Shown here in pieces: positions 1 through 64,000 of a DNA stretch of 64,000 nucleotides (within the stretch, counting starts at the first letter, position 1; each line of letters begins with the position of its first letter). Made by a program: the position numbers and the translations under genes. The notes under the pieces are model-generated. The model saw only the letters and a program-made list of their open reading frames with translations. It was not told where the DNA came from and searched no databases. Source of the DNA: Acidovorax sp. NB1 (GTDB lineage Bacteria; Pseudomonadota; Gammaproteobacteria; Burkholderiales; Burkholderiaceae_C); contig NZ_BJHU01000025.1 of assembly GCF_005405905.1 (NCBI RefSeq), forward strand, positions 310,001 through 374,000, given 5' to 3'.

Positions 1-447
1 CAGGCCGCTGCGCCCGGGTTCGTGCGCGCCCAGCCGCGCGGCCAGCAGCCCCCCGGCGATGAACACCAGCGCACTGGCCACCCCCGCCAGCAGGCGCTGC
101 AGCAGCAGCCAGGGCGCGGCAGTGAAAAAGCCGCTGAGCCCCATGAACACCGACGCCAGCACCGCCCCCACCAACAGCACCCGGCCCGGCGCCACCCGCC
201 GCAGCAGCAGCGGCGTGGCCAACGCGCCCAGCAGGTAGCCCAGCGCATTGGCCGTGTTCATGCCCCCAGCCAGGGTGTACGACCAGCCCAGGTCCTCGCG
301 CATCGGTGGCAGCAGCAAGGCATAGGAGAACCGCGTGATGCCCAGCGAGATCGCCGCCCCCATGGACAGCGCCACAGCCAGCCACAGGGCGGAAAGGGGT
401 GGCGTGGAAGTTGCAGAAACGTCAACAGGGGCGGGGCGTGTGGGCAT
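1..447 (-). CDS. MFS transporter, YbfB/YjiJ-like (3' end outside window)
   Basis: Partial gene running off the left edge; only the N-terminal 149 residues are visible. It begins at the ATG at 447-445 and stays open to base 1. After a short Ser/Thr/Pro-rich cytoplasmic start, hydrophobic segments follow each other as in a major facilitator: one at about residues 20-45 containing the stretch GITRFSYALLLPPMREDLGW, then helices at roughly 60-80, 85-105 and 110-140. The RF-Y-LLP-M signature after the first helix is typical of YbfB/YjiJ family permeases, whose substrates are mostly unknown. The family call is fairly safe; the substrate cannot be inferred. Confidence 0.8.
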   Translation of the reverse strand, partial: MPTRPAPVDVSATSTPPLSALWLAVALSMGAAISLGITRFSYALLLPPMREDLGWSYTLAGGMNTANALGYLLGALATPLLLRRVAPGRVLLVGAVLASVFMGLSGFFTAAPWLLLQRLLAGVASALVFIAGGLLAARLGAHEPGRSGL

Positions 448-787
448 GGCGTTTTGATTCTGCCGCACCCTGGCAGATCGCGCCCGGGCCTGCGCCCGGT
501 GATGCTCTGAGGGATGCTCGTGCGAGCCCGGAGAGAGAAAAGAACCGTTCGGGCTGAGCCTGTCGAAGCCCTGCGCAGCGCTTCGACAGGCTCAGCGTGA
601 ACGGCTGGTGTAGATATTTTTGAATGCACACCGGTACCAAGACACCCAAGCCGCCGACGACGCCCGCGCGGTTAGCACAAAAACAGAAGCCTTGTTGACG
701 CATGTGCGCTGCAAGTTTTGCGCTGCAGCATTACGCTTGCGCCCGTTCCTTCGATGGTCTGCAACCTTTTTCCGAAAGCCTCGACCC
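448..787. other. Intergenic region between MFS transporter and ene-reductase
   Basis: A 340-bp gap between divergently transcribed genes. It holds one palindromic repeat (545-604). The ene-reductase reading frame extends upstream through part of it without a convincing start. I see no RNA gene or clear promoter hexamers, although a promoter for each neighbour must lie here. Confidence 0.6.
545..604. repeat. Palindromic intergenic repeat, copy 1 (REP-like)
   Basis: Two inverted arms, roughly CCGTTCGGGCTGAGCCTGTC and its complement ending in GTGAACGG, are separated by a short GC loop. Related copies lie at 2093-2152 and 7863-7923. The arms would form a long hairpin in either strand. Confidence 0.85.
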
Positions 788-1891
788 ATGCCTTTTCTCT
801 CCGACCCCATCCAAGCCGGTGACCTGCAACTGGCCAACCGCGTTGCCATGGCACCGCTCACGCGCAACCGCTCGCCCAATGCCATCCCCACCGACCTGGT
901 CGCCACCTACTACACACAGCGCGCCAGCGCGGGCCTGATCATTTCGGAGGCCACCGCCATCAGCCAGCAGGGCCAGGGCTATGCCGACGTGCCCGGCCTG
1001 TATGCGCCCGAGCAGATCGCGGGCTGGAAGAAGGTGACATCTTCCGTGCACGCCGCAGGCGGCAAGATCGTGGTGCAACTGTGGCATGTGGGCCGCGTCT
1101 CGCACACCGACCTGCAGCCCGGCAACGCCGCACCCGTGGCGCCCTCGGCCGTGCAGGCCAACACCAAGACCGTGCTCATCAAGGACGGCGTGCCCACCTT
1201 CACGCCCACCTCCATGCCCCGCGCGCTGGAGCTGGCCGAGATCCCCGGCATCGTGGCCGACTACCGCCGCGCAGCCCGCGCCGCCATCGAGGCCGGTTTT
1301 GACGGCGTCGAGATCCACGCCGCCAACGGCTACCTCATCGACCAGTTCCTCAAGACCGGCGCCAACCAGCGCACCGACGCCTACGGCGGCAGCATCGAGA
1401 ACCGCGCCCGCCTGCTGCTGGAAGTGACCCGCGCCATCACCGAAGAAATCGGCGGCGGCCGCACCGGTATCCGCCTCTCGCCCGTCACGCCCGCCAACGA
1501 CATCGTCGATGCCGATCCGCAGCCCTTGTTCGACTACGTGGTGCGCCAGCTCGGCCCCCTGGGCCTGTCCTACCTCCACCTCATCGAAGGCGCCACTGGT
1601 GGCCCGCGCGAGGTGGAAGGCCGCCCCTTCGACTACGCCGCGCTCAAGGCCGCCTACCGCGCAGCGGGTGGCCAGGGCGCCTGGATGGTCAACAACGCCT
1701 ACACCCGCGAACTGGCCGACACCGCCCTGGCCCAGGGTGCCGACATCGTGGCCTTTGGCCGCCCCTTCATCGCCAACCCCGACCTGGTGGCGCGCCTGCA
1801 CGCCAACGCACCGCTCAACGAGGTGAACCGTGCCACGCTGTATGGCGGTGGGGCGGAGGGGTATACGGACTATCCGGCGCTCAGCGCTTGA
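788..1891 (+). CDS. Old Yellow Enzyme family alkene reductase
   Basis: A 367-residue FMN-dependent NAD(P)H ene-reductase, full length for the NemA/OYE family, which reduces activated C=C bonds such as those in maleimides and enones. The N-terminal strand has the flavin-contacting stretch MAPLTRNRSP (residues 21-30). QLWHVGR lies near 97-103. The substrate-anchoring His-Asn pair sits in HAANGYL (His177, Asn180), followed by the family signature TDAYGGSIENR. The start at 788 was chosen because this Met begins the conserved barrel; the frame stays open upstream to 620 but encodes nothing OYE-like. The nearest upstream gene is divergent, so it is probably monocistronic. Physiological substrate unknown. 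Confidence 0.93.
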   Translation: MPFLSDPIQAGDLQLANRVAMAPLTRNRSPNAIPTDLVATYYTQRASAGLIISEATAISQQGQGYADVPGLYAPEQIAGWKKVTSSVHAAGGKIVVQLWHVGRVSHTDLQPGNAAPVAPSAVQANTKTVLIKDGVPTFTPTSMPRALELAEIPGIVADYRRAARAAIEAGFDGVEIHAANGYLIDQFLKTGANQRTDAYGGSIENRARLLLEVTRAITEEIGGGRTGIRLSPVTPANDIVDADPQPLFDYVVRQLGPLGLSYLHLIEGATGGPREVEGRPFDYAALKAAYRAAGGQGAWMVNNAYTRELADTALAQGADIVAFGRPFIANPDLVARLHANAPLNEVNRATLYGGGAEGYTDYPALSA

Positions 1892-1896
1892 AATGA

Positions 1897-2043
1897 AACA
1901 CCCCCTGAGTCGCTTCGCGCCTTCCCCCTCTCTCTCGCATTGCTGCGCAATGCGGTGAGGGGGATGCCCCCGGTGCACGCAAGCGAAGCGCCGCATCCAC
2001 GGCTTGGCGGCCCTTGCACGGGGACGCTGGCCTTGGCCGCGCC
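1897..2043. repeat. Dispersed GC-rich intergenic repeat, copy 1
   Basis: Begins CCCCTGAGTCGCTTCGCGCC and ends in a GGCCGCGCC motif. An inverted copy of the same order of blocks (CCTGAGTCGC, a CCCCCT/AGGGGG hairpin, GGCGGCCCTTGC, GGCCGCGCC) lies at 28945-29046. It sits directly after the ene-reductase stop codon, and its CCCCCTC...GAGGGGG arms could act as a weak transcription stop. Confidence 0.65.
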
Positions 2044-2092
2044 AGTTTCATCCGCTGCGGGTGGCGCGCAGCGCTATGGATAACTGAGATTA

Positions 2093-2152
2093 CCGTTCGG
2101 GCTGAGCTGGTCGAAGCCCCGCACAGCGCTTCGACCAGCTCAGCGTGAACGG
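2093..2152. repeat. Palindromic intergenic repeat, copy 2 (REP-like)
   Basis: Same inverted arms as 545-604 (CCGTTCGGGCTGAGC and GCTCAGCGTGAACGG) around a GC-rich loop. It lies just beyond the 3' end of the hemerythrin gene on the other strand. Confidence 0.85.
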
Positions 2153-2183
2153 TTTGGTTGTGGAGGTGATGTGCGCGAACAAC

Positions 2184-2762
2184 TCATCCCAACCCGATGG
2201 GACTGGGCGCCCGCATCACGATGCGCGTGAACAAGCGGTCGTACGCCGCGTCGCGCGGCTTGCCGGGGGCCAGCGGGTTGGTGTTGCTGGCAAAGGCCGC
2301 GTCGATGGCCGTCCAGTCGCCGGGCTGCAGGCATTCCTGGGCCGCAGGCAACACCACGGACTCTTCCAGGCGCATGTGGTCCAGGTAGAAGCGGATGTAG
2401 GTCTGCAACGCTTGGGCAAACACCTCGCGCCGCGCATCGCCCATCAGCTCCCAGCCCAGCAGCAGGTGCTGCAGCTCGCGCACGGCGGCCTCGCCGCCTG
2501 CGTGGTCGCGCTCCAGCTGGGCGATGGCCTCGGCGGCCTGGGGCGAGCGTTCGGCCACCCGGGGGAACAGCCACTGCGATTCCTTGGGGTGGTGCTGCCG
2601 CTCGGGAAACTCGTCGATGTAGAACAGCATCGCCCGCATCACATCAAAAAACGCGGCGGGCTCGTCACCGGGGCCCTGGTCGAGCATCAGGCGCAGGGAG
2701 TGGAGCACGGCCGAAAGCGACGCATGCTCTTCGCGAATGGTTCGCAGGCTGATCGATGGCAT
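2184..2762 (-). CDS. Hemerythrin HHE domain protein
   Basis: A 192-residue, mostly alpha-helical protein of the hemerythrin/HHE cation-binding family, which binds a di-iron centre and is linked to oxygen, NO or iron handling. Metal-ligand motifs appear in the expected order: a His in REEHASL near residue 13, the QHHPKES cluster near 55-61, a His in ERDHAGGE near 86, and the YLDHMRLEESVVLP motif near 125-140. The protein is soluble, with no signal peptide. It ends at the palindromic repeat and is separated by about 220 bp from the chemoreceptor gene on the same strand, so joint transcription is unlikely given the terminator between them. Family assignment is firm, exact role unknown. Confidence 0.88.
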   Translation of the reverse strand: MPSISLRTIREEHASLSAVLHSLRLMLDQGPGDEPAAFFDVMRAMLFYIDEFPERQHHPKESQWLFPRVAERSPQAAEAIAQLERDHAGGEAAVRELQHLLLGWELMGDARREVFAQALQTYIRFYLDHMRLEESVVLPAAQECLQPGDWTAIDAAFASNTNPLAPGKPRDAAYDRLFTRIVMRAPSPIGLG

Positions 2763-2892
2763 GGCGCACGCTCCAGCAGAATGAACAACAGGGCCAAGGG
2801 TGCCACGGCTGCGCGCGGCCTCTCATGACGCAAGTCAACAAACCGGGTGCTGGGCAGGGCGGCGTACCGTCCGCACCGCAGCGCAGCCCGCC

Positions 2893-2930
2893 AAAAACAA
2901 AGGCCCCGCAAGCCACGCCTGCAGGGCCTT
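2893..2930 (-). terminator. Intrinsic terminator of the chemoreceptor gene
   Basis: On the minus strand the arms AAGGCCC and GGGCCTT form a hairpin about 55 bases after the chemoreceptor stop codon, followed by a T-rich run. This would end the chemoreceptor transcript. Confidence 0.75.
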
Positions 2931-2982
2931 GCGCGCACAGGGCGCCAGGGGGACAAACGGGCTCAGCGCGTCAGCCAGGTAC

Positions 2983-4995
2983 TCAAAGCTGGTTGCGCAG
3001 CGAAACGATGGCTGCACCCACCGCACTGGAGGCCTGCGAGAACCGCGTGTTGCCTGCCAGTGCATCCTCGGCTTCAGCGTAGGCGCCCCGGTTGATGGTC
3101 CTGGCGATTCCACCCGCCACCTCATGGAATTCACGGTGCCGGTCCACCAGTGACTGGAAGGCCGGCAGTGCGCCATAGGAGCCCTGCCCCTTGCCATGCA
3201 GCCAGCGGCCCAATTCGCAGCAATCATCGCGGCCAATGGTGTCCGCATCCAGATGCTCACGCTGCTGGGCGGCATTGCGCAGCTTGGCGCGCCACTGCGC
3301 GTGGGCCTTGATGGCAGACTCCAGATCAATGCCCTGGCTAGACGGGGCCGCCAGCGCCCTGGCCGTAGGCGCAGGGGCCAGCGCCATGGAGTGCCCACCC
3401 GCAAAATGCCCCACTGCTGCAGCGTGCCCGCTGTCGGCCAGGCGGAACTGCTGCACCACCTGCGACAGGCGCGCGGCCTGCTCACGCAGCGAATCGGCGG
3501 CGGCGGCAGACTCCTCCACCAGCGCGGCGTTCTGCTGCGTCATGCGGTCGATCTCGCCCACCGAGCTGTTCACCTGGCCGATGCCGGCCGACTGCTCGGA
3601 CGCCGCCGCCGTGATCTCGCCAATGATGTCGCCCACGCGCTGCACGCTGCTCACGATGTCCTTCATGGCGGTGCCCGCTTCTTCCACATGGCGCACGCCG
3701 CCATCCACCGCCGTCACGCTGCTCTGGATCAGGCCCTTGATGTCGCTGGCCGCTGCGGCGCTGCGCTGCGCCAGGCTGCGCACCTCACTCGCCACCACGG
3801 CAAAACCCCGGCCCTGCTCGCCTGCGCGGGCGGCTTCCACGGCAGCGTTCAGCGCCAGTATGTTGGTCTGGAAGGCAATGGAGTCGATCAGGCCGATGAT
3901 GTCGCCGATCTTGCGGCTCGATGTCGAAATCTCGTGCATGCTGGCCACGGCCTGCTGCACCACGCCGCCGCCGTGTGTGGCCATCTGCGAGGCCGAGGCC
4001 GCGAGCTGGTTGGCCATCTGCGAGGACGATGCCGTCTGCTGCACGGTGGAGGTGAGCTGTGACAGCGAGGACACGGCTTCCTGCGCGTTGCTGGCCGTCT
4101 GTTCGGTGCGCTGCGACAGGTCCTGGTTGCCCGTGGCGATCTCCTGGCTGGCCGTGGCGATGTTGCCGCTGGCATCGCGCACCTGCGCCACCAGAGCGCC
4201 CAGGCCCTGCTGCATCTCGCGCAGTGCGCGCTGCAGGTCGGCCACTTCATCCTTGCCTTCGGCCGCGATGTGCTGCGACAGGTCACCGCCCGCAATGGCC
4301 TGCGCCATCTTGCGCGCATCTTCCAGGGGCTTGCAGATGGAGTTCATGTTCATCAGCGTGGTGGGCACCACCACCACCACCGTGATCAGCACGGCCAGCA
4401 CAAACAGCCACTTGGTCTGGTTGGACACCTCGCCCTGCTGTGCCACGGATTGCGTGACCTCGTTGCGCAGCACGGTGTCCAGCTCGGCCATGAGCTTGTC
4501 GGCCAGATCGAATTCAGCCACGGCCTTGCCGCTCATGCGGTTGGCGATGGTGGCGGTGTCGTAGCCGCTGGCTTCGAGCTGGCGCGCCACATGGGCAAAC
4601 AGGTCCTTGTAGCTGTCGAGCTTGGTGATGATGTTGCGCACCACCACGTTGTCGGCATCCTCGCCCCCTTCCAGGAACTTGCTCGCGATCTTCTTGGCCT
4701 TGTCATGGCTGGCCAGCCACTTGGTGTGGGCGGCCTTCACGGCCTCGGGCTTTTCGTAGCCGATGATCATGTCCTTCTCGAACTGGCGGATGGCGCCCAT
4801 CTCGCCGCGCAGCTCGGCCATGTTGCTCACTTTGGCGAACGAGTGGTCCATGAAGTTCTGGCTCATGTCGTGGATGCGGAACATGCCCAGCATGCCCGCG
4901 CCCCCCAGCAGCCCCAGCAGCCCCAGAACCACGCCGATGGCGCCCAGCATGCGCAAGCGTATGGTGAACTGCCGCATGAGCGAGAAGAGATTCAT
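2983..4995 (-). CDS. Methyl-accepting chemotaxis protein with C-terminal CZB domain
   Basis: A 670-residue chemoreceptor. A first membrane segment (about residues 12-36) and a second (about 195-215) bracket a four-helix-bundle type periplasmic sensor. A HAMP segment and the MA signalling domain follow, with the conserved hairpin tip around [20 protein letters not shown]. The C-terminal ~110 residues form a chemoreceptor zinc-binding (CZB) domain: His565 in HAQW, Cys593 in CELGRW, and His620/His624 in HREFH match the His-Cys-His-His zinc site. CZB domains are reported to sense zinc or hypochlorous acid. They occur in both soluble and membrane receptors; here the receptor is membrane-bound. The start is supported by AAGGACG upstream. 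No che genes are nearby. Confidence 0.92.
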
Positions 4996-5113
4996 GATCT
5001 GTCGTCCTTGATATAGCTATGTCAATGCGGTCGCCGCACCTCCCCCGAGGCCACGGATTCGCAACAAATCGTTGCAGTTTGCCAGACATCGATGACCGTG
5101 CTGTACGTATTTA

Positions 5114-7462
5114 TCACATGCGCCAGCGCTTGAGTAAGAGGGCATTCGCCATGACGCTGACCGAACTCAGCGCCATGGCCGCCCCCGCCACCATCGGGTT
5201 CAGATAACCCAGCGCCGCCAGCGGAATGCCCGCCACGTTGTATGCAAACGCCCAGAACAGGTTCTGGCGGATCTTCATCACCGTGCGGTGCGAAATGTCC
5301 AGCGCCGCCGCCACCAGCATCGGGTCGCCGCGCATCAGCGTGACGCCCGCCGCATGCATGGCCACATCGGTCCCATTGCCCATCGCCATGCCCACATCGG
5401 CCGCTGCGAGCGCGGGGGCATCGTTAACGCCGTCGCCCACCATCGCAACATGATGGCGCTTGCCATCGGCGCCTTGTTGCAACGCGACCACCTTGGCCGC
5501 CTTGTCGCCCGGCAGCACCTCGGCCATCACCTCGCCCGCAGCCGGGTCCAGCCCCAGGCGGCGGGCCATGGCCTCTGCCGCGCCCCGGTTGTCGCCCGAC
5601 ACCATCACCGCGCGGATGCCGCGCGCCTTCAGCGCCGCCAGCGCCTCGCGCGCACCGGGCTTGGGCTCGTCGCCAAAGGCCATGACCGCGCGCAAGACAT
5701 AGTGGGCCCCCACGCTCGGCACTGGCGTGTCCTCGCTGCCCCCCAAGGGGGCCTTCGCGGCTTCGGGCGGCCGTGCGCCGCTCAACAACCCTTCCGTGAC
5801 CCGCTGGGCCACGGCGGACACCGTGGCGCCTTCGCGTTGCAACGCCTCCGCACGGTCAGACAGCGGGCCCAAGCCCACGCCCAGCTCCTGCATCCAGCGC
5901 AGGCTGCCCACCAGGTAGCTCTGGCCGTCCACCTCGCCCTCGGTGCCACGACCGGGCACGGCGCGCACGTCCTGGGCTGTGGCCATGTGGATCTGGCGCT
6001 CGCCAGCAGCCGCCACCACCGCGCGCGCCAGCGGGTGTTCGCTGCCGCTTTGCACAGCAGCCACCGCAGCCATCACCGCACTGTCATCCAGGCCGGGCAC
6101 TACCTCAAACGCCGTGAGACGGGGCCGCCCCACAGTCAACGTACCGGTCTTGTCGAAGGCCACCACGTCCACCTTGTGTGCCAGCTCCAGCGCCTGCGCG
6201 TCCTTGATCAGGATGCCATGTTTGGCCGCCACCCCCGTGCCCGCCATGATGGCCGCCGGCGTGGCCAGACCCAGCGCGCAGGGGCAGGCAATCACCATCA
6301 CCGCCACGGCGTGGATCAGCGCCGCCTCGGCCCCTGCGCCCATCCACAACCAGCCCAGCAGGGTGAGCAGGGCCACCCCCAGCACCACGGGCACAAAGAC
6401 GGCCGACACCTCATCCACCAGCCGCTGAATGGGCGCCTTGGCCGCCTGGGCGTCTTCCACCAGCCGGATGATCTGGGCCAGCACCGTCTCGGCGCCCACG
6501 GCCGTCACCGCCATCACGATGCGGCCATCGCCGTTGATCGATCCACCCGTCAGCGCCGCGCCCACATCGCGCGCCACTGGCAGGGGCTCGCCGGTCAGCA
6601 TGGATTCATCCACCTGCGTGTGGCCCTCGTGCACCGTGCCGTCCACCGGGATGCGCTCGCCCGGCCGCACCACCAGCTGGTCGCCCACCAGCACTTCCGA
6701 CACCGGCACATCCACCTCGCCCTGCTTGGTGAGCAAATGCACCACATCGGGCCGCAGCGCATGCAGCGCACGGATGGCCGCCGTGGTCTGGCGCTTGGCG
6801 CGCGCCTCCAGCCACTTGCCCAGCAGCACCAGCGTGACCACCACGGCCGACGCCTCGAAGTACAGGTGCGGCACATGCCCCGGGTGGTCCGTGGGCGCTG
6901 TGAGCCACAGCCACATCGACAGGCCCCAGCCCGCGCTGGTGCCCAATGCCACCAGCAAGTCCATGTTGCCGCTCAGCGCCTTGGCCGCATGCCAACCCGC
7001 CTTGTAAAAGCGCGCACCCAGGATGAACTGCACCGGCGTGGCCAGCACAAACTGCATCCAGGCGGGCAGCATCCAGTGCTGGCCCAACAGGTCGCCGATC
7101 ATCGGCAGCACCAGCGGCGCCGACAGCAGCAGGCCGATGCCCACGGGCAGGAACCCCGCCCAGGGCGACAGGTCCTCCGGTGCATCCTCCTGCCCCGCCG
7201 CGCGCGGCTCGTAGCCCGCGTTGCGCACCGCGCGGCGCAGCACCGCCTCCATGGCGGCAGCGTCGGCGCCGACCTGCGTGACAAAGGCAATGCGCGCAGA
7301 CTCGGTCGCCAGGTTGACCGAGGCCTCCTGCACGCCCGGCACCTTGCGCAGCGCGCGCTCCACACGGCCCACGCAGCTTGCGCAGGTCATGCCAGAAATG
7401 CCCAGGTCCAGCGAGTGCACAGACCCGGGCGCGATGGTGGGAGGGGTGGTGATGGTGTTCAT
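5114..7462 (-). CDS. copA: Copper-translocating P1B-type ATPase
   Basis: A 782-residue inner-membrane pump that exports Cu(I) from the cytoplasm. One N-terminal heavy-metal-associated domain has the CxxC pair Cys27/Cys30 (GMTCASC). The intramembrane CPC metal motif is at 393-395 and the phosphorylated Asp437 is in DKTGT. The hinge motif GDGVNDAP is near the C-terminus. The gene is divergent from copZ-cueR, and its upstream region carries a CueR-type operator. The start at 7462 is preferred over an ATG at 7504, which lies upstream of the predicted promoter. Oddity: residues ~550-588, between the nucleotide-binding and P-domain strands, are extra and are encoded by a GC-rich intergenic-type repeat (5702-5800). 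Confidence 0.95.
5702..5800. repeat. GC-rich dispersed repeat captured inside copA
   Basis: Contains GCCCCCACGCTCGGCACTGG, then a CTCGCTGCCCCCCAAGGGGG hairpin and a CGGCTTCGGGCGGCC block. This arrangement resembles a non-coding repeat I recall as common between genes in Burkholderiales. Here it is read in frame without stops as part of copA. No second exact copy is in this window, so the repeat identity rests on family knowledge. Confidence 0.6.
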
Positions 7463-7478
7463 GGCGGGGATGCTGATC

Positions 7479-7500
7479 CTTGACGTGATGGCAAGGTCAA
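7479..7500 (-). promoter_or_regulatory. Predicted CueR operator and promoter of copA
   Basis: Read on the minus strand, a 22-bp dyad starts with TTGAC, contains TGCCA and ends with GTCAAG. It matches the element upstream of copZ at 17 of 22 positions. The TTGACC end doubles as a -35 box, and a 19-bp spacer, typical of MerR-family promoters, leads to CAGCAT (7470-7475). Transcription would then begin almost at the copA ATG (7462), implying a leaderless or nearly leaderless message. Confidence 0.65.
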
Positions 7501-7547
7501 GCATTGATTTTGATCAACCCTCACACCATGAGTGCCTTCAGGCCCGG

Positions 7548-7569
7548 TTGACTCTGCCACGATGTCAAG
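7548..7569 (+). promoter_or_regulatory. Predicted CueR operator and promoter of copZ-cueR
   Basis: A TTGAC...GTCAAG dyad matching the copA operator at 17 of 22 positions. TTGACT (7548-7553) serves as -35, followed after 19 bp by CAACAT (7573-7578) as -10. The over-long spacer with a dyad between the boxes is the hallmark of MerR-type activation. Confidence 0.65.
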
Positions 7570-7629
7570 CTTCAACATTCGCTTCGGTCGCATCCACGGC
7601 CACATTTCCAAACCCAACAAGGACACCCC

Positions 7630-7836
7630 ATGGCAACCACCACCACAACTTTCCAAGTGCAGGGCATGACCTGCGGCCACTGTGAACGCGCCGTCACCCA
7701 GGCCGTGCAGCAGGTAGACCCCGACGCCCAGGTGCGCATCGACCGCGCCAGCGGCAAGGTGGACGTGGACAGCACCGCCCCCCGCGAGGCCCTGGCCGCC
7801 GCCATTGCCGAAGAAGGCTACACCGTCGCGGCCTGA
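7630..7836 (+). CDS. copZ: Copper chaperone, heavy-metal-associated domain
   Basis: A 68-residue cytoplasmic single-domain HMA protein with the metal-binding motif MTCGHC (Cys at residues 15 and 18) and the usual length of CopZ. It is expected to carry Cu(I) to the CopA pump encoded divergently upstream. AAGGA at 7618-7622 gives a well-placed ribosome site for this ATG. It is the first gene after the CueR-type operator and is followed by cueR on the same strand, with a palindromic repeat in the gap. Confidence 0.93.
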   Translation: MATTTTTFQVQGMTCGHCERAVTQAVQQVDPDAQVRIDRASGKVDVDSTAPREALAAAIAEEGYTVAA

Positions 7837-7862
7837 TACGGGTATGTATTCAAAAATCTCAA

Positions 7863-7923
7863 CCCGTTCACGCGGAGCCCGTCGAAGCGCCGCGCGAGGC
7901 TTCGACAAGCTCAGCCCGAACGG
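7863..7923. repeat. Palindromic intergenic repeat, copy 3 (REP-like)
   Basis: Imperfect inverted arms, CCGTTCACGCGGAGCCCGTC and a complement ending CAGCCCGAACGG, lie between copZ and cueR. It is related to the copies at 545 and 2093. Confidence 0.8.
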
Positions 7924-7978
7924 TTGCGATGGATGAACGCGAATACGCACTACTGCCCCTCCCCCCAAAGGGCCCACC

Positions 7979-8503
7979 ATGACCACGCCAACGCCCCAGC
8001 ACGCACGCACTACCCCGGCCCCCACGCCTGGCAAACCAGCCGCGCCCCGCGCCATCTCCTGGCCCGTGCCCATCGGCGTCGCCGCCCGGCGCGCAGGCAT
8101 CTCGGCGCGCATGGTGCGGCACTACGAATCGCTGGGCCTCATCAGCGGTGTGGCGCGCACCGACAGCGGCTACCGTCAGTACACCGAGGCCGACGTGCAC
8201 GCCCTGCACTTCATCCGCCGCAGCCGCGACCTGGGCTTTTCGATGGAAGAAATCGCCGAGCTGCTGGGCCTGTGGCACGACCGCAGCCGCGCCAGCAGCC
8301 AGGTCAAGCGCATCGCGCAGCAACACATCGACGAACTGAGCGAACGCATCGCCCAGATGCAGGCCATGCAGCGCAGCCTGCAGACCCTGGTGTCCTGCTG
8401 CAAGGGCAACGACCGGCCCGACTGCCCCATCCTCGACGACCTGGCGGCGGGGAACAGCGAACCCCGCAGCGTAGTACCGCGCAAGATGCTATCAAATAAA
8501 TAG
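7979..8503 (+). CDS. cueR: MerR-family copper-responsive regulator
   Basis: A 174-residue regulator predicted to activate copA and copZ when Cu(I) is bound. After a ~30-residue Pro/Ala-rich extension, the MerR winged helix begins with IGVAARRAGISARMVRHYES. A dimerisation helix follows. The metal loop near the end is CCKGNDRPDCPIL, whose two outer cysteines eight residues apart match the CueR Cu(I) site. Its partners copZ and copA and two identical-type operators lie next to it. The final residues (from about KMLSNK) are encoded by the start of a dispersed intergenic repeat, so the C-terminal tail looks acquired. Confidence 0.9.
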   Translation: MTTPTPQHARTTPAPTPGKPAAPRAISWPVPIGVAARRAGISARMVRHYESLGLISGVARTDSGYRQYTEADVHALHFIRRSRDLGFSMEEIAELLGLWHDRSRASSQVKRIAQQHIDELSERIAQMQAMQRSLQTLVSCCKGNDRPDCPILDDLAAGNSEPRSVVPRKMLSNK

Positions 8504-8545
8504 CTAACAAGACATACCCATCGCGCGGTAGAGGCCAAAAACATT
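8488..8545 (+). repeat. TATCAAAT-type dispersed repeat, copy 1
   Basis: Starts GCTATCAAATAAATAGCTAA, continues with CCCATCGCGCGG and ends AGAGGCCAAAAA. It belongs to a family of nine copies in this window and overlaps the last codons of cueR. Confidence 0.8.
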
Positions 8546-8568
8546 GAAACCCTGTCCCCGGAGAGGTA

Positions 8569-9402
8569 TCAGGCCTTGCCGGGCCGCGCCGGGGACTTGA
8601 CCTTGATGCCACCCACCTTGCGCTGGACGGCCGGGGCGGGCACCGCCCCCGGCACAGCAGCCTGCGCAGGCCGCCGCAGCACCCCGCCACACAAGGTCGC
8701 AATGCACTGCTGCGCCACCTGCTCGGCCGTGTACTCGCCGCCGGGCTGGTACCAGCGGCCGATCCAGCTGAGCGCACCCGCAATCACAAAGGCCGTGATC
8801 TTGGGGTCGCAGGGCTGGATCGATCCCTCGGCCACGCCCTCAGCCACCAGGCGGCGGAACTCCTGGTCGATGGCGGACTTGAGGCGGCGCAGTTCCTTGC
8901 GGCTTTCGGGGGGCACCTGTTCGTCGCCCACGCGGATCAGGCACATGCCGAAGTCCATGGTGACGATGCGCGCGTACACCTGCATGCAGGTCATGAGCTG
9001 GTCGATGGCCTTGCCGCCTGCAGCACGCGACGCCTCGATGCCCTCCAGCATCATGTCCAGGCCCTGGCGCACGCACTGCAGCAGGATCTCGTCCTTGTTC
9101 TTCACGTAGTAGTACAGCGTGGGCTTGGTCACGTTCAGGCGCGCGGCGATGTCGTCGAGCGAGGTGGCGTGAAAGCCGCGTTCGTTGAACAGCTGGGCCG
9201 CTGCCTGCAGCACGGCGTTGCGCTTGGCTTCGCGCTGGCGTTCACGGTGCGACACCGGGGCCCAGGGCGAAGCGGCAGCGGGCGCGTCGTCGGGCCCCGG
9301 GGCTGCGGATGAAGGCTTGGGGACCGCGCGCTGGGGGCTGCTGCCGCTGCTCGTGCTGCTTTTGCTGCTGCGTCGGGTCAATGCCGCTTTGGCCTGGGGC
9401 AT
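8569..9402 (-). CDS. TetR-family regulator divergent from the liv-type operon
   Basis: A 277-residue TetR regulator. A long low-complexity Ser/Pro/Ala head (about 50 residues) precedes the DNA-binding domain, whose recognition helix region reads TSLDDIAARLNVTKPTLYYY. The ligand-binding half is all-helical, and a Pro/Ala-rich, basic tail follows. It is transcribed away from the ABC transporter/acyl-CoA ligase operon with about 157 bp between the starts, and a perfect palindrome at 9469-9481 lies in that gap. Repression of the operon, relieved by its substrate or an acyl-CoA, is an inference from this arrangement. Start choice within the low-complexity head is uncertain. Confidence 0.87.
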   Translation of the reverse strand: MPQAKAALTRRSSKSSTSSGSSPQRAVPKPSSAAPGPDDAPAAASPWAPVSHRERQREAKRNAVLQAAAQLFNERGFHATSLDDIAARLNVTKPTLYYYVKNKDEILLQCVRQGLDMMLEGIEASRAAGGKAIDQLMTCMQVYARIVTMDFGMCLIRVGDEQVPPESRKELRRLKSAIDQEFRRLVAEGVAEGSIQPCDPKITAFVIAGALSWIGRWYQPGGEYTAEQVAQQCIATLCGGVLRRPAQAAVPGAVPAPAVQRKVGGIKVKSPARPGKA

Positions 9403-9468
9403 GGGTGGCGATTCCTCGGGAAAGTACGGATGCTGAACGGGGTGGCGGCTTCCAGAATCTACTCACGA

Positions 9469-9481
9469 GTAAACAGTTTAC
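9469..9481. promoter_or_regulatory. Candidate TetR operator, GTAAACAGTTTAC
   Basis: A perfect 13-bp palindrome between the TetR gene and livG, overlapping a second perfect inverted repeat, TACTCACGAGTA (9460-9471). Two direct copies of GAAATTTCT (9492-9500 and 9514-9522), 22 bp apart, follow. Which of these the regulator binds cannot be told from sequence. Confidence 0.5.
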
Positions 9482-9558
9482 GCAGAAGTAGGAAATTTCT
9501 ACAGGGTCCGCGAGAAATTTCTGTCCAGAAGCTGCGAACAACCCGTATTAGAAAGCCA

Positions 9559-10404
9559 ATGGAGACAACCCCTTCCGGCCCTTCTTCTTCCGCATCGCCC
9601 CTGCTCCAGGTAGAGGGCGTGACCCTTGCGTTCGGCGGCGTCAAGGCGCTCACCGGCGTGGGCTTTGACGTGTTGCCCGGCTCCATCACCGCCGTCATCG
9701 GCCCCAACGGTGCGGGCAAGACCTCGCTGTTCAACACCATCTCGGGCTTTTACCGGCCCAGCCAGGGGTCTATCCGCTTTCAGGGCCAGGACATCACCCG
9801 CGTACCCGCGCCGCAGCGCGCCAAGCTGGGCCTGGGCCGCAGCTTTCAGAACATTGCGCTGTTTCGCGGCATGACGGTGCTGGACAACATCAAGCTCGGC
9901 CGCCACGCGCACCTTAAGACCAACGTGCTCGACGCACTGTTCTACCTGGGCCGCGCGCGCCGCGAAGAGGCCGAACTGCGCCGCGACATCGAGGAGCGCA
10001 TCATCGACTTTCTCGAAATCGACCACATCCGCCACGCACCCGTCTCGGCCCTTCCCTACGGCCTGCAAAAGCGCGTGGAAATGGCACGCGCGCTCGCCAT
10101 GCAGCCGCAGATCCTGATGCTGGACGAACCCGTGGCCGGCATGAACCGCGAAGAGACCGAAGACATGGCGCGCTTCATCCTCGATGTGCGCGAAGAATGG
10201 GGCGTGACAGTGCTCATGGTCGAGCACGACATGGGCATGGTGATGGACCTGTCGGACCACGTGGTGGTGCTCAACTTCGGCCAGGTCATTGCCCAGGGCA
10301 CACCCGCCGCCGTGCAGGCCAACCCCGAGGTCATCCGCGCCTACCTGGGCGCAGGCGACGTGGGCGACCTGCGCGCCAAGCTGCAGGGGGTGACCACCGC
10401 ATGA
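9559..10404 (+). CDS. livG: Branched-chain-type ABC transporter ATP-binding protein (LivG type)
   Basis: A 281-residue cytoplasmic ATPase, first gene of a five-component HAAT-family importer. Walker A is GPNGAGKT, the Q-loop GRSFQN follows, and the signature stretch reads LPYGLQKRVEMARALA just before Walker B (ILMLDEP). The switch His is in VEHDMGMV. The long insert after the Q-loop and the AGMNREE motif after Walker B are LivG-like. The start at 9559 leaves a short Ser/Pro-rich head; the frame is open further upstream but through the regulatory region. Its stop overlaps the next start as ATGA, indicating translational coupling. Confidence 0.93.
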   Translation: METTPSGPSSSASPLLQVEGVTLAFGGVKALTGVGFDVLPGSITAVIGPNGAGKTSLFNTISGFYRPSQGSIRFQGQDITRVPAPQRAKLGLGRSFQNIALFRGMTVLDNIKLGRHAHLKTNVLDALFYLGRARREEAELRRDIEERIIDFLEIDHIRHAPVSALPYGLQKRVEMARALAMQPQILMLDEPVAGMNREETEDMARFILDVREEWGVTVLMVEHDMGMVMDLSDHVVVLNFGQVIAQGTPAAVQANPEVIRAYLGAGDVGDLRAKLQGVTTA

Positions 10405-11291
10405 CGGACAACTTCGACTGGGCCTACCTGTTTGAGATCAGCCTCACCGGCATCGCCGGGGGCGGTCTATACGCACTGGCCGCACTGGCTTTCGTCATGG
10501 TCTACAAGGCCACCCGCGTGGTCAACATCGCCATCGGCGAGCTGCTCATGGTGGGCGCCTACCTGTTCTTCACCTTTGCATCGATGTTCGCGCTGCCGCT
10601 GTGGCTGGCCATCCCCGCCGCCGTGCTGGGCACAGGCCTGCTGGGTGCAGTGATCGAGCGCACCATGATCCGCCCGCTGCTGGGTGAGCCGCCGATTTCC
10701 GTGTTCATGGTCACCGTGGGCCTGGCCTCGGTGCTGGTGGGCTTGGTCGAGATGATCTGGACGGCCGACCAGCGCCGCCTGCCCGACTTCATGCCCACGC
10801 AGCCCATCATGGTGGGCGACGCATTCCTCGCGCCCAAGGTGTTCTGGGGTGCCGTGATTGCCATCGTGTTCATTGCAGCCGTGCTGGTGGTGTTCCGCTT
10901 CTGGCGCGGTGGCGTGGCCCTGCGCGCCACGGCGAGTGACCAGGCGGCCGCGTATTCAGTGGGCATCAACGTGCCGCGTGTGTTCTCGCTGGCCTGGGTG
11001 GCATCGGCCATGCTGGCGGCCATCTCCGGGATCATCGTCGGCTCGATTGGCGGCATCTCGTCCAGCATGGGTGTGTTCGGGCTGTCAGTGCTGGTGGTGG
11101 TCATCGTGGGCGGGCTCGACAGCGTGCTGGGCGCGCTCGTAGGCGGCATCCTGATCGGCCTGATCGAGGCGCTGGCCGGGGCCTACCTGGGCGGCGAATA
11201 CAAGCTGCTGGCCACCTTCATCGTGCTGGTGGCGGTGCTGCTGGTGCGGCCGTACGGCCTGTTCGGCACCCACGAAATCGAGAGACTCTAA
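10401..11291 (+). CDS. livH: Branched-chain-type ABC transporter permease (LivH type)
   Basis: A 296-residue inner-membrane permease with about eight hydrophobic helices. Recognisable LivH features are GGGLYALAALAFVMVYKATRV near the N-terminus, ALRATASDQAAAYSVGIN in the cytoplasmic coupling loop, and GGLDSVLGALVGGILIGL near the C-terminus. It pairs with LivM to form the channel. The ATG overlaps the livG stop by four bases, and livM follows after 10 bp. Confidence 0.93.
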   Translation: MTDNFDWAYLFEISLTGIAGGGLYALAALAFVMVYKATRVVNIAIGELLMVGAYLFFTFASMFALPLWLAIPAAVLGTGLLGAVIERTMIRPLLGEPPISVFMVTVGLASVLVGLVEMIWTADQRRLPDFMPTQPIMVGDAFLAPKVFWGAVIAIVFIAAVLVVFRFWRGGVALRATASDQAAAYSVGINVPRVFSLAWVASAMLAAISGIIVGSIGGISSSMGVFGLSVLVVVIVGGLDSVLGALVGGILIGLIEALAGAYLGGEYKLLATFIVLVAVLLVRPYGLFGTHEIERL

Positions 11292-11301
11292 GGCCGACCC
11301 C

Positions 11302-12339
11302 ATGCGCATCGGAACCCTCAAGGAAACCTACATCGCCGACGCGGCGCTGTTCGACTCGCGCACACAAAAAGTGTGGCTGGCCGTGGGCGCCGCGCTGCTG
11401 GTGCTGTTCCCCTTCATGGCCAGCGACTACTGGCTGTACTTGGCCTGCCTGGTCAGCATCAATGTGGCCAGCGCCACGGGCCTCAACATCCTCACGGGCT
11501 ACACGGGCCTCGTCAGCCTGGGGCAGGCCGCCTTCATGGGCCTGGGCGCGTACACCGTGGCCGTGCTGGAAACCAAGGTGGGCACACCCTTTGTGCTCAA
11601 CCTGCTGGCCGGGGGCTTCGTCGCCATGCTCGGCGGCATCGTGGTGGGTATCCCTTCGCTGCGCGTGAAGGGGCTGTACCTGGCGATTGCCACCATTGCC
11701 GCATCGTTCATCGCGCACTTCATCTTTGCCAACTGGAAGTTCACCGGCGGCACCGGGGGCCTGAGCGTGCCACCCGCCAAGCTGTTCGGCATGGCGCTCG
11801 ACACCTCGTTCCGCCTGTACTGGCTCATCGTGCCCGTCACTATCCTGATGCTGCTGGGTGCGGCCAACCTGTTCCGCACACGTGTGGGCCGGGCCTTCAT
11901 CGCCATCCGCGACCGCGACATCTCGGCCGAGGTGCTGGGCATACCGCTGCTGCGCTACAAGCTGCTGTCGTTTGGTCTGTCGTCGTTTTACGCGGGCGTG
12001 GCAGGCGGGCTGTGGGCGTACTTCTTTCGCGTGGTCACGCCCGAGAGTTTTCCGCTGCTCATGTCCATCTTCTTCCTCGCGGCCATCATCGTCGGCGGCA
12101 TGGGCTCCATCCTGGGCGGCATCCTCGGCGCCGTGTTCATGACCATGGTGCCCGAGCTTCTCAAGCTCGTGGTGGACCTGATGCCCGGCGGCAGCGAACT
12201 CACGGTGTTCCTCTCGCCCGTGCGCACGGTCATCTTTGGCCTGCTCATCATCGGTTTTCTCGTCTTCGAGCCCCATGGCCTGGCCGAAGTGTGGCGGCGC
12301 ATCCGCCGTTTCTTCCATCTCTGGCCCTTCCGCAACTAA
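11302..12339 (+). CDS. livM: Branched-chain-type ABC transporter permease (LivM type)
   Basis: A 345-residue inner-membrane permease. After a ~30-residue cytoplasmic N-terminus there are roughly nine hydrophobic segments. LivM signatures include LTGYTGLVSLGQAAFMGLGAY, the loop FIAIRDRDISAEVLGIPLLRYKL and the terminal GGMGSILGGILGAVF. It is placed between livH and the binding-protein gene, as expected for an operon. The C-terminus ends in a basic, aromatic stretch. Substrate class (amino acid, amide or acid) is not readable from the permease. Confidence 0.93.
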   Translation: MRIGTLKETYIADAALFDSRTQKVWLAVGAALLVLFPFMASDYWLYLACLVSINVASATGLNILTGYTGLVSLGQAAFMGLGAYTVAVLETKVGTPFVLNLLAGGFVAMLGGIVVGIPSLRVKGLYLAIATIAASFIAHFIFANWKFTGGTGGLSVPPAKLFGMALDTSFRLYWLIVPVTILMLLGAANLFRTRVGRAFIAIRDRDISAEVLGIPLLRYKLLSFGLSSFYAGVAGGLWAYFFRVVTPESFPLLMSIFFLAAIIVGGMGSILGGILGAVFMTMVPELLKLVVDLMPGGSELTVFLSPVRTVIFGLLIIGFLVFEPHGLAEVWRRIRRFFHLWPFRN

Positions 12340-12356
12340 ATCAAATGGAGACAACT

Positions 12357-13538
12357 ATGGACACACCACGCACTTCCATCCAGCGCCGCCAACTCTTGCT
12401 CGGAGCCGCTGGCGCCGCCGCCCTCACCAGCCCACTGTCGGTGCTGGCCCAAGGCGCTGAAGAGATCGTGATCGGCGGCTCCATCCCACTCACCGGCGTG
12501 TTCGCATTTGCGGGCGTGGGCATCAACGCGGGCATGGGCGACTACGTGAAGATGCTCAACGACGCGGGCGGCATCAAGGGCCGCAAGGTAAAGTATGTGC
12601 CCGAAGACACGGGCTACAAGGTCGATGTGTCGGTAGCCGCGTTCAAGAAGATCACCAGCCAGAACAAGGTCAACCTGTACTACGGCGACTCCACGGGCTT
12701 CTCCAAGACCATCAATCCCGAGCTGGACCGCAACGGCAACATCCTCATGGCCGGCGCGTCGTTTGCCACCGAACTCAACGACCCCAAGAAGTACCCGAAC
12801 CAGTTTCTGGTCGGCCCCGACTACACCGAGATGTTCGGCATCCTGCTCAAGCACATCGCCAAAGAGAAGCCCGGCGCCAAAGTGGCCTTCGTGTACTCCG
12901 ATTCGGAATTCGGCCGCGACCCTATCGAGAAAAGCGAGGCCGAGGCCAAGAAGCTCGGCCTGTCGGTGCCGATCAAGATCATGACGCCCGCCGGCAGCGT
13001 GGACGTGTCGGGCGAGGTCATCAAACTGCGTCGCGCAGCGCCGGACTACACCATCTTCCACGGCTACATCCTCGCCCCCATCCCCGAGTTCATCACCCAG
13101 GGCAAGCAACAGGGCATGACCAGCAAGTGGATGGGCACGTTCTGGACCATGGACAGCTCCACCGTCATGAAGATGGGCGAGGCCGCCGACGGCTTCATGG
13201 GCGTGATGCCCTACCGCTACTACTACGACACCGAGAAGGCGCCCATGCTGGAGAAGATTCGTGCCATGCGGCCCGAGTACCAGAGCACGGCCTACATCCA
13301 GGGCTTCCTGGCCGCCATGCTGTTCACCGAGGCTGCCAAGCGCACGCTGGATGCGGGCAAACCGCTCACCGGCCCCAACCTCAAGGCGGCGCTCAATTCC
13401 ATCAAGGACTTCGACACGGGTGGCCTGATCGGCGTGCCGATCACCATCAGCGGCAACTCGATCCCCGTGGGCCGCGTGTACCGCGCGGACATGAAGGCCC
13501 AGAAGATGGTTGCGGCCTCCGACTGGATCAAGCTCTGA
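12357..13538 (+). CDS. Periplasmic substrate-binding protein of the liv-type ABC transporter
   Basis: A 393-residue LivK/Peripla_BP_6 type binding protein. The start at 12357 has GGAG seven bases upstream. The N-terminal signal has a twin arginine (QRRQLLLGAAGAAAL) and a plausible cleavage after SVLA, suggesting Tat or Sec export. The mature protein opens with IVIGGSIPLTGVFA, the usual first strand of these receptors, and GRKVKYVPEDTGY and FVYSDSEFGRD are family landmarks. The companion acyl-CoA ligase and hydratase suggest the ligand is an organic acid rather than an amino acid; that is inference. Confidence 0.9.
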   Translation: MDTPRTSIQRRQLLLGAAGAAALTSPLSVLAQGAEEIVIGGSIPLTGVFAFAGVGINAGMGDYVKMLNDAGGIKGRKVKYVPEDTGYKVDVSVAAFKKITSQNKVNLYYGDSTGFSKTINPELDRNGNILMAGASFATELNDPKKYPNQFLVGPDYTEMFGILLKHIAKEKPGAKVAFVYSDSEFGRDPIEKSEAEAKKLGLSVPIKIMTPAGSVDVSGEVIKLRRAAPDYTIFHGYILAPIPEFITQGKQQGMTSKWMGTFWTMDSSTVMKMGEAADGFMGVMPYRYYYDTEKAPMLEKIRAMRPEYQSTAYIQGFLAAMLFTEAAKRTLDAGKPLTGPNLKAALNSIKDFDTGGLIGVPITISGNSIPVGRVYRADMKAQKMVAASDWIKL

Positions 13539-13551
13539 CCCTGCTGTTGCC

Positions 13552-14370
13552 ATGACCCAGCCAACCCCGGCCCACGTCCTCGAAGTCAACAACATCGAGG
13601 TCATCTACAACAAGGTGGTGCAGGCCCTGCGCGGCCTGTCGCTGGCCGTGCCAAGGGGGCAGATCGTGGCGCTGCTGGGCAGCAACGGCGCGGGCAAGAG
13701 CACCACGCTCAAGGCGATCTCGGGCCTGCTGGCGCTGGAGGATGGTGTGGTCGAAAGTGGCAGCATCCACTTCAACGGCCAGCCCACGGCCGCCGTGGCC
13801 CCGCAGCAGCTGGTACGCAACGGCCTGAGCCATGTGATGGAAGGCCGCCGCGTGTTTGAAGACCTCACGGTGGAAGAGAACCTGGTGGCGGCGACCTATG
13901 CGCTCACGGGGCGCAAGGATGCAACGCCGGACTTCGACCTGGTCTACAGCTACTTCCCGCGCCTGCACGAACGGCGCAAGGGCCTGGCCGGTTATCTGTC
14001 AGGCGGTGAGCAACAGATGCTGGCCATTGGCCGCGCACTCATCGCGCAGCCCCAGCTCATCCTGCTCGACGAACCCTCGCTGGGCTTGTCTCCCAAGCTG
14101 GTCGAAGACATCTTCACCATCATCGCGCGCATCAACGCCGAGCGCGGCACCAGCATGCTGCTGGTGGAGCAGAACGCCACCGTGGCGCTTGCCGTGGCGC
14201 ACCGGGGCTACATCATGGAGAACGGCAAGATCGTGATCGACGGCACGGCCGAGCGCCTGGCCAACGACCCCGACGTGCGCGAGTTCTACCTGGGCATGGG
14301 CGGTGGTGGCGAGGCGAAAAGCTTCAAGGACATCAAACACTACAAGCGCAGAAAGCGCTGGCTGTCATGA
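13552..14370 (+). CDS. livF: Branched-chain-type ABC transporter ATP-binding protein (LivF type)
   Basis: A 272-residue ATPase, the second nucleotide-binding subunit. Walker A GSNGAGKS, signature LSGGEQQMLAIGRAL and Walker B LILLDEPSLGLSP are all intact, and VEQNATVAL is the LivF-type switch region. The Met at 13552 follows the binding-protein stop by 13 bp. The protein is longer than typical LivF (about 235 residues) because of an internal insert and a basic C-terminal tail (FKDIKHYKRRKRW). I have the impression that such tails occur in liv-type systems coupled to CoA ligases; that association is recalled, not shown here. Confidence 0.92.
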   Translation: MTQPTPAHVLEVNNIEVIYNKVVQALRGLSLAVPRGQIVALLGSNGAGKSTTLKAISGLLALEDGVVESGSIHFNGQPTAAVAPQQLVRNGLSHVMEGRRVFEDLTVEENLVAATYALTGRKDATPDFDLVYSYFPRLHERRKGLAGYLSGGEQQMLAIGRALIAQPQLILLDEPSLGLSPKLVEDIFTIIARINAERGTSMLLVEQNATVALAVAHRGYIMENGKIVIDGTAERLANDPDVREFYLGMGGGGEAKSFKDIKHYKRRKRWLS

Positions 14371-14377
14371 GCCGGAT

Positions 14378-14505
14378 CCAAGAGCCCCTCGCCCCTGGCG
14401 GGAGAGGGGTTGGGGAGAGGGGGCAGCCACCGGCGCTGCGCCCGCATCAAACACCCCCTCTCCCCGGCCCTCTCCCACGGGGGGAGAGGGAGAGATACGG
14501 GCCCG
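14378..14505. repeat. GC-rich inverted repeat between livF and the CoA ligase
   Basis: CCCCTCGCCCCTGGCGGGAG followed by AGGGGTTGGGGAGAGGG, then the near complement CCCCCTCTCCCCGGCCCTCT and CCCACGGGGGGAGAGGG. The arms fold into nested hairpins. This type of repeat is common between genes in this group and may attenuate transcription into the ligase gene. Confidence 0.65.
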
Positions 14506-14548
14506 TTTCACCGGCTTTGGTCGGCGCGTTGCGCCATGGACGACTGTC

Positions 14549-16348
14549 ATGACTCTCCCTGACCTCACCCTGCCCCAGATGCTGCGCGAGCGCGCGCGCA
14601 CCGACGCGCAGCGCATTGCCATCCGGCAAAAGGACTTCGGCATCTGGAAGCCCTTCACCTGGGCGCAGTACCACCAGCGCGCCAGCCACTTCGGCCTGGG
14701 CCTGCGGGCGCTGGGCCTGCCTGCGGGCGGGCATGTGGGCGTGATCGCCGAGAACCGCATTGAATGGGTGCTGGCGCAGATGGGCGCGGGCCTGGTGGGC
14801 GCCGTGACGGTGGGTGTGTACCCCACCAGCCCCACCAACGAGGTGGCCTATGTGGTGGGCCATGCCGACATCGAGATCATGGTCTGTGAAGACCAAGAGC
14901 AGACCGACAAGCTGCTGGCCGCTCTGCCCGAGCTGCCGCGCCTGAAAAAGATCGTGGTCATGGAGACCAAGGGCCTGCGCAGCTTTGCGCCGGAGGTGCG
15001 GCAGTTCATCACCACGTTTGACGAGGTGGAGCAACTGGGCGCGGCGTCGGGCCAACAAGCCATCATCGACGATGCCCTGGCGCGCCAGCGGCTCGACGAT
15101 GTGGGCCTGATGATCTACACCTCGGGCTCCACCGGCAAGCCCAAGGGCGCGATGATTTCGTACCGCAACATCCGGGGCGTGGTGCCGGGCATCGTGGACC
15201 GGCTGGAGTTGTCGCGGGACACCACACACCTGTCGTACCTGCCGCTGTGCCACGTGGCCGAGCAGATGCTGACCAGCTTTGTGCCCATGTACATCGGCTC
15301 GCAGGTGAACTTTGGCGAATCCATCCGCACCGTGCAGGAAGACCTGCGCGAAGTCGCACCCACCATGTTCCTCGGCGTGCCGCGCATCTGGGAAAAGCTG
15401 CACGCCGCCATCCACATCAAGCTGCAAGAGACTGGTGGCCTGCGCCGCGCGCTGTTCCACAAGGCCTACAACGCCTGCAAGCCACTGGCCGAAAAGCCGC
15501 GCAGCAACTGGAGCGCTGGCGACAAGCTCACGTATGCCGCCAGCTACTGGCTGGTGTTCCGCGCGCTGCAGAACTTCATCGGCCTGCGCAATGCACACGT
15601 CGCCCTCACCGGCGCCGCACCCATTCCGCCCGACGTGGTGCGCTTTTTCCGCGTGCTGGGCGTGCCGCTCATTGAGGTGTATGGCCTGACCGAATCGACC
15701 GGCATGGTCACGGGCCATCAGCTGAACCACGTGGTGGTGGGCACCGTGGGCGTGCCCACGCAGGGCGTGGAGCACCGCATTGCCGACAACGGCGAACTGC
15801 AGCTCAAAGGCGACATGGTGTTTTCGGGCTACTACAAGAACCCCGAGGCCACGGCCAACAGCATCGTGGGCGGTTGGCTGCACACCGGCGACGTGGTGCG
15901 CGAAGAGCAAGGCCAGATCAAGATCGTGGACCGCCTCAAAGACATAATGATCACGGCGGGCGGCAAGAACCTCACGCCCTCCGAAATCGAGAACACGATG
16001 AAGGGCAGCCCCTTCATCAAGGAATGCATCATCGTGGCCGAGGCGCGCAAGTTTGTCGGCGCGCTGGTGATGATCGACTACGAGACCGTGGGCAAATGGG
16101 CCGAGGCGCGGCGCATTCCGTTCACGCACTACCGCTCGCTGGTGGAGCACCCCGAGGTGCGTGGCCTCATCGACGCCGAAATCAACCAGGGCAACCAGCG
16201 CCTCGCGCAGGTCTCGCAAATCCGCAAGTTCCACCTGCTCACCAAGGAGCTGGACCACGACGATGGTGAGGTGACCGCAACGATGAAAGTGCGCCGCTCC
16301 AGCATCTACAAAACCTACGCGGCCGAGATCGAGGCGCTGTACGGCTGA
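14549..16348 (+). CDS. AMP-dependent long-chain-type acyl-CoA ligase
   Basis: A 599-residue adenylate-forming enzyme that would activate a carboxylic acid to its CoA thioester. The P-loop-like motif is IYTSGSTGKPKGAM, the adenine motif is EVYGLTES, and the hinge and catalytic region reads GWLHTGDVV...IVDRLKDIMITAGGKNLTPSEIE. The domain size and the RxxSxY-type C-terminus resemble the FACL/long-chain group rather than acetate ligases. The start at 14549 was chosen because the frame upstream runs through a repeat. It is cotranscribed in orientation with the liv-type transporter, so it probably traps the imported acid. Exact chain or ring specificity is unknown. Confidence 0.9.
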   Translation: MTLPDLTLPQMLRERARTDAQRIAIRQKDFGIWKPFTWAQYHQRASHFGLGLRALGLPAGGHVGVIAENRIEWVLAQMGAGLVGAVTVGVYPTSPTNEVAYVVGHADIEIMVCEDQEQTDKLLAALPELPRLKKIVVMETKGLRSFAPEVRQFITTFDEVEQLGAASGQQAIIDDALARQRLDDVGLMIYTSGSTGKPKGAMISYRNIRGVVPGIVDRLELSRDTTHLSYLPLCHVAEQMLTSFVPMYIGSQVNFGESIRTVQEDLREVAPTMFLGVPRIWEKLHAAIHIKLQETGGLRRALFHKAYNACKPLAEKPRSNWSAGDKLTYAASYWLVFRALQNFIGLRNAHVALTGAAPIPPDVVRFFRVLGVPLIEVYGLTESTGMVTGHQLNHVVVGTVGVPTQGVEHRIADNGELQLKGDMVFSGYYKNPEATANSIVGGWLHTGDVVREEQGQIKIVDRLKDIMITAGGKNLTPSEIENTMKGSPFIKECIIVAEARKFVGALVMIDYETVGKWAEARRIPFTHYRSLVEHPEVRGLIDAEINQGNQRLAQVSQIRKFHLLTKELDHDDGEVTATMKVRRSSIYKTYAAEIEALYG

Positions 16349-16392
16349 ACACGGGTTGATGGACAGACCTGCAAGACCCGCCTGGTCCGTTC

Positions 16393-16447
16393 ACTATCAA
16401 AACAGGAGCTATAAGCGCTTTACTGGCGCGCGCAGAAGGCTTATTTG
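16393..16447 (+). repeat. TATCAAAT-type dispersed repeat, copy 2
   Basis: CTATCAAAACAGGAGCTATA then AGCGCTT, GCGCGCGCAGAAGG and a T-rich end. It lies directly before the enoyl-CoA hydratase start and contributes the AGAAGG that precedes it. Confidence 0.8.
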
Positions 16448-16449
16448 AG

Positions 16450-17250
16450 ATGAAAAACACCGCAGCCACCCCCACCATTCCCCCCTTGCTGCTGGAGCGT
16501 GACGGCGCCATCGCCACGCTGCGCTTCAACCGGCCCGAGGCGCTCAACGCCATCGACGTGCCCATGGCCAACGCCTTCCTCGCCGCCGTGCAGTCCCTCG
16601 CCGCCGACCCCGGTGTGCGCGCCGTGGTGCTGTGTGGCAACGGCCGGGGCTTCATGGCCGGGGGCGACCTGGCCACGCTACGCGCCGACCCGGTGCAGGG
16701 CGCCATCGACATCCTCACGCCACTGAACCAGGCGTTGCTGCTGCTCGCGCAGATGAACGCGCCTGTCATCGCACAGGTGCACGGTGCGGCCGCCGGTGCG
16801 GGCCTGAGCCTGGTGCTGATGGCCGACTACGTGATCGCTGCCGAAGGCACACGCTTCAACCTGGCGTACATCAACCTCGGCACCAGCTGCGATGTGGGCG
16901 CCTCGTGGGCGCTGCCGCGCATCGTGGGTGTTCGCCAGGCGCTGGAGATTGCGCTGCTGGGCGAGGCCTTCACGGCCGACGACGCCCTGCGCCTGGGTCT
17001 CATCAACCGCGTGGTGCCCGCTGCCGAACTGGACAGCGCCACCGCCGCCCTGGCCCAGCGCCTGGCCAATGGTCCGACGCTGGCCTACGGCGCCATGAAA
17101 CGCCTGATGCGCACATCGATGGACCACACGCTGCCCGAGCAGCTGGCCGCAGAAAAAGACGCCTTTGTGCGCTGCGCAGGCACCGAAGACTTCCGCGCGG
17201 GGGTAGAGGCGTTTCACCAGCGCCAGAGCCCGTCGTTTGCGGGCCGGTAA
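16450..17250 (+). CDS. Enoyl-CoA hydratase/isomerase family protein
   Basis: A 266-residue crotonase-fold enzyme. The oxyanion-hole motif is GFMAGGDLATL, and the second conserved stretch is VHGAAAGAGLSLVLMADYVIA. At the position of the second catalytic acid it has an Asp in SCDVGASWALP, the pattern seen in PaaG-like and isomerase-type members rather than the double-Glu hydratases. It closes the transporter/CoA-ligase gene set, 101 bp after the ligase, and would act on the CoA ester formed there. The only apparent ribosome site, AGAAGG, lies inside a dispersed repeat. The specific reaction is uncertain. Confidence 0.87.
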   Translation: MKNTAATPTIPPLLLERDGAIATLRFNRPEALNAIDVPMANAFLAAVQSLAADPGVRAVVLCGNGRGFMAGGDLATLRADPVQGAIDILTPLNQALLLLAQMNAPVIAQVHGAAAGAGLSLVLMADYVIAAEGTRFNLAYINLGTSCDVGASWALPRIVGVRQALEIALLGEAFTADDALRLGLINRVVPAAELDSATAALAQRLANGPTLAYGAMKRLMRTSMDHTLPEQLAAEKDAFVRCAGTEDFRAGVEAFHQRQSPSFAGR

Positions 17251-17333
17251 ATGCCTGCGGCTGCGCTGCCCGCTTCACCAGCGCCAATGATTCCGCGCCC
17301 TTACACTCCAGCCAAAACGGGGGGAGTGAGCGC

Positions 17334-17741
17334 ATGAAGCCATCGCGTCAACAAGGCAAGCTGCTGTTCAAAATCCTGGGCGTCCTCGCCGGGATCGTGT
17401 TCATCGCTTTTGGAATGCAGGAACGGTCCGAGCTGTCCAGAACACTGAAGATCGGCAAACACGCCGTGGTGGAGCCCATCACGCAGTACACCGAATTCAA
17501 GAAAAGCGGCTCTTCCACCTACACCGCCGAGTTCCGCTTCAAGACGGAGAGCGGACAGCAGATGGTCGTCAAACACAGCTTCCCGGAAGAGGTGCTGGCC
17601 GAATTCAAGGCCAACCGCCCCGTGGAGATCGCCTACCTGCCGAACGACCCGAGCAGCTTCGTGTTCGTGAAGCAGGCCTCGTCCTGGACATTGGTGCTGG
17701 TGGGCGGCGCCTTGGCCCTGGCCGCGCTCCTTCTTCTCTGA
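17334..17741 (+). CDS. DUF3592-like two-helix membrane protein
   Basis: A 135-residue protein with a membrane helix near each end (about residues 10-25 and 117-135). Between them is a soluble beta-rich segment with YTAEFRFKTESGQQ and VEIAYLPNDPSSFV. This layout, with the conserved Y-P-N-P near the second helix, fits DUF3592 proteins, whose role is unknown. A strong GGGGGGAG precedes the ATG. It is not obviously linked to its neighbours. Confidence 0.75.
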   Translation: MKPSRQQGKLLFKILGVLAGIVFIAFGMQERSELSRTLKIGKHAVVEPITQYTEFKKSGSSTYTAEFRFKTESGQQMVVKHSFPEEVLAEFKANRPVEIAYLPNDPSSFVFVKQASSWTLVLVGGALALAALLLL

Positions 17742-17864
17742 CCACCAGATCGGATTGCATCAGCAGGCCAGTGCACAGGCACCGGATATTGGTCTGGGCG
17801 CCAGGACAGTGAGTTCGACGGCCAGCCATTGATGGCCGGGAAGGCGTCATCTAGAGTTTGGACC

Positions 17865-18611
17865 ATGATCACCGTCCGCGCCGCCTCCGACCGGGGCCGC
17901 TCCTCCACCGGCTGGCTGCACAGCGCCCACAGCTTTTCGTTTGGCAGCTACTTCGACCTGCGCCACCAGGGCCACGGCAACCTGCTGGTGCTCAACGACG
18001 ACACGGTGGCCCCCGGCCAGGGCTTTGGCAGTCACGGACACCGCGACATGGAGATCGTGAGCTATGTGCTCAGCGGCGCGCTGGCCCACCAGGACAACGT
18101 GGCGCAACGCAGCCACGCTGACGGCATCACCCCTTCGCCCGCCCCCACCGGCATCCTGCGCCCCGGCGATGTACAACGCATGAGTGCGGGTTGGGGCGTG
18201 CAGCACAGCGAGTTCAACGCGCTGCAGGACCAGGACACCCACTTCCTGCAGATCTGGTTCAAGCCCCTGTTCACGGGCATCCGCCCCAGCTACGAACAAA
18301 AACACTTCCCGGCCGCAGACCGCCGGGGCCGCCTGGTGCGCATTGCCTCGCGCAAGGGCCTGGAGGGCTCGGTCAGCATGAATGCCGACGCCTCCCTCTG
18401 GGCAGGCCTGTTCGACGGCGACGCAGAGAGCGCCACCCAGCCACTCGACCCCCAACGCCTGGCCTACGTGCACCTGGCGCGGGGCACCGTGCAGGTCAAC
18501 GGCGTGCCACTGGCCGCTGGCGATGGTGCCTTGCTGGAAAACGAACACCAGCTGACCCTGGCCAACGGCGCAGGCGCCGAGGTGCTGGTGTTCGATCTGG
18601 CCCGCCGATAA
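17865..18611 (+). CDS. Pirin-like bicupin protein
   Basis: A 248-residue member of the pirin/YhhW family. The N-terminal cupin carries the metal site within FGSHGHRDMEIVSYVLSGAL and the downstream AHQDN, then the characteristic GDVQRMSAGWGVQHSEFN stretch. The second cupin is less conserved, as usual. Bacterial pirins include quercetin 2,3-dioxygenases, and others modulate metabolic enzymes; which applies is unknown. The start at 17865 gives the standard N-terminus ITVRAASDRG. ChaC follows after 16 bp, so the two may be cotranscribed. Confidence 0.9.
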   Translation: MITVRAASDRGRSSTGWLHSAHSFSFGSYFDLRHQGHGNLLVLNDDTVAPGQGFGSHGHRDMEIVSYVLSGALAHQDNVAQRSHADGITPSPAPTGILRPGDVQRMSAGWGVQHSEFNALQDQDTHFLQIWFKPLFTGIRPSYEQKHFPAADRRGRLVRIASRKGLEGSVSMNADASLWAGLFDGDAESATQPLDPQRLAYVHLARGTVQVNGVPLAAGDGALLENEHQLTLANGAGAEVLVFDLARR

Positions 18612-18627
18612 CCCACAGCCCGCCACC

Positions 18628-19377
18628 ATGCCCCATCCCAACGCCTTTACCCACCTGCCCGAACTGCAAAACCGGCTCACCCCGGCCAGCGCCTCGGGCC
18701 TGCGCCTGACCGACGAGGTGCTGGCCGAATGGGACGCCCAGGCGCGCAGCCAGGGCCTGCCCGCCCACTGGCGCCTGCCCGACAGCGAGGTGGAGCAATC
18801 CCGCCGCGACGTGCTTGCCACCATCACGGCCCAGCAGCAGGATCTGTGGGTGTTTGCCTATGGCTCGCTGATGTGGAACCCGGGCTTTCACTTTGCCGAG
18901 GTGCGCCGCGCACACCTGCCAGGGTATGCACGCCGTTTCTCCCTGGGCACCACGATAGGCCGGGGCACACCCGACTGCCCCGGGCTGGTACTGACGCTGG
19001 AGCCGGACACCGACGGGGCCTGCGAAGGCCTGGTTTTCCGGATCCCTGCCCCGCTGGTAGACGCCGAATCCCGCCTGCTCTGGCGCCGCGAGATGATCAC
19101 CGGCGCCTACTGCCCCGCGCTGCTGGCCCTGCCCACCCCCCAGGGCACGGTGCAGGCGCTGGTGCTGGTCGCCAACACCCGGCACCCCCACCACCAGGAC
19201 GGCCTGTCGATGCAATCCACCGCTGCCACCATCGCCCGAGCCTGCGGCCGCATTGGCAGCAACCGCGACTACCTGGATCAGCTCGTGCGGCAGCTGGATG
19301 TGCTGGGGGTGGAGGATGGGTATGTGCGTGCGCTGGCAGCGTTGGTGTATGCCACAGCCTGCGGACATGCCCGCTGA
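18628..19377 (+). CDS. chaC: Gamma-glutamylcyclotransferase, ChaC family
   Basis: A 249-residue protein matching ChaC. It has the substrate-loop motif FAYGSLMWNP, HLPGYARRFSLGTTIGRGTP after it, and the segment EGLVFRI containing the conserved Glu expected to be catalytic. ChaC enzymes cleave glutathione to 5-oxoproline and Cys-Gly in the cytoplasm. An N-terminal ~70-residue extension precedes the core, as in many proteobacterial members. It lies 16 bp after the pirin gene on the same strand. Confidence 0.9.
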   Translation: MPHPNAFTHLPELQNRLTPASASGLRLTDEVLAEWDAQARSQGLPAHWRLPDSEVEQSRRDVLATITAQQQDLWVFAYGSLMWNPGFHFAEVRRAHLPGYARRFSLGTTIGRGTPDCPGLVLTLEPDTDGACEGLVFRIPAPLVDAESRLLWRREMITGAYCPALLALPTPQGTVQALVLVANTRHPHHQDGLSMQSTAATIARACGRIGSNRDYLDQLVRQLDVLGVEDGYVRALAALVYATACGHAR

Positions 19378-19428
19378 GCGCGGCACGGAAACACCTGGCA
19401 GATGTCCCGTGCGCCGGGCGTGATCAGC

Positions 19429-20493
19429 TCAAAACGGCGCTGCTTCCGGGTCCGTGTCCACCGGGGCCTCCGGGGGCCCGGTCACCACGCCACCTCCCGC
19501 TGATTTACGTGCAGGTGCCGTGGGCGCCGAAGCCCGTGGTGCAGCCGTGTTTGGAACAGCAGCAGTTGCAGTGGCTGCCACCGCATCGGCGGCACTGGCC
19601 ACACCACTCTCAGCCTCGCCCCCCAGCGCCTCGATAAGGTCGGGGATCAGCTTGACCAGCTCGCCCGTGGCAATCGCCACGTCGGTGTCAAAGCCGCCGT
19701 CGTCGGCCTTGGTGCCTTCAAACACGGTGTCGAGGAACGACACCTTCTTGATCTGCAGCCCCTCGGTGAGCATGAAGCTCACGCGGTCGTCCCAGGTGAG
19801 GGCGAGTTTGGTGGGCAGCTTGCCTGCGTCGATGTGGGCCTGCACCTCTTCGATGTCGAGCGGGTGGCGGGCGTAGCGCACCACGGCTTTTTCTTCGTTC
19901 GCGCTTTTGAGTTCACATTCACGGTCCACCGTGAAGCCCACGGGCGGCTCCTGCTCCTTGAGCCAGTGGGACATGGCGGCCTGGGGGCTGGTCTGGGTGT
20001 TGATGAGCGACACCGACAGGCCGGGCAGGGATTCGACCAGCAGCGTGACCACCTCGTCGGCCCGGCCCTGGCTGGACGTGTCCAGCACCAGGAGGCGTGA
20101 GGCGGTGTCGATCCACACCCACATCGAGCCCTGCTTGGTGAAGGCCATGGGCAGCAGGTCCAGCTTGGCCTCGTCTTTGAGCTCCTTGCTTTCCTTCTTG
20201 CCGGGCTTGCGGCCGGTTTCCTGCTCGATGCGTTCGGCCTTTTCCTTGACCTTGCGCGCCAGCACGCTGCCGGGCAGCACTTTGGATTCGACCATGAAGC
20301 GCAGGATCCACTGGCCCCCGACCGACTCGGCCAGCGGGCCGTGGGCATCGCCGCGCGGCGGCACCCAGCCCAGGGATTTTTCCTGCGTGGCGCCACATTC
20401 CATGAAGGGCGCCTTGGCCAGCGCCTCTTCGACCTGCGTCAATTCCACCTGCCATTGCGGTGCAATGCGGTACACGATCATGTTCTTGAACAC
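19429..20493 (-). CDS. rdgC: Recombination-associated protein RdgC
   Basis: A 354-residue RdgC, the ring-shaped dimer that binds DNA and restrains RecA activity. The N-terminus MFKNMIVYRIAPQW and segments such as LLPMAFTKQG, SHWLKEQEPP and LALTWDDRVSFMLTEGLQIKK are diagnostic. Compared with the ~300-residue E. coli protein it has an extra Ala/Pro/Thr-rich tail of about 50 residues. It is transcribed alone. A perfect 15-bp inverted repeat lies 75 bases upstream of its start. Confidence 0.93.
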   Translation of the reverse strand: MFKNMIVYRIAPQWQVELTQVEEALAKAPFMECGATQEKSLGWVPPRGDAHGPLAESVGGQWILRFMVESKVLPGSVLARKVKEKAERIEQETGRKPGKKESKELKDEAKLDLLPMAFTKQGSMWVWIDTASRLLVLDTSSQGRADEVVTLLVESLPGLSVSLINTQTSPQAAMSHWLKEQEPPVGFTVDRECELKSANEEKAVVRYARHPLDIEEVQAHIDAGKLPTKLALTWDDRVSFMLTEGLQIKKVSFLDTVFEGTKADDGGFDTDVAIATGELVKLIPDLIEALGGEAESGVASAADAVAATATAAVPNTAAPRASAPTAPARKSAGGGVVTGPPEAPVDTDPEAAPF

Positions 20494-20567
20494 GGAAAAC
20501 CTTTTGTTGGGTCGTTAGTGAATAAAAAGCAAGCCAACGGGCTCGGAACTCGCCATTGTCGGCGGTC

Positions 20568-20600
20568 GCCACCCCGGGCCTGATGCAGGCCCGGGGTGGC
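20568..20600. repeat. Perfect 15-bp hairpin upstream of rdgC
   Basis: Arms GCCACCCCGGGCCTG and CAGGCCCGGGGTGGC flank a 3-base loop. There is no T-run on either side, so it is not a standard terminator. It would lie in the 5' leader or promoter region of rdgC. Confidence 0.7.
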
Positions 20601-20845
20601 TGCGGCTTGACGCCTGTCAAAAGCTACAAATTTAATAGCTATAAAGACTTATCCATTGCGCGGAAAGCAGCATTTTGACCATGATGGACCATGGGAACAG
20701 GCCGCACCCCGATGGAGCTTCTTGGCACAACTTTACACAGCCTCATCCAACGCGCACGGCGGCGATACATGCGGGGCGGACACTGGCCCTCAATCGCTGA
20801 AACGGTCGTTGCAGCGAGCCAACCCCCGTGAAAGGACACCCTCCC
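20601..20845. other. Remainder of the rdgC to spy-like intergenic region
   Basis: The whole gap spans 20494-20845. It contains the 15-bp hairpin, a TATCAAAT-type repeat (20619-20678) and about 150 bp of unassigned sequence upstream of the Spy-like gene. No convincing promoter hexamers or small gene are visible. Confidence 0.5.
20619..20678 (+). repeat. TATCAAAT-type dispersed repeat, copy 3
   Basis: AAAGCTACAAATTTAATAGC, then TATAAAGACTTATCCATTGC, GCGGAAAGCAGCATTTTG. Same order of blocks as the other copies. Confidence 0.8.
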
Positions 20846-21403
20846 ATGGCATCCACCTTCCAACGCCGTTTTGCTGCCACCGCCCTGCTGGCAGCCATGG
20901 CCCTGCCCGTTCTGGCGCAACAGCCGCCTGCTGCGCCCCCTGCTGCTTCGGCCAAGGCCCCTGACGCCCGGCACGAGCGCCGCCACGGCGACCACGCCCA
21001 GCGCCATGCCAAGCACCTAGCCGAACTCAAGGCCCAGCTCAAGCTGACCGCCGCCCAGGAACCCGCCTGGACCAGCTTCACCACCGCCCTGCAGCCCGGC
21101 GAGCGCCCCGCCCGCCTGGACCGCCAGGACATGGACAAGCTCACCACCCCCGAGCGCATCGACCGCATGCGGGCCCTGCGCGCCCAGCATGCCGCCGAAG
21201 CCGACCGCCGGGGCGAGGCCACCAAGGCCTTTTATGCCGCACTGACGCCCGAGCAGCAAAAGACCTTTGATGCCCAGGCGCACCGTGGGCACCGCATGGG
21301 CGACATGAAGGGCGGCGAAGGCCGCCATGGGGGCCACGGTGGCCCGGGTGAACGCCACCACGGCGGCGCGGGCGGCAAACCCGGCCCGGCACCAGCGCAG
21401 TAA
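20846..21403 (+). CDS. Spy/CpxP-like periplasmic protein (LTxxQ motif)
   Basis: A 185-residue exported protein. The signal peptide (about 1-25, cleaved near VLAQQ) is followed by a His/Arg-rich helical domain with the LTxxQ signature twice: LKLTAAQEPAWTSF and ALTPEQQKTFD. Spy/CpxP proteins are periplasmic chaperones or metal-responsive sensors. The C-terminal ~40 residues are extremely Gly/His-rich (repeats such as GGHGG and RHHGG), suggesting metal binding. AAAGGAC eight bases upstream favours the ATG at 20846 over a GTG at 20828. A terminator follows at 21470. Confidence 0.82.
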   Translation: MASTFQRRFAATALLAAMALPVLAQQPPAAPPAASAKAPDARHERRHGDHAQRHAKHLAELKAQLKLTAAQEPAWTSFTTALQPGERPARLDRQDMDKLTTPERIDRMRALRAQHAAEADRRGEATKAFYAALTPEQQKTFDAQAHRGHRMGDMKGGEGRHGGHGGPGERHHGGAGGKPGPAPAQ

Positions 21404-21469
21404 GCCACGCAGGCACCAGCGGGCCAGCCTCCACGGCGCGGCTCCGCACATCACCCCATATCCCCGCCC

Positions 21470-21504
21470 ACCCGGCGCTCCTCCCCAGGACGCCGGGTTT
21501 TTTT
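21470..21504 (+). terminator. Intrinsic terminator of the spy-like gene
   Basis: Arms ACCCGGCG and CGCCGGGT close a hairpin followed directly by seven T residues. Confidence 0.85.
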
Positions 21505-21614
21505 GCGCTCTGCCCGGCTATGGGGCTATAGGGCTGTGGGGCTGGCGAGCCACCAGAGGACCCGCTGCAAACGCAGCACAAGGCCAAGGATGCCCATCCA
21601 CAGGCCCCCAAAAC

Positions 21615-21860
21615 CAGTGCCTGCGCCCGGATTGTGGATAAGTCTGGGAAGAGTTCTGGCACAACCGGGCGGTTATCCACACAAAAAGGCACCGCCGCAA
21701 AGTTGTTGTCTGTGGGCCCCGGGCTTTGTGCAGCCCGCCGCACAGACTTTGCGGCGACGCAAACCCGCGCCAGCATTCAGGAAAAAGGGTTTGTCCACAG
21801 AAACGGGGCTGCTCTATTACTACTGCTATTTATCTATAAAGCTATTAAAGAACAACCAGA
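21615..21860. other. Origin-like module A: DnaA boxes, GC spacer, triplet run, AT-rich tract
   Basis: Consensus DnaA boxes lie at 21633-21641 (TGTGGATAA, inverted TTATCCACA), 21673-21681 (TTATCCACA) and 21791-21799 (TTGTCCACA). The last is followed by a short GC-rich stretch, then TTACTACTGCTATTT (from 21817) and an AT-rich tract to about 21850. On the complementary strand the triplets read 3'-GAT, the DnaA-trio pattern. A hairpin with arms CCGCAAAGT/ACTTTGCGG (21695-21703, 21746-21754) lies between boxes two and three. No ORF here is credible. See module B for the duplicate. Confidence 0.65.
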
Positions 21861-22129
21861 ACTGCCATTTCGGGGCCCCATCCACCCTCTGTGAGACGCA
21901 GGAAGGTGGGGGTAGCGGCCCGATTCGGAGAACGGATCAAAAAACGGGAGGGATTCCATCCGGCGACGGGGCCCGGACGGCGCCAACACCTGCGTCTGGC
22001 CGGGACGGGTGCCGTGTGCGGGGACGATGGGTGCCCTGCATAGCACTCCGTTAGCTACACAATTGATAGCTAAAAAAGTTTACCCAATGAGCGCAGAGGC
22101 CCAATTTGAATCAAAAATTTCACGCCCTG
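21861..22129. other. Spacer between the two origin-like modules
   Basis: About 270 bp of mixed-composition sequence without a credible gene. A TATCAAAT-type repeat occupies 22051-22110. No DnaA box matching TTATNCACA is seen in this spacer. Confidence 0.55.
22051..22110 (+). repeat. TATCAAAT-type dispersed repeat, copy 4
   Basis: TTAGCTACACAATTGATAGC, AAAAAAGTTTACCCAATGAG, CGCAGAGGCCCAATTT. It lies between the two origin-like modules. Confidence 0.75.
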
Positions 22130-22365
22130 GCGCCCGGTGCGTAAAACTGGGGATAGTTTTGGCACAAGCCAGGGGTTATCCACAGAAAACGCCGCCTGCG
22201 GGCTTTTGTCCCCGTTGCCGGGACAGCGGCAGCAGGGGTTGGTGCACAGGGTTGGCGCGGTGCTAAGTGCCCGCCAGGGCAGCAGAAAACCCGGTTGTCC
22301 ACAGCGGGGGCCGCCCCTTACTACTACGACTATGTATTTATAAAAGATATAAGAAGAAAGACAGG
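22130..22365. other. Origin-like module B: DnaA boxes, GC spacer, DnaA-trio, AT-rich tract
   Basis: DnaA boxes TTATCCACA (22176-22184) and TTGTCCACA (22295-22303). The second is followed by a 14-bp GC block (GCGGGGGCCGCCCC), then TTACTACTACGACTATG (22318-22334) and the AT-rich TATTTATAAAAGATATAAG. Box, GC cluster, CTA-type triplets and AT-rich DNA in this order match the basal unwinding system described for bacterial oriC. The module parallels module A block by block, including TTTTGGCACAAGCC before the first box. It could instead be a DnaA-titration or regulatory locus. dnaA, dnaN, rpmH, gidA and parAB are not in the window. Confidence 0.68.
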
Positions 22366-22509
22366 GAACAACTTCTCCGGGGTCCGGAGCACCGCGGCAG
22401 GGGACCCCATGCGTGGCCGTCACCGCATGTCGGGGCCTCGGGGTGATGGCCAGCCGTCCCTGCACAGGTCAAACGGGACGAAAGGGGGGCGAGAAGGACA
22501 AAAAGGGCG

Positions 22510-22538
22510 AAAAAAAACCGCAGCCTTGGCTGCGGTTC
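22510..22538 (-). terminator. Intrinsic terminator of the GGDEF-EAL gene
   Basis: Minus-strand arms AACCGCAGCC and GGCTGCGGTT with a 2-base loop, followed by a run of seven or more T residues (the A-run at 22510-22517 on the plus strand). Confidence 0.85.
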
Positions 22539-22577
22539 GGTCCAGGTCTGCGGGAAAAGCAGAGAAAAGAAAGGGCC

Positions 22578-25500
22578 CTACGCCGCCGGTGTGCGCAGGA
22601 AGGCGTCCAGAAGGTCCACAGACAGGGGGCGGCTGAACAGGTAGCCCTGGTAGAGCTGGCAGCCTGCGCGGGCCAGCAGCTCGCGTTGCTCGGTGCTCTC
22701 TACGCCTTCGGCAATCACTTCCAGGCCCAGACTGCGCGACAGGCCGATGATGGTGTCCACAATCGCCGCGTCGTTCGGGTCGGTCAGCAGGTCGCGCACA
22801 AAGCTCTGGTCGATCTTGAGCTGGTCCAGCGGCATGCGCTTGAGGTAGCTCAGGCTGGAGTAGCCGGTGCCGAAGTCGTCCAGAGAAAAACCCACGCCAT
22901 AGCTGCGCAGCGCTTCCATGGTGGCGATGGTGGTTTCCATGTCCTCCACCAGCACACTTTCGGTCAGCTCCAGCTTGAGCTGGCCGGATGGGGCGCCCGT
23001 GATCGCCAGCACCCTGGCCACATCGTCCACAAAGCTGGCATGGCGGAACTGGCGCGAACTCACGTTCACGGCCATGGTCAGGTGGGCCAGGGCCGGGTCT
23101 TGCTGCCAACTGGCCAGCTGCTGGCAGGCGTTGTGCAGCACCCAGCGGCCCAGGGGCAGGATGAGCCCGGTCTCCTCGGCCAGCGGGATGAACTGCGCAG
23201 GCGAGACCATGCCCCGCTGTGGATGGGCCCAGCGCACCAGCGCTTCCACCCCCACACATTGGCCGGTGTGGCGCATCTGCGGCTGAAAGTGCAGCAAGAA
23301 TTCATCCTGCGCCAGGGCCGAGCGCAGGTCGGCCTCCAGCGCGGCGCGGGCCGTGACCACGGCCTGCATGTCGGGGTCAAAAAAGCGCAGTGTGTTGCGC
23401 CCCGCCGTCTTGGCCTGGTACATGGCCAGATCGGCCTGCTTGAGCAGTTCGCCCACGCTGGTCAGCTCGCCCGCAAAGGGCGCAATGCCGATGCTGGGCG
23501 TGCTGCGGTACTGGTAGCCCTCCAGCGCATAGGGCACGGCCAGCATGGTCAGTATCTTTTCGCCCACGCTGCGGGCGTGCAGCGCCAGCTCGTGCGGCTT
23601 GGGGCTGAGTTCTTCCAGCATGACCACAAACTCGTCGCCCCCCAGCCGTGCCACCGTGTCCACGCTGCGCACGCAGGTGTTCAGGCGCTGCGCCACCTGC
23701 TGCAGCAGCAGGTCGCCCTGGTCATGGCCCAGGGTGTCGTTCAAGGTCTTGAAGTTGTCCAGGTCGATGAACAGCAGCGCCCCGCCCTGCTGGCGCCGCT
23801 GCGCGGTGGCCAGGGCCTGGTGCATGCGGTCCATGAGCAGCATGCGGTTGGGCAGGCCGGTGAGTGCGTCGTAAAACGCCAGGCGCTGGATCTCGCGCTC
23901 ATTGGCCTTGCGTTGGCTGATGTCGGTGTTGATCGCCAGGATGGACTGCGGCTGCCCATCGTCGCCGCGCACCAGCGTCCAGCGGCCTTCGACCTCGATG
24001 GTGCTGCCGTTGCGGTGGCGTTGCACGATCTCGCCCGTCCACTCGCCCTGCTCCAGCACCGTCCGGGTGGCGTGGTGGAAATGGGTGGGGTCGTCGTAGA
24101 GCAGGGTATCGATGGACTGGCCCAGTGCCTGCAGCTGCGACCAGCCATACAGGCGCTCGGCGCTTTTGTTCCAGTAGATGGCGCGGTGCTCCAGGTCGCG
24201 CACCACGATGGCATCCTGTGCCTTGTCCAGCAGCGAGGCCTGGTGGCGGATGCGGGCATCGGCCAGCTGGCGTTCGATCTCGGCCGAGGCGCGCGAGGCA
24301 AAGATCTGCAGCGTGGAGGCGATGAAGTCGGTTTCGGCAATCGGCTGGCGGAACAGCACGAACACGATACCCACCACCTCACCGTCGGCATTGCACAGCT
24401 GCTGGCCTGCATAGGCCTGGGCGCCTACCTTGGCGAGGATGGGTGCCTCGGGGTAGAGCTGCTGCACCTTGTCGGCCACCACATGGGTGCGCTGCGCCAT
24501 CAGCAGCAGGCTGGGGGTGCCCGCCAGGGAGTATTCGTCGTTGGGCAGCATCTGGCCGTCGAGCACGGCAGCCAGCGTCGCCACCCGGGGCGGCTGGTCC
24601 TTGGCGGTGGCTGGCAGCAACCGCACCACGCAGCCGCCTTGCGCATCCAGCGCGTCGGCCATGTTGCGCACCAGCTGCACAAAAAACTCGGTGCCTGTGC
24701 TGGCCGACACGGCCGCCGCCACCTTGAGCACCGAGGCCTGCAGCCGCTGCTGCGCCTTGTGCGCGCGCAGGCTGGTAATGCCAAAGGCCAGGTCGCTGGC
24801 CAGCTCCTGCAGCAGCGCGGCCTCCTCGGGGCTGATCTGCAGGATGTCGGGGGCGTACAGGTAGAGCAGGCCAAAGGCACGGTCCTGGTCACGGTGCCGC
24901 AGGGGCAGGCAGATCACGCCGTGGAAACCGTTGTCCAGCATGCGCTCGGTCCAGTCGGCAAAGTCGCCTTCGGTGCGGATGTCTTGCACGATCACGGGCT
25001 GGCCCGAGCGGATGGCCATGCCTGCCGGGCCGCGCCCATAGCGGTCGTCGGCCGACCAGGACAGGTGCAGGTTCTCCAGGTAGTGTTCGTTGTAGCCCGC
25101 GTGGGCCACGGGCTGGATGGACTTGCGTTCATCGTCCAGCGCCAACCCCACCCAGCCCATGCGGTAGCCGCCGATGTCCACCGCAATCTGGCAGATGGCC
25201 TGCAGCAAGGCTGTTTCGGAGGTGGCGCGCACCAGCGTTTCGTTGCAGGCGCTCAAGAGGCGCTGCGCGCGGCCCATGCGCGCCAGTTCGCGCTCGGTGC
25301 GCAGGCGCTCGGTCACATCGGTGGCCAGCACCTGCCGGGCCGGGCGGCCATTGAAGCTGATGCTGCCCGCCGTGATCTCCACATCCATGAACGAGCCGTC
25401 TTTTTTGACATGGCGGCTGATGACCGGCTTGTTGCGCTGGTCCATGGGGATGGCGTCGATGGACGCGCGGATGGCATCGCGCCGTTCAGCAGGCCACAGG

Positions 25501-27464
25501 TCGGTCATCTGCATGGTCAGCAGCTCGGCCTCGGTGTAGCCGTAGTGGGTTTCCATCGACCGGTTTACTGCCTGCAGCCGCTGCGTCTCTTTGTCGTACA
25601 CCCACATCGGGTGCGGGTGCTCGTCAAACAGCATGCGGTACTGCAACTCGGACGCGTGCAACTGCCCGGCCACATGGCGCAGCTGCACCATGGCGCCCAG
25701 GGATTCGGTGAGGATCTCCAGGTGGGCCACATCGCGGCGCGAGAACGCGTTGGTCTTGTCCGAGGTGACCTTGAGCGAGCCCACGATGGCATCGCCGCTG
25801 CGCAGCGGCACGGCCATCACCGACAGGACGCCGTGGCGGTGGGGCATCGAGGCCATGTCCCAGCCCTCGGCCTCGGTGTCGTTGCACACCACGGTCTGGC
25901 CCTGGCTGAGCGCGGGCCACAGCAGGCTCTGGTCTACGGGCAGCAGGTTGCCCACCGGCCGCACATGGTCGCCCGCCGAGGCCTGTGCCACCAGCTGGCG
26001 GCCTCCCTGCAGCAGCTCCACCATCGCGCCGCGCGCATGGGTCTGACGCAGCACGGTGCTGGCAACCAGCTGCAGCACCTCGGGCAAGGGCATGTCCAGC
26101 GACGAGATGCGCTGCTGCACCTGCAGCAGCTCGGCATGGTTTTGCGCATCGCGCTGGGCGTCCAGGTCGGCCAGCTTCTGGGCGCTGATGTCGGTCATGC
26201 CGCCCACCATGCGCACAGCCTTGCCCTGCAGGTCGCGGATCAGGAAGCCCCGGTCCAGCACCCAGGCGTAGCTGCCATCCTGGCGGCGAAAACGGTATTC
26301 GTCCGACCAGTGGTTGGCCGTGCCGTCGATGGCAGCCTGGATGCCGTCGAGCACCGCCGCGCTGTCGTCGGGGTGCAGGCGCAAGGTCCACGAGGTGCTG
26401 TCGGGCGGCAGCTGGTCCAGTGGCACGCCAAACAGGTTCTGCATACCTTCGTTCCACCACATCGTGTCGCTATGCAGGTTCCAGTCCCATACGGCATCGG
26501 CCGTGGCGCGCGCTACGAGGTGAAAACGCTCTTCACTCAACTGCCGCGCTTGGTAGGCCTGGTGCTGCGCTGATATGTCCTGGAAAGCGCCCTGCACACG
26601 GACGAGGCGGCCGTTCGCATCACACACGGCCTGGCCCGCCGTGCGCACCCAGAAATGCCGGTCGCCGGGCATTACCACCTCGGCCTCAATGTCAAAAGGG
26701 CGGCCCCTGAGCATGCAATCGTCGAATGCCCTTTGCATTGCCGCCCTGTGGGCCGGGGTGTAGAGCTGCAGCAGCTGGGCTGCCGTTCCCGTGCGCTGGG
26801 CAATGCCATAGGCGACAGCAACTTCCTCTGACCAGCTTAGCTGCATGCCGGGCAGCTCGATGCTCCAGCCGCCGACCCGTGCAATCTGCCCTGTCACACG
26901 CAGTGCCTCACCCTGCGCGGCCAGCTCGGCGTGCATTCGGTCGCGCTGCTGGACGAGTTCCCCCAGCAGCTGCTTCTGGCGGCGCAGCTCCAGCTGCATC
27001 ATGGTCTGCTCAGCCAGGATGCGCAGGCCTTCCAGCTGTTCGGGCGAGAGGCTGCGCGGCACACCATCCAGCACCGCCAGGGTGCCCAGCGCAAACCCCT
27101 CGTTCGTGACCAGGGGCACGCAGGCATAAAAGCGGATGTGGGGTTCTTCCAGCACCAGCGGGTTGCTGGCAAAGCTGGGGTCCAGGGTGGTGTCGGGCAC
27201 CACCCGGGGCTCGCGGCTGCCGCTCAGGGCGTGGGCGCAGAACGCAATCGCACGGTCGGTTTCGCGGAAGGGAACGCCCACCGTGGCCTTGAACCACTGG
27301 CGTTCATGGTCCACAAAGTTGACCACCGCCATCGGGCAGTGGCATACCTGCGCGGCCAGCTTGGCCAGCTGGTCAAAACTTTCTTCGGCCGGGGTGTCGA
27401 GGATCGCGTAAGACTGCAGTGCCTGGAGCCTTGCGGCTTCTGCGGTGGCTTGCGCTGGTGGCAT
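22578..27464 (-). CDS. Multi-sensor GGDEF-EAL protein (cyclic-di-GMP turnover)
   Basis: A ~1628-residue cytoplasmic protein with no membrane helices. The order is an N-terminal GAF (about 1-165), two PAS domains, GAF, PAS, two further GAF-like domains, PAS, then GGDEF and EAL. GGDEF is intact at 1275-1279 and preceded five residues earlier by RSVD, an RxxD product-inhibition site. EAL (1407-1409) is intact, with VNVSSRQF, ELTESVL, DDFGTGYSSL, LKIDQSF and YQGYLFSRP present, so both synthesis and hydrolysis of c-di-GMP are possible. The start is uncertain: an ATG at 27500 and a GTG at 27506 are in frame, and none has a clear ribosome site; 27464 fits the usual GAF start best. Confidence 0.88.
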   Translation of the reverse strand: MPPAQATAEAARLQALQSYAILDTPAEESFDQLAKLAAQVCHCPMAVVNFVDHERQWFKATVGVPFRETDRAIAFCAHALSGSREPRVVPDTTLDPSFASNPLVLEEPHIRFYACVPLVTNEGFALGTLAVLDGVPRSLSPEQLEGLRILAEQTMMQLELRRQKQLLGELVQQRDRMHAELAAQGEALRVTGQIARVGGWSIELPGMQLSWSEEVAVAYGIAQRTGTAAQLLQLYTPAHRAAMQRAFDDCMLRGRPFDIEAEVVMPGDRHFWVRTAGQAVCDANGRLVRVQGAFQDISAQHQAYQARQLSEERFHLVARATADAVWDWNLHSDTMWWNEGMQNLFGVPLDQLPPDSTSWTLRLHPDDSAAVLDGIQAAIDGTANHWSDEYRFRRQDGSYAWVLDRGFLIRDLQGKAVRMVGGMTDISAQKLADLDAQRDAQNHAELLQVQQRISSLDMPLPEVLQLVASTVLRQTHARGAMVELLQGGRQLVAQASAGDHVRPVGNLLPVDQSLLWPALSQGQTVVCNDTEAEGWDMASMPHRHGVLSVMAVPLRSGDAIVGSLKVTSDKTNAFSRRDVAHLEILTESLGAMVQLRHVAGQLHASELQYRMLFDEHPHPMWVYDKETQRLQAVNRSMETHYGYTEAELLTMQMTDLWPAERRDAIRASIDAIPMDQRNKPVISRHVKKDGSFMDVEITAGSISFNGRPARQVLATDVTERLRTERELARMGRAQRLLSACNETLVRATSETALLQAICQIAVDIGGYRMGWVGLALDDERKSIQPVAHAGYNEHYLENLHLSWSADDRYGRGPAGMAIRSGQPVIVQDIRTEGDFADWTERMLDNGFHGVICLPLRHRDQDRAFGLLYLYAPDILQISPEEAALLQELASDLAFGITSLRAHKAQQRLQASVLKVAAAVSASTGTEFFVQLVRNMADALDAQGGCVVRLLPATAKDQPPRVATLAAVLDGQMLPNDEYSLAGTPSLLLMAQRTHVVADKVQQLYPEAPILAKVGAQAYAGQQLCNADGEVVGIVFVLFRQPIAETDFIASTLQIFASRASAEIERQLADARIRHQASLLDKAQDAIVVRDLEHRAIYWNKSAERLYGWSQLQALGQSIDTLLYDDPTHFHHATRTVLEQGEWTGEIVQRHRNGSTIEVEGRWTLVRGDDGQPQSILAINTDISQRKANEREIQRLAFYDALTGLPNRMLLMDRMHQALATAQRRQQGGALLFIDLDNFKTLNDTLGHDQGDLLLQQVAQRLNTCVRSVDTVARLGGDEFVVMLEELSPKPHELALHARSVGEKILTMLAVPYALEGYQYRSTPSIGIAPFAGELTSVGELLKQADLAMYQAKTAGRNTLRFFDPDMQAVVTARAALEADLRSALAQDEFLLHFQPQMRHTGQCVGVEALVRWAHPQRGMVSPAQFIPLAEETGLILPLGRWVLHNACQQLASWQQDPALAHLTMAVNVSSRQFRHASFVDDVARVLAITGAPSGQLKLELTESVLVEDMETTIATMEALRSYGVGFSLDDFGTGYSSLSYLKRMPLDQLKIDQSFVRDLLTDPNDAAIVDTIIGLSRSLGLEVIAEGVESTEQRELLARAGCQLYQGYLFSRPLSVDLLDAFLRTPAA

Positions 27465-27774
27465 GGTCGTCAGGCAAGCACGGAGCCCAGGCGCGCGCAT
27501 CGGCACAGCCGGATCAGGGCGACCGGGGTGGCTGGGCAGGCGCAGGGCAGCGGGATCAACAAGGCAGTCGGACAGCAGGCGGGCACACGCTGAACGCTTG
27601 CACCACGGGTAAAAATCCAGGGGGCGGCAGCCCCAAGGTTCAAAGGGGCAATGCTACACCGCACAGACACCCCCTGCGGGGGCGCTGAATGGGGGTTTGC
27701 CCCAGATGAACCGGGGGCCACACGCCCGGTGGCGTGCCTGCCGCCACTGGTGGCGGATTGTTACTGGATTGCTG
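27465..27774. other. Intergenic region between aroG and the GGDEF-EAL gene
   Basis: A 310-bp stretch with short GC-rich palindromes, e.g. CCGCCAC-TG-GTGGCGG (27741-27756), which could stop the aroG transcript although no T-run follows. The promoter of the large GGDEF-EAL gene should lie in the right part reading leftwards. No gene is visible. Confidence 0.5.
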
Positions 27775-28875
27775 TCAACGGTGGTTGCGGCGGGCGCGCA
27801 CGGCGGCGGCCAGGCTGCCGAGCACCGGCAACGTCTGCGCGAGGCTGATGCACGCATCGGTCACCGACACGCCGGGCTTGAGCGGCTGGTCCGCCACGAT
27901 GTCCTGGCGGCCTTCCTCCAGGTGGCTCTCGATCATCAGGCCGGTGATGCGTGCATCGCCCGCCGCAATCTGCTGCGCCACATCTTCGGCCACCGTGATC
28001 TGGCGCTGGTGCTGCTTGCTGCTGTTGGCGTGGCTCACGTCGATCATTACCTGCTCGCGCAGGCCTGCGGCCTTGAGCACGGCGCAGGTCGCATCCACAT
28101 CGGCGGCGCTGTAGTTGGGCTGCTTGCCACCGCGCAGGATCACGTGGCAGTCGTTGTTGCCGCGCGTTTCAAAAATCGCGGCCTGGCCCATCTTGGTCAT
28201 GCCCATGAAGGCGTGCGCGGCGCTCGCCGCCAGGATGGCGTCGCTCGCCACCTTCACGCCGCCGTCGGTGCCGTTCTTGAAACCCACGGGGCAGCTCAGG
28301 CCGCTGGCCAGCTGGCGGTGGCTCTGGCTCTCGGTGGTGCGCGCGCCAATCGCGCCCCAGCTCACCAGGTCGCTGATGAACTGCGGCGAGAGCAGGTCCA
28401 GAAACTCGGTACCCACCGGCAGCCCCAGCGCCAGCACATCCAGCAGCAGCTGGCGCGCCAGCTCCAGCCCTTCGTTGATGGCAAAGCTGCCATCCAGGTG
28501 CGGGTCGTTGATGTAGCCCTTCCAGCCCACGGTGGTGCGCGGCTTTTCGAAGTACACGCGCATCACGATGAGCAGGTCGTCCTGCAGTGCATCGGCCTGT
28601 ACCTTGAGCTGGCGCGCATAGTCCATGGCCTGGCCATGGTCGTGGATGGAGCAGGGCCCCACCACCACGATGAGCCGGTCGTCCTGCCCATGCAGGATGC
28701 GCGAAATGGCGGCGCGGCTGGATTCAACCAGGGTCAGCGCCGCATCGGGCGTGGGCAACCACTCTTGCAGCAGCGCCGGCGTGATCAGCGGGCGCACGGC
28801 CTTGATGCGCGTGTCATCAATGCGCGTGGTGTCGTGGGTGGAGATGGGGGTGGCGGAGCGGTGTGCGTGGGTCAT
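27775..28875 (-). CDS. aroG: 3-deoxy-7-phosphoheptulonate synthase (class I DAHP synthase)
   Basis: A 366-residue enzyme that condenses phosphoenolpyruvate and erythrose 4-phosphate, the first step of the shikimate pathway. Class I hallmarks are VVVGPCSIHD, MRVYFEKPRTTVGWKG, GARTTESQSHRQLASGLSCPVGFKNGT (active-site Lys and Arg), and SHANSSKQH with the metal-binding His. The length equals AroF/G/H enzymes. The Met at 28875 begins a normal N-terminus; the frame continues upstream into a repeat. No leader peptide rich in aromatic residues is visible, so control is probably by allostery or a repressor. Confidence 0.95.
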   Translation of the reverse strand: MTHAHRSATPISTHDTTRIDDTRIKAVRPLITPALLQEWLPTPDAALTLVESSRAAISRILHGQDDRLIVVVGPCSIHDHGQAMDYARQLKVQADALQDDLLIVMRVYFEKPRTTVGWKGYINDPHLDGSFAINEGLELARQLLLDVLALGLPVGTEFLDLLSPQFISDLVSWGAIGARTTESQSHRQLASGLSCPVGFKNGTDGGVKVASDAILAASAAHAFMGMTKMGQAAIFETRGNNDCHVILRGGKQPNYSAADVDATCAVLKAAGLREQVMIDVSHANSSKQHQRQITVAEDVAQQIAAGDARITGLMIESHLEEGRQDIVADQPLKPGVSVTDACISLAQTLPVLGSLAAAVRARRNHR

Positions 28876-28944
28876 GGTGGCCCCGATTGTCGCGGAGCTG
28901 GATTCCAGCCCCTTTTGGCGATCGAACCAGGGCATGGCCGTCGG

Positions 28945-29046
28945 CACTGGCGCGGCCCAGCGCGAGAGACGCAGAGCAAGGGCCGCCCCGCAGCGAGTGC
29001 GTCGTCCCCCTCAGGGGGAAGGCGCCGAAGGCGACTCAGGGGGGAG
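28945..29046. repeat. Dispersed GC-rich intergenic repeat, copy 2 (inverted)
   Basis: Inverted relative to the copy at 1897-2043. It contains GTCCCCCTCAGGGGGAAGGC and CGACTCAGGGG, plus the GCAAGGGCCGCC block. It fills the gap between the 3' end of the NlpC/P60 gene and the start of aroG. Confidence 0.65.
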
Positions 29047-29049
29047 CGG

Positions 29050-29553
29050 CTACGGTCTGCGGTACGCCGCATTCTGCCGCGCCCAGTGGCGCGACTGCAG
29101 GTGATCGAGCCGCACCGTGCCGCCGGTGGACGGCGCGTGCACAAACCGCCCTTCGCCCACATAGATGCCCGCATGGCTGGGCTGGCGGCCCGTGCCGAAC
29201 ACCACCAGGTCGCCCGCGCGCAAGTCGCTGCCCTCGATGGGATAGCCCCAGGTGTTGAGCTGCGCCACCGTGCGCGGCGGTGGTGTGCCCACCTGGTTGC
29301 GGTACACGTAGCCGATGAGTCCGCTGCAGTCAAAACCCGAGTCGGGCGTGTTGCCACCAAAGCGGTAGGGTGTGCCCACCAGGCCCAGGGCATGGATGGC
29401 GATGTCGTGCGCTTGCTCGGCCGAGAGCGGTGGCGTGGTGCGCAACGGCGCGGTGGAAACCGGGGTGGGCGGAGGCCGCGACGTGCCACATCCGGCAAGG
29501 ACCAGCAGGGCAGCGGTGCAGGTGGCAAAAGCCAGGCGGTGAAAAACGCGCAT
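29050..29553 (-). CDS. NlpC/P60-family cell-wall hydrolase, lipoprotein
   Basis: A 167-residue predicted lipoprotein peptidase that would cleave peptidoglycan stem peptides. The lipobox LAGC places the lipidated Cys at 22. A ~25-residue Pro/Thr linker follows, then a single NlpC/P60 domain with catalytic Cys76 (FDCSGL), His127 (SHAGIYV) and His139 (FVHAPS). Size and layout are close to E. coli MepS. The start at 29553 is the Met directly before the signal sequence; the frame extends further but without a signal. It lies between leuA and aroG on the same strand, probably independent of both. Confidence 0.9.
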   Translation of the reverse strand: MRVFHRLAFATCTAALLVLAGCGTSRPPPTPVSTAPLRTTPPLSAEQAHDIAIHALGLVGTPYRFGGNTPDSGFDCSGLIGYVYRNQVGTPPPRTVAQLNTWGYPIEGSDLRAGDLVVFGTGRQPSHAGIYVGEGRFVHAPSTGGTVRLDHLQSRHWARQNAAYRRP

Positions 29554-29617
29554 GGGCGCAAGGGTACTGGATGGGGCGCGGTGTGGGCCCCTACTCCACC
29601 GCTGGCCTGGGGATATT

Positions 29618-29672
29618 GGCAAAAAATGCCGCCAGCGCGCGTCCATCGAGCGCCAGCAGCTATCTTTTTGGT
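29618..29672 (-). repeat. TATCAAAT-type dispersed repeat, copy 5
   Basis: On the minus strand AAAAAGATAGCTGCTGGCGC, TCGATGGACGCGCGCTGGCG, then GCATTTTTT. It lies between leuA and the NlpC/P60 gene, just after the leuA stop. The inverted GCGC blocks could fold into a hairpin with a T-run. Confidence 0.8.
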
Positions 29673-29685
29673 AGAGCCCTGGGTC

Positions 29686-31365
29686 CTATGCCACCGCCAC
29701 GGCCTGGGGCGCGGTGCGCCGCGCCATCAAGCGGTTGGCCACGCTCACGATGGCCTGCACCGAGGCCGTCACGATGTTGTGGCTGGCCCCCGCACCAAAG
29801 GTGGCACCGACCACGCCCTCCATCGCGGCTTCGACAATCGCCAGCGCCTGCGCGTTGGCGCCCGTGCCGGTGGCGCGTTCCTCGTAGTGGTCCACGCGCA
29901 GCGGCAGGCCGAGGGCATCCACCGTGGCGGCAATGGGGCCGTTGCCCTGGCCGCGCAGTGTCTGGCGCGTGCCGTCGATGGTCACGTCCAGCTCGATGCC
30001 CTGGCCGTCTTCATCGATGCGGTGGCTGTGGCAGGTGATGGCTGCCTGCGCGGGGGCGTGCAGGTAGGTGCCCTGGAACAGCGCCCACAGCGCATCGCCC
30101 GTCATCTCGCCTTCGCTCGCGTCGGTCTGGCGCTGCACCACGGCGCTGAACTCCACCTGCATGCGGCGCGGCATCACCACGCCGTGTTCGCGCTCCAGCA
30201 AGAAGGCGATGCCGCCCTTGCCTGACTGGCTGTTCACGCGGATCACGCTGTCGTAGGTGCGGCCGAGGTCGGCCGGGTCGATGGGCAGATACGGCACTTC
30301 CCACAAGGCGTTCGGGTCCTGCGCGGCAAAGCCCTTCTTGATCGCGTCCTGGTGAGAGCCCGAGAACGCGGTGAACACCAGGTCGCCCGCATAGGGGTGG
30401 CGCGGGTGCACCGGCAAGGCCGTGCATTCCTCGGCAATGCGCGCGACCGAGGTGATGTCCGAGAAGTCGAGGCCCGGGTGCACGCCCTGCGTGTACATGT
30501 TGAGCGCCAGGGTCACGATGTCCACATTGCCACAGCGCTCGCCGTTGCCGAAGAGGCAGCCTTCCACGCGGTCGGCACCGGCCATCATCGCCAGCTCGGC
30601 CGCCGCCACGCCCGTGCCCCGGTCGTTGTGCGGGTGCACCGACAGCACGATGTGCTCGCGGGGGCTGAGGTGCCGGTCCATCCATTCGATCTGGTCGGCA
30701 AACACGTTGGGCGTGGCGTTCTCCACTGTGGTGGGCAGGTTGATGATGATGGGGCGGCCAGGGCCTGTGCCCCAGGTGGCGATGGCGGTCTGGCAGGCCT
30801 TGAGGGACACGCTGAGTTCGGTGGCGCTGAAGGTCTCTGGGGAGTACTGCAAGGTCCACTGCGTTTCGGGCTGGGCATCGGTGAGCTGCTTGAGGTAGCC
30901 CACGTGGTGGCTGATGAGCTGCATCACCTGCGTCACGTTCATGTCGAACACTATGCGCCGCCAGGCGGGCGCGGTGGCGTTGTAGAGGTGCACGATGGCG
31001 CGGGGTGCGCCTTTCACGGCTTCCACCGTGCGCGCGATCAGGTCCTCGCGCGACTGGGTCATGACCATGAGGGTCACGTCGTCGGGGATCAGGTTCTCGT
31101 CGATGAGGCGGCGCACAAAGTCAAAGTCGGTCTGCGACGCGGCCGGAAAGCCGACCTCGATCTCCTTGAAGCCGATGCGCACCAGCTCCTCGAAGAGCTT
31201 CATCTTGCGCTCGCCGTTCATGGGCTCGAACAGCGCCTGGTTGCCGTCGCGCAGATCGGTGGAGAGCCACACAGGGGCGCGGGTGATGCTGCGGCTGGGC
31301 CATTGGCGGTCGGCGAGCGCAATGGGGGCGATGGGCTGGTACTTGGTGGCGGGCTTGGCAATCAT
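29686..31365 (-). CDS. leuA: 2-isopropylmalate synthase
   Basis: A 559-residue enzyme of the longer LeuA2-like class. It condenses 2-ketoisovalerate with acetyl-CoA, the committed step of leucine synthesis. Key motifs are [15 protein letters not shown] at the catalytic N-terminus, [22 protein letters not shown] and [14 protein letters not shown] (metal-binding His and Asn). The C-terminal ~130 residues are the leucine-binding regulatory domain. GGAG upstream supports the Met at 31365; longer in-frame extension lacks homology. An upstream leader peptide with tandem Leu codons (31521-31607) points to attenuation by leucyl-tRNA supply. Confidence 0.95.
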
Positions 31366-31439
31366 GAGGGGCTCCACGAACGGTGTGCAGTGCGCAGGGG
31401 CACTGCAGGTCAACAACGAATGAAAAACAAAACGTGTGA

Positions 31440-31500
31440 CATCCCCTGCAGCCCTTTGCGTATGCAAAGGCTGGTTCGCGGGCCGGGGTCAGGGGGAGAT
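31440..31500 (-). promoter_or_regulatory. Putative attenuator structures in the leuA leader
   Basis: On the minus strand, GACCCCGGCC (about 31482-31491) can pair with GGCCGGGGTC inside the leader ORF. A second stem, CAGCCTTTGC with GCAAAGGGCTG, can extend through CCCCTG/CAGGGG and is followed about 10 bases later by TTTTGTTTTT. These pairings compete, as expected for an attenuator. The T-run is not immediately next to the stem, so terminator strength is uncertain. Confidence 0.5.
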
Positions 31501-31520
31501 CAGGTGTTGCGCTGAGCGAG

Positions 31521-31607
31521 TCAGGCAACGAGGGTGGCGAACGCAGGCAGACCCCGGCCAGGCACTAGGCCTAGCGATAGGGTGGATAGGAGCATGCTGC
31601 GTTGCAT
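31521..31607 (-). CDS. leuL: Leucine leader peptide upstream of leuA
   Basis: A 28-codon ORF ending 155 bases before leuA. It has seven Leu codons, five of them among codons 6-14 (positions 6, 7, 10, 12 and 14). Four of these five are CTA, a codon expected to be rare in this GC-rich genome (CTC CTA ... CTA TCG CTA GGC CTA). Rare leucine codons in tandem are the classic feature of leu-operon leader peptides, where a stalled ribosome prevents termination. A promoter just upstream would start transcription about three bases before its ATG. No Shine-Dalgarno is visible, consistent with leaderless initiation or a different true start. Confidence 0.65.
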   Translation of the reverse strand: MQRSMLLSTLSLGLVPGRGLPAFATLVA

Positions 31608-31616
31608 AGGGGCTCG

Positions 31617-31646
31617 AAGATAGCACAGGCCTGCAGCAAAGCGCAA
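31617..31646 (-). promoter_or_regulatory. Predicted promoter of leuL-leuA
   Basis: Minus-strand TTGCGC (31646-31641), an 18-bp spacer ending in TGTGC, and TATCTT (31622-31617) with an extended TG element. The dispersed repeat copy 6 lies immediately upstream. Confidence 0.55.
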
Positions 31647-31650
31647 GAAT

Positions 31651-31715
31651 ATGAACAAAAAATGCCGCTGCCGCGCGATAGGTAAGCGCTTATAGCTATC
31701 AAATTAATAGTATTT
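31651..31715 (-). repeat. TATCAAAT-type dispersed repeat, copy 6
   Basis: On the minus strand TACTATTAATTTGATAGCTA, TAAGCGCTTACCTATCGCGC, GGCAGCGGCATTTTTTG. One of the best-conserved copies. It sits just upstream of the leuL promoter and opposite the DGPF gene. Confidence 0.85.
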
Positions 31716-31782
31716 ACCGCTGGTAGGATGGCGACCCGGGCCTGCCCTGTGCCCTTTCTAACTTCTGTTCAGGAGACACCCC

Positions 31783-32148
31783 ATGCCCTACATGCTGCTC
31801 ATCATGGAACCCCACGGCCAGCGCGCCGAGCGGGGGCTGGCGGGTGGGCAGGAGGCCTATGCGCGCATGCAGCGTTTTGGCGAAGGGCTGCAGGCCCGGG
31901 GCCTGCTGCGCGCCTCCGAGTCGCTGGCCTCCACCGACCAGGCCGTGCGCCTGCAGGTGCGCGAGGGCCAGACCCGGCTGGTGGATGGGCCGTTTGCCGA
32001 GACCAAGGAAATGGTGGGCGGCTTTTATTTGCTGGACTGCGCCACCCGCGACGAGGCCGTGGCCATTGCGCGCGCATGCCCCGCCGCCGAGTGGGCCACC
32101 GTGGAGGTGCGCGAGGTCGCGCCCTGCTACCACGGCGCCGTGGCCTGA
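31783..32148 (+). CDS. YCII/DGPF-domain protein
   Basis: A 121-residue ferredoxin-like-fold protein of the YciI/DGPF family. The opening MPYMLLIMEP and the signature VDGPFAETKEMVGGFYLLDC are present, with a central acidic/His-lined cleft expected. Members have been proposed as small enzymes, but roles are mostly unknown. CAGGAGA precedes the start. It stands alone here, whereas a second DGPF protein (39756) sits with the ECF42-type sigma factor these proteins usually accompany. Confidence 0.85.
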   Translation: MPYMLLIMEPHGQRAERGLAGGQEAYARMQRFGEGLQARGLLRASESLASTDQAVRLQVREGQTRLVDGPFAETKEMVGGFYLLDCATRDEAVAIARACPAAEWATVEVREVAPCYHGAVA

Positions 32149-32158
32149 CGGCCCCGCG

Positions 32159-34108
32159 CTAGGCGCTGGCGTCGGCCTGCAGGGCCAGAAACTGTGGCGC
32201 GGGCATGGGCCGCGCAAACACATAGCCTTGCAGCACATCGCAACCCTGCTGCACCAGGTAGTCGGCCTGCTGCGGGGTTTCCACCCCCTCGGCAGTCACC
32301 TGCAGCCCCAGGCCATGCGCCAGCGCCACGATGGCGGTGACGATGGTGCGGCTGTGTTCCTGCTCGGGCAGATCGCGCACAAAGCTGCGGTCGATCTTCA
32401 GGCGCCGCATGGGCAATTGGCGCAGGTAGGCCAGGGACGAGTAGCCCGTGCCGAAATCGTCGATGGCCAGGTGGATGCCCAGCTGGCTCAGGCGGTGCAG
32501 CGTGTGCGCGCCTGCCTCCATGTTTTCCATGAGCACGGTTTCGGTGAGTTCGATTTCGAGCAGGTGGGCAGGCAGGCCTTCCTCGCGCAGGATGTCCATC
32601 ACCCGTTCGAGGAACTGCGGGTCGCCCAGCTGGCGCGCCGAGATGTTGACTGCCACCCGCAGCGGCCCGCGTGCAGTCCAGCGCGCGGCATCGCGGCACG
32701 CGGTGCGCAGCACCCAGTAGCCCAGCGGCACGATGAGGCCGCAGTCCTCGGCCACCGACACGGCTTCCAGCGGCGGCACCGCGCCCAGTTCGGCATGGGT
32801 CCAGCGCAGCAGGGCCTCGGCCCCTACCAGGGCCTGGCCGCGGGCGGCAAACAGCGGCTGGTAGTGCAGCGCCAGCCCGCCGCCCTGCTGCTCCAGCTCG
32901 GCGCGCAGCGCATGCTCGATGGCCTGGCGCCGCACCGCGGCCTGGTTCATCGACGGCTCGAAGCGCACGCAGCGGTTCTTGCCCATCTCCTTGGCGCGGT
33001 ACATGGCGGTGTCGGCGTTGCTCACCAGGGCGTTGATGTCGGGCGCATCGTCGGGAAAGGTGGCGATGCCTGCGCTGCCGGTGACGTTCATCTGCTGCCC
33101 CACCTCGGTGTAGGCCGCCTGGAAGACGCCGATGATGCGCTGCGCGTATTTCTGCAGCGCGGCGTCGTCCATGTCCAGCCGCAGGATCAGCGCGAATTCG
33201 TCGCCCCCCAGGCGTGCGATGGTGTCGGCGCTGCGCACCACCGACTGCAGGCGCTGGGCCACCTGGCGCAGCAGGCCGTCGCCTGCGGCATGCCCGAAGG
33301 TGTCGTTGAGTGTCTTGAAGTTGTCCAGGTCGATGTAGACCAGGGCCACCCTGTGCCCCATGCCACGGGCCAGTTCCAGTTCGGCGGCCAGCCGCTCGTT
33401 GAACGCATGGCGGTTGCCGGTGCCGGTGACGGCGTCGGTGTGGGCCAGCGTGTGCAGCCGCTGCTCGGCCTCGCGCACGGCGGCGCGGCTGCGCAGCACC
33501 ATGGCCGTGGCCACCGCCATGGCGCACACGGCCACCAGCAGCGCACTGGCAAAGCGGATGGCCAGCCGGGTGTGCACCTCCCGCATTGATTTGCGGATGT
33601 ACAGCGTGCCCAGCGAATTGGCCGTGCCCGCAGCGCCCGGGATGGCGCGGGTGATCTCCAGCATTTCCCAGCCGGAGCGCTCCAGCGCACCGTCCATGCC
33701 CGTCGCATGCAGCGTGGTCGGAAAGTTCGGGTCGCGGTTGTGTGCGTAGTGGGCAAACAGCACGCCGTCGGTGTCGTACACGCCCGCCGCCAGCACCATG
33801 GAGGACGCGCGCAGCGCACCCAGCATTTCGTTGGCCGTGCCCGTATCGCGGAACATGACCGCCGCCGAGACGTTGTCGGCCACGATGGCGGCCTCTACGC
33901 GGCTGTCCTGCAGCATGGAGCTGCGGGTGCTCCAGTAGTCCATGCCCGTGAGTGCCAGCACCACCGTGAGCAGCGCCAGCCCGGCCGACAGGATGCCCGT
34001 GGCCACCAGCCGCGAGGACAGCAGGATGGGCGGCAGCAGCGGAGCCGGTGCCGGTGCCGGTGCCGGTGCCGGTGCCGGGGCGGCGGGCGCGGGTGGCGGG
34101 ATGTTCAT
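32159..34108 (-). CDS. Membrane GGDEF-EAL protein with periplasmic sensor
   Basis: A 649-residue inner-membrane c-di-GMP enzyme. After a Pro-Ala repeat head (residues ~6-24) come one membrane helix (~33-57), a CHASE8-like periplasmic segment (~60-170; DNVSAAVMFRDTGTANEMLGAL) and a second helix (~183-207). GGDEF is intact at 301-305 with RSAD as the I-site. EAL is at 431-433, with VNISARQL, ELTETVL and DDFGTGYSSL conserved, so both activities look possible. Its start overlaps the yfiR-like stop by 4 bp and a TonB receptor precedes that, so the three form one operon. By analogy with YfiN/YfiR, the periplasmic partner probably inhibits it. Confidence 0.9.
   Translation of the reverse strand: MNIPPPAPAAPAPAPAPAPAPAPLLPPILLSSRLVATGILSAGLALLTVVLALTGMDYWSTRSSMLQDSRVEAAIVADNVSAAVMFRDTGTANEMLGALRASSMVLAAGVYDTDGVLFAHYAHNRDPNFPTTLHATGMDGALERSGWEMLEITRAIPGAAGTANSLGTLYIRKSMREVHTRLAIRFASALLVAVCAMAVATAMVLRSRAAVREAEQRLHTLAHTDAVTGTGNRHAFNERLAAELELARGMGHRVALVYIDLDNFKTLNDTFGHAAGDGLLRQVAQRLQSVVRSADTIARLGGDEFALILRLDMDDAALQKYAQRIIGVFQAAYTEVGQQMNVTGSAGIATFPDDAPDINALVSNADTAMYRAKEMGKNRCVRFEPSMNQAAVRRQAIEHALRAELEQQGGGLALHYQPLFAARGQALVGAEALLRWTHAELGAVPPLEAVSVAEDCGLIVPLGYWVLRTACRDAARWTARGPLRVAVNISARQLGDPQFLERVMDILREEGLPAHLLEIELTETVLMENMEAGAHTLHRLSQLGIHLAIDDFGTGYSSLAYLRQLPMRRLKIDRSFVRDLPEQEHSRTIVTAIVALAHGLGLQVTAEGVETPQQADYLVQQGCDVLQGYVFARPMPAPQFLALQADASA
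34044..34079. repeat. Hexanucleotide tandem repeat GCCGGT, 5-6 units
   Basis: Five perfect GCCGGT units and one imperfect unit within the 5' coding end of the GGDEF-EAL gene, encoding the Pro-Ala head. Unit gain or loss would change protein length without shifting the frame. Confidence 0.9.
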
Positions 34109-34665
34109 TTGCCCGCCCGGGCCAGGCGCAGCAGCCTGGAGCTGATGGTGAGCCCCGCCTTGGAGGCCGCATCGGGGCTGATGCCGAACACAATGCGCCC
34201 GTCGCGCTGGGCGAGTGCGATGACGATTTCCGGATTCACGAAAGTCAGCTCATCGGAAACCGTGAGCACCCCGTGTGCCGCAGGCAGGGTGCGCAGCGCA
34301 CGCAGCGCGGGTTCGACATCCATGTTGTTCAGCACCACCACCCGGCACTGGCGCAGGTTGCCGGGCTCCAGCAGTCTCACCCGCAGCGTGCGGCCCTTGC
34401 CCGCGGGCTTGCCCTCCAGCGCACTCAGGGGGCGTTTGAGGGGGCTGAAGGGCGACACGCACAGGCTCATCTCCTGGGCCGAGTCGCCTTCGCTGTCGGG
34501 CCATTCGATGAACTGGATGAAGTTGAAGATGTAGGCGGCCTTCAGCTCCAGCTCGCCCACGGGTTCGTTGGCATGGGTTGCGCCCCAGCCTGCCGTGCAC
34601 AGCGCCACCCACAGCCAGGCCACCAGCTTCACCAGCTTGCTGTGGGGGCGCAGGGTGTGGCACAT
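34105..34665 (-). CDS. YfiR-family periplasmic protein (DUF4154)
   Basis: A 186-residue exported protein with a signal peptide ending near THANE. The mature part begins with the family-defining ELKAAYIFNFIQFIEWPD and continues with the two-Cys YfiR pattern (Cys in SLCVSPF and in RQCRVVV). In Pseudomonas, YfiR binds the diguanylate cyclase YfiN in the periplasm and holds it off. Here it overlaps the downstream GGDEF-EAL gene by 4 bp and follows the TonB receptor gene by 3 bp, strongly suggesting a sensing unit. The usual OmpA-like YfiB partner is missing and the receptor takes its place. Confidence 0.88.
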   Translation of the reverse strand: MCHTLRPHSKLVKLVAWLWVALCTAGWGATHANEPVGELELKAAYIFNFIQFIEWPDSEGDSAQEMSLCVSPFSPLKRPLSALEGKPAGKGRTLRVRLLEPGNLRQCRVVVLNNMDVEPALRALRTLPAAHGVLTVSDELTFVNPEIVIALAQRDGRIVFGISPDAASKAGLTISSRLLRLARAGK

Positions 34666-34668
34666 GGC

Positions 34669-36717
34669 TCAGAACGCGTAGGTGAGCTTGATGCGGTAGG
34701 TCCGCCCGTCCTGCCGCACGGCGTCTTCCCGGATCTCGAACGAGGCCGGGTCCGAATGCCTGCGATCGAACAGGTTGTAGACCCCCACCGACACATCGGT
34801 GCCGGCAATGCGCGTGGTGTAGGTCATGTTGGTCAGCACATGCCCCGGCAGGCGCGTGCCACGCACGGTGCTGCGCGGGCCGATGCCGATGGCTTCGATG
34901 GCATAGCGCCCGACGCCCACCACGGGCCCGGTGGCCTGGTGCAGGGTGTCCGACCACTGCAGCTTGAGCAGGTGCCGGGGGGCGTTGGTCAGCGGGCCCG
35001 CCTGTGAGGGGTCGTGCGCCCGCTGCCAGCCATAGGCCATGCGCAGGCGCTGCCCGCCCTGCCAGCGCTGTTCGGCTTCGGCCTCCAGGCCGTGCACCCG
35101 CACCGCGCGGGTGTTGCCCACCGTGAGCCGGTCCGCATGGCTGGCGGTGTCCAGTACGACCAGGTCGGTCACGGACGAGCGGAATGCCGTCAGCAGCAAG
35201 CGGCTGGCGCCGGTGGGTGCGTGTTCCAGCGCCAGCTCGGTGGTGCGCACGCGTTCGGAGCGCAGGCCCGCCCCATCCACCACACCACCGGGCAGGTCCA
35301 CGCGGTAGTCGCGTTCGTAGGCATTGGGCGGCCGGTAGGCCGTGCCGTGCAGCAGCTTGACGGCGGTGCTGGGGTTCCACCAGTACACCAGCCCCAGGCG
35401 CGGGTGGACGGCGCTCGCGCTGCCCGACTGCTTGCCCCAGCGCAGCCCGGCATGGAGCGTGAGGTCGGGGCTGAGGGCGAATTCGTCCTGGAAGTACAGG
35501 CCCAGCACATCGCCTTTGCGGCGCACGTCCAGGTACTGCGCGGGCGGCGCGATGTCGATGTTGGTCTGGTCGATGCGCGTGTCACGCCGGTAGTCCAGGC
35601 CCCAGGACAGCTTGTGGCGCGCCAGCGCCGTGCTGACCCACTGCCACTCGGTGCCCCACCACTGGCCAGTGCCCACATCGCGGTTCAGCGTGACGGGCGG
35701 GTAGTCGTACACATAGTCGCCCACGAACTGGTAGCGGCCTGCATGCAGGCGCCCGGTGAAGGCCAGTGTGGGCTGCAGCTGCGTGGTGTATTCCGCCGCC
35801 AGCAGGGTGCTTTGGTCGATGAAGCGCGAGCGCGGATCGTTGAAGACCTGCGAGAACGCCGCCGTGGGCACGCCCTTGGTGCGTTCGCCATGGGCCAGCG
35901 TGAGCGCCAGCCCCTCGTGGGCCCGGCGCACAAACAGCTGGGTGCTGCGGTCATAGTCCAGCCGCTGCGCCACGCCGCCCGGGTTCGCAGGGGTGTCGAA
36001 CGCGGGGTAGCGCTGATCGGCCCCGCGTTTGGTGGCCCGGGTTGCCGAAACCAGCCAGTCCGCCCCCAGCGCATCCACCGTGCCCACCGACAACCGCAGC
36101 TTGGCGCTGCCATGGCTGCCCACCTCGGTGCTCACCTGTGGCCCGGTCAGCTGGCGGCCCGTGCGTGTAATCACATTGACGACACCAAAGAAGGCGTTGG
36201 CCCCGTACACCGCCGACCCGGGCCCGGGCACAAATTCCACCCGGTCCACCAGGTCCAGGTCCAGCGGAAAGTCGGTGCCGATGCCCGCCTGGTCGTAGAG
36301 GTTGTCGTTGAAGCGCACCCCGTTGACCAGCAGCAGCACCCGCGTGTTGTAGTCGCCCGGGGTCGCAAAGCCCCGCATGCCCAGGTAGTGGTAGGCACGG
36401 TCGTAGGAGATGTACAGCCCGCGCATGCTGCCCAGCACATCGGCCAGCGTGCGGTAGCCCAACAGCCGGATGTCGTCGGCCGTGACCACGCTCACGGCGG
36501 CGGGGGCTTCGAGTGCGGTCTGTGCATAGCGGCTGGCCGTGGTGACCTGCATCTGCATGAGCTGCTCCAGCGGCAGGTCGGCCACCGCCGCCTGGGCCTG
36601 GGCTTGCGCTTGCAGGCCCCCGGCACACAGCAGTGCCAACACCTTGGCAAACAGCCGCCGCAAGGTCGGCATGTGCGGTGGTGGCCGCTGCAGCATTCTT
36701 CTAGATCCTCGTGCCAT
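34669..36717 (-). CDS. TonB-dependent outer-membrane receptor
   Basis: A 682-residue receptor. A signal peptide lies in the first ~43 residues. The plug domain follows, with SVVTADDIRLLGYRTLADVL, YHYLGMRGF and NDNLYDQAGIGTD, then PGPGSAVYGANAFFGVVNVITR. A 22-strand-type barrel ends in RIKLTYAF with a terminal Phe. The start at 36717 was chosen because GGAGG lies seven bases upstream; the frame is open to 37068 without homology. It is the first gene of an operon with the YfiR-like and GGDEF-EAL proteins. The ligand is unknown; no riboswitch or Fur box is obvious upstream. Confidence 0.92.
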   Translation of the reverse strand: MARGSRRMLQRPPPHMPTLRRLFAKVLALLCAGGLQAQAQAQAAVADLPLEQLMQMQVTTASRYAQTALEAPAAVSVVTADDIRLLGYRTLADVLGSMRGLYISYDRAYHYLGMRGFATPGDYNTRVLLLVNGVRFNDNLYDQAGIGTDFPLDLDLVDRVEFVPGPGSAVYGANAFFGVVNVITRTGRQLTGPQVSTEVGSHGSAKLRLSVGTVDALGADWLVSATRATKRGADQRYPAFDTPANPGGVAQRLDYDRSTQLFVRRAHEGLALTLAHGERTKGVPTAAFSQVFNDPRSRFIDQSTLLAAEYTTQLQPTLAFTGRLHAGRYQFVGDYVYDYPPVTLNRDVGTGQWWGTEWQWVSTALARHKLSWGLDYRRDTRIDQTNIDIAPPAQYLDVRRKGDVLGLYFQDEFALSPDLTLHAGLRWGKQSGSASAVHPRLGLVYWWNPSTAVKLLHGTAYRPPNAYERDYRVDLPGGVVDGAGLRSERVRTTELALEHAPTGASRLLLTAFRSSVTDLVVLDTASHADRLTVGNTRAVRVHGLEAEAEQRWQGGQRLRMAYGWQRAHDPSQAGPLTNAPRHLLKLQWSDTLHQATGPVVGVGRYAIEAIGIGPRSTVRGTRLPGHVLTNMTYTTRIAGTDVSVGVYNLFDRRHSDPASFEIREDAVRQDGRTYRIKLTYAF

Positions 36718-37218
36718 GGGCTGGCCTCCGTGTAGGGCAGGCAGGCGTAGGGGCGCGTGTCTGTCGATGGATCCGGGGTGGGACAGGTACAGGTCTTTTT
36801 TCTTTACAAATTGTATCGACGGGATGCTGCGGATCACAGGGCCCCGCATTGGTGATGTCCCTAGGATCATCCCTTGCACGCATTGGGTGAGAAGCACGCG
36901 TTGCAGACCAGGATGAGCCCCCACACATCCACAGGTGCTGCCTTCAGTCCTTACCCCGTTCCCGGGCCTGGGCGGCGGAGATCCAGCCCCCCGCCCGTCG
37001 GCGCTGAAGCGCAGCAGGGACCGCAGCAGTGTTGTTCCATTGTCCTTTTCCTCTGCGCGGGATCGCAAGGATGGGGCCGGGAGCCTGGAGCCAAAGACCC
37101 CATGCGCCAGCGAAAACCCGGGTATTTGTCTCGCTTGCCGCCACCAGGTGCAGCACCCGGGACGGGGCGCGTGCAGGTTCTGGCGTGTGGCTGAACCTGC
37201 CCGTCAAGAATCTTGCTT
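36718..37218. other. Intergenic region upstream of the TonB receptor operon
   Basis: A 501-bp gap between the LysR gene 3' end and the receptor. It is mostly GC-rich, with a short AT-rich patch at 36796-36822 that may hold the operon promoter. I looked for cobalamin or c-di-GMP riboswitch signatures on the minus strand and saw none. No gene is credible. Confidence 0.5.
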
Positions 37219-38103
37219 TTAGTGCTGCAGTGACCGGGCTGCCAGGCGCACGGCGGCCAGGAATTTGCCTGCGGCTGGCGTGGGCAGGGCCCCCTTTCGG
37301 GTGATGGCGCTGATGGTGAGTTCCGGCAGGCGCGTCTGCACGGGGATGGCGCGGATGCCATGGCGCGCCAGTTCGCGGTCCAGCGCCGGGCGGGCGAACA
37401 CGCTGATCAGGTCGCCCCGCCCCACCAGCGCACGCGTGATCTCCATCGAGCGGCTGACCACGATGCGCTCTGGCGCGGGCACGCCGCTGCCGGCGAACAG
37501 GTCTTCGACCATGGCGCGGTCCCAGCCCACCCACTCCTCGTTCTGCAGCGCGGCCAGGCTGCGCACCCGTGCGCGCAGGTGGCCTACGCGCGCGCAGATG
37601 GCCAGCGGCGTGGTGAGCAGCTCCTCGCAATCGAGTTCGGGGCCGATGCGCTCCACACGGTGCTGCACCAGTGCCAGGTCCAGCAAGCCCTCGCGCAGCG
37701 CGGGCAGCACCAGGGGTGCCAGGCCTTCGCTGAACTCCAGCGCCGTGGCGGGTAGTTCGGCGCGGAACAGCGCCAGTGCCTGCGGCAGCAGCGCCATCGC
37801 GGGAACGGACGACACCGCCACGCGCACGCAACCGAGCTGGCCGTCGCGCATCTGGCGCAGCTCATCGCGTGCGCGCTCGGCCTCCTGCTCCAGCAGGCGC
37901 GCACGTTTTTCAAAGGCCAGGCCGTATTCGGTGGGCGTGACGCCTTGGGCGCCGCGCACGAAGAGTGGCACCTGAAGGCTCTCCTCCAGCTCGCGGATCG
38001 CACGCGAGATCGCAGGCTGCGTGATGAACAGCGCATTCGCCGCCTGGCGGATGCTGCGCAGTTGCATCACGGTGAGAAAGGCTTTGAGCTGGTGCGGTTT
38101 CAT
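37219..38103 (-). CDS. LysR-family transcriptional regulator
   Basis: A 294-residue LysR regulator. The winged helix is at the N-terminus (MKPHQLKAFLTVMQLRSIRQ, then AANALFITQPAISRAIRELE), and the effector-binding domain starts near GCVRVAVSSVPAMALLP. It is divergent from the M20 amidohydrolase with 112 bp between the starts. The gap contains ACAACGAAATTGT, an inverted repeat compatible with a LysR site. Control of the amidohydrolase is inferred from this arrangement. Confidence 0.9.
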   Translation of the reverse strand: MKPHQLKAFLTVMQLRSIRQAANALFITQPAISRAIRELEESLQVPLFVRGAQGVTPTEYGLAFEKRARLLEQEAERARDELRQMRDGQLGCVRVAVSSVPAMALLPQALALFRAELPATALEFSEGLAPLVLPALREGLLDLALVQHRVERIGPELDCEELLTTPLAICARVGHLRARVRSLAALQNEEWVGWDRAMVEDLFAGSGVPAPERIVVSRSMEITRALVGRGDLISVFARPALDRELARHGIRAIPVQTRLPELTISAITRKGALPTPAAGKFLAAVRLAARSLQH

Positions 38104-38215
38104 GGGGAATGCGGTGATGCATTTTAGTTTTCACGACAACGAAATTGTGACTGTTCGCGGCATGGGCTCGACGCTAGAGTGGCTGGCGTTCTTGTCCATC
38201 CCGAAGGGTTCCCCC

Positions 38216-39544
38216 ATGAAATACCGGCTCCTGCCGCTCGCCGCATTGCTGGCCAGCCTGGCCCTGTCCGCCAACGCCCAGACGGCGGCATCCCCCCTGG
38301 CCCAGCGCGTGCTGGCCCTGTCCGACGCGGCCGAGCCCCAGGTGATCGCCTGGCGCCGCCACATCCACCAGCACCCCGAGCTGTCCTACGAAGAGGTGCA
38401 GACAGCTGCCTACGTTGCGGCCGCACTGGCGAAGATGCCCGGCATCGAAATCCAGACTGGGATCGCCAAGACCGGCATCAAGGCCGTGCTGCGCGGCGGC
38501 AAGCCCGGCCCTGTGGTGGCCCTGCGCGCCGACATGGATGCCCTGCCCGTGCAGGAGCGCAACGACCTGCCCTTCAAGTCCACCGCGCGCGCGCAGTGGC
38601 GCGGCAACGAGACCCCCGTATCCCATGCCTGCGGGCACGACACCCACGTCGCCATGCTGCTGGGCGCGGCGCAGGCGCTCTCCAGCGTGCGCAGCGAGCT
38701 TGCAGGCACCGTGGTCTTCCTGTTTCAGCCGGCCGAGGAACTGGGCCCCGGCCCCGTGCCCAGCGGCGCCAAGGCCATGATGGAGGCCAAGGTGCTCGAC
38801 AACCCCAAGGTCGATGTCGTCATGGGCCAGCACATCAGTGCCCGCGCACCGGGCAACACCCTGGCCTACCGCGCTGGCAGCTTCATGGCCAGCGGCGATG
38901 TCTTCAACATCAAGCTCCAGGGCAAGGGCGGCCACGGCTCTTCGCCCTGGACGGCCAAGGATCCCACGCTGACCGCGGCCGAGATCGTGCTCGCGCTGCA
39001 GGGCATCATCAGCCAGCAGATCGACCCGCTGGACGGCCCCACGGTGGTCACCGTGGGCCTGCTGCAAAGCGGCAACCGCGTCAACATCCTGCCCGACACG
39101 GCCGAGATCGGCGGCACTGTGCGCTCGTTGTCGGCGCGCAACCAGAAGGTCGCGCACGAGAGCATCCGCCTCAAAGCCCAGAAGATCGCCGAGAGCGCGG
39201 GCCTCACGGCCGAGGTCACCATCGACACCGGCTACGAGGTGGTGGTCAGCGACCCGAAGATCACTGCAGCCCTGGCCCCCGCGTTCGCCGCAGCGGCTGG
39301 TGGTGCCGACAAGGCCAGGGAGGTATTGCCCTCCATGGGCTCGGAGGACTTCGGGTCGTTCGGCGGCAGCGGTGTGCCCGTGGTGTTCTGGAACCTGTAT
39401 GCCTCGCCCTTTGGCGACAAGTCCGGTGCGCCCAACCACTCGTCCGAGTTCGTGATCGACGAAAAAGCCCTGCGCATCGGCGTGCGGGCCCTCACCAGCG
39501 CCACGCTGGCGTACATGGCGCAGAACCCGGCAGCCAAACGCTGA
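38216..39544 (+). CDS. Exported M20-family amidohydrolase/peptidase
   Basis: A 442-residue metal-dependent hydrolase of the M20D (hippurate hydrolase/IAA-amino-acid hydrolase) group. A clear signal peptide (cleavage near ANAQ) puts it in the periplasm. Metal and catalytic motifs are RRHIHQHPELSYEE, SHACGHDTHVAMLLGAA, FQPAEE and GSEDFGSF. The dimerisation domain contains GKGGHGSSPW. The start at 38216 gives the signal peptide; the frame is open further upstream. It probably cleaves N-acyl amino acids outside the cytoplasm. A divergent LysR gene is the likely regulator and a strong terminator follows. Confidence 0.92.
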   Translation: MKYRLLPLAALLASLALSANAQTAASPLAQRVLALSDAAEPQVIAWRRHIHQHPELSYEEVQTAAYVAAALAKMPGIEIQTGIAKTGIKAVLRGGKPGPVVALRADMDALPVQERNDLPFKSTARAQWRGNETPVSHACGHDTHVAMLLGAAQALSSVRSELAGTVVFLFQPAEELGPGPVPSGAKAMMEAKVLDNPKVDVVMGQHISARAPGNTLAYRAGSFMASGDVFNIKLQGKGGHGSSPWTAKDPTLTAAEIVLALQGIISQQIDPLDGPTVVTVGLLQSGNRVNILPDTAEIGGTVRSLSARNQKVAHESIRLKAQKIAESAGLTAEVTIDTGYEVVVSDPKITAALAPAFAAAAGGADKAREVLPSMGSEDFGSFGGSGVPVVFWNLYASPFGDKSGAPNHSSEFVIDEKALRIGVRALTSATLAYMAQNPAAKR

Positions 39545-39567
39545 CCACTGCGGCGCCCTTCGCAATC

Positions 39568-39600
39568 AGCCCATGCCGGGTCCGGCATGGGCTGTTTTTC
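39568..39600 (+). terminator. Intrinsic terminator after the M20 amidohydrolase
   Basis: A perfect 12-bp stem AGCCCATGCCGG / CCGGCATGGGCT with a 2-base loop, followed by GTTTTT. Confidence 0.92.
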
Positions 39601-39755
39601 ATTGGGAATGAAAATTTCCTAAGTACAAACCCTGAATTTGCGAAACCCGTGTCGATTTCGCACCCGGTCGCCCGTCGTGGAGGATGAGCGCAGAGAAATT
39701 CTTCCTTCCCTTCCCGTCTCTGCGCAGCGTGTTCCACCCCCACAGGAGATCTGCC

Positions 39756-40172
39756 ATGCGATTCATCATTCTGGTGAAAGCCAGCCCCGAGAGCGAAGCC
39801 GGTGTCATGCCCGGCGAGGACCTGCTTGCCGCCATGGGCGCCTACCACGAAGAACTGGCCCGCGCGGGCGTGCTGCTGGACGGCGTGGGCCTGAAGGCCA
39901 GCGCCCAGGGCTGGCGGGTGCGCTACGGCAAGGGGGGCGAGCGCACGGTCGTCGATGGCCCTTTCACCGAAACGAAGGAGTTGCTGGCGGGCTACACGCT
40001 GATCCAGGTACGCTCCCGCGAAGAGGCCATGGAATGGGCGCGCCGCTTCCCCAACCCGCGCGGCGAGGACCTGGAGACCGAGATTGAAGTGCGCCCGGTT
40101 TTTGAACTGGACGACTTCGCACCCGGCGAGGCCGTGCAGCGCTTTCGCGACCTCGACGCCGCACGGGTCTGA
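39756..40172 (+). CDS. YCII/DGPF-domain protein of the ECF42-type cluster
   Basis: A 138-residue DGPF protein. It has MRFIILVKASPESEAGVMP at the start and VDGPFTETKELLAGYTLIQV as the signature. CAGGAGA lies just upstream of the chosen start. DGPF proteins are the conserved genomic partners of ECF42 sigma factors. Here the order is DGPF, SRPBCC, VOC, ECF42-type sigma, GFA, all on one strand with gaps of 60 bp or less, so an operon is likely. Biochemical role unknown. Confidence 0.87.
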   Translation: MRFIILVKASPESEAGVMPGEDLLAAMGAYHEELARAGVLLDGVGLKASAQGWRVRYGKGGERTVVDGPFTETKELLAGYTLIQVRSREEAMEWARRFPNPRGEDLETEIEVRPVFELDDFAPGEAVQRFRDLDAARV

Positions 40173-40205
40173 GCCCTGGCGCCTTGTGACACAGGAGACC
40201 CCACC

Positions 40206-40742
40206 ATGATCAAGACCATTGCTCTCGTGCTGCTCGCCGCCCTGGCCCTGCTGCTGGCCTATGCCGCCACGCGCCCCGACACCTTCCGCGTGGAACGCAG
40301 CCGGGTGATTTCCGCATCGCCTGAGCGGGTGTACGGGCTCATCCACGACCTGCGCCAGTTCAACACCTGGAACCCCTACGAACGCAAGGACCCCGCCATC
40401 CAGGGCGAATACAGCGCCACCACCACCGGCCCCGGCGCACGCTACGCCTGGCAGGGTGACAAGGTGGGCACCGGCAGCATGGAAATCGTGGACGCCACCG
40501 CCCCGGCGCGCGTGGCGATGAAGCTCGATTTTGTAGCTCCGTTCGAAGCCCACAACCAGGTTGAGTTCACGCTGTTGCCCGAGGGCCCCGGCGCCACCCG
40601 CGTGACCTGGGCCATGCAGGGCCCGGTGCCCTACCTCGCCAAGATCGCCCACCTGTTCTTCAACATGGACCGCATGGTGGGGCAGGACTTCGAGGACGGC
40701 CTGGCCAACCTGCAGGCCGTGGCGCAAAAGCCTGCGACCTGA
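40206..40742 (+). CDS. SRPBCC-family protein with N-terminal membrane anchor
   Basis: A 178-residue protein. An N-terminal hydrophobic helix (about 3-22) is followed by a START/SRPBCC (polyketide cyclase-like) domain beginning VERSRVISASPERVYGLIHD and including FNTWNPYERKDP. Such domains bind hydrophobic ligands. CAGGAGA precedes the start, the same ribosome-site style as its neighbour. It is part of the ECF42-associated gene set. Function unknown. Confidence 0.85.
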   Translation: MIKTIALVLLAALALLLAYAATRPDTFRVERSRVISASPERVYGLIHDLRQFNTWNPYERKDPAIQGEYSATTTGPGARYAWQGDKVGTGSMEIVDATAPARVAMKLDFVAPFEAHNQVEFTLLPEGPGATRVTWAMQGPVPYLAKIAHLFFNMDRMVGQDFEDGLANLQAVAQKPAT

Positions 40743-40802
40743 GCCCCCTTCTTTGCAAACCCCGCGTTTCCCTATACCTTCCCCTTTCTTCAGGAGCACT
40801 TC

Positions 40803-41210
40803 ATGCACCAACAGATCTTCGTGAACCTGCCCATCGAGAACATGGCCCGCTCGCAGGCGTTCTTCCGCGCGCTGGGCTACGAGTTCAACCCCCAGTTCAC
40901 CAACGACCAGGGCGCCTGCCTGGTGGTGGGCGAGAACCTCTTCGTGATGCTGCTGGTCAAGAGCTTCTACCAAACCTTCACCGACAAGGCGATTGCCAAC
41001 GCGCGCACGACCTCCGAAGTGCTGGTGTGTTTCTCGTGCCAAAGCCGTGCAGAGGTTGATGCCCTGGTGGACAAAGCCGTGGCCGCAGGCGCCACTACGC
41101 CGCGCCCGGCGCAGGACCTGGGCTTCATGTACTCGCGCAGCTTTGACGACCTGGACGGCCACACCTGGGAGTTTGTGCACATGGTGGACGCGAGCCAGGC
41201 CCTGGGCTGA
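40803..41210 (+). CDS. VOC/glyoxalase-like protein
   Basis: A 135-residue vicinal-oxygen-chelate fold protein. It opens with IFVNLPIENMARSQAFFRALGYEF and closes with YSRSFDDLDGHTWEFVHM, the paired beta-alpha-beta motifs of this family. The metal ligands are only partly conserved (His2/His3 region, Glu in WEF), so enzymatic activity is not assured. GGAG lies 7-10 bases upstream. The sigma-factor gene starts 7 bases after its stop, indicating cotranscription. Confidence 0.86.
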   Translation: MHQQIFVNLPIENMARSQAFFRALGYEFNPQFTNDQGACLVVGENLFVMLLVKSFYQTFTDKAIANARTTSEVLVCFSCQSRAEVDALVDKAVAAGATTPRPAQDLGFMYSRSFDDLDGHTWEFVHMVDASQALG

Positions 41211-41216
41211 CGGCCA

Positions 41217-42509
41217 GTGAGCGCACCCGCCCAGCCCGACCGTGACGCCCTGCACCGCAGCATCGACTCGGTGTGGCGCATCGAGGCCGCACGCATCATT
41301 GCCAGCGTGGCGCGCATGACGCGCGATGTGGGTCGGGCCGAGGAGCTGGCGCAGGACGCGCTGGTCGCTGCGCTGGAGCATTGGCCCAAAGACGGCCTGC
41401 CCGCCAACCCGGCCGCCTGGCTCATGACGACCGCCAAGCGCCGCGCCATCGACCACCTGCGCCAGCAGGCCCTGCACCAGCGCGAGCACGAGGCACTGGG
41501 CCACGACCTCGAAGCGCTGCAGGCGCAGTACGCGCCCGACGTGGTGGACACCCTCATGCACGCCGAGCAGGACGACATTGGCGACGACCTGCTGCGCCTC
41601 ATCTTCACCGCCTGCCACCCCGTGCTGCCCACCGAGGCGCGCGTGGCCCTCACGCTGCGGCTGCTGGGCGGCCTCACCACGGCCGAAATCGCGCGCGCTT
41701 TCCTGGTGCCTGAGCCCACCGTGGCCCAGCGCATCGTGCGCGCCAAGCGCAGCCTCACGGCCGCCCATGTGCCGTTTGAGGTGCCCGGCGCGGCCGAGCG
41801 TGCGCCGCGCCTGGCCTCGGTGCTCGAGGTGATCTACCTCATCTTCAACGAAGGCTATGCCGCCACGGCGGGCGACGACTGGATGCGCCCAGCACTGTGC
41901 GGCGAGGCCCAGCGCCTGGTGCGGGTGCTGGCCAGCCTGGTGCCCGACGAGCCCGAAGTGCAAGGCCTGGTGGCCCTGCTCGAAATCCAGGCCTCGCGCC
42001 TGCCCGCGCGCACCGATGCACAAGGCCAGCCCGTGCTGCTCATGGACCAGGACCGCGCGCGATGGGACCACCTGCTGGTGCGCCGGGGCCTGGCGGCGCT
42101 GGACAAGGCCGAGCAGCTGGCGCGCACCGGCAAGCCCTGGGGACCATACGCACTGCAGGGCGCCATCGCCGCCTGCCACGCACGCGCCCGGCAGGCGCAA
42201 GACACCGAATGGCCCCACATCGTGGCGTTGTACGACGCCCTGCTGCAGGTTGCGTCTTCGCCCGTGGTGGCGCTGAACCGCGCCGTGGCCGTGGGCATGG
42301 CCGAGGGGCCCGCCGCCGCGCTGGCGCTGGTCGATGCGCTGGCTGGCGACTCCCTGCTGCGCCACTACCACTGGCTGCCCAGCGTGCGCGGCGACCTGCT
42401 GGCCAAGCTGGGCCGGGGGGATGAAGCGCGTGCCGAGTTCGAGCGCGCAGCCAGCCTCACCCGCAACGCGCAGGAAAAGGCGCTGCTGCTGGCCCGTGCC
42501 TGCGGCTGA
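41217..42509 (+). CDS. ECF42-type RNA polymerase sigma factor
   Basis: A 430-residue sigma factor. Region 2 (about 20-90; IASVARMTRDVGRAEELAQD, WLMTTAKRRAIDHLR) and region 4 (about 140-190; LTLRLLGGLTTAEIARAFLV) form the core. A ~200-residue helical, TPR-like C-terminal extension follows, which defines the ECF42 group; characterised members need this extension for activity. Start is GTG at 41217, directly after the VOC stop. The linked DGPF gene is the group's standard partner and there is no anti-sigma factor nearby, also typical. Target promoters and signal are unknown. Confidence 0.9.
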   Translation: MSAPAQPDRDALHRSIDSVWRIEAARIIASVARMTRDVGRAEELAQDALVAALEHWPKDGLPANPAAWLMTTAKRRAIDHLRQQALHQREHEALGHDLEALQAQYAPDVVDTLMHAEQDDIGDDLLRLIFTACHPVLPTEARVALTLRLLGGLTTAEIARAFLVPEPTVAQRIVRAKRSLTAAHVPFEVPGAAERAPRLASVLEVIYLIFNEGYAATAGDDWMRPALCGEAQRLVRVLASLVPDEPEVQGLVALLEIQASRLPARTDAQGQPVLLMDQDRARWDHLLVRRGLAALDKAEQLARTGKPWGPYALQGAIAACHARARQAQDTEWPHIVALYDALLQVASSPVVALNRAVAVGMAEGPAAALALVDALAGDSLLRHYHWLPSVRGDLLAKLGRGDEARAEFERAASLTRNAQEKALLLARACG

Positions 42510-42556
42510 AGGCCGGTGTTGTGCCCACCCTCCCCACGTTTCAAGGACATCTCTCC

Positions 42557-43084
42557 ATGCTGCACGCTGCCCCTGAATACCCACTGGAAGGCGGCTGCAC
42601 CTGCCGCCAGGTGCGCTACCGCCTGCTCACGCCTCCGCTGTTTGTGCACTGCTGCCACTGCCGCTGGTGCCAGCGCGAAAGCGGCGCTGCCTTTGCGCTG
42701 AACGCGATGATCGAGGCCGACCGCGTGGAACTGCTCGCAGGTGCCCCCGCGATGGTGCACACCCCGTCAGAAAGCGGTATGGGCCAAAAGATTGCGCGGT
42801 GCCCGCACTGCCAGGTGGCGGTCTGGAGCCACTACGCAGGCGCGGGGCCCCTCATGGCCTTTGTGCGCGTGGGCACGCTGGATGTGCCGGACCACCTGCC
42901 GCCCGACATCCACATCTTCACGGCCTCCAAACAGCCCTGGGTGGTGCTGCCGCCGGGGACACCCGCCGTGGCGGAATACTACGAACGCGATGGGTTGTGG
43001 CCCGCGCAAAGCATCGCCCGTCGCCAGGCGCTGCTGCCGCGCATCCAGGCCTACCGGGCGGCTGCAGGGCTCGATCCGGCCTGA
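42557..43084 (+). CDS. GFA-family zinc-binding protein
   Basis: A 175-residue protein of the GFA/DUF636 (glutathione-dependent formaldehyde-activating enzyme-like) family. Zinc ligands appear as GGCTCRQVRY near the start, CCHCRWCQRESG, and ARCPHC. The chosen ATG has AAGGAC nine bases upstream; a GTG at 42521 is in frame but less likely. It is the last gene of the ECF42-type cluster. Most GFA proteins lack a demonstrated reaction. Confidence 0.87.
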   Translation: MLHAAPEYPLEGGCTCRQVRYRLLTPPLFVHCCHCRWCQRESGAAFALNAMIEADRVELLAGAPAMVHTPSESGMGQKIARCPHCQVAVWSHYAGAGPLMAFVRVGTLDVPDHLPPDIHIFTASKQPWVVLPPGTPAVAEYYERDGLWPAQSIARRQALLPRIQAYRAAAGLDPA

Positions 43085-43106
43085 TGGCGTGTGCCGGGCG
43101 GGGTGC

Positions 43107-43604
43107 TCAGCGCCTGCGGCGCTTTTTGAGCGCCTGCCCCTGTGGCGTGGCGGCCTTGGGCGCCAGCCCCAGGGCGGCGCGGGCCAGCGTATCGGCCGCG
43201 CCATTGCGGTGGCGGGGAATCCACTGCACCTCGGCTTGTGCGAACTGCCGCAGTGCCTCGCGTGCTTCGTCAAACAGCGTTGCCAGCCGCTCAATCGGTG
43301 CCTTGGGGTGGCCGCCCAACTGCTCCACCAGCACGCTGTTGTCGCTGAACACGTGTACCGGGGTTGAGTTTGCGATGCCTTGCAGCGCCAGCCACTGCAG
43401 CGCCCACATCAGCGCGCGCAACTCGGCCTCGTTGTTGCAGCCGGTGAAGGTGGTGGCTTCGGAGATCTGGTGCTGCACGGTGCCGTCGGGGCCCGTCAGC
43501 ACCGCACCCAGGCCCATGCGACCGGGGTTGGGCCAGGCGCTGCCATCGCAGTGAATCACCCAGGCGCCGGGGGCGAGCGGTGTGGCCGCTCGTGCAGCGG
43601 TCAC
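43107..43604 (-). CDS. Ribonuclease HI
   Basis: A 165-residue RNase H fold protein that would cut RNA in RNA-DNA hybrids. The acidic active site is complete: Asp20 (HCDGSAWPNPG), Glu59 (NNEAELRAL), Asp88 (VFSDNS) and Asp138, with His132 in RHRNGAAD. The sequence resembles the Gram-positive/archaeal-type RNase HI more than E. coli RnhA, and its basic tail KKRRRR is unusual. Its start overlaps the stop of the DUF3297 gene by 4 bp, so the two are translationally coupled. Confidence 0.87.
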   Translation of the reverse strand: MTAARAATPLAPGAWVIHCDGSAWPNPGRMGLGAVLTGPDGTVQHQISEATTFTGCNNEAELRALMWALQWLALQGIANSTPVHVFSDNSVLVEQLGGHPKAPIERLATLFDEAREALRQFAQAEVQWIPRHRNGAADTLARAALGLAPKAATPQGQALKKRRRR

Positions 43605-43864
43605 TTGTAGAACGCTTCGACCGTGCCCTTGATCTTGATGAGCAGCGGCTGGCCCTTGCGGTCCAGCGTCTTGCCGGCGGGCACCTTCACCCAGCCTTCG
43701 CTGATGCAGTATTCCTCCACATCAAAACGCTCCTTGCCATTGAGGCGGATGCCGATGTCGTGCTCGAACACGGCGGCCACGTGGTGCGGGCTGCGGGGGT
43801 TGACCGACAGGTGGTCGGGCAGGGGGGGCTGGGCGGGGGTGTTGGGGGTGGTGGCTTCGGTCAT
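43601..43864 (-). CDS. DUF3297 family protein
   Basis: An 87-residue protein with the near-invariant DUF3297 core: LSVNPRSPHHVAAVFEHDIG, IRLNGKERFDVEEYCISEGW and GQPLLIKIKGTVEAFY. The family has no known function. It is the upstream partner of the RNase HI gene (4-bp overlap). A Pro-rich head of ~15 residues precedes the core. Confidence 0.88.
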   Translation of the reverse strand: MTEATTPNTPAQPPLPDHLSVNPRSPHHVAAVFEHDIGIRLNGKERFDVEEYCISEGWVKVPAGKTLDRKGQPLLIKIKGTVEAFYK

Positions 43865-43942
43865 AGAGGTCTCAGCGAGAAAGGAGAAAACGCAAAGCGC
43901 GGATTCTCCGGCATTTGCGCTGCGGGTCGTCCCGGCGTTCGA

Positions 43943-44524
43943 TCACCGCCCCAGCGGCGCCACGCCGATCAGCCACGCATGGCCCCAGAACGCAAAGCCC
44001 ACCCAGGCCACTGCGCCCACCACCACAGCCGCTGCCGTGCCTGTAGCGCTGCCCGCCGCGTACACGGTGCCCTGCGCCCGGTCGCGCTGGCGCGCGGCGC
44101 GAAAGCTCAGCACGGCCCACAGCAAAAAGCTGCCAAACAGCAGCACGTCGGCCAGGTTGCCGTTGGACAGCAAATGCGCCAGCGCCCACACCTTCACGCC
44201 CAGCACCATCGGGTGGTGCAGCCGGGCCTTGATGGCATTGCGCGGCACATAGGTGGCGGCCAGCAGCACAAAGGCGATCAGCGTGAGCAGCGCCGCCGCG
44301 TGCCGCATGCCGATGGGCGGCACCCACAGCACCACGGGCTGCTGCCGCGCCAGGCCATAGCCCCAGACGATGAGCGCCAGGCCCACGGCCGACACCAGCG
44401 AATACAGCCCTTTCCACGGCATCTCGCCCATGCGCGCCAGCGTCTGCGTGCGCCAGCCGTCGGCCACGATGCGCACCGAGTGCACACCCAGAAACAGCAC
44501 CAGTCCCAAAACCAGAATTCCCAT
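43943..44524 (-). CDS. NnrU family membrane protein
   Basis: A 193-residue inner-membrane protein with about five or six helices. NnrU landmarks are LVLFLGVHSVRI at the N-terminus, GMRHAAALLTLIAFVLLAATYVPRN, and HHPMVLGVKVWALAHLLSNG with conserved His residues. NnrU-type proteins were first linked to nitrite/nitric-oxide metabolism, and relatives methylate or isomerise small compounds; no denitrification genes are nearby. The ATG at 44524 is preferred because AAAGG lies seven bases upstream; an ATG at 44539 is also in frame. Confidence 0.87.
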   Translation of the reverse strand: MGILVLGLVLFLGVHSVRIVADGWRTQTLARMGEMPWKGLYSLVSAVGLALIVWGYGLARQQPVVLWVPPIGMRHAAALLTLIAFVLLAATYVPRNAIKARLHHPMVLGVKVWALAHLLSNGNLADVLLFGSFLLWAVLSFRAARQRDRAQGTVYAAGSATGTAAAVVVGAVAWVGFAFWGHAWLIGVAPLGR

Positions 44525-44604
44525 GGCAAGACCTTTCATCGGGGGTTGTTGTGGGCGCAGCCACCCGGCACCGGGCTGCGGCAGTCCCAGTATGCAAGAA
44601 ATTT

Positions 44605-44668
44605 GAATAAAAAAGGCCTTCTGCGCGCGTCCATCATGCCCTGATAGCTATCAAATTAGTAGTATCAA
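44605..44668 (-). repeat. TATCAAAT-type dispersed repeat, copy 7
   Basis: On the minus strand TACTACTAATTTGATAGCTA, TCAGGGCATGATGGACGCGC, GCAGAAGGCCTTTTTT. It lies between the exonuclease and NnrU genes and ends in a T-run on the minus strand. Confidence 0.82.
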
Positions 44669-44701
44669 AGCGTGGATGGATGCGCTCCGTGCGGGCCGTG
44701 G

Positions 44702-45313
44702 CTACACCGCCGCGTGCCGCGCCAGCAGCGCCCCCACGGCCGGTTTGGCACAGCGCTGCAGCGTTTGCAGCAGCGCATGGCTGGGCTCGGCCACGCGCCA
44801 GCGCGTGCGCAGGTCGTGCTGCATGCGGGCCAGCAGCGCGGCGGCCATCTCGGCATCGGCCAGCGCCCGGTGGGCTTGGCCTGTGCGCGGCAGGCCGTGG
44901 TAGTCCACCAGCGTGCCCAGCTTGTGGCTGGGCGCCTCGGGGTACAGGCGCCGCGACAGCAGCACCGTGCACGCATACGGCTGCGGTGCGGGCAGCCCCG
45001 CCAGCGCCAGCTCGGCCTGCCAGAACTTGCTGTCGAACGCCGCGTTGTGCGCCACCATGGGCGCATCGCCCACAAAACGCGCGGCGTCCTGCATCACCCC
45101 GGCCGCGTCGGGCGCGGCGTTGACCATCGCGTTGGTGATGCCGGTGAGCTGGGTGATGAACGACGGAATCCACACCCCGGTTTTCATCAGGCTCTGGAAC
45201 CGGTCCACCACCTGGCCGCCCTCCAGCAGCACGATGGCCACCTCGGTCGCACGTGCGCCCTGGCCGGGCGAGACGCCGGTGGTTTCAAAGTCGATGACGG
45301 CGATGGGGGACAT
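44702..45313 (-). CDS. 3'-5' exonuclease, DnaQ-like
   Basis: A 203-residue DEDDh exonuclease. Motif I is VIDFETTGVSP, motif II is around MVAHNAAFDSKFW, and motif III is HRALADAEM with the catalytic His and Asp. It is smaller than the polymerase III epsilon subunit and lacks its polymerase-binding tail, so it is probably a stand-alone nuclease in repair or RNA processing. The start at 45313 begins the domain directly; the frame is open upstream without homology. Confidence 0.88.
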   Translation of the reverse strand: MSPIAVIDFETTGVSPGQGARATEVAIVLLEGGQVVDRFQSLMKTGVWIPSFITQLTGITNAMVNAAPDAAGVMQDAARFVGDAPMVAHNAAFDSKFWQAELALAGLPAPQPYACTVLLSRRLYPEAPSHKLGTLVDYHGLPRTGQAHRALADAEMAAALLARMQHDLRTRWRVAEPSHALLQTLQRCAKPAVGALLARHAAV

Positions 45314-45366
45314 GGGCCTGCGTGCGAAAAAGAAGGATTGTGCCGCCGCACCTGACCTGCAATCTT

Positions 45367-45392
45367 GTGGGCCTGCGTGCCCGCAGGCCCAC
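45367..45392. repeat. 10-bp inverted repeat between exonuclease and hydrolase genes
   Basis: GTGGGCCTGC and GCAGGCCCAC flank a 6-base loop in the 138-bp gap between two divergent genes. It could be an operator or a transcript hairpin. Confidence 0.6.
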
Positions 45393-45451
45393 CAAAGTGC
45401 GTGGCCTACACTGCCCCACCCTGTTTCTGGATGCATGGAGCCGAGCACACC

Positions 45452-46873
45452 ATGAAGAAAAACGCCACCCCACCCGCCTGGCTCCACGCCGCGCTGGACT
45501 ACCTGCCGCAATGGCTGGACCTGCAACTGGAGCGCTACCGCCAGCCCGGGTGCTCCGTGGCCATTGCACGCGGCGGCGAAACGGTGGCGGAGCTGGCGCT
45601 GGGCGTGGCCGACATGCGCACCCACCAAGCCCTCACGCCCCGGCACCGCCTGCGCATTGCCTCGCACTCCAAGACCTTCACCGCAGCGGGCGTCATGCTG
45701 CTGCGCGAGCAGGGCAAGGTCGGGCTGGACGACCCCATTGGCCGCTATGTCGAGGGCCTGCACAAGGACCTGGCCGGGGCGCGCGTTGGCGAGCTGCTGT
45801 CGCACAGTGCGGGCGTGACGCGCGACGGCCCCGATGCAGGCCAGTTTCTGGACCGGCGGCCGTATCTCTCCCGCGCTGAGCTGCTGGCGGATCTGCGCGC
45901 CAAGCCTCCGCTGGAGTCAGGGGTGCAGCTCAAGTATTCCAACCACGGCTACGGGCTGCTGGGGCTGATGATGGAGCAGGTCACCGGCACGGAGTACACC
46001 AGCTGGATGGTCCGCCACGTGATCGATGCTGCGGGCCTGCAGGAAACCGTGCCCGACATGCCGCGCCTGGCGCGGAGCGCCCCGATGGCTGTGGGCCACA
46101 GCAGCGAGTTTCCGTTCGGCCAGCGCCTGATCGTGCCGGGCGACAACCCATGCGACGCCATGGCCCCGGCGGCCGGGTTTGTGTCCACCGCGTCGGATGT
46201 GGCCCGCTTCTTTTCGCAGCTGGCGCCGGACAGCCCGCGCAGCATCCTCTCGCCCGCCAGCCGCCGCGAGATGGCCCAGCGCCGCTGGCGCGACCCCTGC
46301 AACCTGTTCGAGTCCCACTACGGGCTGGGAACCATGCTCAGCGCGCCGGGCCCGCGCGAATGGATGGGCCACACCGGCAGCCTGCAGGGGTTCTTGTCGC
46401 GCACAGCGCGCTACCCCGCGCTCGATTTGACGGTGACCGTGCTCACCAACGCGCAGGATGGTCTGTCCACCGAGTGGGTGGAAGGCATTGCCAGCATCCT
46501 GTTTGCGTTCCAGCAGCATGGTGCGCCGGGCAGGAAGGAAGCCGCCTGGGCGGGGCGCTGGTGGAGCCTGTGGGGCGCGAGCGACCTGGTGCCCATGGGC
46601 AAGGTGGTGTGCCAGGTGGTGCCCGCCATGTTCGTGCCCTTCAACGCCGCCACCACCGAGCTGGCCGTCACCGGTCGTGACACCGGCGTGGTTCAGAAAG
46701 CCTCGGCCTACGCCAGCCCGGGCCAGCCAGTGCGGCGCGTGCGCGACGCCAGCGGCGCCGCCACCGAGCTGTGGGTGGGCGGCACCCAGCTGTTGCCCAA
46801 GGACGCGATGCTGGCCGAGGCCACCCGCCGCTATCGCAAGGCGCGCCCGCGTCGCAATACTTCACCAAAGTGA
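45452..46873 (+). CDS. Serine hydrolase, beta-lactamase/esterase class C fold
   Basis: A 473-residue penicillin-binding-protein-like hydrolase. The nucleophile motif is SHSKTF (Ser-x-x-Lys), the second motif is YSNHGY (Tyr-x-Asn) and the third is GHTGS. No signal peptide is seen, so it is probably cytoplasmic, in which case an esterase or peptidase role is more likely than drug resistance. A ~100-residue C-terminal beta domain follows the catalytic core. The start at 45452 is supported by GGAG 11 bases upstream; an ATG at 45431 is possible. Confidence 0.88.
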   Translation: MKKNATPPAWLHAALDYLPQWLDLQLERYRQPGCSVAIARGGETVAELALGVADMRTHQALTPRHRLRIASHSKTFTAAGVMLLREQGKVGLDDPIGRYVEGLHKDLAGARVGELLSHSAGVTRDGPDAGQFLDRRPYLSRAELLADLRAKPPLESGVQLKYSNHGYGLLGLMMEQVTGTEYTSWMVRHVIDAAGLQETVPDMPRLARSAPMAVGHSSEFPFGQRLIVPGDNPCDAMAPAAGFVSTASDVARFFSQLAPDSPRSILSPASRREMAQRRWRDPCNLFESHYGLGTMLSAPGPREWMGHTGSLQGFLSRTARYPALDLTVTVLTNAQDGLSTEWVEGIASILFAFQQHGAPGRKEAAWAGRWWSLWGASDLVPMGKVVCQVVPAMFVPFNAATTELAVTGRDTGVVQKASAYASPGQPVRRVRDASGAATELWVGGTQLLPKDAMLAEATRRYRKARPRRNTSPK

Positions 46874-46942
46874 TGGGTGCCCCCTTGCGCATGCGCAGGG
46901 GCGAATGCGCAATGGGCACGCAGTGCCAATGAACACAACAGC

Positions 46943-47977
46943 ATGAAAATTTCACAGATCGCCCTGCGCCTGGGGCACAGCCTGCTGCGCATCACCGGCG
47001 TCCTCGCCGCCGTGCTGGGCCTGCTGCTGGCCGCCATCCTGGCGGTTACCACCATGCCCGGCAGCTCGCACCGTGGCGCGCTTCCGTCGGCCACCGCCGA
47101 GCAGCAGGCGCTGGCACAGCAGTTGCGCCAGCATGTGGCGGTGATTGCCGCGCAGGAGCACAACGCCCAGCACCCTGCCGCCCTGGAGGCCGTGGCGACC
47201 TATCTGGAGTCAGAGCTGGCTGCGTACGGCTACCCAGTCCGGCGCGAGGAGTTCAAGGCGCGCGGTGCGGTGGTGCGCAACCTGGAGGTCACGGTGCCCA
47301 GCCAGAGCGCGCCGGGGCAGCGCCTGGTGGTGGTCGGTGCCCATTACGACTCGGCGCACGAAACACCCGGCGCCAACGACAACGCCACGGGCACCGCCGC
47401 CGTGCTGGCGCTGGCCAAAAGCCTCAAGCACCTGGGCGCCACCGCGCAGGCAGATGTGATGTTTGTGCTTTACACCCACGAAGAGCCGCCCTTCTTCAAG
47501 ACCCCGCAGATGGGCAGCCAGGTGCACGCCCAGGCCTTGCGGGCCCGTGGGGCGCCGGTGGTGGCGATGCTGTCGCTGGAGACCATGGGGTACTACTCGG
47601 GCGCACCAGGGTCCCAAAAGTACCCCTGGCCCTTGAACCAGTTCTACCCCTCGCAGGGTGATTTCATTTCCTTCGTCGCGACCACGCCGGACCTGGGACT
47701 GGCGCGCCAGGTGGTCCGGTCGTTCCGTTCGCATGCGGCGTTTCCGTCCGAAGGCATTGCGGCGCCGCGTTTCATCCCCGGCGTGGACTATTCAGACCAC
47801 GCAGCCTACATCGACGCGGGCTACCCCGCGCTGATGGTGACCGACACCGCCCCCTACCGCTACCCGCACTACCACACGCGCGAGGACACGCCCGACAAGG
47901 TGGACTACGACCGACTGGCCCGCGTGGTGCAGGGCCTGGAAGGGGTGGTGCGCGATCTTGCGCAGTCGCCACGCTGA
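46943..47977 (+). CDS. M28-family zinc aminopeptidase, membrane-anchored
   Basis: A 344-residue peptidase. One N-terminal hydrophobic helix (about 18-36) probably anchors it, with the catalytic domain in the periplasm. Two-zinc site motifs: VVVGAHYDSAHETPGANDNATG, YTHEEPPFF (general base Glu) and LSLETMGYY, plus a late His in DYSDHAAY. The start at 46943 is the Met directly before the membrane helix; the open frame upstream is low-complexity. It follows the serine hydrolase by 70 bp on the same strand. Confidence 0.9.
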   Translation: MKISQIALRLGHSLLRITGVLAAVLGLLLAAILAVTTMPGSSHRGALPSATAEQQALAQQLRQHVAVIAAQEHNAQHPAALEAVATYLESELAAYGYPVRREEFKARGAVVRNLEVTVPSQSAPGQRLVVVGAHYDSAHETPGANDNATGTAAVLALAKSLKHLGATAQADVMFVLYTHEEPPFFKTPQMGSQVHAQALRARGAPVVAMLSLETMGYYSGAPGSQKYPWPLNQFYPSQGDFISFVATTPDLGLARQVVRSFRSHAAFPSEGIAAPRFIPGVDYSDHAAYIDAGYPALMVTDTAPYRYPHYHTREDTPDKVDYDRLARVVQGLEGVVRDLAQSPR

Positions 47978-47995
47978 ACGGGCTCGGTCGCTCGG

Positions 47996-48352
47996 TCAGG
48001 CTTTCTTCAAAAACTCCGACTTGAGCAGCATGCTGCCCAGGTCGGTCTTGCAGTCCACGTTATGGCCATCGGCGCCATCAACCAGGCGGATGCTCTTGAT
48101 CTTGGTGCCCTTCTTGAGCGTGGACGACGAGCCCTTGACCTTGAGGTCCTTCACCAGGATCACCGCATCGCCATCGGCCAGGGGGTTGCCATTCGCGTCG
48201 CGCACCACGCCGTCGCCTGCATCGGTGTCGGCGTCCGCAGCATCGGCCACTTGCGGCCACTCAAACGTGCAGTCGGGGCACACGTAGTTGCTGCCATCGG
48301 GGTAGGTGTTCTCCAGGCCACATTGGGGGCAGGCGGGCACGGTGTGGGGCAT
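47996..48352 (-). CDS. PhnA/YjdM-like zinc-ribbon protein
   Basis: A 118-residue protein with an N-terminal zinc ribbon (CPQCGLENTYPDGSNYVCPDC) and the PhnA domain (DGDAVILVKDLKVKGSSSTL, then KKGTKIKSIRLVDGADGHNV and a C-terminal LKSEFLKK). Despite the PhnA name, the E. coli homologue YjdM is not required for phosphonate use, and its function is unclear. It is convergent with the M28 gene, and 50 bp separate it from the helicase gene on the same strand. Confidence 0.9.
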   Translation of the reverse strand: MPHTVPACPQCGLENTYPDGSNYVCPDCTFEWPQVADAADADTDAGDGVVRDANGNPLADGDAVILVKDLKVKGSSSTLKKGTKIKSIRLVDGADGHNVDCKTDLGSMLLKSEFLKKA

Positions 48353-48402
48353 GGTTTTCTTTCTGATTGTGGTGGTGACAAGGGCTGGCGACTGTACAGG
48401 GG

Positions 48403-50565
48403 CTACAGAGGTGCGCGTTGCTCCAGCGCAAACGGCGGCAAGCCCTTGAGCAGGCGCTGCCCGTAGCTGGTGCGCACCAGGCGCTTGTCGTAGCAGTACA
48501 CATGGGCCTGGTCTTCTTCGGTGCGGATCGCGCGGCCCACCCATTGCGCGAGGCGGATGGCCGTGGCGGGCACCACCAGTTCGCTGAAGGGATCGCGGCC
48601 CACGGCGCGCAGCCATTCGGCGCGGGCCTCGCCCACGGGGTCGTCGGGCGGGGCAAAGGGCAGCTTGGTGATGAAGACCGATTCGCACAATCGCCCTGGC
48701 AAATCCAGCCCCTCACCAAACGACTGCATGCCGAAGATGACCGAGGGCTCGCCGTTGTCCACCCGCTCGCGGTGGCGGCGCAGCAGCTGCGTGCGCGGCA
48801 GTGCGTTCTGCACCAGCACCACGCTGCGCATGGCGGTGGGCAGTGCGTCCACGGCCTGGCGCATCTGCTCGCGCGAGGTGAACAGCACCAGCGCGCCGTA
48901 CTCTACGCGGGCAATGTCGTGCAGCAGCGCATCGACCATCTCGGTGGTGAACTGCGCGGCGTTCTTGGGGTCGGCGCGCGTCTCGGCCGCAATCAGCGTG
49001 CCCTGCGCGGCGTAGTTGAAGGGGCTGGGCACTTCGAGCGTGGTGGTGGCCTCATCGCCATGCAGGCCCGCCTCGCGCAGGAAGAAATCAAAGTGCCCGC
49101 AGCTGGTGAGCGTGGCCGATGTCAGCACCGCGCCGCGCACCGCGCTCCACAGGTGGTTGCGCAGCGTGGTGCCGGGCAGGATGGGGCTGGCGTGGGCCTT
49201 GACCACGATGAAGTCGCCATCCACCTCCAGCGTGAACCACTTGGCGGCGGGCACGGCGCCCTCGGGCGCGTCCTGCAGCAGCAGTTGTGCCGTGGCGTGC
49301 AGCTCTTCCAGGCGCGGGGCCAGCATGCCGATTTGTGCGTACAGCGTGGACAGGCGCTTGGCCTCGTCCGGCTTGTCGCGCATCTCGGCGCGCAGGGCCT
49401 TGCTGATGGCGCGCAGGGCGTCGAGGAAGCCCTCGGCGCTGGCGGCCAGCAGGCCCAGCGGCGCAATCAACTGCTCGGGCAATTCGCCCCGGGGCACGCG
49501 CACGCGCGCCGGGCCCCAGGCGCTGGGCTGGCTCTTGAGCTGGGCGCCGTACACATCCATCACGATGCGCGCCAGGTCCTGCAGCGTTTGCCGCAGCTGG
49601 GCCGAGTGCTTGGGGATGTCGGCGATCTCTTCCACCTCCAGCAGCGCGCCAATGCGCAGGCCCCGGCTGGCAAGGCGCTCAATCCAGGTGATGCGTGACA
49701 GGTCCATGCTGCACGCGAATTGATCCAAAGCGGTCGATGGCAGGTGGTGGGCTTCGTCCAGCACCAACAGGCAGTTGTCCAGCTCGGGCAGCACGCGCGC
49801 GCCCAGCGACGACAGCAGCAGATCGTGGTTGGCCACGATCACCTGCGCACCCACCAGCTCCTTGCGCTTGTCGTAGTAGGTGCACTGGCTGAAGGCCGGG
49901 CAGTGCTTGCCGGTGCACGAGGCACCCTCGGCCGCCACGGGGCTCCACACCTCGGGCTCGGGCGGTGTATCGAGGCTGTCGCGGTCACCATCCCACGCGC
50001 CCTTCGACAGCGTCTGCGCCATCGTGGAATAGAACTGGATGCGCGCCTCGGTCTCGTGCCGGGGGCGCTTGGCGCGGGCGGCGGCTTCTTCTTCGGCAAA
50101 CAGGTCGTCGTCCGCCTCTTCTTCCGCCTCGCCCGTGCCCGCCAGGCGGTCGAGCTTGAGCTTGCACACATAGCGCCCGCGCCCCTTGGCCAGCGCAAAC
50201 TTGAAAGGCTGCGGCATCAGCGCGGCCAGCGCGGGCAGGTCCTTGTTGACCAGCTGCTCCTGCAGCGCCACCGTGGCCGTGGAGATCAACACCCGCGTGC
50301 CACGCGACAGCGCCAGCGCAATGGCGGGCGCGCAGTACGCCAGCGACTTGCCCACGCCCGTGCCCGCCTGGATGACGGCAATGGAGCGCGTGGGCGCGTC
50401 TTCACCGCTTTCTTCATCCACCTTGCCCAGCGTGGCGCTGCTGAACGTGCGCGCCACCTGCTCGGCCATCAGCCGCTGGCCAGCACGGCTGCGGAAACCT
50501 TCGGTGGCCTGCACCACCGCATCGAAAGATTCAAGGGCCTGCGCGGCCCACACCTGTTGAGACAT
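48403..50565 (-). CDS. dinG: DinG-type ATP-dependent DNA helicase
   Basis: A 720-residue superfamily 2 (XPD-like) 5'-3' helicase. Walker A is AGTGVGKSLAY and the DEAH box is LVLDEAHHL. Four cysteines, one in GRYVCKLKL and three in CTGKHCPAFSQC, match the 4Fe-4S cluster domain of DinG. C-terminal helicase motifs include FGMQSFGEGLDLPG and QWVGRAIR. An acidic insert (about 150-180) between the first Cys and the rest is unusual. The start at 50565 is the usual DinG-like N-terminus; an ATG at 50580 is in frame. DinG resolves R-loops and transcription-replication conflicts. Confidence 0.92.
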   Translation of the reverse strand: MSQQVWAAQALESFDAVVQATEGFRSRAGQRLMAEQVARTFSSATLGKVDEESGEDAPTRSIAVIQAGTGVGKSLAYCAPAIALALSRGTRVLISTATVALQEQLVNKDLPALAALMPQPFKFALAKGRGRYVCKLKLDRLAGTGEAEEEADDDLFAEEEAAARAKRPRHETEARIQFYSTMAQTLSKGAWDGDRDSLDTPPEPEVWSPVAAEGASCTGKHCPAFSQCTYYDKRKELVGAQVIVANHDLLLSSLGARVLPELDNCLLVLDEAHHLPSTALDQFACSMDLSRITWIERLASRGLRIGALLEVEEIADIPKHSAQLRQTLQDLARIVMDVYGAQLKSQPSAWGPARVRVPRGELPEQLIAPLGLLAASAEGFLDALRAISKALRAEMRDKPDEAKRLSTLYAQIGMLAPRLEELHATAQLLLQDAPEGAVPAAKWFTLEVDGDFIVVKAHASPILPGTTLRNHLWSAVRGAVLTSATLTSCGHFDFFLREAGLHGDEATTTLEVPSPFNYAAQGTLIAAETRADPKNAAQFTTEMVDALLHDIARVEYGALVLFTSREQMRQAVDALPTAMRSVVLVQNALPRTQLLRRHRERVDNGEPSVIFGMQSFGEGLDLPGRLCESVFITKLPFAPPDDPVGEARAEWLRAVGRDPFSELVVPATAIRLAQWVGRAIRTEEDQAHVYCYDKRLVRTSYGQRLLKGLPPFALEQRAPL

Positions 50566-50654
50566 ACAGTAGTGTCGCATGCTCCAGACGGCCTGGCCGC
50601 CGCAACCCCTTGGCCCCACAATCCGCGCACGACGACACCTAAAAAGGGGATGCG

Positions 50655-52073
50655 ATGCGAGGGAGAACGGCGCAGGTTGCAGGCCTTGGTCTGCACGGGG
50701 CAAGGGCGTGGCATCCAGCCCTTGCGCAATGGCTGGGCTGGGCGGTGCTGGTGATCTGGCTGGCGGCCAGCGGGGGGGCCGGGGCACAAACCAAAACGCC
50801 GCCAGCGGTGGCGCGGGCAGACAAGGCCCAGGAGCGCCAGCGCTTGTTCGCGCAGCAGGTGGACCCCACCGATTCGGCACGGTTTGCCTGGGGGCGCGCG
50901 GCCGAGGCCGTGGGCCAGGAGGCGGATGCGATTTATCTGCGGCTGGCCTTGGCAGACGATTGGCTGCGGGCGCTGGAAGGTGCGCCAACACCGGCCGGGA
51001 GCAGCATCGAAGCCGCCATTGCCCATGGCCGGGAGCTGGACCCTTACTTTCTGGAGCGCCGCGCCCGGGCCGTGTGGACCGCCATCCTGCAGGCGAAGCA
51101 GTTGCGGGCCGAATGGGACCGCGATGGCCCCGAGGTGCCCCGCCCGCCCGAGCTGGATGCGCTGGGGGCCGAGCTGGTGCAGGAGGGGCCGGGCCTGTGG
51201 GTGCGGCGGGCGCAGGATGGGCGGCCCCGGGGGCTGTACCTGTGGCTGGGCGTGCGCAACGCGCTGGCCGAACCCCTGCCCCTGCCGGAATTCGCGCTGC
51301 AGCTGGGCAGCCCTGGCCTGCAGCCCGCAGCGCCGCTGATGCAATGCGCGCTGCCCCGCTACAGCACGCGCCAGTGGGTGCCGCCGCAAAGCACCCAGCA
51401 CTACCTCTGCAGTGTGGTTGAGGGCGGCTACGGGCTGCCACCCGCTGGCGTCAGCTGGCGGGCGCAGATGGGGCACTGGTTCAGCCAGGGGGCGGCGCTG
51501 CAGACCGTCATTCCCCAGCACGACCAGGCCCTGTCGCGCACCGTCCGCATCCTTGTGCAAGTGGACAACCCGGCGGTGGATGGCTTCCTGCGCGGCCTCC
51601 GTGAATCCGCTGAGAACCAGCAGCAACAACAACGTGCCCAGGCGGCGGCCGCAGAGGCTAGCAAGGCCCAGGAAGCTGCTGCCGCACGCCGCGCTGCCGA
51701 GCCCCAGCCGCTCTGGCTCAAGCGGCTGATCTTCTGGGTCGGGGTGTTGGGCGCCATGGCGCTCTATGGCGTGATCGCGCACCACGTCAGCGTGGCGGTA
51801 GCGTCCTGGGTGCTGTGGTTGGGGCTGGCCATCCCGAGCGCGATCGCCTTGCGTTCCATCTGGACCATGGGCGGGACCGACGGCTGGGGCAAGCTCGCAG
51901 CGATCATCATGTCCGGGGCCGCCATCGCAGCGCCTTTTGTGGGCACGCTCGCCGCGTACACGGTCTACAAGCTGGTGGTGAGCCCGGAGGCGCGCCGCAA
52001 GGCGATCCTTTTCTTGCTCGGCGTGATCGTGATCATCGTGCTCAATGCGCTGGAGCGGTGGCTGTACTGGTGA
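50655..52073 (+). CDS. Unknown exported protein with C-terminal membrane domain
   Basis: I do not recognise this 472-residue protein. An N-terminal hydrophobic segment (about 23-44) looks like a signal peptide or anchor. A soluble ~260-residue region without known motifs follows, then a Gln/Ala-rich coiled-coil-like stretch (about 318-345, QQQQQRAQAAAAEASKAQEA). Four hydrophobic helices (about 353-455) end it with LNALERWLYW. AAGGGG precedes the ATG. It is divergent from dinG with no other close partner. Confidence 0.75.
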   Translation: MRGRTAQVAGLGLHGARAWHPALAQWLGWAVLVIWLAASGGAGAQTKTPPAVARADKAQERQRLFAQQVDPTDSARFAWGRAAEAVGQEADAIYLRLALADDWLRALEGAPTPAGSSIEAAIAHGRELDPYFLERRARAVWTAILQAKQLRAEWDRDGPEVPRPPELDALGAELVQEGPGLWVRRAQDGRPRGLYLWLGVRNALAEPLPLPEFALQLGSPGLQPAAPLMQCALPRYSTRQWVPPQSTQHYLCSVVEGGYGLPPAGVSWRAQMGHWFSQGAALQTVIPQHDQALSRTVRILVQVDNPAVDGFLRGLRESAENQQQQQRAQAAAAEASKAQEAAAARRAAEPQPLWLKRLIFWVGVLGAMALYGVIAHHVSVAVASWVLWLGLAIPSAIALRSIWTMGGTDGWGKLAAIIMSGAAIAAPFVGTLAAYTVYKLVVSPEARRKAILFLLGVIVIIVLNALERWLYW

Positions 52074-52182
52074 CAGCAGGCTCCGCACGCCTGCACCGAA
52101 CGGCGCGTGAACACCACGCGCGCCCAAAGTTGCAAGGGGCGCCCAGGCAGTTTCGGAAAGGGTACGCAGGCCAGACGTTGTT

Positions 52183-52242
52183 TGCTATCAAATTAATAGC
52201 TATTAACGCTTATCCATCAGGCGGTGAGGCCATTTTTTTCCT
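52183..52242 (+). repeat. TATCAAAT-type dispersed repeat, copy 8
   Basis: GCTATCAAATTAATAGCTAT, TAACGCTTATCCATCAGGCG, GTGAGGCCATTTTTTTC. A well-preserved copy between convergent genes. The GCGCTT-like inverted blocks and the T-run could serve as a transcription stop. Confidence 0.85.
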
Positions 52243-52284
52243 CAACTTTGCTGACGGAAACGCCAGCGTCGCCTCGAGCCGCGT

Positions 52285-54228
52285 TTACCCCCGCTCGCGC
52301 AGCGCCCGCTCAATGCGGTCCCGCCGCACCGTCGTCTTCGGCACCTTGAATGGGAACCAGCTGCGCACGTCTTCCTCCAGCCCGATGCCGTGCATGTAGT
52401 TGTAGATGGCTTTCTTGAGCGCGCCGCCCAGCGCGTCGTGGTCCACGCCCGTGGGGTCGATGAAGGCCACGTCGTTCTTGGCGAAGTCGCCCGGGGGTAG
52501 CGGCGCCAGGGTCACGCCGTATTCCTCGGGGTTCTTGCCCACGGGTGAATGCACGGTGCAGGCAAAGCGGTGGAAGAAGCCGCTCTGGATGCAGCCGTTG
52601 GCGAACAGCTGGCGCACGTATTCGAGCGCGTCCACGGTGTCCTGCACCGTCTGGGTGGGAAAGCCGTACATCAGGTAGGCATGCACCAGGATGCCTGCGT
52701 CGGTGAAGGCCCGGGTCACACGCGCCACCTGGTCCACCGACACGCCTTTTTTCATGAGGTTGAGCAGCCGGTCCGACGCCACCTCCAGCCCGCCCGAGAT
52801 CGCGATGCAGCCACTGTCGGCCATCAGCTCGGCCAGCTCGGGCGTGAAGGTTTTTTCAAAGCGCACATTGCCCCACCAGCTGATGCCTGCGTTGCGCGCG
52901 ATGAGTTCGGTGGCCAGAGCCTTGAGCGCTTTGGGCGGTGCGGCCTCGTCCACAAAGTGAAAACCCGTCTGCCCCGTCTCGCGCACGATCTGCTCGATGC
53001 GGTCGGCCAGCACGGCGGCACTCGCACCCTCGTAGCGGCTGATGTAGTCCAGGCTCACATCGCAGAAGCTGCACTTCTTCCAGTAGCAGCCGTGTGCCAC
53101 GGTCAGCTTGTTCCAGCGCCCGTCGCTCCACAGCCGGTGCATGGGGTTGAGCATGTCCAAAAGCGACAGGTAGCGGTCCAGCGGCAGGCCATCCCAGGTG
53201 GGCGTGCCCACCTCGGCAAACGCCACATCGGCCTCCATCATGTTGATGTACTGCACTGCGCCATCGTCACCGCGCACGAAGGTGCGCACCAAACGCTGGC
53301 GGCCGCGCTCGCCGCGCAGGTGTTCCAGCAGCGCCAGCAATGGGCGCTCGCCCGCGTCCAGCGTCACGTAGTCGAAGTGGTCGAACACACGCGGGTCGGC
53401 CAGCTCGCGCAGTTCGGTGTTCACAAAGCCGCCGCCGAGCACGGTGGCGATGTGTGGGTGCCGCGCCTTGATGGCCTGGGCGATGCGGAAGGCTGCGTAG
53501 ACAGAACCGGGGAACGGCACAGACAGCAGCACCACCGTGGGCTGGTGCTTGGCAATCGCATCGTGCGTGAGCTGCTCCAGCATCTCGTCCACAGGCGTGG
53601 GCGGCGCAGCCAGGGCGTTGGCCAGCGGGTCGAACGTGGGCTGGCTGCCCGCCAGTGATTCGGCGTAGCGCACAAACTCAAAGCGCTCGTCCACCGCGTC
53701 GCGCAGCACGTCGGCCAGGTCGTTCAGATACAGCGTGGCCAGGTGCTTGGCCTTGTCGTGCAGGCCCAGGGCGCCAAAGGCCCAGCCCAGCGGGTCGCCG
53801 CCTTCGTCGTCCACATAGACGTCGAGCGTGGCAAAACGCGGGCCCTCGGGCAGGTAGTTGCGGCCCACGATGCGGTGGGCCAGTGTGCTGTCGCGCCCCT
53901 GCAGGAAGGCAATGGCGGGGCCGATGGTGGCGAGGTAACGGTCTTTTTGCGCCGCAAAACTTTGCACGGCAGGGCTCTGCTTTTTGGCGGGCAGCGCATC
54001 CACCTTGTCTGCCACGGCACGCAGCCCTTCGGGCGAGAGCAGTTGCAGCACCAGGGCCAGCGCCAGGTCTTCCTGCAACGCCGTCATGCCGCGCGAGCGC
54101 AGGAAGCCCGTGAGGTAGGCGGTGGAGGGGTACGGCGTGTTCAGTTGCGTCATCGGGGGGATGACGGAGAGCACGCGCTGGGCAAGTAAAGCGGGTGAAG
54201 CAGGCAAGGGGGGGGCGACGGCAGACAT
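52285..54228 (-). CDS. B12-binding-domain radical SAM protein
   Basis: A ~647-residue protein. The N-terminal half resembles a cobalamin-binding Rossmann domain (VVLLSVPFPGSVYAAFRIAQ, VLGGGFVNTEL). The radical SAM core has the cluster motif CYWKKCSFCDV (Cys-x4-Cys-x2-Cys counting the first and second pairs; a one-residue-longer spacing than the canonical CxxxCxxC) and the later GGLEVASDRLLNLMKKG. The reaction is unknown; relatives are annotated only generally. The ATG at 54228 is preferred to a TTG at 54243. It is probably monocistronic, with the gamma-carbonic anhydrase gene 74 bp upstream on the same strand. Confidence 0.85.
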   Translation of the reverse strand: MSAVAPPLPASPALLAQRVLSVIPPMTQLNTPYPSTAYLTGFLRSRGMTALQEDLALALVLQLLSPEGLRAVADKVDALPAKKQSPAVQSFAAQKDRYLATIGPAIAFLQGRDSTLAHRIVGRNYLPEGPRFATLDVYVDDEGGDPLGWAFGALGLHDKAKHLATLYLNDLADVLRDAVDERFEFVRYAESLAGSQPTFDPLANALAAPPTPVDEMLEQLTHDAIAKHQPTVVLLSVPFPGSVYAAFRIAQAIKARHPHIATVLGGGFVNTELRELADPRVFDHFDYVTLDAGERPLLALLEHLRGERGRQRLVRTFVRGDDGAVQYINMMEADVAFAEVGTPTWDGLPLDRYLSLLDMLNPMHRLWSDGRWNKLTVAHGCYWKKCSFCDVSLDYISRYEGASAAVLADRIEQIVRETGQTGFHFVDEAAPPKALKALATELIARNAGISWWGNVRFEKTFTPELAELMADSGCIAISGGLEVASDRLLNLMKKGVSVDQVARVTRAFTDAGILVHAYLMYGFPTQTVQDTVDALEYVRQLFANGCIQSGFFHRFACTVHSPVGKNPEEYGVTLAPLPPGDFAKNDVAFIDPTGVDHDALGGALKKAIYNYMHGIGLEEDVRSWFPFKVPKTTVRRDRIERALRERG

Positions 54229-54301
54229 GGTGAAAACAGGCAATGGGGCGATGCGGTGCCGCCGCCGGGGTCGTGGAACCCCCGATTATCCCGGCCCGGC
54301 T

Positions 54302-54880
54302 TTATCCCTGGTGGGCGGGGGGCGCAGGGGGCACGGCAGCCGCGTGGGGCGTGCCCGTCAGGTAGTTGTTCTTTACCCGCACATAGTGCTCGGCCGAATA
54401 CTTGAGGTAGGCAATCTCCGCATCGGTCAGCGCGCGCTGGCGCACCGCCGGGCGGCCGATGTAGAGGTAGCCGCTTTCCAGCACCTTGCCTGGCGACACC
54501 AGGCTGCCCGCGCCCAGCATCACGCGGTCTTCGATGATGGCGTCATCCATCACGATGGAGCCCATGCCGATCAGGCATTCATTGCCGATGCGGCAGCCGT
54601 GAAGGATCACCGAATGGCCAATGGTCACGTAGTCGCCAATCACCAGCGGCGAGCCTTCGGGCTTGGCCGCGTTGCGGTGCGAGACATGGCCCATCGTCAG
54701 GTCCTGCACATTGCTGCAGACACCCACGGTGATGCGGTTCACGTCGCCCCGCAGCACGGCGTTGCACCACACCGAGCTGTCGCGGCCCAGGGTGACGTCG
54801 CCGATGACCTGGGCGGAATCGTGGATGAAAACGCCGGTGTCGAGCGTGGGCTGGGTGTCGAGATAGGGGGCGATGGGCAT
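54302..54880 (-). CDS. Gamma carbonic anhydrase-like hexapeptide-repeat protein
   Basis: A 192-residue left-handed beta-helix protein of the YrdA/PaaY/gamma-CA family. Hexapeptide repeats run from VFIHDSAQVIGDVTLG to about residue 150, followed by a C-terminal helix. The metal-binding histidines fit HVSHRN and IGHSVILHGC, so it may hydrate CO2 as a trimer. RGDVNRITVG is a further family landmark. The Met at 54880 starts the domain. It lies 68 bp beyond the TetR stop on the same strand. Confidence 0.9.
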   Translation of the reverse strand: MPIAPYLDTQPTLDTGVFIHDSAQVIGDVTLGRDSSVWCNAVLRGDVNRITVGVCSNVQDLTMGHVSHRNAAKPEGSPLVIGDYVTIGHSVILHGCRIGNECLIGMGSIVMDDAIIEDRVMLGAGSLVSPGKVLESGYLYIGRPAVRQRALTDAEIAYLKYSAEHYVRVKNNYLTGTPHAAAVPPAPPAHQG

Positions 54881-54948
54881 GGGTGAGGGGCTCGGGAAGA
54901 AGAAACGAAGGGGTGGTGGCGAGCGTAGTTCAGGCACCTGGGATGTGG

Positions 54949-55647
54949 TCAGCGCGGCCTGGTTGTGCGGGCCGCGCGCTTGGCAGGGGCCGCTGCGGTG
55001 CGGGGGGGCTCCGCGGCGGGCTGCACTGCGTAGAAGCCCAGAAACATGTCCACCGCATCGCCCAGCACCTGCTGCTGCTCGGCGGCGGTGAGGGGCGCCC
55101 GCCCCATGGCCAGCTGGGGCCAGAAGGCGAACGACTTGACCATGCCGTGCAGCTGGTGGGCGGCGTACTGCGGGTCCACGCCCGCGCGCAGGGCGCCGTC
55201 CTGCTGGGCGGCGCGGATCCAGCGCGGCAGCCCCTCTTCCTTCTCGGACAGGCGCGCCACCATGGCCTGGGCACGCTCGGGCGTGTGCATCATCTCGGCG
55301 ATGGCCACACGCGAGAGGTCGATGAAGCTGGTGTCGTTGAGCAGCTCCATCTTCTGCTCCAGCACGGCCAGCAGCTGCGCGCGCAACGGGCGCTGGGCGT
55401 CGTAGGCAATGTCGGCCTCGGCATGGCTGCGGTCCCACAGGCGCCACAGGATGGCCTCGAACAGCTCTTCCTTGCTGGGGAAATGGTTGTACACCGTGCG
55501 CTTGGAGACATCGGCCGCTGCGGCCACGCGGTCCATGCTGGTGCCGCTGAAACCATGTTCGCGGAACTCGGCAATGGCGGCCTGCACGATGGCGTCGCGC
55601 TTGCGGTCGGTCAGGCGGGTGGGGGGAACGGTGGGGGCCTCGGTCAT
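54949..55647 (-). CDS. TetR-family regulator of the adjacent metallo-hydrolase
   Basis: A 232-residue TetR regulator. The DNA-binding helix region reads GTSMDRVAAAADVSKRTVYN, and the rest is helical with a Pro/Ala/Arg-rich tail. The ATG at 55647 is chosen over a TTG at 55653. Its gene is divergent from the lipoprotein metallo-hydrolase with only 81 bp between starts. Two related 16-bp dyads there (55659-55674, 55693-55708) are likely its operators, giving autoregulation and control of the hydrolase. Confidence 0.88.
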   Translation of the reverse strand: MTEAPTVPPTRLTDRKRDAIVQAAIAEFREHGFSGTSMDRVAAAADVSKRTVYNHFPSKEELFEAILWRLWDRSHAEADIAYDAQRPLRAQLLAVLEQKMELLNDTSFIDLSRVAIAEMMHTPERAQAMVARLSEKEEGLPRWIRAAQQDGALRAGVDPQYAAHQLHGMVKSFAFWPQLAMGRAPLTAAEQQQVLGDAVDMFLGFYAVQPAAEPPRTAAAPAKRAARTTRPR

Positions 55648-55658
55648 AGGCAAAATTT

Positions 55659-55674
55659 TACACCGGGCAGTTTA
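55659..55674. promoter_or_regulatory. Candidate TetR operator, site 1
   Basis: TACACCGGGCAGTTTA, matching site 2 at 13 of 16 positions; the two sites are 34 bp apart centre to centre. Confidence 0.55.
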
Positions 55675-55692
55675 CTTTTTTAAAAAGTGAAC
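55670..55692. promoter_or_regulatory. AT-rich palindrome between the two operators
   Basis: A 23-bp near-perfect inverted repeat running from GTTTACTTTTT to AAAAAGTGAAC. It probably overlaps the promoter of one or both divergent genes. Confidence 0.5.
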
Positions 55693-55708
55693 TACACTGT
55701 GCAGTGTA
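55693..55708. promoter_or_regulatory. Candidate TetR operator, site 2
   Basis: TACACTGTGCAGTGTA, two 7-bp inverted arms around a TG centre. TACACTG...CAGTGTA is like operators seen for TetR regulators of the hydrolase/efflux type. Confidence 0.62.
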
Positions 55709-55728
55709 ATTTTCCGAAGGGCACTTCC

Positions 55729-56868
55729 ATGCTCCGAATCCTCGTCCTCATCACTGTCCTGATCGCCATGGCCTACAGCATTCTTTCCTGCACCACCCTG
55801 CCGGCCAGCTCGTACGAGCAGTCGCCCCAGTACACCGAAGGCAAGTTCCGCAACGCGGCGCCGCGCCAGGCGCCGGGTCTGGGCAAGACCCTGGCCATCA
55901 TGTGGCGCTTCATGACCGAAAAACCCGCCGACGCCGTGCCCGCAGAGCCGCCCCAGGTGCTGCCGCTCACGCAGGCGGACCTGCTCCAGGCCCCCGATCG
56001 GAGCCTGTGGCGCCTGGGCCACTCCACCCTGCTGCTCAAGCTGCAGGGCCAGTTCTGGCTGACCGACCCGGTGTTCTCCGAGCGCGCCTCGCCGTTCTCC
56101 TTCATGGGTCCCAAGCGTTTTCATGCGCCGCCGCTCAGCATCGACGAGCTGCCGCCCATCACCGGCGTGGTGCTCTCGCACGACCACTACGACCACCTGG
56201 ACTACGACGCCATCCAGAAGCTCGCCCCCAAGGTGGCGCACTTCGTCACGCCGCTGGGTGTGGGCGACCGCCTCATCGGCTGGGGTGTGCCTGCTGCCAA
56301 GGTGCAGCAGTTCGACTGGTGGCAGGGCACCACCATCGCAGGCGTGAAGCTGGTGGCCACGCCCGCGCAGCATTTCTCGGGCCGCAGCCTGTCGGACGGC
56401 AACCGCACGCTGTGGGCGTCGTGGGTGATCCAGGCCGACGACACGCGCATCTTCTTCAGTGGCGACACCGGCTATTTCGACGGCTTCAGGGCCATTGGCG
56501 AACGCTATGGCCCGTTCGACCTGACCCTGATCGAAACCGGTGCCTACGACGCCCAGTGGCCCGACGTGCACATGCAGCCCGAGGAAAGCCTGCAGGCCCA
56601 CCTGGACGTGAAGGGCCGCCACATGATGCCCATCCACAACGGCACCTTCGACCTGGCGCTGCACGCCTGGACGGACCCGTTCGACCGCATCACCGCCCTG
56701 GCTGCGAAAGCCGGCGTGCCGCTGGTGGCGCCGGTCATGGGCGAGCGGCTGGACATCCGCCAGCCTGCTTTGTCGCAGCAGTGGTGGAAGGGCCCCCAGC
56801 CGCAGGCGCGCCCTGCGGTGATGACCGAGGGCCAGGGCGTGGCTGCCCGTGTACCGGCGCAATCCTGA
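55729..56868 (+). CDS. Metallo-beta-lactamase-fold hydrolase (NAPE-PLD/UlaG-like), probable lipoprotein
   Basis: A 379-residue MBL-fold hydrolase. The N-terminal hydrophobic segment ends in ILSC, a plausible lipobox (Cys20), so it may be membrane-attached. Metal motifs: SHDHYDHLDYD, TPAQHFSGR and FSGDTGYFDGF, plus a late His in PIHNGTFDLALH. The pattern LGHSTLLLKLQGQFWLTDPVFS is typical of NAPE-PLD-like phosphodiesterases and related MBL hydrolases, so a phospholipid substrate is possible. AAGG precedes the ATG. Expression is likely controlled by the divergent TetR gene. Confidence 0.87.
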   Translation: MLRILVLITVLIAMAYSILSCTTLPASSYEQSPQYTEGKFRNAAPRQAPGLGKTLAIMWRFMTEKPADAVPAEPPQVLPLTQADLLQAPDRSLWRLGHSTLLLKLQGQFWLTDPVFSERASPFSFMGPKRFHAPPLSIDELPPITGVVLSHDHYDHLDYDAIQKLAPKVAHFVTPLGVGDRLIGWGVPAAKVQQFDWWQGTTIAGVKLVATPAQHFSGRSLSDGNRTLWASWVIQADDTRIFFSGDTGYFDGFRAIGERYGPFDLTLIETGAYDAQWPDVHMQPEESLQAHLDVKGRHMMPIHNGTFDLALHAWTDPFDRITALAAKAGVPLVAPVMGERLDIRQPALSQQWWKGPQPQARPAVMTEGQGVAARVPAQS

Positions 56869-56900
56869 GGCACCAAGGCCTTTGCTTCAAAGGCCTTGTC

Positions 56901-58358
56901 TCAAAGCTGAGCCAGCCGCGCCACCATACGCGCAGCGCCCACAATCTCGGCCTCGCTGTAGCCCGCGTAGCCAAACAGCCAGCCGCGCCGCTGCGACTGC
57001 ATCGCGTAGCGCGACAGCGGCGCCAGCATCACCCCGGCCGTGAGCGCTTTGCGGCTCAGGGTCTCGTCGTCGCTGCCTGGCGTGCTTTCCAGCAGCAGGT
57101 GCATGCCCCGGTCGCTGGGGGCAAGCCGCTGGGCGCCATCGCTGGCGTCGGCCAAAGCATGGATCAGGATGCGTTGACGCTCCTGGTACAGCTCGCGCAT
57201 CTGGCGCAGGTGGCGCAGCAAATGGCCCTCGGCAATAAAACGTGCCAGCACCGCCTGCGTATCGCCCGGCGCGTGCCGGTCGGTGATCGCGCGGGCCATG
57301 GCAAAGGCCTCCACCAGCGCGGGCGGCACCACTACAAAACCCAGGCGCAGGCCGGGGTGCAGCGTCTTGCTGAAGGTGCCCACGTACAGCACGCGCTCCG
57401 AGCCCGGCAGGCTGCACAGCGCGGGCACACGCTGCGCTGCGTTGCCGTACTGGAATTCGCCGTCGTAGTCGTCCTCGACCACCCAGGCATCGTGGGTGCG
57501 TGCCCACTGCAGCAGCGCCTGGCGCCGCGCCAGGCCCATGCACACGCCCGTGGGGAACTGGTGCGTGGGCGTGACCACGGCCATGCGCGCGCCGGGCCAT
57601 TGCGCGGCGCCTTCGGCGATGCACAGACCCTGCGCATCCAGCGCCACGGGCCGTGCCTGCACACCATGGGCCAGCAGGCTGGCGCGGATGCCGGGGTAGC
57701 CGGGGTCTTCCACCAGCACCTCGTCGCCCACGTCCAGCAGCAGCCGCGCAATCAGGTCGATGCCCTGCTGCGAGCCCGAGCACACCACCACCTGCGCCGC
57801 ATCGCAGCGGATGCCGCGCGAGGCCCACAGCCACAGCGCAATGGCCTGGCGCAGGTCGGGGTCGCCCGCAGGGTCCAGGTACTGCGCGCGGGCACTGCGC
57901 TGGCCGGGGCTGGCCCGGCGCGCCAGGCGGTCCCACAGCGCGAAGGGGAAGGTCTCCACCTCGGGCGCGCCGATGCGAAATGCACGCGCCGCCACATGCG
58001 GTGGCCGCCAGCGCGCCGCCGTTTCGGCAATCAGCTGCCCGCGCCGCGACAGCCCCCGGGGCGGCGCCACCAGCCCCTGCGCGGGCGCCGTGCCTGCCGC
58101 CTGCGACACATAGGTGCCGTCACCCACGCGCGCTTCCACATAGCCTTCGGCCTGCAGGCGCTGCACGGCCCACAGCACCGTGTTGCGCGACACCCCCAGA
58201 CTGCCCGCCTGCTCGCGCGAGGGCGGCAGGCGCATGCCCGCAGGCAGCCGGCCCTGCTCGATAGCGCTGCGCAGCTGCTCGTACACCTGCTGGCGCAGCT
58301 GGCCCTGCCGCCCGTTCGGGGTGGCTGTGGTGCCTGAATTGGCTCCGGCAACTGGCAT
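56901..58358 (-). CDS. MocR/PdxR-type regulator (GntR helix plus aminotransferase domain)
   Basis: A 485-residue fusion. A GntR winged helix is at the N-terminus (about 18-85; RSAIEQGRLPAGMRLPPSRE, SLGVSRNTV), joined by a linker to a fold-type I aminotransferase domain that binds PLP, with the Schiff-base Lys in GTFSKTLHPGLRLGF and VEDDYDGEF before it. Such proteins sense PLP-linked metabolites. The ATG at 58358 has AAGGGG upstream and is preferred; ATGs at 58391 and 58406 are in frame. It is divergent from the OsmC/PaiB-like pair, its probable targets. Confidence 0.9.
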   Translation of the reverse strand: MPVAGANSGTTATPNGRQGQLRQQVYEQLRSAIEQGRLPAGMRLPPSREQAGSLGVSRNTVLWAVQRLQAEGYVEARVGDGTYVSQAAGTAPAQGLVAPPRGLSRRGQLIAETAARWRPPHVAARAFRIGAPEVETFPFALWDRLARRASPGQRSARAQYLDPAGDPDLRQAIALWLWASRGIRCDAAQVVVCSGSQQGIDLIARLLLDVGDEVLVEDPGYPGIRASLLAHGVQARPVALDAQGLCIAEGAAQWPGARMAVVTPTHQFPTGVCMGLARRQALLQWARTHDAWVVEDDYDGEFQYGNAAQRVPALCSLPGSERVLYVGTFSKTLHPGLRLGFVVVPPALVEAFAMARAITDRHAPGDTQAVLARFIAEGHLLRHLRQMRELYQERQRILIHALADASDGAQRLAPSDRGMHLLLESTPGSDDETLSRKALTAGVMLAPLSRYAMQSQRRGWLFGYAGYSEAEIVGAARMVARLAQL

Positions 58359-58379
58359 GAATTGGCCCCTTGGTTGTGG

Positions 58380-58407
58380 CGATGAAGCCATAAACTGAAG
58401 AACCATT
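58380..58407. promoter_or_regulatory. Candidate MocR site: direct repeats
   Basis: On the minus strand ATGGTTCTTCAG and ATGGCTTCATCG are direct repeats spaced 15-16 bp apart in the gap between the MocR and OsmC genes. Direct repeats are common for MocR regulators. Confidence 0.4.
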
Positions 58408-58434
58408 TTAGAAACCCCCGGACGAAAGACTCTC

Positions 58435-58914
58435 ATGGCCGAGCACACCGCCACTATCACCTGGACCCGTGGCACCGACGATTTTCTGGACAAGCGCTAC
58501 CACCGTGCCCACAGCTGGCAGTTCGATGGCGGGGCCACCGTGGCCGCGTCGTCGTCGCCCCATGTGGTGCCGTTGCCGTATTCCGATGCGGCGGCGGTGG
58601 ACCCGGAAGAAGCCTATGTCGCCGCGCTGTCGAGTTGCCACATGCTGTGGTTTCTGGACTTCGCCTGCCGTGCGGGCTATCGGCTCAACCGCTACACCGA
58701 CGCGGCCGTGGGCACCATGGCAAAGAACGCTGAGGGCCAGCTGGTCGTCACCCACGTGCAGTTGCGCCCCGTCACATGCTTTGACGCGGCCCACGCGCCC
58801 AGTGCTGCGCAGCTGGACGACCTGCACCACCGCGCGCACGCATCGTGTTTTCTGGCCAATTCGGTCAAGACACAGATCGACTGCGCGCCCGTGCTCGAAG
58901 TGGAAGGCGCCTGA
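58435..58914 (+). CDS. OsmC-family peroxiredoxin-like protein
   Basis: A 159-residue OsmC/Ohr-type protein. The two redox cysteines are in SSCHMLWFL and HASCFLANSVKT; the flanking Arg-like charged residues are less clear. Members reduce organic hydroperoxides in the cytoplasm. The PaiB-like gene begins two bases after its stop, so they form an operon. The MocR gene is divergent, 76 bp between starts. Confidence 0.89.
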   Translation: MAEHTATITWTRGTDDFLDKRYHRAHSWQFDGGATVAASSSPHVVPLPYSDAAAVDPEEAYVAALSSCHMLWFLDFACRAGYRLNRYTDAAVGTMAKNAEGQLVVTHVQLRPVTCFDAAHAPSAAQLDDLHHRAHASCFLANSVKTQIDCAPVLEVEGA

Positions 58915-58916
58915 CC

Positions 58917-59552
58917 ATGGCCAACCCCAACCGGCAATTCCAAGTCACCGACCCCACCACCCTGCACGCACTGGTGCATGCGCAACCCCTGGCCACGCTG
59001 GTGGTTGCGTTTGAGGGTGCTTTGCACGTCAACCACATCCCGCTGTACCTCGACCCCGCGCGCGGCCCCCACGGCACGCTGATCGGCCACGTGGCCCGTG
59101 CGAACGGCGTGTGGCCGCTGCTGCCGCAGACGGCGGTGGCGGTGTTCCACGGCCCGCAGGCCTATGTCTCGCCCTCGTGGTATCCGTCCAAGGCGCTCGA
59201 CGGCAAGCAGGTGCCCACCTGGAACTACGCCACTGTGCATGCGCACGGCCGCCTGAGCGCGGTGGACGACCCGGTGCGCCTGCGCGCCATCCTGCACACC
59301 CTGAGCGAGCGCCACGAAGCCCACCGCCCCGAGCCTTGGCGCATCGACGATGCCCCGCCCGACTACATCGACAAGCTGCTGCGCGCCATCGTGGGCATCG
59401 AGCTGGCGGTGGAGCGCTGGGAGGGCATCTGGAAGGTGAGCCAGAACCGCACCGACACCGACCGCGCAGGCGTGGTGCAGGGCCTCATGGCCGAAGGCAC
59501 ACCCGCAGCCGAGGACATGGCGGCGCTGGTGCTGGGCGGACTGATGGCCTGA
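58917..59552 (+). CDS. PaiB-like FMN-binding protein
   Basis: A 211-residue FMN-binding negative-regulator-type protein. Landmarks: LVVAFEGALHVNHIPLYLD, HVARANG, and VFHGPQAYVSPSWYPSK followed by VPTWNYATVHAHG. Named after Bacillus PaiB, but the split-barrel fold suggests a flavin or haem-type redox or binding role and no DNA-binding motif is visible. The Met at 58917 follows the OsmC stop by two bases. Confidence 0.9.
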   Translation: MANPNRQFQVTDPTTLHALVHAQPLATLVVAFEGALHVNHIPLYLDPARGPHGTLIGHVARANGVWPLLPQTAVAVFHGPQAYVSPSWYPSKALDGKQVPTWNYATVHAHGRLSAVDDPVRLRAILHTLSERHEAHRPEPWRIDDAPPDYIDKLLRAIVGIELAVERWEGIWKVSQNRTDTDRAGVVQGLMAEGTPAAEDMAALVLGGLMA

Positions 59553-59564
59553 GCGGTGTAGAGA

Positions 59565-59630
59565 TGATGCTATGAAATGTGTAGCTTTTTGCGCTTGATG
59601 GACGCGCGCAAACGGCCATTTTGTTCATAT
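59565..59630 (+). repeat. TATCAAAT-type dispersed repeat, copy 9 (diverged)
   Basis: ATGCTATGAAATGTGTAGCT, TTTTGCGCTTGATGGACGCG, CGCAAACGGCCATTTTG. It is recognisable from block order and lies between the convergent PaiB-like and hom genes. Confidence 0.75.
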
Positions 59631-59653
59631 TTCTCCCACCGCGGCGACCCCGT

Positions 59654-61045
59654 TCACCCTTCCAGCATCTCCACCCGCAGCGCCGCCACGGGCCCGGCCA
59701 CGGCCGGGTGTGCGGCCAGTGCGTGCACGGCCAGGTCCACGGTGCTTTGCGCCACTGCGTCCGTCAGCACCAGCACCTGCGGGCCCGCGCCCACAGGCGC
59801 AGTTTTCTCGCACGCCAGCTCCACACGCAGCACCGGCACCTGCTGCGCCGCCAGCCAGGCGCCCACGGCCTCGATCTGCTGGGCCTGGTGCACGGGCACA
59901 CGCAGGTAGTGGCGCGTGTGCACGGCGGCGCGCGGCAGCACAGCCAGGCTGTCGTTGACCGCGTCGGCGTGGAACCCCAGGTGCGGCACACGCTGCGCAG
60001 CTTGTGTGCCCTGCAGCCGCGCCACATCCACGAGGTCGGCAATCACGGCCGAGGCGGTCTGCTCCGACCCCGCACCCGCGCCGTAGTACATCGTCACGCC
60101 CGAGGCATCGCCCTTGACCATCACGGCGTTCATCGACCCGTTCACATGCGCCAGCAAATGTGTGGCGGGCACCAGCGCGGGCTGCACGCGCAGCTCCACG
60201 CCGTCCACCTCGCCGTCCTTGCGCCGCCTGGCCACGCCCAACAGCTTGATGCGATAGCCCAGCTGCTCGGCGCAGGCCACGTCCAGGCCCTGCAGTGCGG
60301 TGATGCCTTCCACCTGCGCATCGGCAAAACGCACCGGCATGCCAAACGCATTGGCCGCCAGCAGCGTGATCTTGTGCGCGGCGTCGATGCCCTCGATGTC
60401 AAACGTCGGGTCGGCCTCGGCATAGCCCAGCGCCTGGGCCTGCGCCAATGCTTCGGCAAAGCCCACGCCCTCGTCGCGCATCTTGCTCAGGATGAAGTTG
60501 GTGGTGCCGTTGATGATGCCCGCCACCCACTCGATGCGGTTGGCCGTCAGGCCCTCGCGCAGCGCCTTGACGATGGGGATGCTCACCGCCACCGCGCCTT
60601 CGTACGCCACGGCCACGCCATGCTGGCGCGCGGCGGCAAAGATCTCGTTGCCATGTTCGGCCAGCAGCGCCTTGTTGGCAGTGACCACATGCTTGCCCGC
60701 GCGGATGGCGGCCAGCACCCAGTCGCGCGCGGTGCCGGTGCCGCCAGCGGCCTCGACCAGCACATCCACATCGGGGTGCGTGGCGACCTGCATCGGGTCA
60801 TTGGTCAGGGCCACGTCCTTGCCCACCACGCTCATCGCGCGGGCCAGGCTGCGGGCGCAGACCACCACCATCTTGATGCCCCGACCCGCACGGCCTGCAA
60901 TCAGCGCCTGGTTGCGCGCCAGCACACGGAAGGTGCCTGCGCCCACGGTGCCAATGCCAATCATGCCCACGCGCAGGGGGCGCATGGCCGTGGCGGACGA
61001 CGGCAACGATGGGGCTTCAAGGGACTGGACGGGATCGCGGTACAT
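59654..61045 (-). CDS. hom: Homoserine dehydrogenase
   Basis: A 463-residue NAD(P)-dependent enzyme that reduces aspartate semialdehyde to homoserine, the branch point to threonine and methionine. The Rossmann motif is VGMIGIGTVGAGT, AAGGTGTARDWVL and AGKHVVTANKALL follow, and the catalytic region reads INGTTNFIL...EADPTFDIEGIDAAHKI. A C-terminal ACT domain (about 370-460) would bind threonine. GGAG eight bases upstream supports the ATG at 61045, despite an ATG at 60985 that resembles many family starts. Its leader has a Thr/Ile peptide and an intrinsic terminator, indicating attenuation. Confidence 0.94.
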   Translation of the reverse strand: MYRDPVQSLEAPSLPSSATAMRPLRVGMIGIGTVGAGTFRVLARNQALIAGRAGRGIKMVVVCARSLARAMSVVGKDVALTNDPMQVATHPDVDVLVEAAGGTGTARDWVLAAIRAGKHVVTANKALLAEHGNEIFAAARQHGVAVAYEGAVAVSIPIVKALREGLTANRIEWVAGIINGTTNFILSKMRDEGVGFAEALAQAQALGYAEADPTFDIEGIDAAHKITLLAANAFGMPVRFADAQVEGITALQGLDVACAEQLGYRIKLLGVARRRKDGEVDGVELRVQPALVPATHLLAHVNGSMNAVMVKGDASGVTMYYGAGAGSEQTASAVIADLVDVARLQGTQAAQRVPHLGFHADAVNDSLAVLPRAAVHTRHYLRVPVHQAQQIEAVGAWLAAQQVPVLRVELACEKTAPVGAGPQVLVLTDAVAQSTVDLAVHALAAHPAVAGPVAALRVEMLEG

Positions 61046-61061
61046 GGACTTCTCCGGCTAA

Positions 61062-61099
61062 CGAACAAACAAAAAAACCCAGCTGCCAGAGCTGGGTTT
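61062..61099 (-). terminator. Intrinsic terminator in the hom leader (attenuator)
   Basis: On the minus strand arms AAACCCAGCT and AGCTGGGTTT with a 5-base loop, followed by TTTTTTTGTTTG, just before the hom start. A strong terminator in front of its own gene is the mark of an attenuator. Confidence 0.85.
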
Positions 61100-61134
61100 C
61101 GTGCATTCGTCTTGGGGGAGAAGAGAGCGATCAC

Positions 61135-61177
61135 CAGGTGGCTGCCGAAACGGCCACCTGCGCGTGCTCAGGTGGCC
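61135..61177 (-). promoter_or_regulatory. Competing hairpin segments in the hom leader
   Basis: Three segments in transcript order: GGCCACCTG (overlapping the last leader codons), CAGGTGGCC, and GCCACCTG. The middle one can pair with either neighbour, so only one hairpin can form at a time. Ribosome position on the leader peptide would choose between them. How the second hairpin disrupts the distal terminator is not evident from base pairing. Confidence 0.6.
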
Positions 61178-61257
61178 GCGGCGGTAATGGTGGTAATCAT
61201 TCGTGCACCCAGTGCCCGCTGCTCACCATTGGCCCGCGTGGATGCGGGCGGCATCAT
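61168..61257 (-). CDS. Threonine/isoleucine leader peptide upstream of hom
   Basis: A 29-codon ORF ending in MITTITAAAT, with four Thr (all ACC) and two Ile (ATT) codons in its last ten codons; the Thr and Ile codons sit just before the competing hairpins. AAGG lies seven bases before the ATG at 61257; ATGs at 61263, 61254 and 61200 are also in frame. E. coli thrL has the same logic (Thr and Ile codons). The ORF overlaps no other gene. Confidence 0.7.
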   Translation of the reverse strand: MMPPASTRANGEQRALGARMITTITAAAT

Positions 61258-61323
61258 GCCCATGCCTTGGAAGGCAGCGGCGTGTGTGGTGGAGGGGATG
61301 GCGGTGTACGACATGAAGGGCGC

Positions 61324-61354
61324 AGTGTACCGGATGCGGGCTGGGGCCTGTCAA
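61324..61354 (-). promoter_or_regulatory. Predicted promoter of hom leader
   Basis: Minus-strand TTGACA (61354-61349), 19-bp spacer and TACACT (61329-61324), just downstream of the ferredoxin gene 3' end. It would give a leader RNA of about 270 bases before hom, enough for the attenuator. Confidence 0.6.
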
Positions 61355-61361
61355 CCCGCCA

Positions 61362-61640
61362 TCACGCGTCTCCATCAGCCTGTGGCGTGATGGCCTCATG
61401 GGCATCGCCTGCAACCGTGCGCACCATGCGGATCGCATCGAACGGGCAGCGCATCGCACACAGCGCACACCCGGTGCAACCCGGCGCATCGTGCAGGGTG
61501 GAGCACTTGGGGCCCCAGGGCCCCGCGCCCAACAGCTGCAGCGACAGCACATGCGGCGGGCATACCGCAATGCACCAGCCGCAGCCGGTGCAGCGCTGGG
61601 GGTCGATGGTGGGCAGTGCCTTGGGGGCGGTGGTGGTCAT
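61362..61640 (-). CDS. Ferredoxin with two 4Fe-4S motifs
   Basis: A 92-residue ferredoxin. Two complete cluster motifs, [12 protein letters not shown] and [12 protein letters not shown], are 27 residues apart, with an extra Cys in PKCSTLHD between them. Probably an electron carrier in the cytoplasm; its partner enzyme is not adjacent. It is divergent from the acylphosphatase gene and shares its strand with hom, but a promoter is predicted between them. Confidence 0.88.
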
Positions 61641-61709
61641 GGAGTGCCGTGTGGTGGGCAGTGTGCCGCTGGAACCTGCGATCTACAAGGCGCGCGCTAC
61701 AGTGCCCCC

Positions 61710-62012
61710 ATGAACGCAGAACCCAACTCCACCATTACCCGCCATCTGTTGATCACCGGCCATGTGCAGGGTGTGGGCTACCGCTGGTCCATGGTGCAGG
61801 CCGCCGAGCGCCTGGGCGTGACGGGCTGGGTGCGCAACCGCCAGGATGGCCGTGTGGAGGCCTGCGCCTGGGGCCCGGAACCCGCCGTGCTGGCCCTCAT
61901 CGACTGGGCGCACCAGGGGCCGGAGCATGCGCGTGTGGACCGCGTGGTGGTGGGCAATGTGCCCGACGGTGGCGAGGCGCCGCAGGGCTTCACACAGCGC
62001 GAGACGGTGTAG
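61710..62012 (+). CDS. acyP: Acylphosphatase
   Basis: A 100-residue enzyme that hydrolyses acyl phosphates such as 1,3-bisphosphoglycerate. The active site is complete: Arg25 in VQGVGYRW and Asn43 in [10 protein letters not shown] short N-terminal extension precedes the core. Its 3' end overlaps the convergent DUF72 gene by 23 bp. Confidence 0.92.
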
Positions 62013-62802
62013 CGCCCAGCTGCCGCAGCAACTCTATTGCCCCGGCAGGCGCACGCTCCTTGGCGCCGTTGATGAAGTACACAAACACATCGCGCGGTCG
62101 CTCGCCGCTGGTCCAGGTGCGCACGCCCTGCGCCCATTGCGCAATCGCCTCGGGCGTGTAGCCCGTGGGCACGTCGGCCTGGCTGCGCATCAGCCGCAGG
62201 TAGGCAAAGTCGGCCTCTGCATCCGCAATGGCCGGAAATTGGTCGGAGTCGGTGCACACAGGCACGCAGCCATACCGGCGCGCCAGCGCCACAAACGCTG
62301 GCGTCGCAAAACTCGGGTGGCGCACGTCCAGCGCGTGGCGCAACCGCAGGCCGTCCAGTTGCTGCGGCAGCAGGGCCAGAAAGGCCTCGAAATCTTGCGG
62401 TTCAAACGCCTTGGTGGGCATGAACTGCCACACGATGGGCCCGAGCTTGTCCTTTAGTTCCGAGAGGCCGCTCTCGACAAACCGCGCGATCGAATCGCCC
62501 GCGTCTGCCAGCACGCGGCGGTGGGTCGCAAAGCGGTTGGCCTTGAGCGAGAACACGAAGCCCTCAGGCGTTTCATTGCGCCACTTGGCAAAGGTGGGCG
62601 GCTTGAAGGTGCTGTAGTAGGTGCCGTTGACCTCAATGGCAGTCAGCTGTCGGCTGGCGTACTGCAGCTCTTTGCTCTGGGCCAGGCCCGCAGGGTAGAA
62701 GTTGCCGCGCCAGGGCTCGAAGTTCCAGCCGCCGATGCCGACGCGGATGTGCCGATTGCTTGCGCTGATCTCGCTCTGGCGGGTGCTAGCAGAGGTGTCC
62801 AC
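61990..62802 (-). CDS. DUF72-family (YecE-like) protein
   Basis: A 270-residue TIM-barrel-like protein of the DUF72/YecE family, function unknown. Family features: [17 protein letters not shown] at the start, [50 protein letters not shown] and [14 protein letters not shown] near the end. The Met at 62802 was used. It overlaps the acylphosphatase gene at its 3' end. Confidence 0.91.
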
Positions 62803-62862
62803 GGCGGTGTCCTTTGAGAGTCCACGGAGCGGCCACTGTAGCAGCGGCGCTGGTGCGCATGC

Positions 62863-64000
62863 CTATGCCGGGAGGGCCTCTGGCAGCTCCACCCGCGCCT
62901 CCAGCCCCTGCGCGCCGTCCGCCCGCGGCTCCAGCACCAGGCGGCCTCCCAGGGCCTTGGCCAGTTCGCTGGCAATGGCCAGGCCCAGTCCCGTGCCACC
63001 GGTGCCCCGGTTGCGCGAATCTTCCAGCCGCACATAGGGCTGCAGCACGGTGGCGAGGTCGGCCTGGGGGATGCCGGGCCCGCGATCAAGCACGCGTACC
63101 AGCCACTGGCCTGGCCTCTCCACCTCCAGCGTCAGCTCGGCAGCACCCGCAAACTTGAGCGCGTTGTCCAACAGGTTGCACAGCAGGCGGCGCAGGGCCT
63201 GGGGGCGGGTGTCGCAGGTCACATCCACCGCCTGCAGCACTTGCACCGGCAGGCCCGCGTCGGCGTAGTCGCGCGCGATGCTTTCCACCAGCGCGCGCAG
63301 GTTCACGCGCTGCGGGGGCTCGCGCACCGCCTGCGATGAGCGCGCGTAGGCAATGCCCTCTTCCACCAGCGACTGCATCTCGGCCAGGTCGGCGTGTAGC
63401 TTGTCGCGCAGCGTGGTGTCGTCCAGCAGGTCGGCGCGCAGGCGCAGCCGGGTGATGGGTGTTTGCAGGTCGTGCGAAACGGCGGCCAGGATCTGCATGC
63501 GCTCCTGAAGATGTGTCTGGATGCGCTGCTGCATATGGTTGAAGGCAACGGCGGCGCGTTGCACCTCGCGCGGACCGTCTTCAGCCAAGGGCACGGCGGG
63601 GCGGTCGGCCCCCAGCGCATCGGCCGCATCGGCCAGCGTGCGCAGGGGCCGCGTGGCTGCGCGCACGGCCCAGGCGCACAGGCCCACCAGCAGCGCCAGC
63701 TGCAGCGCCAGTGCGCCCAGCACCCAGGGCGAGATCTGCAGCCGGGGCTCGTCCATGTCCACGGCCAGGGGCGTGCCATCGGCCAGACGCAGCTGCAGCC
63801 GCAGCTCGGTGCCCGGCACGCGGGGGTCGATCACCTGCACGGCCCGGTCGGCAGGCAGTGTGGCTGCCACAGCGCTGGCGACCAGGCGTGCGAGTTGGGA
63901 CGGGTCTGCGGGGGCGTCCAGCGGTTCGGCCAGCGCAAAGCGGTAGTTGCGGCGCGCCAGCCGGTCCACCCACTGCGCGCGCTCGGAGGCGGGCAGGCGC
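62863..64000 (-). CDS. Sensor histidine kinase (5' end outside window)
   Basis: Partial gene open through the right edge; the visible C-terminal ~379 residues begin within the periplasmic sensor (reading LPASERAQWVDRLARRNYRF). A membrane helix (about ISPWVLGALALQLALLVGLC) precedes the HAMP domain. The phosphorylated His is in AAVSHDLQTPITRLRL. The ATP-binding domain has the N box LLCNLLDNALKFA, the G1 box DRGPGIP and the G2 box GTGGTGLGLAIA. The sequence resembles EnvZ/RstB-like OmpR-partner kinases. The response regulator is probably just outside the window. Confidence 0.9.
   Translation of the reverse strand, partial: RLPASERAQWVDRLARRNYRFALAEPLDAPADPSQLARLVASAVAATLPADRAVQVIDPRVPGTELRLQLRLADGTPLAVDMDEPRLQISPWVLGALALQLALLVGLCAWAVRAATRPLRTLADAADALGADRPAVPLAEDGPREVQRAAVAFNHMQQRIQTHLQERMQILAAVSHDLQTPITRLRLRADLLDDTTLRDKLHADLAEMQSLVEEGIAYARSSQAVREPPQRVNLRALVESIARDYADAGLPVQVLQAVDVTCDTRPQALRRLLCNLLDNALKFAGAAELTLEVERPGQWLVRVLDRGPGIPQADLATVLQPYVRLEDSRNRGTGGTGLGLAIASELAKALGGRLVLEPRADGAQGLEARVELPEALPA

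Follow-up and report, generated by a model that had tools for sequence, protein, structure and literature searches.

Genome numbering and origin prediction often equate dnaA with the origin of replication. A locus of Acidovorax sp. NB1, a genus assigned to Comamonadaceae by NCBI taxonomy, carries an origin-type unwinding element outside the dnaA locus, which raises the question of whether replication in this bacterium and its relatives begins at a site apart from dnaA. An initial annotation of the element left three readings, i.e., the chromosomal origin in an unexpected place, a second origin, or a DnaA-binding control site. The window analysed here is a stretch of 64,000 bases (C25:310001-374000) within the 381,259-base contig C25 of a 5.49-Mb genome in 60 contigs. 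The locus is very probably the chromosomal DnaA-dependent oriC of this Acidovorax-group bacterium, situated apart from dnaA and built from two tandem modules in the same orientation. This reading is supported by the anatomy of the locus, the conservation of both modules, the place of the skew minimum in relatives from other genera, and the linkage to parS, parAB and gidA.

Anatomy of the locus

Two paralogous modules of about 225 bp lie in tandem on the same strand, and both follow the same order: DnaA boxes, a last TTGTCCACA box, a 14-bp spacer, CTA-type DnaA-trios, and AT-rich DNA. The initial annotation covered only module 2, in which its box, 14-bp GC-only block, trios, and AT-rich DNA are all found, as is the perfect TTATCCACA box 110 bp upstream; the duplication was absent from it, and module 1 is a second complete copy located 503 bp upstream of module 2. 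The features of the locus are as follows, in window coordinates.

19429-20493, minus strand: rdgC, recombination-associated protein (library scan)
20828-21403, plus strand: LTXXQ-motif protein gene, left of the putative origin
21633-21641, minus strand: DnaA box TTATCCACA, left edge of module 1 (sequence match)
21636-21857, plus strand: putative origin module 1 (profile positions 2-224; nhmmer E 1.3e-45)
21673-21681, plus strand: DnaA box TTATCCACA, module 1 (sequence match)
21791-21799, plus strand: DnaA box TTGTCCACA, module 1; proposed start of DnaA spread onto the trios
21800-21813, plus strand: 14-bp spacer, module 1
21814-21828, plus strand: DnaA-trios CTATTACTACTGCTA, module 1
21829-21850, plus strand: predicted AT-rich unwinding stretch, module 1
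21858-22138, no strand: inter-module spacer, poorly conserved (0.37)
22139-22362, plus strand: putative origin module 2, which holds the element of the initial annotation (profile positions 2-225; nhmmer E 4.4e-50)
22176-22184, plus strand: DnaA box TTATCCACA, module 2 (sequence match)
22295-22303, plus strand: DnaA box TTGTCCACA, module 2, 110 bp after the TTATCCACA box
22304-22317, plus strand: 14-bp GC-only spacer, module 2
22318-22332, plus strand: DnaA-trios TTACTACTACGACTA, module 2, within TTACTACTACGACTATG (22318-22334)
22333-22356, plus strand: predicted AT-rich unwinding stretch, module 2
22578-27506, minus strand: PAS/GAF/GGDEF/EAL protein gene, right of the putative origin and convergent with it

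The nhmmer E-values of the two modules are not independent, since the search profile includes both of them. The GC content falls to 30% and 22.5% (40-bp steps) directly after the respective trio sets. The five TTRTCCACA boxes between 21633 and 22303 form an intergenic cluster between convergent genes; as annotated initially, the flanking genes face the region, with the LTXXQ gene on the plus strand and the PAS/GAF/GGDEF/EAL gene on the minus strand. The gene rdgC adjoins the modules, and relatives of it, identified by blastp rather than by library scan, lie no more than 10.1 kb from a module in G016, G079, and G132.

A chance origin of the pattern is rejected by shuffles and by a backward-pattern control, for which the search patterns were devised after sight of the site. 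Two instances of a box followed after 8-26 nt by trios are present in the window, compared with none in 200 dinucleotide-preserving shuffles, and neither five nor three TTRTCCACA boxes within 700 bp, where the locus holds five, were reached in any shuffle of two sets of 200. A similar box-trio pattern has matches in 12 of 150 family genomes, while the same pattern read backwards has none. No known RNA element was matched by Rfam in window 20000-24000.

The order of DnaA box, spacer, and DnaA-trios is that of the basal unwinding system (BUS) of bacterial oriC, and both modules contain a box, a spacer near 13 bp, and at least three trios. The part of a published BUS scan cited here gives 13 bp as the commonest spacer (PMC8287927), compared with 14 bp in the modules. 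The locus differs from the BUS in that two complete copies are present, about 0.5 kb apart and in the same orientation, at tens of kb from dnaA.

Conservation of both modules within the genus

A DNA query spanning window 21560-22580 matches all 47 genus genomes, NB1 included, at E <= 0.001. Two modules are present in 29 of the 30 genus loci examined, at 464-800 bp from start to start; the exception, L183, has one module and lies close to a contig end. Furthermore, the 140 kb read in G157 around its module contain no second one. The exact core pattern of module 2 occurs in 38 named stretches, which belong to Acidovorax and Paracidovorax, to one Diaphorobacter, and to a few metagenome bins with less specific names. 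Two modules are found in 33 of these, and four of the other five hits start at most 51 bases from the end of the stretch; the Diaphorobacter stretch apparently has a truly single module.

Over the 29 two-module loci, the mean pairwise identity is 0.77 for module 1 and 0.75 for module 2, compared with 0.22, 0.37, and 0.27 for the intergenic DNA before, between, and after the modules and with 0.67 and 0.65 for the ends of the flanking genes. In both modules, the trios and the AT-rich DNA rank with the most conserved segments (0.92 and 0.98, in steps of 20 bp). The two modules are also distinct from each other: the signature ACTACTGCTAT is found in 26 of 29 first modules and in no second module, and TACGACTAT in 27 of 29 second modules and in no first module. 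A FastTree phylogeny built on 73 modules separates two clades, one for the first modules (31 tips, support 0.95) and one for the second (30 tips, support 0.93), and a copy from G079, a member of another genus, is placed in each. The duplication thus predates the common ancestor that G079 shares with the genus genomes sampled; the origin of the two-module state elsewhere outside the genus is not resolved by this 73-module tree.

Position relative to dnaA and the parS/gidA cluster

In NB1, dnaA lies on contig C10, which follows the right end of C25 according to synteny with G177. The dnaA locus has no such module; it contains three TTATCCACA-type boxes, and the short ribosomal-protein-like gene beside dnaA is presumably rpmH. 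Module and dnaA share a contig in 20 of the 22 genus genomes searched, and the distance between them is 22.7-86.4 kb in 19 of these. The remaining genome, G157, has its single module (on C2) 1,134 kb from dnaA, the sole such gap among the 20. For four relatives from other genera, the module found first lies at 139 (G072), 111 (G132), 132 (G016), and 186 kb (G020) from dnaA.

Neither the module nor the BUS pattern is present at 34 of 35 dnaA loci, some of which are cut by contig ends; in the one exception, G057, the module directly follows dnaA, between it and the next gene. The dnaA-rpmH region is therefore rejected as the usual place of the module, and a pure DnaA-titration site, one of the initial readings, becomes less likely because dnaA stands without a module at these 34 loci. 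The classical bipartite oriC, with sub-regions on either side of dnaA, is not the arrangement found here.

The initial annotation argued against a main origin from the absence of gidA and parAB. This absence holds inside the window; however, it is an effect of the window edge, since mnmG(gidA)-rsmG-parA-parB is located on the same contig just beyond it, 31-37 kb left of the modules. The products of parB, rsmG, and mnmG match NCBIfam TIGR00180, TIGR00138, and TIGR00136, respectively, above cut-off, and parA matches ParA-type models below their cut-offs. The parS sequence TGTTNCACGTGNAACA occurs in NB1 only at C25:298134 and 299287, at this cluster. It is found in 16 of 18 genomes searched, with none in G185 and G157, and lies 11-41 kb from the nearest module in the 16 genomes; in the 15 of these with dnaA on the same contig, its distance from dnaA is 49-175 kb, and the module is nearer than dnaA in all 15. 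The linkage to parS/parAB expected of an oriC is thus found, for parS in these 16 genomes and for parAB-gidA in NB1.

No second origin with this module was found elsewhere in the genome. Two other sites of NB1 carry DnaA boxes. At C59:1759-2187 (L009), a 122-nt repeat is present in three tandem copies, which are 64-100% identical to the reference; the site has four TTRTCCACA boxes within 325 bp and no CTA trios by eye, and is possibly a DnaA-binding control site. At about 162700-163300 of C26 (L010:7700-8270), two TTATCCACA boxes lie in near-identical 39-nt repeats, together with two TTTTTGTGCATAAG-type repeats; we take the neighbourhood to be that of hemE, at which a second origin is predicted in Ralstonia pickettii (PMC4403523).

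Strand composition outside the genus

GC skew, suggested initially as a check, was followed in tiles of 140-400 kb, which are parts of chromosomes and measure about 400 kb in the four relatives outside the genus. The cumulative minimum lies 1.0 (G072), 0.8 (G132), 2.7 (G016), and 2.3 kb (G020) from the nearest module, compared with 141, 99, 118, and 191 kb, respectively, from dnaA. The best change-point value is reached by 0, 0, 0, and 1 of 500 shuffles in the same order. The raw skew switch expected of an oriC is thus located at the site in all four relatives tiled.

After correction for gene strand, the switch in G132 falls at 4,515,746, i.e., 36 bp from module 2 at 4,515,710, and in G016 and G020 it is 4.3 and 2.6 kb, respectively, from the second module. 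In G072, the corrected switch is 47 kb from the module, and the few copies of AGGGCAGGGC to its left already lie on the plus strand; AGGGCAGGGC is too rare to locate the switch. The skew is also nearly flat on the dnaA side of G132 (4.56-4.70 Mb).

Proposed mechanism and the number of working modules

By analogy with the basal unwinding system, as described in the cited part of its source (PMC8287927), DnaA would bind the TTATCCACA and TTGTCCACA boxes in each module; assembly starting at the last box would proceed over the 14-bp spacer to the DnaA-trios and bring about the opening of the AT-rich DNA behind them. We infer that DnaA binding, strand opening, and helicase loading may take place here with the participation of both modules. 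With two modules of the same direction, the DNA could open at two places, one module could back up the other, or one could fire while the other regulates.

The alternative that only one module is the origin, the other being a spare or regulatory DnaA site, is a serious one, to which we assign somewhat less than an even chance. It draws on the distribution of the module in the family, in which the profile R1, built from the modules of 12 genomes among the 200 family genomes, matches 194 of these 200 and 125 of 126 genera at E <= 1e-5. One match is present in 130 of the 200 genomes, and two or three in 64. The single module of G157 within its 140-kb tile points in the same direction, as does the skew minimum, which is nearer the second module in the two-module genomes G132, G016, and G020. 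On the other hand, both modules of the genus contain all the elements, are conserved almost equally, and bear separate signatures in separate clades, which argues against a single working module.

The spacing of the modules varies considerably in the family. Among the matches listed, pairs lie 0.3-0.7 kb apart (e.g., G010, G014, G216, and G219), 1.6-5 kb apart (e.g., G234 and G065), or 9-46 kb apart (G008, G004, G132, G118, and G147), and the modules of G039, G118, and G147 are on opposite strands. The distance is about 11 kb in G132 and G016, where the NB1 modules are syntenic with module 2, and 46 kb, on opposite strands, in G147. At least two multi-match genomes have their matches on different contigs. 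It is conceivable, though rather unlikely, that the family origin is a modular multi-copy system in which one to three paralogous modules, some of them inverted, are spaced about 0.3 to about 46 kb apart and can each initiate replication; more than one working origin would then occur naturally on chromosomes like those of G132, G016, and G147.

At the level of the order, 34 of 150 genomes match R1, mostly weakly outside the family. A genome from another family of the order has three profile matches within 1.6 kb (G297:C1:1853645-1855248). In L066 (G135:C21), a long run of CTA triplets follows the module from about position 450 and constitutes an expanded DnaA-trio tract.

Strand composition within the genus and the remaining alternatives

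Within the genus, the composition switch appears to be shifted to the dnaA side of the modules, as far as dnaA or past it; the skew check, which places the minimum at the module in relatives of other genera, gives no clear switch at the modules here. In G177, the raw skew minimum (3,150,875) is 103 kb from the modules, and the gene-corrected switch (3,136,768) is 117 kb off. On contig C25 of NB1, no significant skew change is found at the site; the best position, 332,001, has a t of 1.46, a value as high being reached in 350 of 500 shuffles. The minimum in G157 lies 47 kb from its single module and is likewise not significant (81 of 500 shuffles). To the right of the NB1 site, GGGNAGGG occurs twice on the plus strand and nine times on the minus strand, where a fork from the site predicts plus; to the left of the site in G177, it occurs 21 times on the plus and 7 times on the minus strand. 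A 7-mer score learned on the four relatives forms a plateau of about 80 kb in G177 that spans dnaA and the modules, with no sharp switch in G177 or in the NB1 contigs. GGGCAGGG occurs in at least 100 places in NB1. A simple inversion fails to explain the displaced switch, because the region is collinear with G132 and G016.

It may be asked, then, whether the working origin of the genus is located in the dnaA-rpmH region, with the modules as an ancestral origin that now serves DnaA titration or timing in the manner of datA/DARS. The displaced switch, which in G177 fits dnaA (F 8.8) better than the site (F 3.9), and the TTATCCACA-type boxes beside dnaA, three of them in the NB1 locus, are in its favour. 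The datA/DARS sites are DnaA boxes that modulate DnaA and lack origin function, and a BUS is not expected there; titration could dispense with the trios and the AT-rich DNA, whose conservation is nevertheless among the highest in both modules. The module and the BUS pattern are moreover missing from nearly all dnaA loci, parS is nearer the modules than dnaA wherever both distances are measurable, and the skew minimum is at the module in the four relatives. We consider a dnaA-region origin improbable. An integrated plasmid or another mobile element could have supplied an origin outside the dnaA locus, a reading of negligible probability given the presence of the element in every genus genome and in 194 of 200 family genomes, the synteny of the locus with relatives, and the lack of any match to window 21600-22400 in 72,556 plasmid records (blastn). 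The BUS reading and the initial option of a chromosomal origin in an unexpected place are well supported by conservation, by the GC skew of four relatives, and by parS/gidA linkage.

Relation to known origins and significance

In the bipartite origins of Bacillus subtilis and Helicobacter pylori, the two parts flank dnaA and a single unwinding element is present. These origins resemble the Acidovorax locus in their two sub-regions with DnaA boxes (PMC4403523); in the Acidovorax locus, however, dnaA is remote, and a separate box-spacer-trio unit is present in each part. The origin parts of Acidaminococcus also flank dnaA (PMC4403523).

Putative double origins are recorded in DoriC, e.g., for chromosome 1 of R. 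pickettii 12D, at dnaA and hemE, 291 kb apart, and their function was left open (Gao 2015, PMC4403523). As in the present family, more than one candidate origin per chromosome is thereby proposed in Burkholderiales; however, the DoriC cases are single-genome predictions with one copy beside dnaA, whereas the paralogous modules described here recur throughout the genus and the family. In chromosome 1 of Cupriavidus metallidurans CH34, according to the part of the source cited, a GC-skew transition lies about 90 kb from dnaA and adjoins a 213-nt region with three perfect DnaA boxes (PMC2864759). Compared by description only, this is similar to the present case in having a skew transition away from dnaA beside DnaA boxes, and different in that the same part of the account describes no duplicated module. 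An origin remote from dnaA is therefore not new in the order, since R. pickettii (PMC4403523) and, on the cited part of its description, C. metallidurans (PMC2864759) are precedents. Additionally, the portion of Ori-Finder 2022 drawn on here (PMC10225481) cites a strain of Vibrio cholerae in which one chromosome carries two functional oriCs.

In the literature searched by title and abstract, no description was found of an Acidovorax or Comamonadaceae oriC, although DoriC may already list these sites, or of a conserved tandem of two complete origin modules. The tandem of two complete unwinding modules is apparently a new form of origin architecture.

Taking dnaA as the origin would usually be wrong by tens to hundreds of kb in the family of Acidovorax. 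G157, with its module 1,134 kb from dnaA, provides a natural test case for whether the module or dnaA marks the origin. The use of two origins on one bacterial chromosome is a debated question (PMC4403523), for which a genus with modules half a kilobase apart, together with relatives in which they are 3-46 kb apart, constitutes a natural series.
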